Source: Gammaproteobacteria bacterium | GTDB taxonomy: Bacteria > Pseudomonadota > Gammaproteobacteria > Thiohalomonadales > Thiohalomonadaceae | Length of the DNA stretch: 46,445 bases | NCBI GenBank assembly: GCA_015231435.1 | Contig: JADGBN010000010.1 | Span: 1 to 46,445 of the forward strand | Reading direction: 5' to 3' | Part shown: positions 1 through 46,445 of the stretch, one piece after another | Position numbering within the stretch: the first letter of the stretch is position 1 | Layout of the letters: each line of letters starts with the position of its first letter | Program-made: the position numbers and the translations under genes | Notes under the pieces: generated by a model | Told to the model about the DNA's origin: nothing | Database searches by the model: none | Seen by the model: the letters and a program-made list of their open reading frames with translations, nothing else

Positions 1-127
1 CGCAGGTGAGCTGGAGCCAAAACCAGTCAGGAACCCTTTCGTGGCTGCGCGAAGCGAGCCGTTCACTGGTCGAGGCGATTAAAGACGTTAAACATCTACG
101 CAAAAACTTTACCATCTATGCCCACTC
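1..127. repeat. Exact 127-bp copy of an internal segment (assembly overlap)
   Basis: Bases 1-127 are identical to bases 7671-7797, which lie inside the Na/Pi cotransporter gene, and diverge at base 128 (g against c). The identity is perfect, covers an arbitrary piece of coding sequence with no inverted ends, and stops at exactly 127 bp, a standard maximum k-mer of short-read assemblers. I infer an assembly-graph overlap rather than a biological duplication. The cyaA reading frame runs into this block and takes its last codons and stop from it. Confidence 0.9.
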
Positions 128-2584
128 GACACCCTCGACCATCACATTCGCCGGCCCGTCCTGAATGAGCAGATTCATCCGATTAATCACCGCATCGAAG
201 AAGGTATCATAGTGACGCAGCAGCATTTCGCTGTTGAGGTACTCCCACTCGGTCACAAAGAGCATGCCGCGCTCATCGAGTATATGAATATGGGCGAGAT
301 TACCGCGCACCAGATAAAAGAACTGAATCACCCCGGAACGATGGTTACTGTAAATAAGCGGCAGCGGTGATTCGAGCAGGGCGAACTCATCAAAAGTGAC
401 GCGGTTGTAAAAATAGCGCGACTGCGAGAGAAACTTGCTCAGTTCACCCTCATTAGCAAACTGCTCCGAAGAGATAATCCCCTGGTTAAGGGTGATCGCA
501 AAAATGGTCGTGCCGACACAGAGAATATAGTGACGGTGAAGCTGGCCCTTGCCATCAAAGAAGCAGGCGATCATATTTTCGAAGAGTTTGTGCAAGCGAA
601 AGGGGATCGAGGTACCCTGACGAATCCCCAACGAGAAAAAATCAGGTACCTGCGGAACTATCAGCGGATCACTGACGTACCATTTGAAAAACTGGACAAT
701 ACCATCGACCACACCACGGTTGCCGATATGACTACTAACCATCACCTCATTCCAGCTATTGACCGCGACCAGATCAAGGCGCTCTAGCACTGAAATGCGC
801 TTATATCCCAAACTTAACGGATCACTGAAACGCCCGGTCGCACCATGCTGATGCGGATTGAACCCCCCGGTAACCGCCGCACCGACATTAATAAAGAAAT
901 CGCTTTGGCGCACCACCGCAGCCGAAGCAAAGTCCTCGGTAGAGGACTTAACCTGTACGCCCTCAGGAAAGCTTTTATAAAAACGATCCACGAGTTTACT
1001 AATGGTACTGTTCACCACCTCAGGATTTTTGGTAAAGACAGCAATGGCACTGGTGCGATCAATCACCCCGTTGAAATAGCCCCAGGCGATAATCTCAATA
1101 AGACTGCGCGCCTGTTTTATCGCCCCGCTACCACTTGCTGACTTAACGTCAACATAGCCTGTAAAAAGCTGCCAGACCGGCCGCTCACTCAAATCACGCG
1201 ACTCATGAATAGAGAGCGATTTCATGTGCAGATTGCTCTGGCTGCCACGGCTAACTATCTCGACCTTGCCCGCCTTGCGCTCGTAGGCTGCGTAGAGTTT
1301 GCGCCCCAAAATCATGAGATCATCATCGGTAATGCGATTGGACTCACTAAAGACACGCACCGCCGTTTTTAACGCACGGTAGCTTAATGCCAGGGCATCA
1401 AATATATTCTGGCGCTCTTCAGAAACCAGCGTGATAGTCCAGCTGCCACGACTATCGAGTTTGACAATTTGTGGCATTGCCCAACCCCATCCGGCAATAA
1501 TGTCGTTAAAGCGCTCACGCCGCCACTGCTGCCGCCGCCCGACATCCTCCTTGCTCATCGGCAGATTCAGTTTGAGGTAGAAGGCGCGATAAAGTAATTC
1601 AAGACGCGACGTATCACGATTATGTTTTAGATAGCGTTCAAGCTTTTCGAGAAGATTAAGGTAGGGATCAAGCTTCTCTAAATTGGTTTCACCTAAATAG
1701 ACCTGCTCCTTAAACTGCTGACTAAGCAGCCTGACCTGCGGATATTCACTCACATAAGTTTCGATTAACAGTAGTTTAATCATCGACTTATAAGGGGACT
1801 CAATCGCCTTGGCAAGCTGCCATACCGCCGCCCCAAAATACTCGCCCGAGGGGATGTCCTCAAGATTGCCAAAATCGATTAGGTCACGGTAAAAAATAAA
1901 GCGCTTTAACTCAAACTCTTTCAGTGACTGCGTATGTCCCTGATTGGGCGGTACAGCCCACCAGGAGGGCACCCGCCCTGCCAGCAGCAGACCCGTGCGA
2001 TAGAACTCATCCAGCAGCAGCGCATGTTGCGCCGTGCCGCTACTCTCACTGCTGAGCGCATTGACGGTACCAAGACGAAAAGCATCGGCATTCATCAGAA
2101 AAAAATGGAGCTCCAGCCCCATCTTCTCCCCCCACTGCTCCAGCGCCAGCGCTTTGCGTGACAGCTTCTCAATTTGCAGCGGATCTAACGAAGGGTGATA
2201 ACAGAGCCAAAAATCAAAATCGCTCTGCTCATTAAAAGCGATACTTCCAGCGCTACCCATGACATAGAGCGCCTGAATCTCATTGCGACTTACTTTCTGA
2301 TATTGCAGGCTCTTGGCTTGACGCTTAACCAAATTCAGCAGCTCTTTATTTGGTTCGTAGCACTCGATACCACAGGGGGTATCCTTGGAGACGTAACCCG
2401 GCAGCATTGGATGGTTGATACAGAAATAGAGAGGAAGAAGCTGAATAAGCTCCGCTTGCGACGGGGTGATTGAGTCATAGGTGCGCTGTAGCCGCGCATC
2501 GTTAATCAGACGAAAACGGTCAATCGCCGATTTGGGATCGAGATAGGGTGGTGGCCCTTCAGTAGTTGGCGATTCGGAACTCAT
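116..2584 (-). CDS. cyaA: Class I adenylate cyclase, C-terminus lost at contig edge
   Basis: Makes cyclic AMP from ATP in the cytoplasm, the signal read by CRP. The N-terminal catalytic region is typical of class I cyclases: a conserved helix (HPMLPGY near residue 60), the nucleotidyltransferase signature GSAGS at about 110-114 and the acidic DFDFW at about 122-126. The long C-terminal regulatory part follows. E. coli CyaA has about 850 residues; here about 820 precede the artificial 127-bp block, and the final few residues and the stop come from that block, so the true end is missing. I start at ATG 2584; the ORF track uses an in-frame TTG one codon earlier. No strong Shine-Dalgarno is visible. 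It lies 17 bp after the rhodanese gene on the same strand, so the two are probably co-transcribed. A CRP-like site occurs elsewhere in the window. Confidence 0.9.
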   Translation of the reverse strand: MSSESPTTEGPPPYLDPKSAIDRFRLINDARLQRTYDSITPSQAELIQLLPLYFCINHPMLPGYVSKDTPCGIECYEPNKELLNLVKRQAKSLQYQKVSRNEIQALYVMGSAGSIAFNEQSDFDFWLCYHPSLDPLQIEKLSRKALALEQWGEKMGLELHFFLMNADAFRLGTVNALSSESSGTAQHALLLDEFYRTGLLLAGRVPSWWAVPPNQGHTQSLKEFELKRFIFYRDLIDFGNLEDIPSGEYFGAAVWQLAKAIESPYKSMIKLLLIETYVSEYPQVRLLSQQFKEQVYLGETNLEKLDPYLNLLEKLERYLKHNRDTSRLELLYRAFYLKLNLPMSKEDVGRRQQWRRERFNDIIAGWGWAMPQIVKLDSRGSWTITLVSEERQNIFDALALSYRALKTAVRVFSESNRITDDDLMILGRKLYAAYERKAGKVEIVSRGSQSNLHMKSLSIHESRDLSERPVWQLFTGYVDVKSASGSGAIKQARSLIEIIAWGYFNGVIDRTSAIAVFTKNPEVVNSTISKLVDRFYKSFPEGVQVKSSTEDFASAAVVRQSDFFINVGAAVTGGFNPHQHGATGRFSDPLSLGYKRISVLERLDLVAVNSWNEVMVSSHIGNRGVVDGIVQFFKWYVSDPLIVPQVPDFFSLGIRQGTSIPFRLHKLFENMIACFFDGKGQLHRHYILCVGTTIFAITLNQGIISSEQFANEGELSKFLSQSRYFYNRVTFDEFALLESPLPLIYSNHRSGVIQFFYLVRGNLAHIHILDERGMLFVTEWEYLNSEMLLRHYDTFFDAVINRMNLLIQDGPANVMVEGVEWA

Positions 2585-2601
2585 CAATCACAACGTCCGG
2601 C

Positions 2602-3027
2602 CTAACACTGCTCCCACGGCAGCCCGACAAAACGCCAACCCCCCAGCGTACTGCGCTGATGGTTGGCATCACGCTCACCCTCAAAGCCATCCAGTACATT
2701 ATAAACTTCACTAAAGCCCGCCTCGAGAAGCAGTTGCCCCGCCTCCAGCGAGCGCTTGCCACTGCGACAGATTAAGATCACCGGGGCAGCAGCGTTACCA
2801 AAGTTATCACTGGCACCGCCCAACATCAATTCTCGCACCTGACGGACAAAATCGGGGTTAACGACCCAGTCCGGTTCATCAATCCAGGCAAGATGAATCG
2901 CCCCTTTGGGGTGACCGACAAAGAGGAACTCCATGCTGGAACGCACATCCACCAGCACCGCTCGCGGGTTGCTACTTAGCAGCGCAAAGGCCGCTTCAGG
3001 GGTTAGGTTTTTCACGGTAGGCATCAT
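2602..3027 (-). CDS. Single-domain rhodanese-like sulfurtransferase
   Basis: A cytoplasmic protein of 141 residues with one rhodanese domain. The active-site loop CRSGKRS begins at Cys87 and has the usual six-residue shape around the catalytic cysteine that carries persulfide sulfur. The N-terminal DVRSSMEF and the later NVLDGFEG motif are standard for the family. There is no signal peptide. Two consecutive ATG codons (3027 and 3024) follow an AGAGA element, and either could be used. It is the first gene of a pair with cyaA and is divergent from ttcA across an ERIC-like repeat. The sulfur acceptor cannot be told from sequence; the nearby ttcA is a possible client only by position. Confidence 0.85.
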   Translation of the reverse strand: MMPTVKNLTPEAAFALLSSNPRAVLVDVRSSMEFLFVGHPKGAIHLAWIDEPDWVVNPDFVRQVRELMLGGASDNFGNAAAPVILICRSGKRSLEAGQLLLEAGFSEVYNVLDGFEGERDANHQRSTLGGWRFVGLPWEQC

Positions 3028-3086
3028 GGTCTCTATTAAACCACTGTTGCGCCATGATTACAGCCATTTTGTGACCCATTTTGCGC

Positions 3087-3214
3087 TATACCCTTTCTAC
3101 TTGAAATTGCAGGGTCGTTGTCTGCAGTCGCTCACCCCAATCACATAGTTAATCTATGCTCATGGGGATTCGCGACTTTGCCGCCTACCTGCATTTCCAA
3201 GTAGTTTGGGTATA
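3087..3214. repeat. ERIC-like palindromic repeat, copy A
   Basis: An imperfect palindrome of 128 bp bounded by TATACCC and GGGTATA. Its arms TACTTGAAATTGCAGG and CCTGCATTTCCAAGTA pair with each other. The core holds CTCACCCCAATCACAT and GCTCATGGGGATTCGC, one and two mismatches from the published ERIC core sequences used for ERIC-PCR. It fills most of the gap between the rhodanese gene and ttcA. Compared with copies B and C it lacks about 22 bp (the caccaaaggc...gcgcacgc segment) in the left half. Its right end, followed by CAAT, forms a TATACAAT -10-like box just before the ttcA start. Confidence 0.85.
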
Positions 3215-3225
3215 CAATAACCGCC

Positions 3226-3978
3226 ATGAGTCGCCAAAACATGAACCCCTCCCAGCGAATCCCCCCCAAGGCGATTATGCGCCCTGTCGGGCGTGCCATT
3301 GTCGATTTCCAGATGATTCAGGAGGATGACGCAGTTCTCCTTGGACTCTCGGGGGGTAAAGACTCGCTCACCCTACTGCATATTCTCCACCATCTGCAAA
3401 GTTATGCGCCGGTGCGTTTTCGCTTGGCGGCGATCACCGTTGACCCGCAGATCCCGGGCTTTGATCCAAGTCCACTCAAGGCCTATCTTAACGACCTTGG
3501 TATCCCCTACTTCTACCGTGAGCAGGCGATTGCCAGCGACGCCGAAAAGCACGCCGATGAGCCCAGCTTCTCCTTTTGCGCCTTTTGTGCCCGCATGAAA
3601 CGCGGCATTATCTATACCACCGCTCGCAAAGAGGGGTACAACGTTATTGCCCTAGCACAGCATCTGGACGATCTAGCAGAGAGTTTTCTCATGTCCAGTT
3701 TCTATCGCGGCCAGTTGCGCACCATGCGTGCCCACTACACCAATGATCGCGGCGATTTGCGCATTATTCGCCCCTTGGTCTATATGCGCGAGCGCCAAAG
3801 CAGTGCTTTTGCTCAGAGCGCTCAACTACCGGTGATACCTGATAACTGCCCCGCCTGCTTTCGCAAGCCAACCGAACGTCAGCACTTTAAAGATCTACTG
3901 GCCAGTGAAGAGCGGCGCCATCCGGGGCTGTTTAAGAGCCTGCTGGCCACCATGAAGCCCCTGCTCGCGGGGCCATAA
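3226..3978 (+). CDS. ttcA: TtcA-family tRNA 2-thiocytidine synthetase
   Basis: An ATP pyrophosphatase-type enzyme that thiolates cytidine-32 of tRNA using an Fe-S cluster. The PP-loop SGGKDS lies at residues 42-47. The cluster cysteines are visible as CAFC (118 and 121) plus a later CPAC (208 and 211); TtcA normally uses the first pair and one later cysteine. At 250 residues it is somewhat shorter than E. coli TtcA (about 310), and HLDDLAES replaces the E. coli HHRDDILET, so it may be a divergent TtcA subgroup. No Shine-Dalgarno precedes ATG 3226; a second ATG is at 3241. It is followed after 4 bp by the acyltransferase gene, so they are probably co-transcribed. Confidence 0.8.
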   Translation: MSRQNMNPSQRIPPKAIMRPVGRAIVDFQMIQEDDAVLLGLSGGKDSLTLLHILHHLQSYAPVRFRLAAITVDPQIPGFDPSPLKAYLNDLGIPYFYREQAIASDAEKHADEPSFSFCAFCARMKRGIIYTTARKEGYNVIALAQHLDDLAESFLMSSFYRGQLRTMRAHYTNDRGDLRIIRPLVYMRERQSSAFAQSAQLPVIPDNCPACFRKPTERQHFKDLLASEERRHPGLFKSLLATMKPLLAGP

Positions 3979-3982
3979 CGCC

Positions 3983-4852
3983 ATGTATCACCGCCTCTAC
4001 CCACTGCTTGCCCGCACCCCCTTACCCCTTTGTCACGCCCTTGGCTATCTGCTGGGCAGCCTGACAGCCCTCATACCGAACACGGTTCAACGCATCACCG
4101 CGATTAACATCAGACGCTGTTTTCCCGAACTCCACCACGCGGCGCAACAGCGCCTGATTCGCCAGAGTCTGATTGAGGATGGAAAAACCCTCTGCGAACT
4201 CCCCCTGCTGCTCTCGTGTCACGCTGATAAATTTAGCGAATTAATTCACAGCGTCAGCGGTGAAGAGAGCCTGAAGAGCGCCATCGCCGCCGAGCAGGGG
4301 GTGATTATTATCGCCCCACACCTTGGTGCCTGGGAGATCATCGGCCTCTATTGTGCAAAAAACTATGGTATTACCTCACTCTACCGTCCACCACGCCAAG
4401 CAGAACTCGAAATACCGATTAAAAAAGGGCGCGAACGTTTTGGCGCCGAACTCGTGCCGACCACCCCACAGGGGGTGCGCGCTCTCTACAAAGCGCTCTC
4501 CAGCCATAAGATGATTGGTATTCTTCCCGACCAGGATCCGCGCGAGGCAGATGGCTACTTCGCCCCCTTCTTTGGTCACGCCGCCAATACCATGACCCTG
4601 CTAACACGACTGCAACAGAAGAGCAGCGCCCAACCGATTCTTGCCTACGCCGAACGTCTAGGTTGGGGGAGAGGTTTTCATATTCACCTGCAGACGGCAG
4701 AGGAGATCACCCCCGACCTTGATACCCTCAGCTCGATCACTGCGCTCAACCGCGCTATCGAAGCGCTGGTGCGCCGCTGCCCCGCCCAGTATCAGTGGGG
4801 TTACCGCCGCTTTCGTACCCGCCCGGCGGGAGAGCCCGCGTTTTATAGCTAA
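3983..4852 (+). CDS. LpxL/HtrB-family lysophospholipid acyltransferase
   Basis: Member of the LpxL/LpxM/HtrB acyltransferase family, inner-membrane enzymes that add secondary acyl chains to lipid A; some relatives acylate other lipids. The catalytic H-x4-E motif is HLGAWE at residues 113-118. Later family blocks are LPDQDP and the C-terminal QYQWGYRRFRTRP. A hydrophobic N-terminal segment (about residues 14-32) would anchor it to the membrane. Length is 289 residues, slightly short of the usual 300-310. It starts 4 bp after ttcA. The exact acyl donor and acceptor cannot be assigned, and no other lipid A genes are nearby. Confidence 0.8.
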   Translation: MYHRLYPLLARTPLPLCHALGYLLGSLTALIPNTVQRITAINIRRCFPELHHAAQQRLIRQSLIEDGKTLCELPLLLSCHADKFSELIHSVSGEESLKSAIAAEQGVIIIAPHLGAWEIIGLYCAKNYGITSLYRPPRQAELEIPIKKGRERFGAELVPTTPQGVRALYKALSSHKMIGILPDQDPREADGYFAPFFGHAANTMTLLTRLQQKSSAQPILAYAERLGWGRGFHIHLQTAEEITPDLDTLSSITALNRAIEALVRRCPAQYQWGYRRFRTRPAGEPAFYS

Positions 4853-4900
4853 ACGATTTGCAAAGGCGCCTACCCGCATTGCCAATGATTGGCTATTGAT

Positions 4901-5806
4901 TTACGCTGCCAATAACTGCCGCATCACCTGCAAACTCTGCGCCCCATACCCCCCCGACACCCCATGCTCCTCAAACATCAAGTGGTGATTAAGCAGATGG
5001 TAGAGGTTATACAGCCGCTTGCGCTGTTGATAACCCGGCGCTAATGGCCATGCCTGTTGGTAGGCCTGATAAAACTGCGGGGGAAAACCACCAAAAAGCT
5101 CACTCATAGCGAGATCTGCTTCCCTGTCACCGTAATAGCAGGCCGGATCAAAAATAACCGCCGCGCCATCACTTGCAGGCGCCATAAAAGCAACATTTCC
5201 TGACCAGAGATCGCCGTGCAGCAGGGAGGGTTGGGGCTGATGCCCCGCCAAGAGTTGCGGTAACCGCTGCAGCAGCTGCGCCCCCTGCTGCGCCAAAGCG
5301 CTCCCCGTTAACTGGCGCAGCTGCGGCAACAAACGCTCTTCGCGCCAAAAATCAGACCAATTCTGATGCCAGCGGTTCGCTTGCGGCGATGATCCGATGG
5401 TGTTGTCACCATGCCAGCCAAAGCGGTCACTGGTGATGCGGTGCAGCGCCACTAACGCCTGCGCCAGACGGAGATAATCCCCCTGTGACGTTAAATCTAG
5501 CCACTCCATAACCAGATAGGCACGCCCGCCCAAACGACCAACGGTGATCGGTAACGGCAGACGCAGCTGCGGACACACTGCCAATGCCCGTAACCCCGCC
5601 AGCTCGGCACGCAGCATCGCGAGCCGCTCGGCACGATTCAGCTTAACAAAAAAATGACGCACCCCGTCGCTTAAGCGATAACTCTGGTTAATTGAGCCGC
5701 CAGCGACGCTGCGCACGCTCAGCTCTACCGGGTTGACCGCAAAAGGGCTGGCAGTCGCCTCACCAATCACCTCTGCAATGGCTTGCCAAAACTGTTGATC
5801 GTCCAC
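4901..5806 (-). CDS. Fructosamine kinase-family protein (YniA-like)
   Basis: A kinase with the aminoglycoside-phosphotransferase fold related to fructosamine-3-kinases and E. coli YniA. These phosphorylate sugar adducts on proteins or small metabolites; the physiological substrate here is unknown. Visible motifs are GGSINQSY (nucleotide-binding loop), FVKLN (lysine), the catalytic HGDLWSGN near residue 197 and FDPACYYGDREADLAM (metal-binding aspartate). The ORF track extends to 5863, but GTG at 5806 has a GGAG Shine-Dalgarno 9 bp upstream and gives 301 residues, near the family length, so I prefer it. The gene is convergent with the acyltransferase gene. Confidence 0.85.
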   Translation of the reverse strand: MDDQQFWQAIAEVIGEATASPFAVNPVELSVRSVAGGSINQSYRLSDGVRHFFVKLNRAERLAMLRAELAGLRALAVCPQLRLPLPITVGRLGGRAYLVMEWLDLTSQGDYLRLAQALVALHRITSDRFGWHGDNTIGSSPQANRWHQNWSDFWREERLLPQLRQLTGSALAQQGAQLLQRLPQLLAGHQPQPSLLHGDLWSGNVAFMAPASDGAAVIFDPACYYGDREADLAMSELFGGFPPQFYQAYQQAWPLAPGYQQRKRLYNLYHLLNHHLMFEEHGVSGGYGAQSLQVMRQLLAA

Positions 5807-6030
5807 TTTTACTCTCCAGCTTAATCCGCGTTCACAACTTAACTTATCACTTACACACAGCACATCAGAGAGTTAGCGCCAAATCACCCAAGTTAGTCAG
5901 CACTCTGTTGCTGGCACCGAGAAAACAGATGTAAGAGACTGATTTTAAATAAGTTACCAGATATGTTCAAAATTTGGCCAATCTAACTCAAACCCTTGCA
6001 GGGTGCCAGTTAATAGCACTTACTCACCCA

Positions 6031-6065
6031 CTATCCACAAAGTTATCCACAGCTTCTGTGGGTAA
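6031..6065. promoter_or_regulatory. Cluster of three DnaA boxes
   Basis: Three matches to the DnaA box TTATCCACA lie within 35 bp: CTATCCACA (6031-6039, 8 of 9), TTATCCACA (6043-6051, perfect) and, inverted, TGTGGGTAA (6057-6065, 8 of 9). An IHF-like sequence follows 18 bp later. Clusters of this density are known from replication origins and from DnaA-titrating or reactivating loci such as datA and DARS. The sequence cannot tell which applies; neighbouring genes are not those usually found beside oriC. Confidence 0.55.
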
Positions 6066-6078
6066 CTCTATCTCTTAT

Positions 6079-6096
6079 TGTGAGATCAATCACTTA
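6079..6096. promoter_or_regulatory. CRP-like site overlapping an IHF-like site
   Basis: TGTGA-N6-TCACT at 6079-6094 matches 9 of 10 bases of the CRP core TGTGA-N6-TCACA. The overlapping GATCAATCACTTA (6084-6096) matches 12 of 13 positions of the IHF consensus. It lies about 275 bp from both flanking start codons, so control of either gene by CRP is uncertain. Proximity to the DnaA boxes is the more notable context. Confidence 0.35.
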
Positions 6097-6234
6097 TCAG
6101 GTCAATCGCACCCGAGGCGCGGATCACCTGACTTAAATCAAATCCATCAATGTTTAACGCTTGCCCTCTCTATGAATGAAGCATAAAATCGGTGTGACAA
6201 AAATATGATAAAAATATTACCGTCGATTAACTAC

Positions 6235-6325
6235 GTAACCGTTCAGACGCCTTGCTTTTTTACCCTCACCCCAACCCTCTCCCGAGGGGAGAGGGGGCAA
6301 AAGTGGTGGGGGTCTGAACGGTTAC
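6235..6325 (+). mobile_element. IS66-like MITE, copy 1, with 8-bp target duplication
   Basis: A 91-bp element with terminal inverted repeats GTAACCGTTCAGACGCC and GGGGTCTGAACGGTTAC. It is flanked on both sides by TTAACTAC (6227-6234 and 6326-6333), an 8-bp target-site duplication. Internally it carries the GC-rich palindrome CCCTCTCCCGAGGGGAGAGGG and encodes no protein. GTAA termini with 8-bp duplications are characteristic of the IS66 family, so this is probably a non-autonomous derivative. Copies 2 and 3 are at 37196 and 44951. Confidence 0.85.
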
Positions 6326-6370
6326 TTAACTACTTCGTTCTGTTTAACCCTAGCAAGCAAGGGATTCGCC

Positions 6371-8191
6371 ATGTCATACCGTAAACTATTTCTTATAGCC
6401 ATTCTCTCAGTACTTGGTTACGGCTTCTGGGTTAGCCCCGATTTTAAGATGATCGCTGCGGGAGTCGCTATCTTTCTTGCCGGTATGCTCTCGTTAGAAG
6501 AGGGGTTTCGCGCCTTTACCGGCGGCATGCTGGAGCAGATGCTGCAACGCACCACCGACAAGATGTGGAAGAGCCTCACCTTTGGCATCATCTCCACCAC
6601 CATTATGCAGTCGAGTTCACTGGTATCGGTCATTACCATCTCCTTTCTCAGTGCCGGCCTAATTGGCTTGGGAGCAGGTATTGGCATCATCTTTGGCGCC
6701 AATATCGGCACCACCACCGGCGCTTGGTTAATCGCAGGCTTTGGTCTTAAGGTCGATATTGCCGCCTACGCCATGCCGATGCTGGTTTTTGGTGTCATTC
6801 TTGTTTTTCAAAGCGCCAAATCACTTAAAGGCATCGGCTCTATTCTTATCGGCCTCGGTTTTCTCTTTCTCGGCATTCACTACATGAAAGATGGCTTTGA
6901 TGCCTTCCGCGATACCCTTGACCTTGCCGCCTATGCGATGACAGGTTTTTGGGGGCTGATTGTCTTTACCCTGTTTGGTATGGCGGCAACGGTCATTATG
7001 CAATCAAGCCACGCCACCCTGGTACTCATTATTACGGCACTCGGGGCAGGGCAGATCACCTATGAGAATGCCTTGGCACTGGCGATTGGCGCCAATATCG
7101 GCACAACCATTACCGCAATTATTGGCGCCATGAGTGCCAACGAACAGGGCAAACGCCTTGCCGCCGCGCACCTTATCTTTAACGTGGTCACCGGCATAAT
7201 CGCCATCACCTTTATCGGCCAGTTCCGCGATGCCGTGGACTTTACCAGTGCCGCCGTCGGCATTGCCGACAATGATTACACCCTCAAGCTTGCGGTCTTT
7301 CACACCATCTTCAATCTGGTCGGAGTGATGGTCATGCTCCCCTTCACTGATCAGCTGCAAAAATTTCTGGTTGCTACCTTTAAGCGTCCAGAGATCGCCA
7401 CCAGCAAACCACGCTATCTTAACAACGCCTCGGCCGAGTTTCCCGATGCGGCGGTTAGTGCACTGCGTCAGGAGTGCGGCCACCTCTATGAGAATGGTCG
7501 CGATCTAATTATGCGCAGCCTGCTGTTAAAACCCGCTGACCTTCAACCCGACGCCACCCTCTCGGCCATTAGTCAGCGTAAAAGCCCCGGTGAGGACTTC
7601 GACTTTGATACGCTCTATCAGCAGCAGATTAAAGATCTCTACAGTGCTATTATTGAATTTATCTCCAAAGCGCAGGTGAGCTGGAGCCAAAACCAGTCAG
7701 GAACCCTTTCGTGGCTGCGCGAAGCGAGCCGTTCACTGGTCGAGGCGATTAAAGACGTTAAACATCTACGCAAAAACTTTACCATCTATGCCCACTCCAA
7801 CAACGCCCATATTCGTCAGGAGTACATGGCGATTCGTGAGCAGATCGCATCTGTTTTACAGGAGATGGAAGAGATCCGTAGCAATGAGGATGATGATCTG
7901 GGTATTCTTGCCCTCGATCAGTTACGGGTTCAGATTGACGAGGCGGATGATCACCTCAATCAACAAATTGACACCCTGATTCGAGAAGGTAAAATATCCC
8001 CACAAATGGGTACTTCACTGATGAACGATACCAGTTATGCTCATGATATTGCCACCAAGCTGATAGCGGTCGGCAGTTCACTCTTTCGTGCCCCCGACCC
8101 GGGCATTACCAGCGTTGAGTATGCCCTGTCACTGGATGATGATGAACGTCACGCGCTTTCAGAAAAGCCGGAAAAAAATAGAGATCAATAG
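6371..8191 (+). CDS. Na/Pi cotransporter family protein with PhoU-like tail
   Basis: An inner-membrane sodium-dependent phosphate transporter of the NptA/PNaS family. The membrane part (about residues 5-340) contains the duplicated family signatures: QSSS at 80-83 with GANIGTTT at 109-116, then a second QSSH and GANIGTT repeat. The soluble C-terminal part (about 360-600) is helical and resembles PhoU, as in other long members. At 606 residues it is close to the long-form family size. The start follows AAGGGATTCGCC. Bases 7671-7797 of this gene recur exactly at the left edge of the window, which I read as an assembly effect. The next gene, a small basic protein, follows after 41 bp and may share the transcript. 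Confidence 0.88.
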   Translation: MSYRKLFLIAILSVLGYGFWVSPDFKMIAAGVAIFLAGMLSLEEGFRAFTGGMLEQMLQRTTDKMWKSLTFGIISTTIMQSSSLVSVITISFLSAGLIGLGAGIGIIFGANIGTTTGAWLIAGFGLKVDIAAYAMPMLVFGVILVFQSAKSLKGIGSILIGLGFLFLGIHYMKDGFDAFRDTLDLAAYAMTGFWGLIVFTLFGMAATVIMQSSHATLVLIITALGAGQITYENALALAIGANIGTTITAIIGAMSANEQGKRLAAAHLIFNVVTGIIAITFIGQFRDAVDFTSAAVGIADNDYTLKLAVFHTIFNLVGVMVMLPFTDQLQKFLVATFKRPEIATSKPRYLNNASAEFPDAAVSALRQECGHLYENGRDLIMRSLLLKPADLQPDATLSAISQRKSPGEDFDFDTLYQQQIKDLYSAIIEFISKAQVSWSQNQSGTLSWLREASRSLVEAIKDVKHLRKNFTIYAHSNNAHIRQEYMAIREQIASVLQEMEEIRSNEDDDLGILALDQLRVQIDEADDHLNQQIDTLIREGKISPQMGTSLMNDTSYAHDIATKLIAVGSSLFRAPDPGITSVEYALSLDDDERHALSEKPEKNRDQ

Positions 8192-8232
8192 TTCGCTGCT
8201 TGACCTTTCGTTAATAACCTAGGAGAAAGACC

Positions 8233-8472
8233 GTGGCAAAAATTGTGATGAGTGAGATTGTCCAAAGCGTGATCGGTAAGAAGAGCATCGACTGCAGCAA
8301 ACGCTCCTGCATAAAATCAGTGCTAAAGAAGCTGCGCAAGCGTGAGCACGATCTCAAAGATGAGCTAAAGGATGAGAAGAGTGATAAACGGGTAAAAAAG
8401 CTTAGCCGTGATATTAAGGTACTTCATGCCCAACGTCATAAAGGACTTAAAGTTCTGAAATCGCTCGACTAA
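8233..8472 (+). CDS. Small basic coiled-coil protein, function unknown
   Basis: A 79-residue protein that I do not recognise. After a short N-terminal part with two cysteines (CSKRSC) it is almost entirely charged, with lysine-rich heptads such as LKKLRKREHDLKDELKDEKSD, suggesting a helix or coiled coil. There is no signal peptide or membrane segment. The start is GTG 8233, supported by AGGAG 8 bp upstream, which makes it a credible gene despite its size. It lies 41 bp after the Na/Pi cotransporter, and its last 26 bp overlap the 3-prime end of paeA on the other strand. Confidence 0.6.
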   Translation: MAKIVMSEIVQSVIGKKSIDCSKRSCIKSVLKKLRKREHDLKDELKDEKSDKRVKKLSRDIKVLHAQRHKGLKVLKSLD

Positions 8473-9784
8473 CAAACGACTCATCCGGCTTGGATGCCAG
8501 TCGCGTCACCAGCAACTGATCAATTTTATAGTGGTCAATATCGACCACCTCAAATTTGTAGCCTGCATGGGTTACCGAATCGGTTCGTTTAGGAACCTTG
8601 CGCAACATATACATCATGAAACCAGCAATGGTTTCATATTGATCATCATCAGGAAAACGCTCAATTTCGAGAATCCGCTGCAGGTCGCCAATCACGGTTA
8701 ACCCCTCGACCAACCAAGAGTTCTCATCGCGCTGAATAATCTGCTCTTCATCAATCGCTACATGGTCATCCCCGAGAAGTGCCAGGGTAATATCGTTTAG
8801 GGTAATCAGACCGACCACCAGTGCGTACTCATTAATAATGAGGGCAAAGCTTTCTCGCGCGGCTTTAAACTGCGCCATAATTTCCGCAAGGGAGAGACTC
8901 TCGGGAAGAATTAAGGCGTTACGCAACAGACCATCGCCATCCTCACGCAACACAATCGCCTTTCCCTGCAACAGGTGGCAGAGAATATCCTGCGCATCGA
9001 CATAGCCTATCACCTGATCAATCGCCCCCATACAGACCGGATATTTGGCATGGGGATTACCAATAATTTTCGTTCGGATACTCTCCTCACTCTCACCCCG
9101 CTCAATCCAGACAATCGACTCCCGCGTCGTCATGCTTGAGGGGGCGTTACGCTCCTCCAGCTCAAAAATATTTTCAATTAAACGTCGCTCATGCGCGGCC
9201 ACCTCGCCGGTCAGAGCACCCGCGTTGGTCATCGCGATAATATCAGCGGCAGTAATGTCATTAATCTGGGTCTGGGGGAAACCCAACAGGCGAATCACCT
9301 GATTGGCAATGCCGTTTAAGAGAAAGATCAGGGGTCGAAAAATCAGTATCGTCCAGCGAATCGGGCGAATGACGCGCAGCGCAAGACGCTCTGAAATTAC
9401 CATAGCGATCCGCTTGGGGATCAGATCTGCCAAGAGAATGAAGGCGACGGTCACCCCCGCAAAAGAGCTTAACGAGGCGAGGCTGGCGGCACGCTCATCA
9501 TCCAGCCATTGACCATAAAAAAGGGTAAGCGAGGGGGTATAGACACTTTCACCGATCACCCCGGCAAAAATCGCCACCACATTCAGGGCGATTTGCACGG
9601 TGGTAAAAAAATGGCCCGGCTGCGCCAGCAGTTCGAGTACCATCCCTGCCCGCGGATCGCCTTCATCGCGCAACTGCACCAACCTAATTTTACGACTGGC
9701 AGCAAGCGATATCTCCGCGCTGGAGAAGAAGGCGCTAATAAAAATTAACATAAAAATCAAAACCGTACTTGTCAATAAATCCAT
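8447..9784 (-). CDS. paeA: PaeA (YtfL)-type CNNM/CorC family transporter
   Basis: An inner-membrane protein of the HlyC/CorC (CNNM) family. E. coli PaeA, formerly YtfL, is linked to cadaverine and putrescine export. It has an N-terminal CNNM membrane domain (residues about 1-190, including FFSSAEISLAASRKIRL and LADLIPKRIAM), a CBS pair (about 205-340) and a C-terminal CorC/HlyC domain (about 350-435, ending YKIDQLLVTRL). Length of 445 residues matches the roughly 447 of E. coli YtfL, and long stretches such as GGFMMYMLRKVPKRTDSV are nearly the same, so I am fairly confident of the orthology. It is divergent from the bax-like gene; a MITE lies just upstream of its start. Confidence 0.85.
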   Translation of the reverse strand: MDLLTSTVLIFMLIFISAFFSSAEISLAASRKIRLVQLRDEGDPRAGMVLELLAQPGHFFTTVQIALNVVAIFAGVIGESVYTPSLTLFYGQWLDDERAASLASLSSFAGVTVAFILLADLIPKRIAMVISERLALRVIRPIRWTILIFRPLIFLLNGIANQVIRLLGFPQTQINDITAADIIAMTNAGALTGEVAAHERRLIENIFELEERNAPSSMTTRESIVWIERGESEESIRTKIIGNPHAKYPVCMGAIDQVIGYVDAQDILCHLLQGKAIVLREDGDGLLRNALILPESLSLAEIMAQFKAARESFALIINEYALVVGLITLNDITLALLGDDHVAIDEEQIIQRDENSWLVEGLTVIGDLQRILEIERFPDDDQYETIAGFMMYMLRKVPKRTDSVTHAGYKFEVVDIDHYKIDQLLVTRLASKPDESFVSRAISEL

Positions 9785-9807
9785 GTTCAGGGTATCCGCA
9801 GTGAGCC

Positions 9808-9899
9808 CAATGCCATTAAGATAAGGGTGTCCACTGCCCGCTTACCGGGTCTCGGCAAGCGGGTGGTGGAGATCCTCAGGCTTAACTTAATGGCATTGA
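9808..9899. mobile_element. 92-bp palindromic MITE with 9-bp target duplication
   Basis: A perfect 13-bp terminal inverted repeat CAATGCCATTAAG (9808-9820) pairs with CTTAATGGCATTG (9886-9898). Inside, TCCACTGCCCGCTTACCG and CGGCAAGCGGGTGGTGGA form a long hairpin. The element is flanked by the direct repeat CAGTGAGCC at 9799-9807 and 9900-9908, a clear 9-bp target-site duplication. It has no coding capacity. It sits about 25 bp from the paeA start and about 140 bp from the bax-like start, so it may affect expression of either. The parent transposon is unknown. Confidence 0.8.
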
Positions 9900-10039
9900 C
9901 AGTGAGCCAGATAAGTTACACGCCATGGGTACAGTATAACCATTTTTTTTATAGGTCGATAAGTAATCTGAATAGGTAGATTTATTAGCCTTTGCTAATA
10001 TCACCAATATCCTACTAAACAGAGCGTTGAAAAAATTTG

Positions 10040-11011
10040 ATGACCTACCGTGATACAACCTTTTTTCTCGGCTCAGCCGTATTAATTCTGCAGTTAGGGG
10101 CGACCATTCATTTTGAGAACGGCTTGACGCCACTCAACTTTGATGCCGACAGCAGTCGCCTCTTCGCGCAGCGCATCACAAATGAGACCGACCCAACCGA
10201 TTCAACTCACAGTTTTGACTGGCAGAAAAAGGCGCACCAACCGATCACCGGACTCACCCTCTACCCTGAACCCGCTGCAGAGAGTGATGCGGATCGCGCT
10301 GATGATCGTGAGGCTATCGTGAGCCGCAAAGAGTTCTTTTTCAAAAAAATATCCCCGTTGGTGCACCGCGTAAACAGCTCCTTAACCGCTGACCGCAGTC
10401 GTCTGCTGCGTCTAATTACCGCGCTTGAGCAGGATGAGATACTGCAAAAAAGGGATCAGCGCTGGCTGGCCACCCTTGCTGAAAACTATCGCGTTAGCAA
10501 AGATCCCCTCACCAGCATTGATGCCCGCGATGAACTCCTCTCCCGCGTTGATATTATCCCTGTCGATTTAGCCCTGGCGCAGGCAGCACTGGAGTCCGCC
10601 TGGGGCAAGTCACGCTTTGTGCTTGAGGGCAATAACCTTTTTGGTGTGATTGCCAACGACCCTGCTCAAGGTATCGGGCAGCAAAAACGCTCCGGCGAAG
10701 AGCGCCAGTATTTCCGTAAATTCAGCTCGTTACAGGACTCTATTGCCAACTACATCCTGTTGCTCAATAGCCACCCTGCCTACGAGCCGCTACGCCAGAT
10801 TCGTCAGGAGCTGCGTGCCAACTATCAACCGCTTAACGGCGAACAACTGGCAGAGGGGTTAATTAAATACTCCATAAAAGGTCAGGACTATATTAATCAA
10901 GTGCAACAGATGATTAGCTATAACCGCCTTGATCGCTTCCGCTACACACCGCACCACGCTATCGCCAATAACCAGCGTAGCAAGCCGGGTGATCCGGCCT
11001 CTGACGCCTAA
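10040..11011 (+). CDS. Bax-like glucosaminidase-domain protein
   Basis: A likely cell-envelope N-acetylglucosaminidase related to E. coli Bax and the FlgJ/Atl glucosaminidase domain, which cuts peptidoglycan glycan strands. An N-terminal hydrophobic segment (about residues 6-24) looks like a signal peptide or anchor. A low-complexity linker follows to about residue 100, and the catalytic domain occupies about 150-300, with the family block AQAALESAWGKSRF and its glutamate, then NNLFGV and later LINYSI-like features. The end is short of extra domains. ATG 10040 is chosen; the track begins one codon earlier at TTG. Only a weak GAGCG precedes it. It stands alone, divergent from paeA. Confidence 0.8.
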   Translation: MTYRDTTFFLGSAVLILQLGATIHFENGLTPLNFDADSSRLFAQRITNETDPTDSTHSFDWQKKAHQPITGLTLYPEPAAESDADRADDREAIVSRKEFFFKKISPLVHRVNSSLTADRSRLLRLITALEQDEILQKRDQRWLATLAENYRVSKDPLTSIDARDELLSRVDIIPVDLALAQAALESAWGKSRFVLEGNNLFGVIANDPAQGIGQQKRSGEERQYFRKFSSLQDSIANYILLLNSHPAYEPLRQIRQELRANYQPLNGEQLAEGLIKYSIKGQDYINQVQQMISYNRLDRFRYTPHHAIANNQRSKPGDPASDA

Positions 11012-11179
11012 ACATCTGTCGTCACCATTTTCTTAACGGTGTCAATTACCTGCTTACGTGGAACTGCACGCATATCGCGAATACGATAATGCACCCGAAA
11101 ATTGAATCGGTGTGTCGTGGTGCAAGCGACGAACCACCAATAATTGGTGCACCATCAGAGCGATTGGAAGATTGCTGTT
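11012..11179 (-). other. Short open remnant on the minus strand
   Basis: Just beyond the bax-like gene, the minus strand has an open stretch of roughly 40 codons ending at a TAG near 11011, reading HRFNFRVHYRIRDMRAVPRK and on to VIDTVKKMV. It has protein-like composition but no recognisable start, and competing frames are also open. It may be the tail of a lost gene. I see nothing else in this stretch. Confidence 0.2.
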
Positions 11180-11470
11180 ATGTGGCAAGATCCGATCGTT
11201 GAGGAGAGACGCAAACTACGCGACTCTTACGCTGCGGAACACCTGCAGGACATCAAGGCAATTTTTAGGGATACACACGACGTCAGCAGTTCACTACCCG
11301 TCAAGTGGTTTCGTTGCCAGCGCGCAAGCCTATACCCTTTCTACTTGAAATTGCAGGGTCGTTGCACCAAAGGCCAAGCTGCGCACGCTGCAGTCGCTCA
11401 CCCCAATCACTTAGGTTGTCTAAGCTCATGGGGATTCGCGACTTTGCCGCCTACCTGCATTTCCAAGTAG
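11180..11470 (+). pseudogene. Antitoxin-like small ORF whose 3-prime end is an ERIC repeat
   Basis: From ATG 11180 the first 50 codons read MWQDPIVEERRKLRDSYAAE and on through DIKAIFRD. This resembles a widespread family of small proteins beginning M-W-x-D-P-I-V-E-E, often seen in toxin-antitoxin neighbourhoods; assignment is by memory only. At 11331 the frame runs into ERIC-like copy B, so the remaining 46 residues are repeat-encoded and the native C-terminus has probably been displaced. No partner gene is visible. It may be a remnant, or still functional if the native end was only a few residues longer. Confidence 0.45.
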
Positions 11471-11480
11471 TTTGGGTATA
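11331..11480. repeat. ERIC-like palindromic repeat, copy B
   Basis: A 150-bp element from TATACCC to GGGTATA, the longest copy in the window. It shares with copy C the segment TTGCACCAAAGGC...GCTGCGCACGC that copy A lacks, followed by the common core CAGTCGCTCACCCCAATCAC and CTCATGGGGATTCGCGAC. It overlaps the end of the antitoxin-like ORF. From 11481 to 11626 I see no gene. Confidence 0.85.
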
Positions 11481-11626
11481 CACAGTGGCCGCCTTCTGCC
11501 TAACAAAAAAATCGAGCATGCTAATGAATGGGTGGTGCCGTCCTTTTACGGATGCCCATCGGTTCAAAGGCATGGCTTGATCATCTGGGAATAAGTAGTG
11601 AGATAATTAGTGTATTTAATAAACTG

Positions 11627-12355
11627 TCATCGCGATTTCGCTGTAATTTCGAGTCTGCGCTCAATATAGAATGAATAACCGTACTCTCCTTCCGCTAGCG
11701 CTATATGTTTTGAGCCTGTACATTTGCATAAATATTCAATCTCGTTGACAGAGCCCGGTTCTATCGTAACGATTTCTAGTATTTCCCCCACGGCTAAGCG
11801 ACGCAGTGAGCGGGCAGTATGCACTAACGGAAGCGGACACCCCATGCGTCTAGCATCAAGAGAATCTGCTATCTGCGGGTGTTTTGGCGCGTTGGGTAAC
11901 GCTCTGCCAAAGCTGTGATTTTCCAATTTTGCTGATGTCATTTTATTAAACGCAAGCTGTGCAGCATCCATTGTTGAGATTACCCAACTTGGCGCGGGTG
12001 TATTGCCATAGATATTGCACATGGAGGTAAGATATTTGGGATCAAACACACGAATTAATGTTGGTTCTGTTAATGAGTCAGCGAATGCGATCCCACAGTA
12101 GTCACGCGGATGTGATTGTCGAAGGTAGTCTTTAAGTGCTGTTAAAGCAGAGCTGATGTCACCACTGGTATTGACATCATTGCGCCGATTATAACCAGCG
12201 GTAGAGGCATCATTATTATGAAAATACCATTGGATATTATCCGAATGCTGTATGGCATACCAAATCTGATCAAGCGTATCCCAGTCAATGATACCGGCAA
12301 GCGTATCTGGCATTAACTCGATAGATTGAGTTGAGGTGGCGTTGTTTTTTAACAT
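11627..12355 (-). CDS. TusA-family sulfur carrier domain fused to an unknown N-terminal domain
   Basis: A 242-residue protein. The C-terminal 75 residues are a TusA/SirA-like domain: LDARRMGCPLPLVHTARSLR contains the CPxP motif whose cysteine carries persulfide, followed by LAVGEILEI and the EPGSVNEIEYLCKCTG block. TusA proteins relay sulfur for tRNA thiolation, molybdenum cofactor or sulfur oxidation. The first 165 residues are a domain I cannot name; it has an aromatic-rich start (IWYAIQHSDNIQWYF), then HPRDYCGIAFAD, VFDPKYL and PAPSWVIST. No signal peptide is visible. The gene is divergent from a LysR regulator, with an LTTR-type dyad between them, so that regulator probably controls it. 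Base composition is more AT-rich than neighbouring genes. Confidence 0.65.
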   Translation of the reverse strand: MLKNNATSTQSIELMPDTLAGIIDWDTLDQIWYAIQHSDNIQWYFHNNDASTAGYNRRNDVNTSGDISSALTALKDYLRQSHPRDYCGIAFADSLTEPTLIRVFDPKYLTSMCNIYGNTPAPSWVISTMDAAQLAFNKMTSAKLENHSFGRALPNAPKHPQIADSLDARRMGCPLPLVHTARSLRRLAVGEILEIVTIEPGSVNEIEYLCKCTGSKHIALAEGEYGYSFYIERRLEITAKSR

Positions 12356-12486
12356 CGTGCAACTCCTTACGATTACGGATCAAAAAATGGGTTACTAACG
12401 GTAATGAATAGCATGGAATTGCTCGTCATCTGGAAGCCTCTCTTGTCTGTAAGCCGAAGCGGCTTGTGCCAAGGAGTTCTATCCTA

Positions 12487-12511
12487 TATTATCTTCTAAT
12501 AATTGATAATA
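12487..12511. promoter_or_regulatory. LysR-type operator dyad
   Basis: The perfect inverted repeat TATTATC-N11-GATAATA lies in the gap between the divergent TusA-fusion and lysR-type genes. This is the T-N11-A arrangement typical of LysR-family binding sites. Its right half overlaps the predicted -35 of the lysR-type gene, suggesting autoregulation together with control of the divergent gene. Confidence 0.6.
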
Positions 12512-12531
12512 CATCGTTTTATTAATATAGT
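12503..12531 (+). promoter_or_regulatory. Sigma-70 promoter of the lysR-type gene
   Basis: TTGATA (12503-12508), a 17-bp spacer and TATAGT (12526-12531) give a near-consensus promoter about 27 bp before the start codon at 12558. It overlaps the LTTR-type dyad. Confidence 0.6.
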
Positions 12532-12557
12532 ATCTCTGGTTTATTGAGAATAGATTT

Positions 12558-13505
12558 ATGTTAGTCGAGAGCATTTCCGACTTGATGGTGTTTACCCGTG
12601 CGGTAAAGGAGGGCAGCCTCAGCGCGGCGGGACGTGAACTCGGCATCTCGCTTGCCGTTGCGAGCAAGCGGCTGCAACGCCTAGAAGAACAGCTTGGCGT
12701 ACGCCTGCTCAACCGTTCCACGCGCCAGCTCAGCCTGACCAATGAGGGGACAGAGTACTACCACTACTGCGTACGCATCCTCGCTGAACTGGAAGAAGGC
12801 GAGGAGATGGTGACACGGGGCAACAAGGAACCCAAGGGCAACCTTAAAGTTACTGTACCCGCAGCCTTTGGACGCTTGCATATCGCGCCGCTGGTGCCAG
12901 AGTTTCTAAAGCGTTACCCAGCCATCAGGCTTACCCTGCATCTCACAGACACTCTTGTGGATATCATCGACCAAGGTTACGATCTTGCAGTGCGTATCGG
13001 TGAATTGAAAGATTCGAGCCTCGTTGCCAAGTCAATTGGCCGGGATCGCAGAGTAGTCGTCGCCACACCCTCTTACCTAGCGAGTTACGGTTCACCCCGT
13101 TCACCGCTGGATCTGAGCACGCACAATGCCCTGCTGTTTGCCAGCACGGACCATTGGAGTTTCACCGGCCCGAACGGAGAGGATGTCAGCGTCAAAGTCA
13201 GTGGGAATCTGGATACCAACAATTGCGATGCCCTGCGTGAGGCGATCTACGCTGACCTAGGGCTGGCACTGCGCCCAATGTGGGATGTTTGGCAAGATCT
13301 GCATAGTGGCAAATTGATCCGACTGCTGCCCGACTATACGCCACCTGCCTATCCAATTAATGCGGTGTATCCAAGTCGGCGCCTAATGCCAAAGAAGACC
13401 AGGATATTCATCGATCACCTGCTAAAGCGATTTGGCCCTATCCCCTATTGGGATGATCTGGCTGGCCAAGCGCCATCCGATATCACATTGCCGATTCAAC
13501 CCTGA
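12558..13505 (+). CDS. LysR-family transcriptional regulator
   Basis: A DNA-binding regulator of 315 residues, of normal LysR length. The N-terminal winged helix-turn-helix (about residues 5-65) includes FTRAVKEGSLSAAGRELGIS and the strongly conserved LEEQLGVRLLNRSTRQLSLT. The substrate-binding domain follows from about residue 93 (GNLKVTVPAAFGRLHIAPLV). The wording matches the subgroup related to E. coli DmlR and YhjC. The inducer cannot be predicted. It is divergent from the TusA-fusion gene, with a dyad and a promoter in the 202-bp gap, which points to that gene as its main target. ATG 12558 is the natural start. Confidence 0.88.
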   Translation: MLVESISDLMVFTRAVKEGSLSAAGRELGISLAVASKRLQRLEEQLGVRLLNRSTRQLSLTNEGTEYYHYCVRILAELEEGEEMVTRGNKEPKGNLKVTVPAAFGRLHIAPLVPEFLKRYPAIRLTLHLTDTLVDIIDQGYDLAVRIGELKDSSLVAKSIGRDRRVVVATPSYLASYGSPRSPLDLSTHNALLFASTDHWSFTGPNGEDVSVKVSGNLDTNNCDALREAIYADLGLALRPMWDVWQDLHSGKLIRLLPDYTPPAYPINAVYPSRRLMPKKTRIFIDHLLKRFGPIPYWDDLAGQAPSDITLPIQP

Positions 13506-13632
13506 AATGCATAAATATTTTTTAAGGAATCTTTCCGTACAAAATCTCATAAAAATCAACAGAGTCAGGCTTATGGGACCCAAATTGGCACAGGAAATAA
13601 AAGAACAATATATTCTGAATTACTTGAAAACT

Positions 13633-13903
13633 TTAGTCTTGACAATCAACCAAAACAGCGTCACCTGCATTAAAGCTAAAGGTTAATCGCCAGTTACCGT
13701 TCACTTTAACCGACCAGTGGTTACGCAACGATCCTTCAAAGGGTACAAATCCAGCCAAGGATATTCATATCATCAACCTGATTCGCTTGATTCAGCTGTG
13801 CTAACTGCCGACTCAGTTTGGCGGCATGCTTAGCCTGAATTCCCGCAGTGACACCTAATTGAAAAAATTGTTGTAATCCTTTGCGACGAAAATTCTTTAT
13901 CAT
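13633..13903 (-). pseudogene. higB: Frameshifted HigB-type toxin gene
   Basis: This gene is missing from the ORF track because it is broken. From ATG 13903 the frame reads MIKNFRRKGLQQFFQLG and on to DDMNILGW, then stops after 55 codons. One base later the other frame continues GSLRNHWSVKVNGNWRLTFS to a TAA at 13633. Together they make about 89 residues of the HigB/RelE-like mRNA-cleaving toxin family. The total of 271 nt is one base too long, so a single-base insertion near 13749 explains it. No higA antitoxin follows. The rest of 13506-14018 shows only a small hairpin and no other convincing gene; the 84-residue track ORF across this area is unsupported. Confidence 0.75.
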
Positions 13904-13962
13904 TCCAATAGTTTAGTCTGTAGCGTGATGCTATACAATCTCAAGCATCAAAGATATCAGAC

Positions 13963-13995
13963 TCGATTGTTCTGGAAGAATACAAGAACAATCGA
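13963..13995. other. Perfect 11-bp hairpin upstream of pcnB
   Basis: TCGATTGTTCT and AGAACAATCGA form an uninterrupted 11-bp stem with an 11-nt loop. It lacks a T-tract on either side, so it is not a standard terminator. It may be a protein-binding operator or a small repeat. It lies about 25 bp before the predicted pcnB -35. Confidence 0.4.
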
Positions 13996-14018
13996 GACCC
14001 CTTCGTAGGCAAAACTGC

Positions 14019-14046
14019 TTGGGAGTTTTCCGTTTCATGCTAAAAT
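14019..14046 (+). promoter_or_regulatory. Candidate pcnB promoter adjoining the start codon
   Basis: TTGGGA, a 16-bp spacer and TAAAAT end 6 bp before ATG 14053. Transcription would start at or next to the ATG, giving a leaderless message, or the true start codon lies further inside. There is no Shine-Dalgarno at 14053. Confidence 0.4.
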
Positions 14047-14052
14047 GAGACC

Positions 14053-15468
14053 ATGTTTAACTGGATATCCTCAAAAATTAAAAGTACGCGCGCAGCCGTC
14101 CCCGACACGCCCCCATCCACGGTTAACGTTATGACTTCAGAACCCCCTGAATCGACTACTGCCCCGACGATTATTCCGCGCAATCAACACCCCATCTCCC
14201 GAAAAAATATTAGCGATAACGCACTTAAGGTGCTCTATCGCCTCCATAAGGCGGGTTATTCCGCCTATTTGGTGGGGGGGGCGGTGCGCGATCTGCTGCT
14301 TGACCGCCACCCGAAAGATTTTGATATCACCACGGATGCCAGTCCTGAAGAGGTTAAAAAGCTTTTTGGTAACTGCCGTCTGATTGGTCGCCGTTTTCGC
14401 CTCGCCCATGTGATTTATGGCCGTGATGTCATTGAGGTTGCCACCTTTCGCGGCGCCCATGATGAGGAGGATCAGCAGACCTCTGAACATGGCATGCTGC
14501 TGCGAGATAATGTCTATGGCACGCTGGCGGAGGATGCTTGGCGGCGCGACTTTCGCGTCAATGCCCTCTACTACAACATTGCCGACTTCTCGCTGGTGGA
14601 CTATACCGGCGGACTTGCCGACATTCACAGCAAAGAACTCAATGTCATTGGCGATCCGCGTGAGCGCTTTATGCATGATCCGGTACGGATGCTGCGTGCT
14701 GTCCGTTTTGCCGCCAAACTGGGCTTTACCATTGACCGTCACAGTGAAGAGGCGATCACCTCACAGGGCCATCTCTTAAAGGCGATTGCCCCGGCACGTC
14801 TTTATGATGAGGGGTTAAAACTCTTTCTCAGCGGCAATGGACTGCGCAGTTTCGAACTGTTACGGCACTACGGTCTCTTTGGCACGCTCTACCCCGAGGT
14901 GGATGCCCTGCTGAATCAGCCGGAGAGCGACAACCACCGCACCCTAATTGAAAACGCCTTTCGCAATAGCGATGCCCGCATCGCTGCCGATAAACCGGTC
15001 ACCCCCGCTTTTCTTCACGCCGCACTGCTCTGGGGCGTGGTACAACAGCAACTCCATAGCGAGCAGGGTCGCTATAACTCCCCTGTTGAAGCCCTGGAAC
15101 AGATTGGCGAACAGGTTGCAGGACGCCAACAGCGCTACACCTCCACCCCGCGCCGTTTTGTCTTTCAGGCACGGGAGATCTGGACAATGCAACAGCGCCT
15201 GCTACGCCAGCAACAGCGTTCCGCCATCCCGTTACTGCAGAACAAGCGCTTTCGTGCCGCCTATGACTTCCTGCTGCTGCGCGCCGAAAGTGGTGAACCC
15301 CTGCAACCCCTCGCTGACTGGTGGACCGCACTGCAAAGCGCCGATCCCACAGCACAACAGCAACTCTTTGCCAATCCCGCTGATAACCGCACCCCGCGTA
15401 GCCGTGGCCCGCGACGCCGCAAACGTAAACCTGCTGCAGTCACAGCTCCCGCAGACCCCTCAGATTAA
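14053..15468 (+). CDS. pcnB: Poly(A) polymerase I
   Basis: Adds 3-prime poly(A) tails to RNA and promotes its decay; cytoplasmic. The class II nucleotidyltransferase core starts near residue 65 with LVGGAVRDLLLDRHPKDFDIT, holding the GG and DxD catalytic motifs. RRFRLAHV and the RRDFRVNALYY block follow, then the RNA-binding domain. The C-terminal tail is arginine-rich (RGPRRRKRKP), as in other gammaproteobacterial PcnB. Length is 471 residues. The first about 45 residues before IPRNQHPISRKNIS are not conserved, so the start is uncertain. Translation of folK begins 2 bp after the stop, an arrangement conserved in many gammaproteobacteria. Confidence 0.92.
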   Translation: MFNWISSKIKSTRAAVPDTPPSTVNVMTSEPPESTTAPTIIPRNQHPISRKNISDNALKVLYRLHKAGYSAYLVGGAVRDLLLDRHPKDFDITTDASPEEVKKLFGNCRLIGRRFRLAHVIYGRDVIEVATFRGAHDEEDQQTSEHGMLLRDNVYGTLAEDAWRRDFRVNALYYNIADFSLVDYTGGLADIHSKELNVIGDPRERFMHDPVRMLRAVRFAAKLGFTIDRHSEEAITSQGHLLKAIAPARLYDEGLKLFLSGNGLRSFELLRHYGLFGTLYPEVDALLNQPESDNHRTLIENAFRNSDARIAADKPVTPAFLHAALLWGVVQQQLHSEQGRYNSPVEALEQIGEQVAGRQQRYTSTPRRFVFQAREIWTMQQRLLRQQQRSAIPLLQNKRFRAAYDFLLLRAESGEPLQPLADWWTALQSADPTAQQQLFANPADNRTPRSRGPRRRKRKPAAVTAPADPSD

Positions 15469-15470
15469 AT

Positions 15471-16022
15471 GTGGTCGGCAATGACGCCATCTTTATCGCC
15501 CTTGGCAGCAATCTTGCCGGCCCGCTGGGGCAACCCGCAACCCAAATTGAATTAGCGATTGCCGCTGTTGCGCGGCTCCTAGGCTGTACACTCACCGCAC
15601 GTTCGCAGCTCTACCGCTCCGCAGCGCTGCATCTCCCTTTACACAAGCGCAGTGAGCAACCCGACTATATTAATGCGGTGATTGCGGTTGAGAGCACCTT
15701 AAGCCCGCCTCTGCTGCTCGCCCAGCTGCAGGGCATCGAAGCCGCCTTTGCACGGCAACGCGGCCCGCAGCGCTGGAGTGCCCGCACTCTCGATTTAGAT
15801 CTGCTCAGTTATGCGCAGGAGCAGTACCAAAGCGACTACCTCACCTTGCCGCACCCCGAAATGAGCCAGCGATCATTTGTGCTTCTGCCGCTTTTCGAAA
15901 TTGCCCCCGACTACCGTCTGAGTAACGGTCTGAGCGTTCGTCAACAACTTAAGCTGCTACCGCCAAGCCGCTGCGAAATCATCACTGGCCAACACGCTGC
16001 ACAGTTAAATCGGCAGGTTTGA
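15471..16022 (+). CDS. folK: 2-amino-4-hydroxy-6-hydroxymethyldihydropteridine pyrophosphokinase
   Basis: Transfers pyrophosphate from ATP to hydroxymethyldihydropterin in folate synthesis, the step before dihydropteroate synthase (folP, also in this window). Signature features are IALGSNLAGP at the N-terminus, YRSAAL, and the metal- and ATP-binding RWSARTLDLDLLSY, then LPHPEMSQRSFVL. Length is 183 residues, slightly longer than E. coli HPPK (159). The start is GTG 15471, 2 bp after the pcnB stop, so translation is probably coupled. Its last 41 bp overlap the end of the MFS gene on the opposite strand. Confidence 0.9.
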   Translation: MVGNDAIFIALGSNLAGPLGQPATQIELAIAAVARLLGCTLTARSQLYRSAALHLPLHKRSEQPDYINAVIAVESTLSPPLLLAQLQGIEAAFARQRGPQRWSARTLDLDLLSYAQEQYQSDYLTLPHPEMSQRSFVLLPLFEIAPDYRLSNGLSVRQQLKLLPPSRCEIITGQHAAQLNRQV

Positions 16023-17223
16023 TAGCTGACCGCTCACCTGCCAGCAGCCAGAAAAGTAGCGCCAATAGTAACAGTCCCGCTTGCGCCAACAGGAAGGCAG
16101 GAAAACTCGCCCCTAACAGCGGCACCAACAGCGCCGCCGTTAACGCCGCCATTACCGTTTGGGTCGAGCCTTGCAACGCCGCAGCTACACCACGATTGGC
16201 GGGCAGACAGTCAAAAGCCAACAGGGTAAAAGCCGGCAGCGCCAACGCAACACCCGCCGCATAGATCACCAGCGGAATCACCAGCGATAACAACGAAAGC
16301 GGTAGCAGCCACCCCTGTAGCAGATTGCTTACTAAGGCGATAATCATCAGCAGTAGCGCCTGCCGCGCAGTTTGCAACGCACTCTGACGTCGTGCCAACG
16401 CACCTGACAGTAAAGAGCCCGCCATTAACCCCCCGACCATCGGCACAAACTGCAGGGCAAAATCACGGCTGCTTAAACCGAGAATATCGACCAGCAGGGT
16501 CGGCGAGCCCACAATGAAGAGAAAGAGCCCGCTAAAGGCGCAGGCGATACTGAGAATAATCGCGACAAAACGACGATGGGTAAAGGTAGTACGATAGGTC
16601 GCCAGCACCCGACGCAACTGTAACGACTGACGCTGATCAAGCGCTAAGGTTTCGCGTAAAAAGAGCGAGCAGAGAAGTAGCGTCACGCTGCCATAGGCCA
16701 AGAGAAACCAGAAGATCGCCTGCCAGCTAAACTGCTGGTTTAACCAGCCCCCAAGGATCGGCGCTACCGCTGGGGCCACGGCAAAAAGTAACATAATATG
16801 GGATAGGGTGCGCTGGGCTTCCGCCGGCGAATAGGCATCACGAATCATCGCCCGTCCCGCCACCAAACCACCTCCCGCAGCGACCCCCTGTAACAGACGT
16901 CCCAACTGGAACAGCCCGATAGTCGGGGCGCTGGCACAGACAACCGAAGCGATCATATAGATGATTAGTGAGCCGATGATAATCGGTAGTCGCCCGTAGT
17001 GATCCGAGAGGGGGCCCCAAAAGAGAGTTGAGAGCGCAAAAGCGGCAAGATAGAAGGCGATACTCTGCGATAGTACCGCACGCGAAACGTCGTACTCTGC
17101 CTCGATGGCGGCAAAAGCGGGCAGATAGGTGTCAATGGTAAAGGGGCCGATCATCGACAGCAGCGCCACCGTGAGGGTCATCGGCAGCGCAGTGCCACGC
17201 ACCCGTTGTAAAAACAGGCGCAA
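15982..17223 (-). CDS. Bcr/CflA-family MFS drug efflux transporter
   Basis: A twelve-helix inner-membrane proton antiporter of the Bcr/CflA subfamily, which includes bicyclomycin and chloramphenicol exporters; the substrate here is unknown. Markers are IDTYLPAFAAIEAEY at the end of helix 1, the MFS loop motif GPLSDHYGRLPI, and GRLLQGVAAGGGLVAGRAMIRD in helix 4-5. The track begins at 17403, inside the upstream gene. I choose TTG 17223, 1 bp after the upstream stop, giving 413 residues; GTG 17202 or ATG 17181 are alternatives, and none has a strong ribosome site. It is probably coupled to the YkgJ-type gene. Confidence 0.82.
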   Translation of the reverse strand: MRLFLQRVRGTALPMTLTVALLSMIGPFTIDTYLPAFAAIEAEYDVSRAVLSQSIAFYLAAFALSTLFWGPLSDHYGRLPIIIGSLIIYMIASVVCASAPTIGLFQLGRLLQGVAAGGGLVAGRAMIRDAYSPAEAQRTLSHIMLLFAVAPAVAPILGGWLNQQFSWQAIFWFLLAYGSVTLLLCSLFLRETLALDQRQSLQLRRVLATYRTTFTHRRFVAIILSIACAFSGLFLFIVGSPTLLVDILGLSSRDFALQFVPMVGGLMAGSLLSGALARRQSALQTARQALLLMIIALVSNLLQGWLLPLSLLSLVIPLVIYAAGVALALPAFTLLAFDCLPANRGVAAALQGSTQTVMAALTAALLVPLLGASFPAFLLAQAGLLLLALLFWLLAGERSAIKPADLTVQRVGQ

Positions 17224-17224
17224 G

Positions 17225-17617
17225 TTAACGCTTGTCCCAGCTTTTAAAACGCGCCTTGCAGTAGGTGAGAAGTTCATCGTAATCACGAAAATAGAGTTCG
17301 AAGCCCTCCTCTGCAGAGGCGTCATATTCACACCACTCGTTACTATGTTCCCGACAGATCTGCGGGCGATGCGGGTAGATGCCGCAGCGACCCTTTGCAT
17401 CAAGATGCTGGCACGATGTGTTAATTAACATAAACCAGCCATCCTCATCCTTGTAGATCTCAATTAACTCATGGGAGATCTGCCAGAGCAGATGATCAAA
17501 GCTGGCGCGTGAACGGGGCGTATCAATCTGATGTGTCACATACCGACAGCAACGCGCCCCCTGACAGAGGCTGCACTTAATCTCGGCATCGACGCAGGCA
17601 TTCGCATTATCACTCAT
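17225..17617 (-). CDS. YkgJ-family cysteine cluster protein
   Basis: A small protein of about 130 residues with the cysteine pattern of the YkgJ/UPF0153 family: CSLCQGARCC near residue 15, then CQHLDAKGRCGIYPHRPQIC. These cysteines are thought to bind a metal or Fe-S cluster; a biochemical role is not established. ATG 17617 (MSDNANAC) is preferred over the track's 17674, because the extra N-terminal residues are not typical. It precedes the MFS transporter on the same strand with a 1-bp gap. There is no signal peptide with the shorter start. Confidence 0.78.
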   Translation of the reverse strand: MSDNANACVDAEIKCSLCQGARCCRYVTHQIDTPRSRASFDHLLWQISHELIEIYKDEDGWFMLINTSCQHLDAKGRCGIYPHRPQICREHSNEWCEYDASAEEGFELYFRDYDELLTYCKARFKSWDKR

Positions 17618-17706
17618 ACTATTATCCGCATGGCGACGGCAACTCATTAAAAAAAATGCAGGATACCACGTCATGAGCGATGCAATGAACTACAATTGTT
17701 TACGTT

Positions 17707-18342
17707 ATGACCATCGTCCCCCAGCGCCACACTGCGACCATCCTGCTTGCTCCCCTTCTCCTGATCACCCTTTGGCTCTCGGGATGCAGCGTCAATCCCC
17801 CGAAAAATGTCGATAATGCCTGCGCCATCTTTAACGAAAAGAGGGATTGGTATCGCTACTCCTATCAGGTCGAGGAGAAGTACGGCGTTGCCATTCCCCT
17901 ACAACTTGCCTTTATTCGTCAGGAGTCGGGGTTTCTCTATAACGCCCGCCCACCCCGGCAGTGGCTGCTGGGCTTTATTCCCTGGTTTCGCCCCTCCAGC
18001 GCCTATGGCTACGCCCAGATTAAAGATGAGACCTGGGACTGGTATCGGAGTAAAACCAGCCGTTACGGCGATGATCGCGACCACTACGGTGATGCAGTTA
18101 ACTTTATCGGCTGGTATGTGGATGTCGCCCACCGCAACCTAAAACTTGCCAAGGATGATGTCTACAACCACTATCTCGCCTATCACGAGGGGATGGGCGG
18201 CTATAAACAGCAGAGCTATCGCAAAAAACCGTGGCTGGAAAAGGTCGCAAAAAAGGTGAAAACCCAGTCCGATCGCTACCGCGAACAGCTGCTGGGGTGC
18301 GAAGATAAACTGGATAAATCGCTGCGCTGGTGGCCCTTTTAA
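17707..18342 (+). CDS. Lytic transglycosylase-like SLT-domain lipoprotein
   Basis: A probable outer-membrane lipoprotein that cleaves peptidoglycan. The signal peptide ends in the lipobox LSGC (residues 24-27, lipidated Cys27). The transglycosylase SLT domain follows, with the likely catalytic Glu73 in FIRQESGF, then SSAYGYAQIKDETW, NFIGWYVD and YLAYHEGMGGY. Length is 211 residues. The same layout is common in gammaproteobacteria as a stand-alone SLT protein. No clear Shine-Dalgarno precedes ATG 17707. It is divergent from the YkgJ-type gene. The Nudix gene follows after 53 bp. Confidence 0.85.
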   Translation: MTIVPQRHTATILLAPLLLITLWLSGCSVNPPKNVDNACAIFNEKRDWYRYSYQVEEKYGVAIPLQLAFIRQESGFLYNARPPRQWLLGFIPWFRPSSAYGYAQIKDETWDWYRSKTSRYGDDRDHYGDAVNFIGWYVDVAHRNLKLAKDDVYNHYLAYHEGMGGYKQQSYRKKPWLEKVAKKVKTQSDRYREQLLGCEDKLDKSLRWWPF

Positions 18343-18395
18343 GCCGCTAGCTTAACCATTCATTACCTGACAAACTTTACCAACAAGAGAAGCAG

Positions 18396-19262
18396 ATGAG
18401 CTACCAACAACGTATTGCTGCGTGCAATGGCTGGAACCGCGAGAATTTTATCCCCTGGCTTATCAAGCAACAGATTGTCGGCTGGGTAAAACACCCCTTT
18501 GCAGCGGCACTCGCCCCCTTTGCCACTATTTTTCACGCTCATGCAGATCGCCTTGAGCTCAATCCAGCACTCGACAATTTTGCCCGCCGCACCTCTGCGC
18601 TGGCTGAGGTGACCGCACAGCTCGCCGCCGACGGGTGGTTTGCCCTGCAGGATGAGCCCTTTGCGGTCAAAAACAGCTTTACCGATGCACCACTCATGAC
18701 ATTGGATCGCGCCGCCGCCACCCATTTTGGGATTCGTGCCTGGGGGCAACACCTGAATGGCTACCTGCGCCAAAAAGATCACTACCAACTCTGGATCGCC
18801 CGACGCGCCAAAGATCGCTACCACTTCCCCGATATGCTTGACAATATGGTCGCCGGTGGGCTGCCCTACGGCATTTCGCTGGAGGAGAATATCGCAAAGG
18901 AGTGTTTTGAAGAGGCCGCCATCCCGGCTGATTTGGCTGCCCGTGCCCGTATTTGCGGCGCGGTTACCTATATTAAAGAGACCGCCCGTGGCCTGAAAAT
19001 TGACACCATGTTCTGCTATGATCTGGAGCTACCAACCACCTTCACCCCGATCTGCACCGATGGCGAAGTGGACTCATTTACCCTAATGAGTGCTGGCGAT
19101 GTCGCCACCATTGTGCATGACAGCGAGCAGTTCAAACCTAACTGCAATTTAGTGATTATCGACTTTCTCATCCGCCACGGCCTGCTCACCCCCGCAGAAC
19201 CCGGTTACAGCGAACTGCTAACGGCCCTGCATCCCAGCCTGACGCTATCGGGAACAACCTAA
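18396..19262 (+). CDS. Nudix hydrolase with N-terminal DUF4743-type domain
   Basis: A hydrolase of nucleoside-diphosphate-linked substrates. The Nudix box appears as GLPYGISLEENIAKECFEEA (about residues 155-174); the catalytic K-E-x-x-E-E core is present, though the usual first glutamate and final glycine are replaced. The N-terminal 120 residues resemble the DUF4743 region found in relatives of the yeast Tnr3 protein, which acts on oxidised thiamine diphosphates; that substrate is an inference from family only. Length is 288 residues, and AGAAG Shine-Dalgarno-like bases precede the ATG. It is convergent with corA. Confidence 0.8.
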   Translation: MSYQQRIAACNGWNRENFIPWLIKQQIVGWVKHPFAAALAPFATIFHAHADRLELNPALDNFARRTSALAEVTAQLAADGWFALQDEPFAVKNSFTDAPLMTLDRAAATHFGIRAWGQHLNGYLRQKDHYQLWIARRAKDRYHFPDMLDNMVAGGLPYGISLEENIAKECFEEAAIPADLAARARICGAVTYIKETARGLKIDTMFCYDLELPTTFTPICTDGEVDSFTLMSAGDVATIVHDSEQFKPNCNLVIIDFLIRHGLLTPAEPGYSELLTALHPSLTLSGTT

Positions 19263-19275
19263 AGTCAGAACAATT

Positions 19276-20220
19276 TCACAGCCATTTTTTTAATTTAAAG
19301 TAGAGAAACGGGCCGCCTGCCGCTAGCAACATGACCGCCAGTGCCGCCGGATAGCCCCACGGTTGACTGAGTTCGGGCATAAATTGAAAATTCATGCCGT
19401 AAATGGCGGCGATAAATGTCGGGGGGAGGAAGATTAACGCGGTTACCGAGAAGATCTTCATAATGCGGTTTTGTTCCATCACAATAAAACCCTGCGTGGC
19501 GTTAAGAAGAAAGTCAGCCTTCTCGGACAAAAAATCGTTATGCGGCATAATCGTCTGAATATCTGCCAGCAGCTCGTTGGCCACTTTACGTAACCGCTTA
19601 TTAACCATCGGCTGGCGCATAATAAAACGGATATCCCGCTGTCCATCCATCAGACAGAGACGCACTTTACCGACCAGGTCTTCCTGTGCGGCAAGACCAT
19701 CAATGGCCTCATCCAAATCACTCTGCTTGCGACCCAACACGCGGTTACTTATCGCCTCTAATTCGCGATAGGACTGCTCCATCTCATCCGCCAGCCCATC
19801 CACCTTAATCTCCAACAGGGCAAAAAAGATCGACAGCGTGTCACTAAAGAGATCGACCAGTTTACGGTTTCGAATATGGAGTAGACGAAAATGGGGCAGC
19901 TCTACCAAACTAATGGTGATTAAGCCATTTTGGTTATACAAAAACGAGACGTTAAAATTGTTCGGTTCGCCCTCGGGACGATAGAAAAAGAGACAGTTCG
20001 ACTGAAATCCCTGCTCGAATACCAGATGATGTGAACTCGCCTCCAGCTCCTCAATCTCCTCAACATCGGGCAGTGGCTCGCTACAGAGTGCCTGAACCTG
20101 CTGCAGCTCCGCCGGCGTTGGATCAACCATCTCAAACCAGTGGTTATCCATTGTCGTTACCATCGCATCAGGCGGTAGTAAAATTAACCTGCCCTCCTCC
20201 AGACGGAAGATATCTAGCAT
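19276..20220 (-). CDS. corA: CorA-family magnesium/cobalt transporter
   Basis: A homopentameric inner-membrane channel for Mg2+ (and Co2+ or Ni2+). The large cytoplasmic N-terminal domain is followed by two C-terminal transmembrane helices. The selectivity motif YGMNF lies after the first helix (ALIFLPPTFIAAIYGMNFQF), and the short basic tail KLKKWL ends the protein. With ATG 20220 the length is 314 residues, like E. coli CorA (316). That start has AAGGAG 7 bp upstream, so I prefer it over the track's 20241. It is divergent from gcvT. Confidence 0.88.
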   Translation of the reverse strand: MLDIFRLEEGRLILLPPDAMVTTMDNHWFEMVDPTPAELQQVQALCSEPLPDVEEIEELEASSHHLVFEQGFQSNCLFFYRPEGEPNNFNVSFLYNQNGLITISLVELPHFRLLHIRNRKLVDLFSDTLSIFFALLEIKVDGLADEMEQSYRELEAISNRVLGRKQSDLDEAIDGLAAQEDLVGKVRLCLMDGQRDIRFIMRQPMVNKRLRKVANELLADIQTIMPHNDFLSEKADFLLNATQGFIVMEQNRIMKIFSVTALIFLPPTFIAAIYGMNFQFMPELSQPWGYPAALAVMLLAAGGPFLYFKLKKWL

Positions 20221-20333
20221 CACCACACTCCTTGCACACAATAGACCGAAATAGCAACAAACTTTCCTCGACCATTGTACGCGCTACCATGCAAGGTACC
20301 AAACGCTGCGACTCTACTTGTGAAAAACTATGC

Positions 20334-20363
20334 TTGGAGCCACTCCCCCCAATAGCGTAAAAT
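20334..20363 (+). promoter_or_regulatory. Candidate gcvT promoter
   Basis: TTGGAG, an 18-bp spacer and TAAAAT lie 32-61 bp before GTG 20395. No glycine riboswitch core is visible in the 174-bp gap. Confidence 0.4.
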
Positions 20364-20394
20364 TGTCTCTCTTTGTACTTATTAAGGATGCTGC

Positions 20395-21477
20395 GTGACC
20401 CAACGTACACCGCTCTATAACGCCCACGTCGCATTAGGGGCACGAATGGTCGATTTTGCCGGCTGGGAGATGCCGCTGCACTACGGCTCACAAATTGAAG
20501 AGCACCATGCGGTCAGAGGGGGCGCGGGGGTATTTGATATCTCCCATATGGGCGTCATCGACCTGCATGGCAATCGCAGTCGTGATCTGCTGCGCTATCT
20601 TCTTGCCAATGATGTTGCCCGCCTCGACACCACTCCGGGACGCGCCCTCTACAGCTGTATGCTCAACGAACGTGGCGGTGTGGTGGATGATCTCATTGTC
20701 AGCTACATGAGCCCGATCTGGTATCGTCTGGTGGTGAATGCTGCCACCTTCGACAAGGATTTCAACTGGATTAGTCGCCACGCCAGCTCCTTTGCCGTTG
20801 ACCTCGAATCTCAGGAAGATCTGGCGATGATCGCCGTTCAGGGGCCGCAGGCACGCCAACAGGTGCATCAACTGGGCAATGCCTATCTTACCCTTGGCCA
20901 ATCGCTGGGTAAGTTTTATGCCGCCACCAAGGGGGATGTTTTTATCTCGCGCACCGGCTACACCGGTGAGGATGGTTACGAAATTATCCTCCCCGCCGAT
21001 GATCTTGAAAGCATTTGGCAACAGCTTCTTGATAATGGCGTTAAACCCTGCGGACTCGGTGCCCGTGACACCCTGCGCCTCGAAGCCGGAATGAGTCTTT
21101 ACGGACAAGATATTGATGATAACCACACACCGCTGGAGAGTGGTCTTGCCTGGACAGTGGCGCTGCAGCCCGCCTCACGCCAGTTCATCGGACGCAGCGC
21201 CCTGCAACAACAGCTCGATGCCGGGTTAAAATGGCAACTGGCGGGGCTGCGGCTTGAGGGTCGGGGTGTGATGCGCAGCGGTCTACAAGTGACCTTGCCT
21301 GATCAGCAACAGGGGGTGATCACCAGTGGTGGTTTCTCCCCGACCCGCCAACAGAGTATCGCGATGGCGCGCCTGCCACTGGGTGACTACCAAACAGCCA
21401 TGGTAACGCTGCGCCAGCAACAGCTACCCGCCACCGTTATGAAACTCCCCTTTGTCCGGCATGGTCAGCCGCTGTAA
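20395..21477 (+). CDS. gcvT: Glycine cleavage system T protein (aminomethyltransferase)
   Basis: Transfers the aminomethyl group from lipoyl GcvH to tetrahydrofolate, releasing ammonia and forming methylene-THF. The folate-binding fold is visible from MVDFAGWEMPLHYG and HHAVRGGAGVFDISHMG at the N-terminus to SRTGYTGEDGYEI and GLGARDTLRLEAGM in the middle. Length of 360 residues is normal. The start is GTG 20395 with AAGGA 9 bp upstream. It heads a gcvT-gcvH-gcvPA operon. Confidence 0.95.
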   Translation: MTQRTPLYNAHVALGARMVDFAGWEMPLHYGSQIEEHHAVRGGAGVFDISHMGVIDLHGNRSRDLLRYLLANDVARLDTTPGRALYSCMLNERGGVVDDLIVSYMSPIWYRLVVNAATFDKDFNWISRHASSFAVDLESQEDLAMIAVQGPQARQQVHQLGNAYLTLGQSLGKFYAATKGDVFISRTGYTGEDGYEIILPADDLESIWQQLLDNGVKPCGLGARDTLRLEAGMSLYGQDIDDNHTPLESGLAWTVALQPASRQFIGRSALQQQLDAGLKWQLAGLRLEGRGVMRSGLQVTLPDQQQGVITSGGFSPTRQQSIAMARLPLGDYQTAMVTLRQQQLPATVMKLPFVRHGQPL

Positions 21478-21532
21478 CCGTATGCACCGTGCGACACCCG
21501 CTATTTTTACCCTATTAACATAAGGAACCGTC

Positions 21533-21925
21533 ATGAGTGAGATCCCCGCAGAGTTAAAATATAGCCCATCCCATGAGTGGATACGCGTAGAACCAGATGG
21601 CACCATTTGCGTCGGCATTACCCACCACGCACAGGATCTGCTGGGCGATATGGTTTTTATCGAACTCCCGGAGGTGGGACGCCAACTTAGCCACGGTGAA
21701 GAGTGTGCGGTGATTGAGTCGGTTAAGGCTGCCTCGGATATCTATGCCCCTCTGGCCGGCACGATTACCGCCGTGAATAATAGCGTTGAGGCCGCTCCGG
21801 AACTGCTAAACCAGCAGCCCTATGGGGATGGCTGGATCCTAAAAATGCAGCCTGACGCGGCGACAGATCTGCATAAACTGCTTGATGCCGCAGGCTACAG
21901 CGCGCTCGTTGCCAGCGAAGCGTAG
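21533..21925 (+). CDS. gcvH: Glycine cleavage system H protein
   Basis: A lipoyl carrier protein that shuttles the aminomethyl group between the P, T and L proteins. The lipoylated lysine is Lys65 in ESVKAASD. The flanking beta-barrel features [30 protein letters not shown] and the C-terminal [10 protein letters not shown] are all typical. Length is 130 residues. AAGGAA lies 7 bp before ATG 21533. It is 55 bp after gcvT and 6 bp before gcvPA. Confidence 0.95.
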
Positions 21926-21931
21926 TAAGCC

Positions 21932-23371
21932 ATGCCCTTTATTCCCCATAGCGAAGCCGAGGTCGCCGCCATGTTGCAGGCGATTGGCGTTCAGTCACTT
22001 GATGATCTCTTTGACGAAATCCCCGCCCACCTACAACAGAGCGAAATTAATAGCGGCGGCGCCTTAGCCGAGGGGATGAGCGAGATGGAGGTCGCAGCAC
22101 TGATGCAGCAGCGTGCCGCCGCCGATGGCCAACCCTGCTGCTTTATCGGTGCCGGTGCTTACGACCACCATATTCCCGCCGCCGTGTGGGAGCTTGCCGG
22201 GCGTGGTGAACTCTACTCCGCCTACACCCCCTATCAGGCGGAGGCGAGCCAGGGGGTACTGCAGATCACCTACGAATTTCAGAGTATGATCACCCGTCTG
22301 CTGGCGATGGAGGTGAGTAACGCCTCCCTCTACGATGGCGCTACCGCCCTTGCCGAAGCGCTGCTCATGGCAGTGCGTGCCAACCGTCACAGTAAATCCA
22401 AGCGTATTCTTATCCCGCGCAGTCTCAATCCACGCTGGCGTCAGGTCGTTCACACCATTGTCCACCATCAGGGGATTGAACTGGTTGAGGTCGGCTTTAA
22501 CCTAGCGTCAGGGCAAACCGACATCACCGCGCTGGAGGCCTATCGTGGTGAGGATTTTGCCGCCCTAGTGATTGTCCAACCCAACTATTTCGGTACGCTT
22601 GAACCCGTGGATGAGCTGGTTAACTGGGCACATCAACAGCAACAGCTCGCTGTTGCGGTGGTCAATCCAACCACCCTTGCACTACTCACCTCGCCCGGCA
22701 AGTGGGGAGCGCAGGGAGCAGATATTGCTGTGGGAGAGGGGCAGCCGCTGGGTATTCCCCTCTCTTCCGGTGGCCCCTATCTTGGTTTTATGGGGTGTCG
22801 GCAAACGCTGGTGCGACAGATGCCCGGGCGAATTGTCGGACGTACCGTCGACAGCGAAGGCAAACCCGGCTTCACCCTCACCCTGCAGGCCCGCGAACAG
22901 CATATTCGTCGCTCCAAGGCGACCTCCAACATCTGTACCAATCAAGGGCTGATGGCCATGGCGGTCACCTTCTACCTCGCCCTAATGGGTACCGAGGGGT
23001 TAACCCGCACCGCACAACGCTGTTATCGCAATACCCACCATCTAGTCAATCGCCTGACAGCCATTGAGGGGGTCACGCGCCGCTTTAACGGCCCCTATTT
23101 TCATGAAGCGGCGCTGACGCTGCCACTGGCCAGTGACGGAGTCCTCACCGCTCTTGCCGCCCAAGATCTGTTAGGGGGATATGATTTAACAGCGGATTAT
23201 CCGGAACTGGGTGACGCCCTGCTAGTTTGTGCTACCGAGAAACGCAGCGACAGCGATATTGAGCGCTACTTTACCCATCTCGAACGAATTCTCGGTCGCC
23301 GTCAGAGGCAGCCACCCTGTCAGAAGAAAATACCGGCCAATGCCGCCGAGTTAGGCTTTAACGCCCGCTAA
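21932..23371 (+). CDS. gcvPA: Glycine dehydrogenase (decarboxylating) subunit 1
   Basis: The alpha half of the split P protein, which with GcvPB decarboxylates glycine using PLP. Typical features are [48 protein letters not shown], and [10 protein letters not shown] in the substrate and cofactor region. The C-terminus ([15 protein letters not shown]) is also conserved, with a tail of about 25 extra residues. The PLP lysine is carried by GcvPB, so this subunit cannot work alone. A gcvPB gene normally follows directly; here a 5-bp tandem repeat and a convergent GGDEF gene come next, so gcvPB must be elsewhere if the system is active. Confidence 0.93.
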
Positions 23372-23375
23372 ACTC

Positions 23376-23400
23376 ACACAACACAACACAACACAACACA
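23376..23400. repeat. Pentanucleotide tandem repeat (ACACA)5
   Basis: Five perfect ACACA units lie between the gcvPA stop and the end of the convergent GGDEF gene. The array is outside both coding regions. Such short arrays can change length by slippage, but no promoter or reading frame here would clearly be affected. Confidence 0.8.
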
Positions 23401-23414
23401 AGACCAGACAAACA

Positions 23415-24563
23415 TCAGGAGCCGGGGGCGGAGACCACCCGGTCACGACCCCACTCTTTCGCCATATATAACCCCTGATCAACACGGCTAATCAGATCAT
23501 CAAAACGCTCCCCCACCTGCCACCTTGCAACCCCGATGCTGGTGGTAAGGGAGATATCCTCACCCCCCGCGACTGCCACCCGCTCCTGATGACAGCGATC
23601 ACGAATCCGCTCTGCCACCGCTGTCGCCTGCACCAAATCGTACCCGGGCAAAATAGCTAAAAACTCCTCACCGCCATAACGTCCATAAAACAGCTTATCA
23701 CCCAGCTCCTGGCGCAGGATTCGGGCAAAAAGACGCAGAACCTGATCCCCCATTAGGTGACCAAACTCATCATTTATTCTTTTAAACTTGTCAAGGTCAA
23801 AGAGCAAAACGGCGAGTGGCTGGTGCGATCTCGCAGCATCATTAATTTCACGGTTCATCCAGCGCACCAATACCCGACGATTCACCAGCGCCGTCAGCGG
23901 ATCGAGTGTCGCCTCCCGATAGAGGCGCATTAGCATATGCAGCTGCGACAGCTCTACCCAGATAGCGATACCCACCAGCAAGCCCAGCAGCCACAACTCG
24001 CCAAATATCTCCAACGTAAAGAGATTGCCGATAAACAGGTGAAAGAGAACCTGTGGCAGACCACAGAGCAGCGCAAAAAAGAGCGCCTCCAGCAACGTCA
24101 ACGGAAAAATCGCCAACAGACCGACCATCAGATAGGGGAGAAAGTTATAACCGACGATAAAGCCGCTACTATGGGAATCAGCAAGTAGCAGCTGCGAAGC
24201 GACATAAAAAATCCCGGGGACAAGAAAAAAGAGGACAAGACGCAGATAGACCTGTCGCATCCGCAGCCGCACCGGCAGCCAGACCACCTGCAGCAAAAAT
24301 AACAGGCCAAAAAGAAGACGCATAATCAGCAGAGGGATAAAATACTCCGGTGACAACATCAGATAGTCAATCGGAATCCACAACAGGGCAATCACCGCAA
24401 AGATGAAGGAGATTAAGCGAATACGAACAAAGATATACTCTGCACGGGTACCGCAGAAGTCGGTAGAGTGCTCCTTGCAACTAACCAAGTCGAGGAACAT
24501 CGAATGTTGTAACCAGGACAACAGCGGATGATTCAGAGAGAGAATGCGGTTACCCATGGACAT
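23415..24563 (-). CDS. Membrane-bound diguanylate cyclase (GGDEF)
   Basis: A predicted inner-membrane diguanylate cyclase making c-di-GMP. About six hydrophobic helices fill residues 45-215, forming an uncharacterised membrane sensor. The GGDEF domain follows from DPLTALVNRRVL, with FDLDKFKRINDEFGHLMGD and the active-site signature GGEEF. No RxxD inhibitory site is seen in the expected position. I prefer ATG 24563 (382 residues) because the track's longer start overlaps the divergent gene at 24717. The MshE ATPase elsewhere in the window has a c-di-GMP-binding type N-terminal domain, so a functional link is possible but is inference. Confidence 0.82.
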   Translation of the reverse strand: MSMGNRILSLNHPLLSWLQHSMFLDLVSCKEHSTDFCGTRAEYIFVRIRLISFIFAVIALLWIPIDYLMLSPEYFIPLLIMRLLFGLLFLLQVVWLPVRLRMRQVYLRLVLFFLVPGIFYVASQLLLADSHSSGFIVGYNFLPYLMVGLLAIFPLTLLEALFFALLCGLPQVLFHLFIGNLFTLEIFGELWLLGLLVGIAIWVELSQLHMLMRLYREATLDPLTALVNRRVLVRWMNREINDAARSHQPLAVLLFDLDKFKRINDEFGHLMGDQVLRLFARILRQELGDKLFYGRYGGEEFLAILPGYDLVQATAVAERIRDRCHQERVAVAGGEDISLTTSIGVARWQVGERFDDLISRVDQGLYMAKEWGRDRVVSAPGS

Positions 24564-24716
24564 AGAGAGATACCTAATATTTTTGCGGTCAACGTGCCGA
24601 CGAAAGAATACAACATTGTATCCCAAACAAAATAGAGAGAAAGCCCTGTTGACGCCACCACCCCTTTGCCTTTGTAATGGCAACCTTCCACCATTGCCCA
24701 GTAAGGAGCCTATCAC

Positions 24717-25334
24717 ATGAGCCAATATGCCGTCATCTTTGCAGGTGATATTATCCCGGGAGCGCAACTTGAAAAGGTAAAACAGGGGGTTGCCGCTCTG
24801 TTTAAAACGGATTCTGGAAAAGTTGAACACCTCTTTAGCGGCGAAGAGATCGTCCTTAAACGTGGCCTAGAGAGTGCTGTTGCCGAAAAATATCTCGCCG
24901 CCCTAGAGCGTGTCGGTGCCAAAGCCAGCATTAGGGATGAGAGCCAGCCAGCCACCCCAGAACCCGATCTGGAACCAGCTCAAGAGCCCGACCTAGCGCC
25001 CGATCCAGCACCAGCAGCTGCCGCACCCGTTGCCCCGATGACCAGCAGCGAACTTCCCGATGGTGACAACCCCTACAGCGATGAGCAGGATAACACGGAT
25101 AACGCGGCACGCTCTGTCGTCCTCAATGCCCCCGGCGACCTTGGCGCCTTGGCCCATGCCAAGGTTGAGACAGGTTGGGATAAAATTGTCGATCTGCCAC
25201 CGCCACCTCCACCAAAGTTCAATTTTGAAGGGCTCTCACTAGCCGCAGAGGGCGATACCCTAGTCGAGTCAAAAGAGACCCCTCCCCTCATTATTGACAC
25301 CAGTCACCTCACTGCCAGTAAAGCAAAAGAGTAG
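24717..25334 (+). CDS. Uncharacterised protein with proline/alanine-rich linker
   Basis: A 205-residue protein that I cannot name. Residues 1-70 form a compact alpha/beta domain (YAVIFAGDIIPGAQLEKVKQ, LFKTDSGKVEHLFSGEEIVL) like a small domain seen at the N-terminus of various gammaproteobacterial membrane proteins. Residues 75-110 are a proline- and alanine-rich acidic linker, and the C-terminal part has a run of prolines (LPPPPPPKF). No signal peptide or membrane segment is visible. AGGAG lies 9 bp before ATG 24717. gshA starts 15 bp after its stop, so the two may be co-transcribed. Confidence 0.6.
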   Translation: MSQYAVIFAGDIIPGAQLEKVKQGVAALFKTDSGKVEHLFSGEEIVLKRGLESAVAEKYLAALERVGAKASIRDESQPATPEPDLEPAQEPDLAPDPAPAAAAPVAPMTSSELPDGDNPYSDEQDNTDNAARSVVLNAPGDLGALAHAKVETGWDKIVDLPPPPPPKFNFEGLSLAAEGDTLVESKETPPLIIDTSHLTASKAKE

Positions 25335-25349
25335 CAACCGCCAATTTTT

Positions 25350-26954
25350 ATGTCGCAATTTCAGCAACTTCTGCAAGCCTTTATTGCCAGCGATAAAACC
25401 TCGCTGTTAATTAATGGAAAAATCGGCCTCGAAAAGGAGGGGTTACGGGTCGCCAGTGATGGCAAAATCGCGCAAACCCCCCACCCTGCCCCCTTCGGTG
25501 CCGCCCTAACCAACCCAGAAATCACGACCGACTACGCTGAAGCGCTTCTTGAGTTAATTACCCCGCCCTGTGCTAGCGCAACAGAGGCGCTTGACTACCT
25601 TGAAGATCTGCACCGTTTTGTTCACCTTAACCTGAGCGATGAGCTGTTATGGAATAACAGTATGCCCTGTATCGTGGAGAGTGAAGAGCAGATCGCGATT
25701 GCCCGTTATGGCCACTCCCACGCCGGAATGATGAAACATATCTATCGGCGTGGCTTAGGTTACCGCTACGGTCGCACCATGCAGGTGATTGCCGGTATTC
25801 ATGTCAACCACTCCTTTTCGCCACAGTTTTGGCAAACCCTGCAAACCGTTGAAGCCGATCCCCAAAGTCTGCCCACCTTTATCGCCGAACGCAGCTTTGG
25901 CATGCTGCGCAACCTGCAGCGTATCGGCTGGATTATCCCCTACCTTTTCGGCAGCTCGCCGGCGATTAGCAAATCCTTTTTAGGCGGGGCAAAAACCACC
26001 CTTGAGGCTTTTGATCAGCTCACCTACTACGGCACTTTTGCCGCCTCACTGCGCATGGGCGATATTGGCTACCAAAATAATCAGGGGAACGAAATTGGTG
26101 TCAAGGCGTGCTACGACAATCTTGAAGAGTATGTCGATACGCTAACCTACGCGACAGAGACCAGCTACCCGGGGTATCGTAAAATTGGCGTTAAAGTCGA
26201 TGGTGAATACCGTCAGCTCAACGACTCCATTTTACAAATTGAGAACGAGTACTACAGCACCGTGCGCCCTAAACAGCTGGCAAAGCGCAATGAAAAACCG
26301 CTCCACGCCCTAATGCGTCGCGGCCTCGCCTATATTGAGTTACGCTCGCTCGATATTAACCCCTTCGCCCCGGCGGGAGTGACCCTGCAACAGCTTAACT
26401 TTATTGAGATGCTGTTTATCTATACCCTGCTGGCAGAGAGCCCCGCCATCTCCCCCTGGGAGCGCGTTGAAATTGATCGCAACGAAATGGAGGCAGCCCA
26501 TCATGGTCGTCGCCACAACCTGCAGCTGCGCCGTGATGGGGAGACGGTTATCGCCCGTCAATGGTGTCATGAGGTCGTCGAGCAACTACAGCAGATTGCC
26601 ACTGCGCTTGATAATCACCTTGGCGGCCACGCCTACGCAGAGGCACTGGAGATGCCGCGTCAGGTGATCCACGACCCGGGTAACAGCCTTGCAGAGCGCA
26701 TTATTCGTGAAATGCGCTGCAATAGTGAAGGGTTCTTTGAATTTGCCGAACGCACGTCGTTAAGTGCCAAACGCCAGCTGCTGAGCACCCCCCTTAGCAG
26801 CGAGCGTAACGCTGCATTTCTCGCCACTGCCCGCCACTCCATCACGCAACAGGCGGCATTAGAGGCTGGCGACAGCGGTAGTTTTGACGACTATCTCGAC
26901 AACTACCTGCATCAGACCATAGGAAACACCCCGAGTGAATATCAACTGGGCTAA
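25350..26954 (+). CDS. gshA: Glutamate-cysteine ligase, type 1
   Basis: Catalyses the first and rate-limiting step of glutathione synthesis, joining glutamate and cysteine with ATP; cytoplasmic. Family features include GLEKEGLRV near the N-terminus (metal and glutamate binding), ITTDYAEALLELITP, and GVKVDGEYRQLNDSILQIENEYY, then RGLAYIELRSLDINPF. Length is 534 residues, close to E. coli GshA (518). No Shine-Dalgarno precedes ATG 25350. The next gene begins at GTG 26935, overlapping the gshA end by 20 bp, which implies translational coupling. Confidence 0.93.
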   Translation: MSQFQQLLQAFIASDKTSLLINGKIGLEKEGLRVASDGKIAQTPHPAPFGAALTNPEITTDYAEALLELITPPCASATEALDYLEDLHRFVHLNLSDELLWNNSMPCIVESEEQIAIARYGHSHAGMMKHIYRRGLGYRYGRTMQVIAGIHVNHSFSPQFWQTLQTVEADPQSLPTFIAERSFGMLRNLQRIGWIIPYLFGSSPAISKSFLGGAKTTLEAFDQLTYYGTFAASLRMGDIGYQNNQGNEIGVKACYDNLEEYVDTLTYATETSYPGYRKIGVKVDGEYRQLNDSILQIENEYYSTVRPKQLAKRNEKPLHALMRRGLAYIELRSLDINPFAPAGVTLQQLNFIEMLFIYTLLAESPAISPWERVEIDRNEMEAAHHGRRHNLQLRRDGETVIARQWCHEVVEQLQQIATALDNHLGGHAYAEALEMPRQVIHDPGNSLAERIIREMRCNSEGFFEFAERTSLSAKRQLLSTPLSSERNAAFLATARHSITQQAALEAGDSGSFDDYLDNYLHQTIGNTPSEYQLG

Positions 26955-27705
26955 CAGCGATGCCGCCATCTGGCGTCCGCAACAGCAGCGGCTGCGGGCT
27001 GTCATCCGTACCGATCCGATTCAACTTGACTCCCTGCTGGGGATCGAACGCCAAAAAACGTTGCTGCAACAAAATACCGAAGCATTTTTGCATCATGCGC
27101 CGAGCAATAACGCCCTGCTTTGGGGGGCGCGCGGCTGCGGTAAATCATCGCTCATTAAAGCACTCCTTAACCACTACCGTCATCTTGGTCTGCGCGTCAT
27201 TCAGGTTGAGACCCAGGATCTGGTACAACTACCGGAGATTGTCGATACCATTGAACGCGAACCCTACCACTTCATCATCTACGCCGATGATCTCTCCTTT
27301 GAACGCGGTGATGGCGGCTACCGTGCCCTGAAAAGCGTGCTTGAGGGATCCATTGAAGTTCCGCCTGAACATGTTCGCGTCTATGCCACCTCAAACCGCC
27401 GCCATCTGCTGCCCGAACAGATGGCAGATAATCGCGACTCGCAACTGGTTAACGGCGAAATTCACCATAACGACACCATTGAAGAGCGCATTAGCCTCTC
27501 GGATCGCTTTGGTCTCTCCCTCTCTTTCTACCCGCTGGATCAACCCACCTATCTTGAGATCATTGATAGTTTGTTTAATGACTATCAGGGAGATCGCAGT
27601 GAACTGCACCGCCTTGCCCTGCGCTTTACCCTAGAGCGAGGCAATAAGAGCGGACGCACCGCAAGAAATTTCTACAACAGTCTGAACGCGCAACCGCGCC
27701 ATTAA
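26935..27705 (+). CDS. DUF815-family AAA-type ATPase
   Basis: A cytoplasmic P-loop ATPase of 256 residues. Walker A is GARGCGKSS near residue 63, and the Walker B-like strand is FIIYADDLSFE. VYATSNRRHLLPE and SDRFGLSLSFYPLDQ are typical of the DUF815 family, which is widespread in gammaproteobacteria but has no firmly known job. The start is GTG 26935, inside the end of gshA, with AGGAAA upstream. Co-expression with gshA is likely. Confidence 0.82.
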   Translation: MNINWANSDAAIWRPQQQRLRAVIRTDPIQLDSLLGIERQKTLLQQNTEAFLHHAPSNNALLWGARGCGKSSLIKALLNHYRHLGLRVIQVETQDLVQLPEIVDTIEREPYHFIIYADDLSFERGDGGYRALKSVLEGSIEVPPEHVRVYATSNRRHLLPEQMADNRDSQLVNGEIHHNDTIEERISLSDRFGLSLSFYPLDQPTYLEIIDSLFNDYQGDRSELHRLALRFTLERGNKSGRTARNFYNSLNAQPRH

Positions 27706-27806
27706 GTTCAGCAGAGGTTTCTCGCACGCTTATCGCCTTTGCCTCTTGATTAATGTCATTTAACCTTTATCCTTGCAGCCTAACTTTATAACATCGGAGA
27801 TTGACC

Positions 27807-28049
27807 ATGAGCGACGAAGCCGTCATTGCGCAAAAGAGCCCCTGTGCTGTTGAAGTCACAGAGGGACAAACTTACTACTACTGTAGCTGTGGTCGTAGCC
27901 AAAAACAGCCCTTCTGCGATGGTTCTCACCGTGGCACCGACTTTACCCCGCAACCCTTTACCGCAGAAAAGAGCGAAACCCTCTATCTCTGCGGCTGCAA
28001 ACAGACTGCCAACCCCCCTTTCTGTGACGGTAGCCATAAAAATCTATAA
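27807..28049 (+). CDS. Double CDGSH iron-sulfur protein
   Basis: A small soluble protein of 80 residues with two CDGSH motifs: CSCGRSQKQPFCDGSH and CGCKQTANPPFCDGSH. Each would bind one [2Fe-2S] cluster with three cysteines and one histidine. Such bacterial two-domain proteins are thought to act in redox or iron-sulfur homeostasis, without a firm assignment. ATG 27807 has GGAG 6 bp upstream; the track starts two codons earlier at TTG. It stands between the gshA operon and the carAB leader. Confidence 0.85.
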   Translation: MSDEAVIAQKSPCAVEVTEGQTYYYCSCGRSQKQPFCDGSHRGTDFTPQPFTAEKSETLYLCGCKQTANPPFCDGSHKNL

Positions 28050-28128
28050 AAGCTAGTTCCAATCCTCTCACCGCAAAAGCAGTCATGGTGGACACTTCGC
28101 CTCGCTAACGGTTAGAATTGCCTGACTT

Positions 28129-28186
28129 GTACCCAAGCCACTTGGAAATGCAGCCAACAGTGCTGCAGTTTCAGGTGGGCAGGGTA
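28129..28186. repeat. Internally deleted ERIC-like repeat, copy D
   Basis: TGTACCCAAGCCACTTGGAAATG and CAGTTTCAGGTGGGCAGGGTA match the two ends of the ERIC-like elements (about three mismatches over the first 26 bp), but the ERIC core is missing and the arms are joined by a short spacer. The 58-bp palindrome lies in the leader of carA, in the opposite orientation to copy A. Confidence 0.6.
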
Positions 28187-28192
28187 ACTTAA

Positions 28193-28219
28193 CGGGGATC
28201 GCCTAAAGGGGCATCCCCG
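28193..28219 (+). terminator. Hairpin between the CDGSH gene and carA
   Basis: CGGGGAT and ATCCCCG form a 7-bp stem around a 13-nt loop, followed by CTTTCAT. The T-run is short, so it is a weak terminator of upstream transcription or a leader hairpin of carA. Confidence 0.35.
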
Positions 28220-28255
28220 CTTTCATATCAGACAGTTTATTCGGGAGAAAAAGCG

Positions 28256-29386
28256 TTGAGGCACAAGGCCCTGTTAGCCCTTGCAGATGGCACCCTCTTT
28301 CACGGCGAGGCAATTGGTGCCCTTGGTGAGACAGTGGGTGAAGTGGTTTTTAATACCGCCATGACAGGCTATCAGGAGATCTTAAGCGACCCCTCCTATG
28401 CACGACAAATTGTCACCCTCACCTACCCCCATATTGGCAATACCGGCACCAATCCTGAAGATGATGAGTCCCGCGATCTCTTTGCCGCAGGTTTGGTGAT
28501 TCGCGACCTTCCCCTGCTCGCCAGCAGTTGGCGCAACCGCGAACCCCTGCAAGCGTATCTTGAACGCCACCATACCGTTGCCATCGCCGGCATCGATACC
28601 CGCCAGCTAACCCGTCTGCTGCGGGAAAAAGGGGCACAAAATGGCGCAATTTTTGCCAGTGCCTCCGCTATTGATAGTGAGGCAGCCGTCGCCGCTGCCC
28701 GCAGCTTTCCCGGCCTTAAAGGGATGGATCTGGCCAAAGAGGTCACCGTAGCGTCACCCTACCGCTGGCGTGAAGGGTGCTGGTCGCTTGAACATGGCAT
28801 TATCCAGCGCCCTGACAGCGAACTTCCCCTGCATGTCGTTGCCTACGACTATGGCGTTAAGCGCAATATTCTGCGTATGCTCGTTGAGCGCGGCTGCCGC
28901 CTGACGGTGGTGCCGGCACAAACCCCGGCGACAGCGGTAATGGCACTAAAACCTGATGGGGTTTTTCTCTCCAACGGCCCAGGCGACCCGCAGCCCTGTG
29001 ACTACGCCATTAGAGCGATTGGCGAACTCTGTCAGGCAGCGGTTCCCCTCTTTGGCATCTGTCTTGGACATCAACTGTTAGCCCTCGCCAGTGGCGCGCG
29101 TACCGTAAAGATGAAATTTGGCCACCATGGCGCCAACCATCCGGTTCAGGATCTCAGCAGCAGGGCGGTGATGATTACCTCGCAAAACCACGGCTTTGCG
29201 GTTGAGGAGAGCAGCTTGCCTGCACACCTCAAAGCGACCCACCGCTCCCTCTTTGATGGTTCACTGCAGGGGATTGCCCGCACCGATATACCCGCCTTCA
29301 GCTTTCAGGGGCACCCCGAAGCGAGTCCCGGGCCGCATGATGTTGCCCCGCTATTTGACCATTTTATCCGCCTGATGCAGCCCTAA
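28256..29386 (+). CDS. carA: Carbamoyl-phosphate synthase small subunit
   Basis: The glutamine amidotransferase subunit; it releases ammonia from glutamine and channels it to CarB for carbamoyl phosphate used in pyrimidine and arginine synthesis. The N-terminal domain ([22 protein letters not shown]) is followed by a class I amidotransferase domain with the nucleophile Cys269 in FGICLGHQ and the later [12 protein letters not shown]. Length is 376 residues, near E. coli CarA. The start is TTG 28256, with GGGAG 8 bp upstream; E. coli carA also uses TTG. carB follows after 13 bp. Confidence 0.95.
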
Positions 29387-29399
29387 CCGGAAGAGAACG

Positions 29400-32300
29400 A
29401 TGCCCAAACGCGAAGATATACAATCGATTCTAATCATTGGTGCCGGCCCGATTGTCATTGGTCAGGCGTGCGAGTTCGACTACTCCGGTGCTCAGGCGTG
29501 CAAGGCGCTGAAGGAGGAGGGGCTGCGCGTCATCCTAGTCAACTCCAACCCCGCGACGATTATGACCGATCCTGAAATGGCGGATGCCACCTACATCGAA
29601 CCGATTAACTGGCAAACCGTCGCAAAAATTATTGAGTGTGAACGCCCCGATGCCCTGCTCCCCACCATGGGGGGGCAAACAGCGCTAAACTGTGCCCTCG
29701 ATCTGGCGCGTGAAGGGGTGCTCTCCCGCTTTAATGTCGAGATGATTGGCGCCACCCGTGATGCCATTGATAAGGCAGAAGATCGCGATCGTTTTCGCAA
29801 GGCGATGCAGAAGATCGGCCTTGATATGCCCCAAGCGGCAGTCGCCCACTCCCTTGAGGAGGCCTTTCAGGTACAGGCACGCATTGGCTTTCCCACAGTC
29901 ATTCGCCCCTCCTTTACCATGGGCGGCTCGGGCGGCGGTATCGCCTTCAACCGCCAGGAATTTATCGAAATTTGCGAGCGCGGACTGGATCTCTCACCGA
30001 CCAGCGAACTCTTAATTGAAGAGTCCATTCTCGGCTGGAAAGAGTTTGAGATGGAGGTGGTGCGCGACCGCAAGGACAACTGCATCATCATCTGCTCAAT
30101 CGAGAACTTCGACCCCATGGGGGTACACACCGGCGACTCGATTACCGTAGCACCGGCGCAAACCCTAACCGACCGCGAATACCAGATTATGCGTAACGCC
30201 TCGCTTGCGGTACTGGGGGAGATTGGCGTCGATACCGGGGGGTCAAACGTACAGTTTGCGATTAATCCGGAAAATGGTCGGATGATCATTATCGAAATGA
30301 ATCCCCGGGTGTCGCGCTCCTCGGCGCTCGCCTCCAAAGCGACCGGCTTTCCAATCGCCAAGGTTGCCGCCAAGTTGGCCATCGGCTATACCCTTGACGA
30401 GCTGCTAAATGATATCACCGGCGGCGCGACGCCCGCCTCCTTTGAACCGTCAATAGATTACGTCGTTACCAAAATTCCGCGTTTCACCTTCGAGAAGTTC
30501 CCCAAGGCTGACCCCGGTCTAACGACCCAGATGAAGTCAGTTGGCGAGGTGATGGCGATTGGTCGCAATTTCCAGGAGTCGCTGCAAAAGGCACTGCGGG
30601 GGCTGGAGATCGGCGTCGATGGCTTTAACGAGCAGCCGCCGCTCGCCGATGATCAAGCCCTGAAAAACCGCCTGCGCCGCCCAACCGCCGAGCGTATTTT
30701 TTACGTTGCCGATGCCTTTCGCAAAGGTCTTGCAGTGCAGGAGGTGCACGACTTAAGCCGCATCGACCCATGGTTTCTCGTCCAAATCGAAGAGATCGTC
30801 CACCTCGAAGCGGCACTTATTCGTGAGGGGCGAGGGAGCCTTAACCGTGACCACCTCTTTCGCCTCAAACAGAAGGGGTTCTCCGACCGTCGCCTTGCCC
30901 GCCTGATTAACTGCAGCGAAGAGGAGATGCGCCAGTTGCGTCATCAACTCGCGGTACGCCCCGTCTATAAACGTGTCGATACCTGCGCCGCAGAGTTTGC
31001 GACGGCCACCGCCTATCTCTACTCCACCTATGATCAAGAGTGCGAAGCCGCACCGACAGAGCGCAATAAAATCATCGTCTTGGGAGGCGGGCCCAACCGT
31101 ATCGGGCAAGGCATTGAGTTTGACTACTGCTGCGTTCACGCCGCTATGGCGATGCGCGAAGATGGCTACGAAACCATTATGATTAACTGCAACCCCGAAA
31201 CCGTCTCCACCGACTACGACAGCTCCGATCGTCTCTACTTTGAGCCCCTCACCCTTGAGGATGTGCTTGAGGTGATTGATCTGGAGCAGCCACGCGGCGT
31301 GATTGTCCAGTATGGCGGCCAGACGCCCCTTAAGCTGGCACGCGCCCTCGCTGCCGCTGGCGCACCGATTATCGGTACCTCTCCCGATGCCATTGACGAG
31401 GCGGAGGATCGCGAACGCTTCCAGCAGATGATCCATAAACTCGGACTGCTGCAACCCCCTAACCGCACCGCCCGTAGTGAAGAGACCGCGCTTAAACTCG
31501 CCGAAGAGATTGGCTTCCCGCTGGTCGTGCGTCCCTCCTATGTGCTGGGGGGACGCGCTATGGAGATTGTCTTTAACCAAGAGGAGCTGCAACGCTATAT
31601 GCGCGAAGCGGTCTCCGTCTCTAATGACTCACCGGTACTGCTGGATCACTTTTTGGATGATGCCATTGAGGTCGATGTCGATATTATTTGCGATGGCGAA
31701 TCGATTCTGATTGGCGGGGTGATGGAACATATTGAACAGGCCGGCGTTCACTCGGGTGATTCCGCCTGCTCACTGCCACCCTATACGCTTAACCCGAAGC
31801 AGCAGCAACAGCTGCGCCAGCAGGTTGAACAGATGGCACTGGCACTCGGGGTTATCGGCCTGATGAACACCCAGTTTGCGATTAAGGGGGATGATATTTA
31901 CGTTCTTGAGGTCAATCCCCGTGCCTCGCGCACCGTCCCCTACGTCTCCAAGGCAACCGGCGTCGCTCTTGCCAAGATTGCTGCCCGCTGCATGGTGGGA
32001 AAGAGCTTGGCAGAACAGGGGATCACCCAAGAGATCATCCCGCCCTACTTCTCCGTTAAAGAGGCAGTCTTCCCCTTTATCAAGTTCCCTGGTGTTGATC
32101 CCATTCTCGGGCCAGAGATGAAATCAACCGGTGAGGTGATGGGGGTCGGTCGCAGTTTTAGCGAGGCCTACGCCAAGGCACAGGAGGCCACAGGGGTGGT
32201 GCTGCCACGCAGCGGACGCGCCTTTATCAGTGTCCGCGACAGCGATAAGGAGGTTGCCGTTGAAGTCGCCAGTGCCCTGCATCAGTTGGGCTTTGAGATC

Positions 32301-32618
32301 ACCGCCACCGCAGGCACCGCAGCGGTTATCCAGCGTGCCGGAATTAACTGTCGCCGCATTAACAAGGTCAATGAAGACCGTCCCAACATCATTGATATGA
32401 TTAAAAATGATGAGTTTTCCTTTATTGTCAACACCACCGAGGAGCGACAGGCCGTTGCCGACTCTTTCCTGATTCGCCGCGAGGCTTTACAACATAAAGT
32501 GACCTACTCCACCACGGTGACCGGTGCCTTGGCGATGGTCAGCGCCATTGGCTGTCAAAGTGAAAGGCGTGTCACCAGTCTACAATCTTTACATAGCGAG
32601 TTAACCAGTCATGGATAA
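29400..32618 (+). CDS. carB: Carbamoyl-phosphate synthase large subunit
   Basis: The synthetase subunit: makes carbamoyl phosphate from ammonia, bicarbonate and two ATP. It has the expected duplicated ATP-grasp architecture. The first half opens with [20 protein letters not shown] and the second with [20 protein letters not shown] near residue 560. The C-terminal allosteric (MGS-like) domain comprises the last 140 residues. Length is 1072, one residue short of E. coli. Its last 8 bp overlap the start of greA (ATGGATAA), so translation is coupled. Confidence 0.96.
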
Positions 32619-33087
32619 AATCCCGATGACCCTTCACGGGGCAGAGATGTTACGTCTCGAACTTGCCGAGCTTAAACAGGTGAAACGTCCTGCAGTCATT
32701 AAGGCAATTTCCGAGGCACGTGAACATGGCGATCTGAAAGAGAATGCCGAGTACCACGCGGCCCGGGAGCAGCAGAGTTTTATCGAGGGTCGGATTCAGG
32801 ATATTGAGTCAAAGCTCGCCATCGTCCAGGTGATTGATCCAACCACCCTCGCCGTCGGCGACAAAATTGTCTTTGGTGCAACGGTCACCCTCTACGACAC
32901 CAATAAAGATGAAGAGCTGGTCTATCAAATTGTCGGTGATGAGGAGGCGGATATTAAAGAGGGGAAGATCTCCATCAGCTCCCCCTTTGCCCGCGCCCTC
33001 ATTGGCAAAAGAGTTGATGATCTGGCTGAAGTCAAAGCACCCGGTGGGGTGCGTGAACTTGAAATTGTTAAGGTTGCGTATATCTAG
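32611..33087 (+). CDS. greA: Transcription elongation factor GreA
   Basis: Rescues backtracked RNA polymerase by stimulating transcript cleavage. The N-terminal coiled coil (about residues 10-75) has the typical [20 protein letters not shown] and [20 protein letters not shown] features, whose acidic tip DLKENAEY enters the polymerase channel. The C-terminal FKBP-like domain ends [18 protein letters not shown]. Length of 158 residues is exact for the family. ATG 32611 overlaps the carB stop. The 3-prime end touches the end of yhbY on the other strand. Confidence 0.95.
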
Positions 33088-33377
33088 GGGGTTAGCGACA
33101 ACCGTGGCGGCTCCGCCGGACGATAGAGCAGCGCAACGTGTCCAACCCGCTGCACCAGCACTGCGTCTAGCGCTGTACAAATCGCGCTAATCATCGCATC
33201 GCGATCACTGCGCTCTTCGGCGTTCACCCGCACCTTTAACAACTCATGGTGTGCCAGTGAACTTTCGATTTCAGCCATAACCGTCTCACTAAGGCCGCTG
33301 TTACCAATGATCACCACGACCTTGCGCTGATGTCCCAAACCACGCAGATGACGCAGTTGCTTCTCTGTTAATTTCAA
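33084..33377 (-). CDS. yhbY: YhbY-family CRM-domain ribosome assembly protein
   Basis: A small RNA-binding protein of the CRM domain family associated with pre-50S ribosomal subunits. The sequence [28 protein letters not shown] is typical, with the GxxG-like loop and later [11 protein letters not shown] start at TTG 33377, which has AAGGAG just upstream and yields 97 residues, the same as E. coli YhbY; the track's longer start adds an unrelated N-terminus. It is divergent from rlmE, as in E. coli. Confidence 0.88.
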
Positions 33378-33435
33378 ACGACTCTCCTTAATAAAATAGA
33401 TCGGCACAATACCCAGCGACGACTTAAAAGACAAT

Positions 33436-34065
33436 ATGGCACGCAGTAAAACTAGTCAAAAATGGTTAAAAGAGCATTTCGATGATCGCTACGTCAGCCT
33501 CGCCCAGCAGCAGGGCTATCGCTCGCGTGCCTGTTATAAACTCATTGAAATCAGTGACCAGACCCGCCTGCTGCAACCGGGCATGACCGTCGTCGATCTC
33601 GGTGCCGCCCCGGGAGGGTGGTCGCAGGTTGCCGCCGAACGGGTGATTACCCGCAAAGGGGCAGGACGGGTAGTTGCCCTTGATATTTTAGCAATGGATG
33701 CGATCCCCGATGTTGAAATCCTCTGCGGCGACTTTCGTCAGGAGGAGGTGATGCAACAACTCCTCATGCAAATCAATAATCAGGCAGTCGATCTTGTCTT
33801 ATCCGATATGGCGCCCAATAGTAGTGGAGTACGCAGCGTCGATCAGCCGCGTGCCATGTACCTTGCCGAGTTAGCCCTTGATCTCTGCCGTCAGGTGCTA
33901 AAACCCGATGGCGACTTTCTCGTCAAACTTTTTCAGGGAGAGGGTTTTGACACTTTTCTTAAGGCGTGTCGTGCAACTTTTCGCCAGGTCAGCAGTCGTA
34001 AGCCCGATGCCTCCCGCGACCGCTCGCGGGAGATCTACCTCTTGGCACGCGGTTTTCGTGAATAG
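33436..34065 (+). CDS. rlmE: 23S rRNA 2'-O-methyltransferase RlmE
   Basis: Methylates U2552 of 23S rRNA in the late 50S subunit; also called FtsJ or RrmJ. The SAM-binding motif is [15 protein letters not shown] near residue 54. The K-D-K-E catalytic set is visible as [29 protein letters not shown] and [11 protein letters not shown]. Length is 209 residues, the E. coli size. The TAG stop (34063-34065) lies in the terminus of ERIC-like copy C, so the repeat inserted at the gene end. Confidence 0.95.
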
Positions 34066-34211
34066 ACCCGTCATCCTTGAAAATGCTGGTTCGTTGCACC
34101 AAAGGCAGGCTGCGCACGCCGCAGTCGCTCACCCCAATCACATAGTTAATCTATGCTCATGGGGATTCGCGACTTTGCCGCCTTCCATCATTTCCAATGA
34201 TTTTGGGTATA
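34063..34211. repeat. ERIC-like palindromic repeat, copy C
   Basis: About 149 bp, from TAGACCC to GGGTATA, sharing the caccaaaggc segment and core with copy B. The arms differ from A and B (TCCTTGAAAATGCTGG against CCATCATTTCCAATGA) but still pair with each other, indicating compensatory change or a different subfamily. It covers the rlmE stop codon. The rest of the 300-bp gap to ftsH holds the predicted ftsH promoter. Confidence 0.75.
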
Positions 34212-34284
34212 GACCGGCTGTTGTCGGCGGCGGATTCAGCCGCAGTAAACGCTCTCCCCAACCATATTATCAGACGATTGTTGC

Positions 34285-34312
34285 TTTACCCCTGAAGAAG
34301 CTGAGGTACAAT
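34285..34312 (+). promoter_or_regulatory. Candidate ftsH promoter
   Basis: TTTACC, a 16-bp spacer and TACAAT lie about 54-81 bp before the ftsH start. A weak sigma-32-like pair (CCTGAA, then ACCCATCA) overlaps. ftsH is heat-shock controlled in E. coli, but the matches here are modest. Confidence 0.35.
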
Positions 34313-34365
34313 AACCCATCAGCTATCGACCAACCCCCATTTACTTTAAATAGGAAGAGACCAGC

Positions 34366-36294
34366 TTGAACGATATAGCCAAAAATATTCTGCTCTGGGT
34401 CGTTATCGCCATCGTCCTGATGTCGGTTTTTAACAACTTCGGAACCCCCCAATCGCCGGGCCATCTTCTCGAATACTCCCAGTTTATTGAGGATGTACGC
34501 CAGGGTCGCGTTAAGCGGGTAATTATTGAAGGCCGCAATATTCATGGCTATTTTGAAGATAATCAACGATTTAGCACCTATAGCCCGGATGACCCCGGTC
34601 TGATGGGCGACCTGCTCAATAATGGCGTCATTGTCGATGCCAAACCACCGGAACAGCAGGGGCTGCTAACACAAATCTTTATCTCCTGGTTCCCCATGCT
34701 GCTGTTAATCGGCGTCTGGATCTTCTTTATGCGCCAGATGCAGGGCGGTGGTGCGGGTGGCCGCGGTGCGATGTCCTTTGGTAAATCGCGGGCAAGAATG
34801 CTCGGTGAAGATCAGGTCAAGATCACCTTTAAGGATGTCGCCGGTGTCGAAGAGGCCAAAGAGGAGGTGGGTGAGCTGGTGCAGTTTCTCAGTGACCCGG
34901 GCAAATTCCAGAAGCTCGGCGGTAATATTCCCCGTGGCGTGCTCATGGTCGGCTCCCCGGGAACCGGTAAAACCCTGCTTGCCAAGGCGATTGCCGGAGA
35001 AGCCAAGGTCCCTTTCTTCACCATCTCGGGCTCTGACTTTGTTGAGATGTTTGTCGGTGTCGGCGCCTCGCGGGTACGCGATATGTTTGAACAGGCGAAG
35101 AAACACGCCCCCTGTATTATCTTTATCGACGAGATTGATGCCGTCGGTCGCCATCGCGGTGCTGGTCTTGGCGGTGGTCACGATGAGCGTGAGCAGACCC
35201 TGAACCAGCTACTGGTCCAAATGGACGGCTTTGAAGGGAACGAAGGGGTGATTGTCATTGCCGCTACCAACCGTCCCGATGTGCTCGACCCGGCGCTGTT
35301 GCGTCCTGGTCGTTTTGACCGTCAGGTGGTGGTACCCCTGCCCGATCTGCGTGGTCGTGAGCAGATCCTCAAGGTTCATATGCGTAAAGTCCCCTTGGGC
35401 AAAGATGTCAATCCAACGGTGATCGCTCGTGGTACCCCCGGTTTTTCCGGTGCTGATTTAGCCAATCTGGTCAATGAAGCGGCGCTCTTTGCTGCCCGCT
35501 GTGATGACAAAGTGGTGGTCATGGAGCACTTTGAGTACGCTAAAGACAAAATCATGATGGGCGCCGAGCGCCGCTCGATGGTGATGTCCGATGCCGAGAA
35601 GGAGCTGACTGCCTATCATGAGGCTGGCCATACCATTGTCGGCCATCTGGTTCCAGCCCATGATCCGGTTCATAAAGTGACGATTATTCCGCGTGGCCGT
35701 GCCCTCGGACTCACCCTTTTTCTGCCAGAGGAGGATCGTTACAGCTACAGTAAACAGCGCCTCGAGAGTCAAATCTCAACCCTCTTTGGTGGACGTATTG
35801 CAGAAGAGTTAATCTTTGGCAGCGATCAGGTGACCACCGGCGCCTCTAATGACATTCAGCGGGCGACGGATCTGGCGCGCAAAATGGTCACCAAGTGGGG
35901 ACTCTCACAAAAACTCGGCCCGCTAACCTACGAAGAGGATGATGGCGAAGTGTTCCTCGGGCGCAGTGTGACCCAGCACAAAAATGTCTCCGATGAGACC
36001 GCCCATATTATTGATGGCGAGATCCGCAGCATGATTGAAAACAACTTTAACCGTGCCAAAACCATTCTTCTTGATAATAAAGATAAGCTGGAGATTATGG
36101 CAAGGGCACTAATTAAATACGAAACCCTTGATATTAAACAAATTAACGAAATTATGGCCGGGCATCCGCCAACCCCTCCTGAGGATTGGGATGAGTCCGA
36201 CCCGACCTCCGGCACGCCGCATCGCCATCGTAGCGATAAAAGTAGCGGTGAAGAGCCCAATGCATCTGTCGGTGGTACTGCCAACCAGCACTAG
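34366..36294 (+). CDS. ftsH: ATP-dependent zinc metalloprotease FtsH
   Basis: A membrane-anchored AAA+ protease that degrades membrane and short-lived soluble proteins. Two N-terminal transmembrane helices (about residues 5-22 and 100-118) bracket the periplasmic domain. The AAA module has Walker A GSPGTGKT near residue 203, Walker [12 protein letters not shown] and the [21 protein letters not shown]. The zinc site is HEAGH near residue 425. Length is 642 residues, like E. coli (644). The start is TTG 34366 with AGGAAGAG upstream. folP follows after 26 bp. Confidence 0.96.
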
Positions 36295-36320
36295 CCGTTT
36301 TCTTTGGTTGGTGCAGAACC

Positions 36321-37199
36321 ATGAGTCAACATCCCCTGATATTGAACTGTGGCGGACGTCAGCTTAATCTGACGACGCCACAGGTGATGGGGATTATTAA
36401 CGTCACTCCGGACTCCTTCTCCGATGGCGGTCAATATCAGCAACTGGAGAGTGCGCGTCGCCATGCTGCGGCAATGGCAGAAGCGGGCGCCGCAATGATT
36501 GATATTGGTGGCGAATCGACCCGTCCAGGCGCTGCCGCAGTATCACTTCAGGAGGAGCTTGATCGCACCCTACCGGTCATTGAGGCAATACACGCCAGTT
36601 GTGATCTGCCGATCTCCATTGATAGCAGCAAACCTGCCGTGATGCGTGCCGCTGCCCAGGCTGGCGCAGGATTTATCAATGATATTAATGCCCTGCAGGC
36701 TGAGGGTGCCCTGACGACTGCGGCGCAACTGCAACTACCCGTCTGTCTGATGCACAAACAAGGGACGCCGCACACCATGCAGCAGGGCCCTCACTATGAC
36801 AATGTCGTTAGCGAAGTGCAGCAGTTTCTCGCTGCGCGTCTGCAAGCCGCCCTAGATGCAGGCCTTTTGCGGCAACAAATACTCCTTGACCCCGGCTTTG
36901 GCTTTGGCAAAAGCGTTAAACACAACCTCACCCTAATGCAGCAGCTGGCTACCTTAAATGAGTTAGGTCAGCCGCTACTCATCGGCATTTCGCGTAAATC
37001 GATGCTTGGCGCGGTTCTTGACCGCCCCGTCAACGAACGTCTCTACGGCGCCATCACCCTAACCACCTGGGCGCTACTGCAGGGCGCAAAGCTCATTCGC
37101 AGCCATGATGTGGCCGCTACGGTTGATTGTCTAAAAATGCTGCGCGCCCTGCAAGAGAACCGCTGCGACACGGTCATCGCAACCACCCCATCATCGTAA
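36321..37199 (+). CDS. folP: Dihydropteroate synthase
   Basis: Joins p-aminobenzoate to the folK product to make dihydropteroate, the target of sulfonamides. It has the family signature IINVTPDSFSDGG near residue 28, then IDIGGESTRPGA, ISIDSSKPAVM, and LDPGFGFGKSVKHN with the later GISRKSMLG. Length is 292 residues, slightly longer than E. coli. The stop codon TAA (37197-37199) belongs to the GTAAC terminus of the MITE inserted at 37196, and the last coding bases are part of its target duplication, so the C-terminus has been altered by the insertion. Confidence 0.93.
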   Translation: MSQHPLILNCGGRQLNLTTPQVMGIINVTPDSFSDGGQYQQLESARRHAAAMAEAGAAMIDIGGESTRPGAAAVSLQEELDRTLPVIEAIHASCDLPISIDSSKPAVMRAAAQAGAGFINDINALQAEGALTTAAQLQLPVCLMHKQGTPHTMQQGPHYDNVVSEVQQFLAARLQAALDAGLLRQQILLDPGFGFGKSVKHNLTLMQQLATLNELGQPLLIGISRKSMLGAVLDRPVNERLYGAITLTTWALLQGAKLIRSHDVAATVDCLKMLRALQENRCDTVIATTPSS

Positions 37200-37286
37200 C
37201 CATTCAGACGCCCTGCTTTTTTACCCTCACCCCAACCCTCTCCCGAGGGGAGAGGGGGCAAAAGTGGTGGGGTTCTGAACGGTTAC
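37196..37286 (+). mobile_element. IS66-like MITE, copy 2, with 8-bp target duplication
   Basis: A 91-bp copy of the element at 6235, with a few differences (GTAACCATTCAG on the left; GGGGTTCTGAACGGTTAC on the right). It is flanked by CCATCATC on both sides (37188-37195 and 37287-37294), a perfect target-site duplication. The left terminus gives folP its stop codon. The element separates folP from glmM, whose start follows 33 bp later. Confidence 0.9.
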
Positions 37287-37319
37287 CCATCATCCACCTA
37301 ACAACAAAGAGTTATTCCC

Positions 37320-38660
37320 ATGGAGCGAAAATATTTTGGTACTGACGGCATTCGCGGTCAGGTGGGCGAGTTTCCAATTCTTCCTGACTTCGTTCTCAAG
37401 CTAGGCTGGGCCGCCGGTAAGGTACTCTCCAGTGGCCGAGGCGGTAAGGTGCTAATCGGTAAAGATACCCGCATCTCCGGCTATATGTTTGAATCAGCCC
37501 TTGAGGCGGGACTCTCTGCGGCGGGAAAAGATACCCTGCTGCTGGGGCCGATGCCAACTCCGGCGATTGCCTACCTCACCCGTACCCTGCGCGCTGATGC
37601 CGGCATTGTCATTAGTGCCTCCCACAACCCCTATGAAGATAACGGTATTAAGTTCTTCTCCGCCGACGGTTTGAAACTCCCCGATGCCGTTGAACTAGAG
37701 ATTGAGGCAACGCTTGAGCTGCCGATGACCATGGTGCCCTCACGTCACCTTGGTAAGGCAACGCGGGTAAAGGATGCTGCTGGACGTTATGTTGAGTTTT
37801 GTAAAAGTACCTTCCCCAGAGGAATGGATCTGAAGGGCGTTAAAATTGTCGTTGACTGCGCCAATGGTGCCACCTATCAGGTTGCGATTGATGTCTTTAG
37901 CGAACTGGGTGCCGAAGTCATTGCCATCGGCAATCAACCCAACGGGCTAAACATTAACGTCAACTGCGGTTCAACCCATCCCGAGGCGTTGCAACAGCGG
38001 GTACTGAAGGAACAGGCCGACCTCGGCATCGCCCTGGATGGCGATGGTGACCGTCTGATTATGGTCGATCACCAGGGCAATTTGGTAGATGGCGATGAAA
38101 TTCTCTATATTATCGCCAACTATCAGCATTCACAGAGCCGCATTGCAGGCGTCGTCGGCACCCTAATGAGTAATCTTGGACTGGAGCAGGCGCTGGCGCG
38201 TCAGGGGATTGCCCTCTATCGTGCCAATGTGGGTGATCGCTATGTCATCGCCGCGATGCTTGAACGTAACTGGCTGCTGGGCGGAGAGTCCTCTGGCCAT
38301 ATTATTGCACTTAACCATATCACCACCGGCGATGGCATTATTGCCGCCCTGCAGGTTCTTGCAGCGATGATTAGCAGTGGCAACTCCCTGCAAACACTTC
38401 GCAGCGGCATGGAGAAGCTGCCGCAGGTAATGATTAATGTCGCGATTTCTGGCGCTCGGCAGATGAGCCAACACCCCGAGTTACAACAGGCGGTCACTCA
38501 TGAAGAGGGGCGACTGCAGCAGCGCGGCCGGATACTGCTGCGCCCCTCTGGAACCGAACCGCTGCTGCGGGTGATGGTCGAGGGGGAGGATGCCGCCGAG
38601 ATTCACGCCACCGCAGAACGGCTGGCTGAATTAGTACGGCTGCTGGGCAAGCCGCTTTAA
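37320..38660 (+). CDS. glmM: Phosphoglucosamine mutase
   Basis: Converts glucosamine-6-phosphate to glucosamine-1-phosphate for UDP-GlcNAc, peptidoglycan and LPS synthesis. The N-terminus [16 protein letters not shown] is typical, the phosphoserine is Ser101 in [16 protein letters not shown], the metal loop is DGDGDRL near residue 240, and the sugar-phosphate loop is [15 protein letters not shown] near 407. Length is 446 residues, the E. coli size. The MITE insertion upstream leaves an AAAGAG-like ribosome site. The last 4 bp overlap the methyltransferase gene on the other strand. Confidence 0.95.
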
Positions 38661-39151
38661 CGCCTGCTAATAAAAAACCACTGCGGCGACGGGCGGTCAC
38701 GGGTGAGCGGTTGCTGGTGCAGAAAATTATAGGGGCGCGGTAACTGCCGACACCAAGCATGAACTGCGTCACACTCCTCATCCCCGCCCGGGTGTCCCGG
38801 ATAGGCGATAATGGAGATAACCCCGTTGGCTGCCAGCAGCTGCAAACTTTGGTTTAAGGCGCGAAGGGTGGTAGCGACTCGGGTAATGAGCGCTTTATCA
38901 CCGCCAGGAAGATAACCCAAATTAAAGACCACTGCAGCAACCTGCCGCAGATGGTGCGGTGCCACAACACGCAAAAGTTCGCTATGACATTGCTGCACCA
39001 ACGTCACCCGATCGGCAAAGGGCAGCAGGCGCTGGCGACTGCTGGCAATCGCCTGCGGACTAATATCAAAGCCGTAGAGGTGGCCGTGAGGGGCAATGGC
39101 CGATGCGAGAAAATACGCATCGTGACCATTGCCAAGGGTAGCATCAACCAC
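38657..39151 (-). CDS. MnmM/YtqB-like SAM methyltransferase, N-terminus without a start codon
   Basis: A class I SAM-dependent methyltransferase of the YtqB/MnmM family; MnmM methylates a tRNA wobble uridine derivative in some bacteria. The SAM motif is [16 protein letters not shown], followed by [10 protein letters not shown] and [15 protein letters not shown]. From GTG 39151 it has 164 residues and begins inside the SAM motif. Conserved codons continue upstream (IPLTQQAQQQLALYLRPGG), but no ATG, GTG or TTG appears before an in-frame TAA; an ATA is at the expected start position. So the gene may use a rare start, or its start codon has mutated. It is last in the pilus-gene run. Confidence 0.7.
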
Positions 39152-39224
39152 AACCCCACCTGGGCGCAGATACAGCGCCAGCTGTTGTTGTGCCTGTTGG
39201 GTAAGCGGTATCGTAGATTAGATA

Positions 39225-39626
39225 CTAAGTGCCCGCTTTAATCGCGGTAAAGGTGGCAGTAATGGTAGCATCCGTTGATTTTTTCACAGTGCAAGTCGCA
39301 TCCTGTCCATTCGAACCAGTGATTGCCGCTGCGGTAATCGTATAGTTATCCATTCCCGTTACCAAACCGGCGACATCATCGCAATTATCGACCGCCGCAC
39401 AAACCCCTGTCGTTACCGTATGCCCCTTCACCGCGCAACCAGAGAAGTTAATCGATGCCGCTGAACCCAGGGCACCGGCAATCCCCTTCACCGCAGCCGC
39501 ATCGGCATCGCTACTTAAATCAACAAACTTGGGCAACGCCGTCGCGGCAAGAATACCGAGAATGACGATGACCATAATTAGCTCAATTAATGTAAAACCA
39601 CCTTGTAATGCTACCTTGTTATGCAC
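39225..39626 (-). CDS. Type IV pilin-like (MshA-like) major pilin
   Basis: A prepilin with a short leader, cut before the phenylalanine in GG-FTLIELIMVIVILGILAA, followed by the classic hydrophobic N-terminal helix and PKFVDLSSDADAAAVKGIAGA. The globular part has four cysteines (GCAVKG, TGVCAAVDNC, ATCTVKK) that could form disulfides. GTG 39626 has AAGGAGAG upstream, giving 133 residues, so I prefer it to the track's 39665. The MshE and MshG genes upstream indicate an MSHA-type pilus. A 101-bp gap separates it from the preceding gene, which could hold its own promoter. Confidence 0.85.
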   Translation of the reverse strand: MHNKVALQGGFTLIELIMVIVILGILAATALPKFVDLSSDADAAAVKGIAGALGSAASINFSGCAVKGHTVTTGVCAAVDNCDDVAGLVTGMDNYTITAAAITGSNGQDATCTVKKSTDATITATFTAIKAGT

Positions 39627-39727
39627 CGCTCTCTCCTTATAATTAATAGGGTTATTTTCAAACAACGATTATCTACCAGATAGACTCCATTTTACAAAAT
39701 TTTTTTACCAGCAACCCCTGCACACTC

Positions 39728-40243
39728 TTAACGATAGTTACCGCGCAGCTCAATCGTCGTAAACTGATCTAAAAGCGGATCATAAAGACCATCCCCATCA
39801 ATATCCTGATAGGCAAAATAGATATAGAAGCGCAGCAGCGGTTCACTGTTAAACAGTGCAGGGAACGCCTCCTCTTCGCCAATACGGTAGATAAGCTCGC
39901 CACGGTCACGATCAAAATACCAGCTGCGTGGCGGAAGATCCGCAAGGGAAGGAGAGCTTAACTCACCCAAATAGGTCGGTGGCAGGTTGGTCATTAAGCT
40001 AAAGGGATTACTGCCGCCGAGTTGATTCAGCGTCTCAATACGACCACTGGCGATACGCGCCATCACCGTTGTTGCCAGCGCACTCTGCATTGAGCCGAAG
40101 CTCCAGCTAACATGACTGCGCTCCGCCTCGATGCGCAGATCCCATATCCGATCAAGCGCGATATAGACAAACAGGGTAAAGAGCAGCGCCAAGAGAATAA
40201 ACTCATGGCTGCGTTTTACCGGTTTGCTGTTCTCCTGTGCCAT
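39728..40243 (-). CDS. Minor pilin-like membrane protein of the MSHA-type cluster
   Basis: A protein of 171 residues with one N-terminal transmembrane helix (about residues 13-32, EFILLALLFTLFVYIALDRIW) after a short basic stretch, and a soluble domain that would face the periplasm. It lacks a clear prepilin cleavage motif, so it is not a standard pilin. I cannot give it a firm name; position suggests an MshF-like or similar accessory role. Its ATG overlaps the mshG stop (TAATG), implying coupled translation. The track's earlier start lies inside mshG. Confidence 0.6.
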   Translation of the reverse strand: MAQENSKPVKRSHEFILLALLFTLFVYIALDRIWDLRIEAERSHVSWSFGSMQSALATTVMARIASGRIETLNQLGGSNPFSLMTNLPPTYLGELSSPSLADLPPRSWYFDRDRGELIYRIGEEEAFPALFNSEPLLRFYIYFAYQDIDGDGLYDPLLDQFTTIELRGNYR

Positions 40244-41472
40244 TATTGCGACGCCATTGAGGTCATCTCCCACATCGGCAAAAAGATACCTAGGGCAAGA
40301 ATGAGCACTAACGCACCGACCGAAACAATGAGAATCGGCTCTATCGCCGAAGTGAGATTTTTAACCTCATAATTGACTTCACGCTCATAAAAGTTGGCAA
40401 CCTCATCGAGCATATCATCCACGGCACCGGTCTCCTCGCCCACCGAGAGCATCTGAATCACCAGTGGCGTAAAGAGTCCGGTGGCGGTGGCGGTACGGGT
40501 GACACTATCGCCACGCTCAATGCCGTTGCGCATCGAGGTGACCTTCGCCTGAACATAACTGTTGTCAACTGCTTGCGAAACCACCGCAAGGGTATGAATT
40601 AGCGGCACCCCGGCGCGGCTCGCCATCGCAAAGGAGCGGGCAAAACGCGACAGTGTCGCGCGCAGAATAATGCTCCCCACCAGTGGCAGGGTGAGCTTTT
40701 TGCCATCCCAACGGTAACGCCCCTCCTCGGTATTAATGTAGTAGCGCACCCAAAAAAAGGCGACGACGATAACCACGACAATATAGTGCCAATAGGCGAC
40801 AAAAAAGTCGGAGGAGGCAATCAGCGCCTGAGTTTGCCAGGGCAGATTCATCTTCATCGAGTTAAAGACCCCAGCAAAGGCGGGAATAACGAAAATATTG
40901 GTAATGCCGATGGCGATCGCAATGGCGATAATGACAAAACTGGGGTAACGCAACGCCGAGGTGATCTGCTCTTTTATCTGGCGCTCCTGTTCAAGATACT
41001 CCGCCAGTTGCAAAAACGACTCATCGAGCTTACCGGTATGCTCCCCCACCTGCACCATACTAATCATTAAATTGGTAAATATATTGCGGTGTTGCGCCAT
41101 ACAGCTGGCAAGATCGCGGCCCGCCTCCAGATCACGGCGAATGGTGCGCAGCACCTTAACCAGATACTCATTTTGCGTTGTCTCCGCCAAACCCACCAAA
41201 CCACGAATGAGCGGCACGCCAGCTTTGCTCAGGGTGTACATCTGGCGACAAAAAAGAATCAGATCATCGAGTGTTGGCGGCGATTGTCGCAGCCTGTCGA
41301 GAAAAGCGGTCAGCGGATTAACCGTCGCTGCGGCTTCCGCAGGTTTAATCTCAATCGGCGTACTGCCACTTTGCAACAGCTGACTCGCCACGGCGTCGAT
41401 CGATTTAGCCTCCATCTCACCATTTATCGCCTCGCCGCTACGGTTGCGGGCGCGATAACTGAAACGGCTCAT
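40243..41472 (-). CDS. mshG: MshG/GspF-family pilus assembly platform protein
   Basis: An inner-membrane platform protein of the type II secretion/type IV pilus family, which couples the ATPase to pilin extraction. The duplicated GspF fold shows two homologous halves: LILFCRQMYTLSKAGVPLIRGL with SMVQVGEHTGKLDESF, and RFARSFAMASRAGVPLIHTL with QMLSVGEETGAVDDML. Three membrane helices are predicted, near residues 172, 225 and 380. Length is 409 residues. Its start overlaps the mshE end by 4 bp. Confidence 0.85.
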   Translation of the reverse strand: MSRFSYRARNRSGEAINGEMEAKSIDAVASQLLQSGSTPIEIKPAEAAATVNPLTAFLDRLRQSPPTLDDLILFCRQMYTLSKAGVPLIRGLVGLAETTQNEYLVKVLRTIRRDLEAGRDLASCMAQHRNIFTNLMISMVQVGEHTGKLDESFLQLAEYLEQERQIKEQITSALRYPSFVIIAIAIAIGITNIFVIPAFAGVFNSMKMNLPWQTQALIASSDFFVAYWHYIVVVIVVAFFWVRYYINTEEGRYRWDGKKLTLPLVGSIILRATLSRFARSFAMASRAGVPLIHTLAVVSQAVDNSYVQAKVTSMRNGIERGDSVTRTATATGLFTPLVIQMLSVGEETGAVDDMLDEVANFYEREVNYEVKNLTSAIEPILIVSVGALVLILALGIFLPMWEMTSMASQ

Positions 41473-43250
41473 GGGATCTCTACCTCATCAAGGGTAAAAT
41501 CGAGCTGCTCCTCGCTGCTCTCGGGAGGTAGCTCAACCACCATATCGGGATCAACCTCCTCACCGGAGATGCGAATCGCCTCCTCAATGGTGGTCAACCC
41601 CTGCATCGCATAGGCAACCGCATTTTTCCCCAATGAGACAAAGTTTTTACTTCTGCGCGCCGCATGGGCAAAGGCGGCGGTATCATCAAGGCGCAGGGCA
41701 TCCCCCATTGCCAGATCAAGTTCAAGCAGTTCAAAAACCCCAATCCGCCCTTTATAGCCGGTGTTGTTACAGCTATGACAGCCACGCCCGCGCTTAAAAC
41801 GGTGCTTCTCCGCCTCGGGGCCGTAAATACCGCGCAGCCAGATCCGCTCATTGAGCGCCAGCTCGACATCAACGTGACAATCGGTGCAGATGCGCCGCAC
41901 CAGCCGCTGCGCAATAATCGCCTCCAGTGAGGTGGCGACCATATAACCTGGAATACCCATATCAATGAGGCGCACGGCGGTGCTAATCGAATCATTCGTA
42001 TGCAGCGTTGAGAGCACCAGGTGACCGGTAATCGCCGCCCGCAGGCCAATCTCTGCCGTCTCCTGATCGCGCATCTCACCAATTAGCACTACATCCGGAT
42101 CTTGACGCAGCGCGGTGCGTAATACGCTGGCAAAGGTGAGACCAATTTGCGCGTGTACCTGCACCTGATTAATACGTGACAGACGGTACTCAACCGGATC
42201 TTCCACCGTAATAATTTTACGGCTGGCGATATTTAGTTCATTCAGCGCCCCGTAGAGGGTGGTTGTTTTACCGCTACCGGTAGGGCCAGTGACCAGCACC
42301 ATGCCGTGCGGCTTATGAATAAAATGGCGAAAACGCTCAAGAATTTTTGCCGGCATGCCGACACGCTCAAGATTGAGGTTGCCACCACTCTGGTCAAGCA
42401 GACGCATCACCACCGACTCGCCATACTGCAGCGGCATGGTCGAGACCCGCACATCGATACTGCGATCTTTCACCCGCACATTAAAGCGCCCATCCTGGGG
42501 CAGCCGCTTTTCCGAGATATTAAGCCCCGACATCAATTTAAGCCGTGACACCAGCGCCGTGCCGATGCGCTTCTCCTTCATCACCTGCTCCTGCAACATG
42601 CCATCAATGCGCTGGCGAATGCGCAGCACATGCTCATCCGGTTCGATATGAATATCCGAGGCTCCCACCTGAACCGCATCATCAAAAATACTCTGCAACA
42701 GCTTAACCACCGGTGCCTCAACATTTTCACTGCTGTTAAGCATCTCGGTGAGGTCAATATCACTAGCGGAAAGCTCCTGATTCAGCTCAACTGCCAGCGA
42801 ACTAATCTGCTCTGTTTTACGATAGCCCCGATCCAGCACCTCAAGCAGATCGTTCTCCCGGACAATCGCCACCTGCAGGGCCATTCTGACGGTTTTACTA
42901 ATCTCGTCGTAGGCAAAAATATCGGTCGGATCCGCCATGCCCACCGTCAGTTCGCCGGCATTCTCGGAGAGCGCCAGCGCCCGATAGCGCCGCGCCATGG
43001 TCTCCGGCAGCTTACGCACAATCTCATCGTTAAACTGAAAGTGCTTTAGATCAATGACCGCAATTTTTAGCTGACTGGCAAGAAAGGCGAGAAGCTCATC
43101 CTCGGTAATGTAATCGAGATCGATCATCGTGCGACCAAGCTTCTTCCCTGACTTCTTCTGTGAAGCCAGCGCCGCCATTAACTGCTTTTCGGTAATATGT
43201 CTATTTTCGACGAGCAGATCGCCAAGACGAATTTTTTGACCAGGCTTCAT
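41469..43250 (-). CDS. mshE: MshE-type pilus assembly ATPase with c-di-GMP-binding N-terminal domain
   Basis: A GspE/PilB-type hexameric ATPase that powers pilus extension. The N-terminal domain (about residues 1-150) is of MshEN type, opening with RLGDLLVENRHITEKQLMAA and a second KLGRTMIDLDYITEDELLAF repeat; in Vibrio MshE this domain binds c-di-GMP. In both repeats the usual glycine after LVxx is replaced, so binding should be tested. Walker A is GPTGSGKTTT, the Asp box is DPDVVLIGEMRD, and the zinc-binding cysteines are CTDC and CHSC. Length is 593 residues. It starts 7 bp after the pyrD stop and overlaps mshG by 4 bp. Confidence 0.88.
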   Translation of the reverse strand: MKPGQKIRLGDLLVENRHITEKQLMAALASQKKSGKKLGRTMIDLDYITEDELLAFLASQLKIAVIDLKHFQFNDEIVRKLPETMARRYRALALSENAGELTVGMADPTDIFAYDEISKTVRMALQVAIVRENDLLEVLDRGYRKTEQISSLAVELNQELSASDIDLTEMLNSSENVEAPVVKLLQSIFDDAVQVGASDIHIEPDEHVLRIRQRIDGMLQEQVMKEKRIGTALVSRLKLMSGLNISEKRLPQDGRFNVRVKDRSIDVRVSTMPLQYGESVVMRLLDQSGGNLNLERVGMPAKILERFRHFIHKPHGMVLVTGPTGSGKTTTLYGALNELNIASRKIITVEDPVEYRLSRINQVQVHAQIGLTFASVLRTALRQDPDVVLIGEMRDQETAEIGLRAAITGHLVLSTLHTNDSISTAVRLIDMGIPGYMVATSLEAIIAQRLVRRICTDCHVDVELALNERIWLRGIYGPEAEKHRFKRGRGCHSCNNTGYKGRIGVFELLELDLAMGDALRLDDTAAFAHAARRSKNFVSLGKNAVAYAMQGLTTIEEAIRISGEEVDPDMVVELPPESSEEQLDFTLDEVEIP

Positions 43251-43256
43251 AATCGG

Positions 43257-44246
43257 CTACTTGGCAACAGGCGGGCAACAAGAAGCGGTAGGAGAGTTCA
43301 GTGTCAGGCTACCGGTCAGTTCACTAATGGATTGCAGCTGATGCCGCTGCAGATAGTCGGCAATTCCCTGATTAATCTTCGGACAGATAAGCGGATCATA
43401 AAATAGCGCCGTACCGACCCCCACCGCCGTCGCCCCGGCAATGAGAAACTCGATGGCATCACTGGCAGAGGTTACCCCGCCCTGCCCAATAATCGGAATA
43501 AGATGCGGACGGCAGACCTGCTAGACCTGATGCGTTTTTAGCAGCGCCACCGGCTTAATCGCTGGTCCCGACAGCCCCCCCTGATTATTACCGAGCACCG
43601 GAGTACGCTTTTCAATGTCAATTGCCATCCCCATCAGAGTATTAATCACTGCAAACGCATCACTTCCCGCCTCAATGCAGCGGCGCGCATTCGCAGCAAT
43701 ATCGGTCTGATTGGGGGAGAGTTTAGTAATGAGCGGCTTGCGGGTGACCGCCCGCACCGCTGCCACGACCCGTGCCGACATCTCTGGATCATTGCCAAAA
43801 GCCGCGCCGCCCTCCTTCACATTCGGACAGGAGATATTAATCTCCAGCGCATCAATCGGAGAGTTATCAAAAATACGCGCCACCTCAACATACTCCTCGA
43901 GGGTCGAACCCGAGAGGTTGGCAATAAAGCGCGTCTCACTAAAATCAAGCTGCGGCAAGATTTTGTCCACCACATAGCGTGCGCCGGGATTCTGCAGGCC
44001 AATGGCATTTAGCATCCCCTGCGGAGTTTCATAAACACGGTGCGGCGGATTCCCCAAACGCGGCTCCAGCGTCGTCCCCTTCAAGCAGATAGCGCCGACA
44101 TCACGGTTAGAAAACCCCTTAATTCGGGTGTACTCCTCGGCAAAACCGACACAGCCTGAGAGCAGCACCAGAGGTGAGCTTAACGAAATACCACAGAGAT
44201 CTACCGCAAGTGCGGCAACGGCACTCGGCTGAGGTTGCTGATTCAT
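43257..44246 (-). pseudogene. pyrD: Class 1 dihydroorotate dehydrogenase with internal amber codon
   Basis: An FMN enzyme oxidising dihydroorotate to orotate in pyrimidine synthesis. Features of class 1 are LVLLSGCVGFAEEY, NAIGLQNPGARYVV and the active-site ISCPNVKEGG; the 1B subtype with a separate PyrK is possible. The track ends at a TAG (43521-43523), but the same frame continues with QVCRPHLIPIIGQGGV, the conserved FMN-phosphate region SASDAIEFLIAGATAVGVGT, and ends normally at 43257. The full protein would have 329 residues. So one codon, about 70 percent along, has become amber. ATG 44246 has AAGGATC upstream. Adjacent pilus genes follow 7 bp after the true stop. Confidence 0.85.
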
Positions 44247-44342
44247 ATTGATCCTTGCCATCACAGTCAGAACAGGGCTAAATGCTACACTATCTGCACG
44301 ACAATTGAGAGCCACTTTTCTACTTCAGGTTACTATCTTCGT

Positions 44343-44861
44343 ATGTCCGACATCACCCACACATCCGCCGCAGCGACAAAAAGCGCTCCTCCACTGATGC
44401 TGGATGTGGTGCTCTACGAACCGGAGATCCCACCCAACACCGGTAACATTATCCGCCTCTGTGCCAATAGCGGTGCTCGACTGCATCTGATTGAACCCTT
44501 GGGTTTTGCCTTTGACGATAAAAAAATGCGCCGTGCCGGACTCGACTACCACGAATTTGCCTCGGTGCAGTGCCACCCTAATCTTGCCGACTATCTTGCC
44601 AAAATAGCGCCGCCGCGCCTCTTCGCCTTGACCACCCGCGGCGAGCGCCTCTACAGTGACGTGACGTTTAACGAAAATGACGCGCTACTCTTTGGCCCGG
44701 AAACCCGGGGGCTGCCGCTACCGCTGTTACAGAGCCTGCCCCCCTCACACCTGCTGACCCTGCCAATGGTCGCCGGCAGCCGCAGCCTAAATCTTGCCAA
44801 CGCCGTCGCTATCACCGTTTATGAGGCGTGGCGACAGCTGATTTCAACTAATCTCAATTAA
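44343..44861 (+). CDS. trmL: tRNA (cytidine(34)-2'-O)-methyltransferase TrmL
   Basis: A SPOUT-family enzyme that methylates the wobble ribose of certain leucine tRNAs. The family knot motifs are [20 protein letters not shown] at the N-terminus, [10 protein letters not shown] near residue 120 and [18 protein letters not shown] at the end. The first 20 residues (alanine- and threonine-rich) are not conserved. With ATG 44343 it has 172 residues; the track's 44235 start overlaps the pyrD start. It is divergent from pyrD, and a MITE lies 90 bp after the stop. Confidence 0.9.
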
Positions 44862-44950
44862 TCCCCACTGGCCTCGGAAAATAGGTAGTAGCGTTTGACA
44901 CCCTGCTGTTTTTAGTCGAAGATTAACACAGTGTAGTGGTTCCCCGACAG

Positions 44951-45040
44951 TAACCGTTCAGTCCCCCACCACTTTTGCCCCCTCTCCCCTCGGGAGAGGG
45001 TTGGGGTGAGGGTAAAAAAGCAGGGCGTCTGAACAGTTAC
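44951..45040 (-). mobile_element. IS66-like MITE, copy 3, reversed, with 8-bp target duplication
   Basis: A 90-bp copy in reverse orientation relative to copies 1 and 2, from GTAACCGTTCAG to CTGAACAGTTAC. It is flanked by CCCCGACA (44943-44950) and CCCCGATA (45041-45048), an 8-bp target duplication with one substitution, so it is probably an older insertion. It ends 21 bp before the start of the next gene. The rest of the 200-bp gap holds no clear gene. Confidence 0.85.
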
Positions 45041-45061
45041 CCCCGATAGCGAGGTAAGGCG

Positions 45062-45526
45062 ATGTGGTGGTTTGGACACAAAGAGGCTGATGAAGCTGTA
45101 ACACTCTATCTCGGAGAGCTGAAAATGACGACGGGAGCAGAGACGGTTTTACGCTGCCTTAATCACTATGCCGAGATTACAGAGGTAGAGATCGTCGAAA
45201 AAGCGTATAAAAATGGCGACTATGCCCGTTACGCGCTAATAAAACTCCCCTCCATGAAAAAAGCTAAAAAGTGTATTGCGTTATTGAAAAAAGGTAGTTT
45301 GACAAATAGCATCCAGGAGCCACGCCCCTACCACTTTCGCTGCTACAATAATGAAAACCGCGCACGCGCAGCCGCTTTTGCCGGCAACGAAGTACGTCGT
45401 GGTGACAGACGGCGGCAGGAGATGGTTCAAGAGAGTAATCCCCTTGAGCTAAAGTCAGATGCCGAAATTGATGTTAAGCAGATGAAAACCCGTGCCTATA
45501 GAAACCTCGCCAACAAAGGACTTTAG
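45062..45526 (+). CDS. Uncharacterised protein with RRM-like features
   Basis: A cytoplasmic protein of 154 residues that I cannot name. Residues 12-100 have a strand-helix-strand pattern reminiscent of an RNA recognition motif: LYLGELKMTTGAETVLRCLN (RNP2-like strand and helix), then YARYALIKLPSMKKAKKCIA (RNP1-like). This is an inference from pattern only. The C-terminal third is strongly basic and charged (EVRRGDRRRQ, TRAYRNL), suitable for nucleic acid contact. GAGG lies upstream of ATG 45062. The next gene begins 29 bp later. Confidence 0.55.
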   Translation: MWWFGHKEADEAVTLYLGELKMTTGAETVLRCLNHYAEITEVEIVEKAYKNGDYARYALIKLPSMKKAKKCIALLKKGSLTNSIQEPRPYHFRCYNNENRARAAAFAGNEVRRGDRRRQEMVQESNPLELKSDAEIDVKQMKTRAYRNLANKGL

Positions 45527-45555
45527 AGCCTTTATCTAAGGAGAAGGAGAGATTT

Positions 45556-46020
45556 ATGTCTGAAAAAGAGAAGAGCAGCTCCGTAAAAACGATTAAAGTG
45601 GTTGGTAACAGCGATGCCGTCTCCTCGCTGCTTAAGCTGCTGCTCAGTCTGGTAATGGTTTTTGTCACCTACAACAGCTTTAGCAACTTTCATGCTATTC
45701 ATCTGCTGAAACAGATTGACCTTGGCGATATGCTGCACTGGGCCTATCTGCTCATTTTCATCGGTGGCTGGCTGCTGGTGCTGGTCGGTGTCTATAAAAA
45801 TCTGCAAAAAATTGGTGTCGCCGCACTTATTATTATTAGCGTTCTGATAATCGGCGGACTGATTCAGCGCGACGCGATTAGCCCCGAGGATACCGATATG
45901 CTGGTTAACCTCGGGGAGCTGGCCACGGCGCTCATTATCTATATTGGTCTCTCTTGGCCGGAGATCCGCCGCAAACTCTTTGGCGTGCGCACCATTGATG
46001 ATGATGATGGCGAACCCTAA
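45556..46020 (+). CDS. DUF6524-like small membrane protein
   Basis: A 154-residue inner-membrane protein with about four hydrophobic segments (around residues 24-44, 60-80, 86-102 and 120-135). The pattern VTYNSFSNFH near the first helix and the closing SWPEIRRKLFGVRTIDDDD match what I recall of the DUF6524 family, whose function is unknown. GGAGAAGGAGA precedes ATG 45556, a strong ribosome site. It is the last gene before an intrinsic terminator at 46144. Confidence 0.65.
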   Translation: MSEKEKSSSVKTIKVVGNSDAVSSLLKLLLSLVMVFVTYNSFSNFHAIHLLKQIDLGDMLHWAYLLIFIGGWLLVLVGVYKNLQKIGVAALIIISVLIIGGLIQRDAISPEDTDMLVNLGELATALIIYIGLSWPEIRRKLFGVRTIDDDDGEP

Positions 46021-46143
46021 ACAACGCTGTTTTTTGCGATAAAATAAAAAGTAGACAACGCTTAAAAAGAGGCCGATAATTGGCCGCAGGATGATGATTA
46101 CCTCTCTGAATCCTTAGTATGTTTTTTGCAGTTACCTAAGTTT

Positions 46144-46176
46144 AAAAGCCGCTCGGTTCGCCTAGCGGCTTTTTTT
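46144..46176 (+). terminator. Rho-independent terminator, plus strand
   Basis: AAAGCCGCT and AGCGGCTTT form a 9-bp stem with a 10-nt loop, followed by a T-tract. It would end transcription of the two genes upstream. Confidence 0.85.
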
Positions 46177-46232
46177 ATGTTTCACTATATGAAGTTCAGG
46201 CAACCGCGCCTTGCAAAAAGCAGACGCCACCC

Positions 46233-46266
46233 AAAAAAAAACCCGCCACCTTTATGCGGTAGCGGG
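46233..46266 (-). terminator. Rho-independent terminator, minus strand
   Basis: On the minus strand CCCGCTACC pairs with GGTGGCGGG around a 7-nt loop and is followed by nine T residues. It would end a transcript entering from beyond the right edge of the window. Confidence 0.85.
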
Positions 46267-46445
46267 CTCAATCAGAGAGGAAGATGAAAAAAATGAACCC
46301 GGGCCATTGCACCCGGAAACAGTCACACGAATCGCCAGAGCTCACCGAATATATCGGGTGACATATCCGTAGTCGTGCGTTTCGGCACCTATTGTCAGGT
46401 CAGGGTGATCTCACAACAGGCCACCCTATGACCCCAGTAAAGCCC
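46267..46445 (-). other. Structured non-coding tail, possible ncRNA
   Basis: On the minus strand all three frames meet stops soon after the window edge, so this is not the end of a protein gene. The sequence shows several potential hairpins (for example CACCCGATATATTCGGTG and AGGGTG...CACCCT) before the terminators. It may be the 3-prime part of a small RNA or an untranslated region. I cannot match it to tmRNA, 6S, RNase P or 4.5S RNA. Confidence 0.35.
46287..46316 (-). terminator. Second minus-strand terminator in tandem
   Basis: On the minus strand CCGGGT pairs with GCCCGG around a 6-nt loop, followed by TTCATTTTTTT. It lies upstream of the stronger terminator at 46233, making a tandem pair. 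Confidence 0.5.

Follow-up and report, generated by a model that had tools for sequence, protein, structure and literature searches.

Background

Two DnaA-reactivating sequences are described in Escherichia coli, DARS1 and DARS2, and it is from work on this species that the exchange of ADP for ATP on DnaA is known (PMC5742627, PMC4245941, PMC8682772). The spacing of the three DnaA boxes is equal in both and box I opposes boxes II and III (PMC5742627). DARS1 is active in vitro without additional factors (PMC5742627); IHF and Fis are required by DARS2 (PMC4245941). DnaA occupies the boxes of DARS1 and of the DARS2 locus in ChIP-seq of E. coli, two boxes 3 bp apart form a preferred binding unit for it, and it regulates genes such as nrdA and polA (PMC11317965). 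Conservation of DARS2 has been described for E. coli-proximal species only (PMC4245941, PMC8682772, PMC5742627).

We have analysed a stretch of 46,445 nucleotides from a gammaproteobacterium (contig JADGBN010000010.1 of assembly GCA_015231435.1), which we call the window. It contains an element which, judging from its sequence, is very probably a DARS2-type DnaA-reactivating sequence. Its features are given in Table 1. A DNA similarity search against E. coli genomes gave no match.

Table 1. Features of the DARS2-type element, its neighbours and the tandem pairs of elements; positions are those of the window unless another locus or contig is named
Feature	Position	Strand	Remarks
Fructosamine kinase gene (PF03881)	4901..5863	-	lies on the IHF side of the element; transcription is directed away from it
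Complete DARS2-type element: arms for IHF and Fis, core of DnaA boxes	5929..6067	+	profile R1
Candidate IHF site TAAGAGACTGATT	5932..5944	-	1 mismatch to the consensus YAANNNNTTGATW; 99 bp ahead of box III
Candidate Fis site GTTCAAAATTTGGCC	5965..5979	.	perfect to GnnYAnnnnnTRnnC; 14/15 to GNTYAAWWWTTRANC
Conserved CAATCTAAC motif	5979..5987	+	overlaps the Fis edge; consensus CAATNTAAC at -52..-44
DnaA box III CTATCCACA	6031..6039	+	1 mismatch
DnaA box II TTATCCACA	6043..6051	+	perfect
DnaA box I TTACCCACA	6057..6065	-	inverted, 1 mismatch; orientation rule as in E. coli DARS1/2 (PMC5742627)
Possible second IHF-like site GATCAATCACTTA	6084..6096	+	1 mismatch; weakly supported
Na/Pi cotransporter gene	6371..8191	+	neighbour on the core side, so far in this genome only
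Tandem element pairs	L230 3550 + 4015; G013:C45 43256 + 43640; G006:C84 170867 + 171021

The DnaA-box core

The first-pass annotation had pointed to three DnaA boxes in 35 bp, one perfect and one inverted, in a gene-free gap between two metabolic genes. Both observations hold: the boxes are there, arranged as box–3–box–5–inverted box (9-3-9-5-9, positions 6031-6065), and the gap between the fructosamine kinase and the Na/Pi cotransporter genes has no open reading frame of at least 80 amino acids. Single boxes with one mismatch are not above chance in the window (34 seen, 28 expected). The cluster was absent from simulations which preserved the neighbour-base composition, both from 400 windows of 46 kb and from 20,000 intergenic stretches. 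When both gaps were left free (0-15, 0-15), a triplet was found in 56 of 94 genomes of the class, essentially one per family; the backward control gave one match. At all matched places except one the spacing was 3/5.

The cores of E. coli DARS1 (TAATACACA-TGG-TTATCCACA-GGAAT-AGTGGATAA) and DARS2 (TTCTTCACA-ACT-CTATCCACA-GAAAA-GGTGAATAA) have spacing and orientation identical to the core of the window, whose boxes are nearer consensus than those of DARS2. The E. coli DARS2 locus (L032) has two triplets of the 9-3-9-5-9 kind, at 1636-1670 and 1952-1986, 316 bp apart, and both are DnaA-bound in ChIP-seq (PMC11317965). We take the first one as the DARS2 core because it has an IHF pair 3 bp apart which matches the published IBS1-2; the second, which would place IHF on the other side of the core, was rejected by the profile described below and by the paired IHF sites.

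The window also has a REP-like inverted repeat (CCCTCACCCCAACCCTCTCCC...) at 6234-6325, 37195-37286 and 44949-45040. The genome has at least 10 copies of it, and it also occurs in family relatives. In a search with Rfam the window gave sub-threshold microRNA models only, mostly over this repeat, which causes most of these weak matches.

The IHF and Fis arm

When 94 loci of the class were aligned on the core, conserved columns appeared far upstream. They correspond to an IHF and a Fis site, whose distance to the core is fixed within about 1 bp across dozens of families. The IHF consensus is found within one mismatch at -103..-95 in 61 of the 94 loci (controls about 1.3 of 94) and is perfect in 30 of them, at -99/-98; its distance is -99 in the window and -97..-100 across the class. 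The relaxed published consensus of Fis is perfect at exactly -66 in 42 of the 94 loci, against a mean of 0.18 per position, and within three mismatches it is present there in 65 (controls about 1.9). The CAATNTAAC motif follows Fis at -52 in the class alignment. Fourteen named GTDB loci were fetched separately, about five of which share genomes with the discovery loci; all of them have IHF within two mismatches at -99..-97. Extra conserved bases are also apparent between Fis and the core, in two places (-27..-20 and -11..-3, counted from box III; CGnGG..T, TT...CnCA); they are possibly weak DnaA boxes.

The element covers about 140 bp, approximately 5929-6067, and the interval 5940-6235 proposed in the first-pass annotation has to be shifted: the core lies inside it, the element extends further to the left, and the right part, from about 6100 to 6235, is outside the conserved element. 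The IHF-like site of that annotation is probably the one at 6084-6096. A match within one mismatch at +50..55 occurs in 9 of the 94 class loci (control mean 0.7), and the site just left of the proposed interval is much better conserved.

We derived from the alignment a profile based on sequence only, R1, with 144 positions and 77 training sequences. It was trained on loci of the kind that it then finds, and the scores of training loci are partly by construction; this is the case for the window copy (74.8 bits, E 1.2e-20 genome-wide), because it is one of the 77 training rows. E. coli DARS1 reaches 34.3 bits and is aligned end to end at full length. Unlike the window, it lacks, at the conserved positions, both an IHF match with up to one mismatch and a match to Fis. 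The DARS2 core with the IBS1-2 pair is also aligned end to end, with 20.2 bits. The double DnaA boxes of E. coli (polA, purH, nrdA) share with the window two boxes 3 bp apart; the polA site gives a partial match of 20.4 bits (positions 66-127) that includes neither the inverted box nor the IHF arm. R1 alone therefore fails to separate the E. coli sites, as DARS2 and the polA double box score nearly the same.

DARS2 and the window share an IHF site on the side of box III, a Fis site near it and an intergenic location. The genome of the window encodes DnaA and candidates for the other proteins which such an element would need, with an 89-aa Fis-like protein and four genes of the HU/IHF family; it also encodes Hda. 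The order of the sites is different. In E. coli DARS2 it is core, IHF (-87, two sites) and Fis, with its sole perfect consensus at -125 (core - IBS1-2 - FBS2-3), whereas in the window Fis (-66) lies inside IHF (-99), with no perfect match to the Fis consensus beyond IHF. For this reason we call the element a variant. Its IHF distance is 12 bp longer, about one helix turn, and its neighbours are a fructosamine kinase and a Na/Pi cotransporter gene instead of mutH and rppH. The three-box core with the spacing of DARS1 and DARS2, box I opposed to II and III, together with IHF and Fis at fixed distances and their conservation throughout the class, bears out the earlier description of the site as DARS-type.

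The same annotation had offered datA as an alternative. A datA-like site, which would titrate DnaA or promote ATP hydrolysis with IHF, is also made up of DnaA boxes and IHF, and high-affinity boxes in several copies would indeed titrate DnaA. However, it is DARS that is characterized by an inverted third box at a spacing of 5 bp and by a conserved site for Fis. E. coli datA has no inverted box at that place, its R1 score is low, and on the core matrix it obtains 13.5 where the window obtains 53.4. A set of boxes with a single IHF site and no inverted third box is not what the window contains. We consider this identity improbable.

Distribution in related genomes

R1 matches 218 of 299 species genomes of the phylum (E <= 0.001), another class included, although the weaker matches may be plain double boxes, as the score of E. 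coli polA suggests. In our own tally from the match table about two thirds of the genomes of the same class reach E 1e-9. Because only loci with a strict core pattern entered the alignment, degenerate copies are under-counted. Chromatiales, Methylococcaceae and Ectothiorhodospiraceae MAGs are among the GTDB names of the close matches. In the other class there is one family with 1-9 copies of the element; eight loci from it have IHF within two and Fis within three mismatches, at fixed places. In some genomes tandem pairs are found, with the elements at most a few hundred bases apart (Table 1).

In the GTDB family of the window a copy is found by R1 in 19 of 20 genomes, among them all 16 of good quality. 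The only genome of the same genus (72% complete) gave no copy with R1, and the element is missing from the 1.1 kb which its contig has upstream of the gene for fructosamine kinase. The assembly which contains the window is 94% complete; one copy was found in it by the profile search.

Neighbouring genes and position in the chromosome

The fructosamine kinase gene lies within 4 kb of the element in 13 of the 20 family genomes, always at the IHF side and pointing away; in one of them it is a gene fragment at the contig edge only. In 20 of 80 loci of the class box I is followed after 0-130 bp by the start of priA, which has the same direction. Relatives with complete genomes have more than one copy each, at distances from dnaA of 75 kb to about 1 Mb, for example 137 kb and -75 kb in one genome (G008), +254 kb and -975 kb in another (G053). 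The copies near priA, in these two genomes and in G038, are about 140-255 kb from dnaA, and thereby closer to the origin than either DARS of E. coli. Some relatives have the core near dnaA, where the DARS of E. coli are not located, and this counts against the DARS reading.

These neighbours suggest another reading, in which the element would be the promoter region of the adjoining gene, fructosamine kinase here and priA elsewhere, under the control of DnaA, IHF and Fis. It is upstream of the kinase in the window and directly upstream of priA in the loci mentioned above; a promoter-like pair on the minus strand (5970-5942) overlaps the arm, and the regulation of nrdA and polA offers a precedent (PMC11317965). 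Yet the same rigid array adjoins unrelated genes throughout the class (priA, polA, ksgA, rimO, hemJ and others) and is present in 1-8 copies per genome. In the genome of the window priA is on another contig and the element has remained. The neighbours vary and the element is constant, which upholds the earlier remark that the neighbouring genes do not explain it; we regard the promoter reading as unlikely.

Still less credit can be given to the idea that the inverted boxes merely form a hairpin, for example a transcription terminator. Boxes II and I do make a 12-bp stem with a loop of 3 nt, and a T-rich stretch comes after it (6041-6067), but box III, IHF, Fis and their fixed distances are also conserved, the letters of the DnaA boxes themselves are largely invariant in the class alignment, and in the window neither flanking gene is read into the stem on its T-rich side. 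A replication origin, which the first-pass annotation had also suggested, is the least credible reading, be it chromosomal or that of an integrated element. AT-rich flanks combined with sites for DnaA, IHF and Fis typify oriC too, but dnaA is on a separate contig (C157), no initiator gene adjoins the element, and the complete relatives have multiple and distant copies, whereas oriC would be found once per chromosome and, in this group, close to dnaA or mnmG.

A possible mechanism

If the element is a DARS2-type sequence, its way of action can be outlined by analogy with E. coli biochemistry, from which we infer the binding of DnaA, IHF and Fis, the nucleotide exchange and the effect on initiation. 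Boxes II and I, face to face, would hold two molecules of ADP-DnaA whose AAA+ domains meet head to head. The binding would be secured by box III, which follows 3 bp behind box II, because DnaA favours pairs of boxes 2-3 bp apart. IHF would bend the DNA about 90 bp away, with Fis sitting between the bend and the core, and the arm could then fold back onto the DnaA complex, so that the bound ADP is loosened. DnaA would be released empty and take up ATP, which would provide more ATP-DnaA for the following round of initiation at oriC. In its details the mechanism may deviate from that of E. coli, in which the essential Fis sites of DARS2 are beyond IHF and not inside.

Significance

These elements may represent a previously undescribed, ancestral class of DARS: a rigid IHF-Fis-core array of about 140 bp, in 1-8 copies per genome and preferentially placed before priA, which would predate the split between Gammaproteobacteria and the other class. 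E. coli DARS1 and DARS2 would then be degenerate descendants, one of which lost the arm while the other moved Fis outside. We give this proposal an even chance of being right. In open-licence papers we found nothing on such an array beside priA or outside the relatives of E. coli; the term undescribed is provisional, as the literature search covered papers of this kind only.

The function of DARS has so far been worked out in E. coli. Since the array can be recognised in most of this class and also in a second one, it becomes possible to test whether the recharging of DnaA at a DNA site is a general and ancient part of the cell cycle. The inner position of Fis and the link with priA are concrete features which can be tested, and profile R1 can be used for annotating such sites in genomes that have not been studied.
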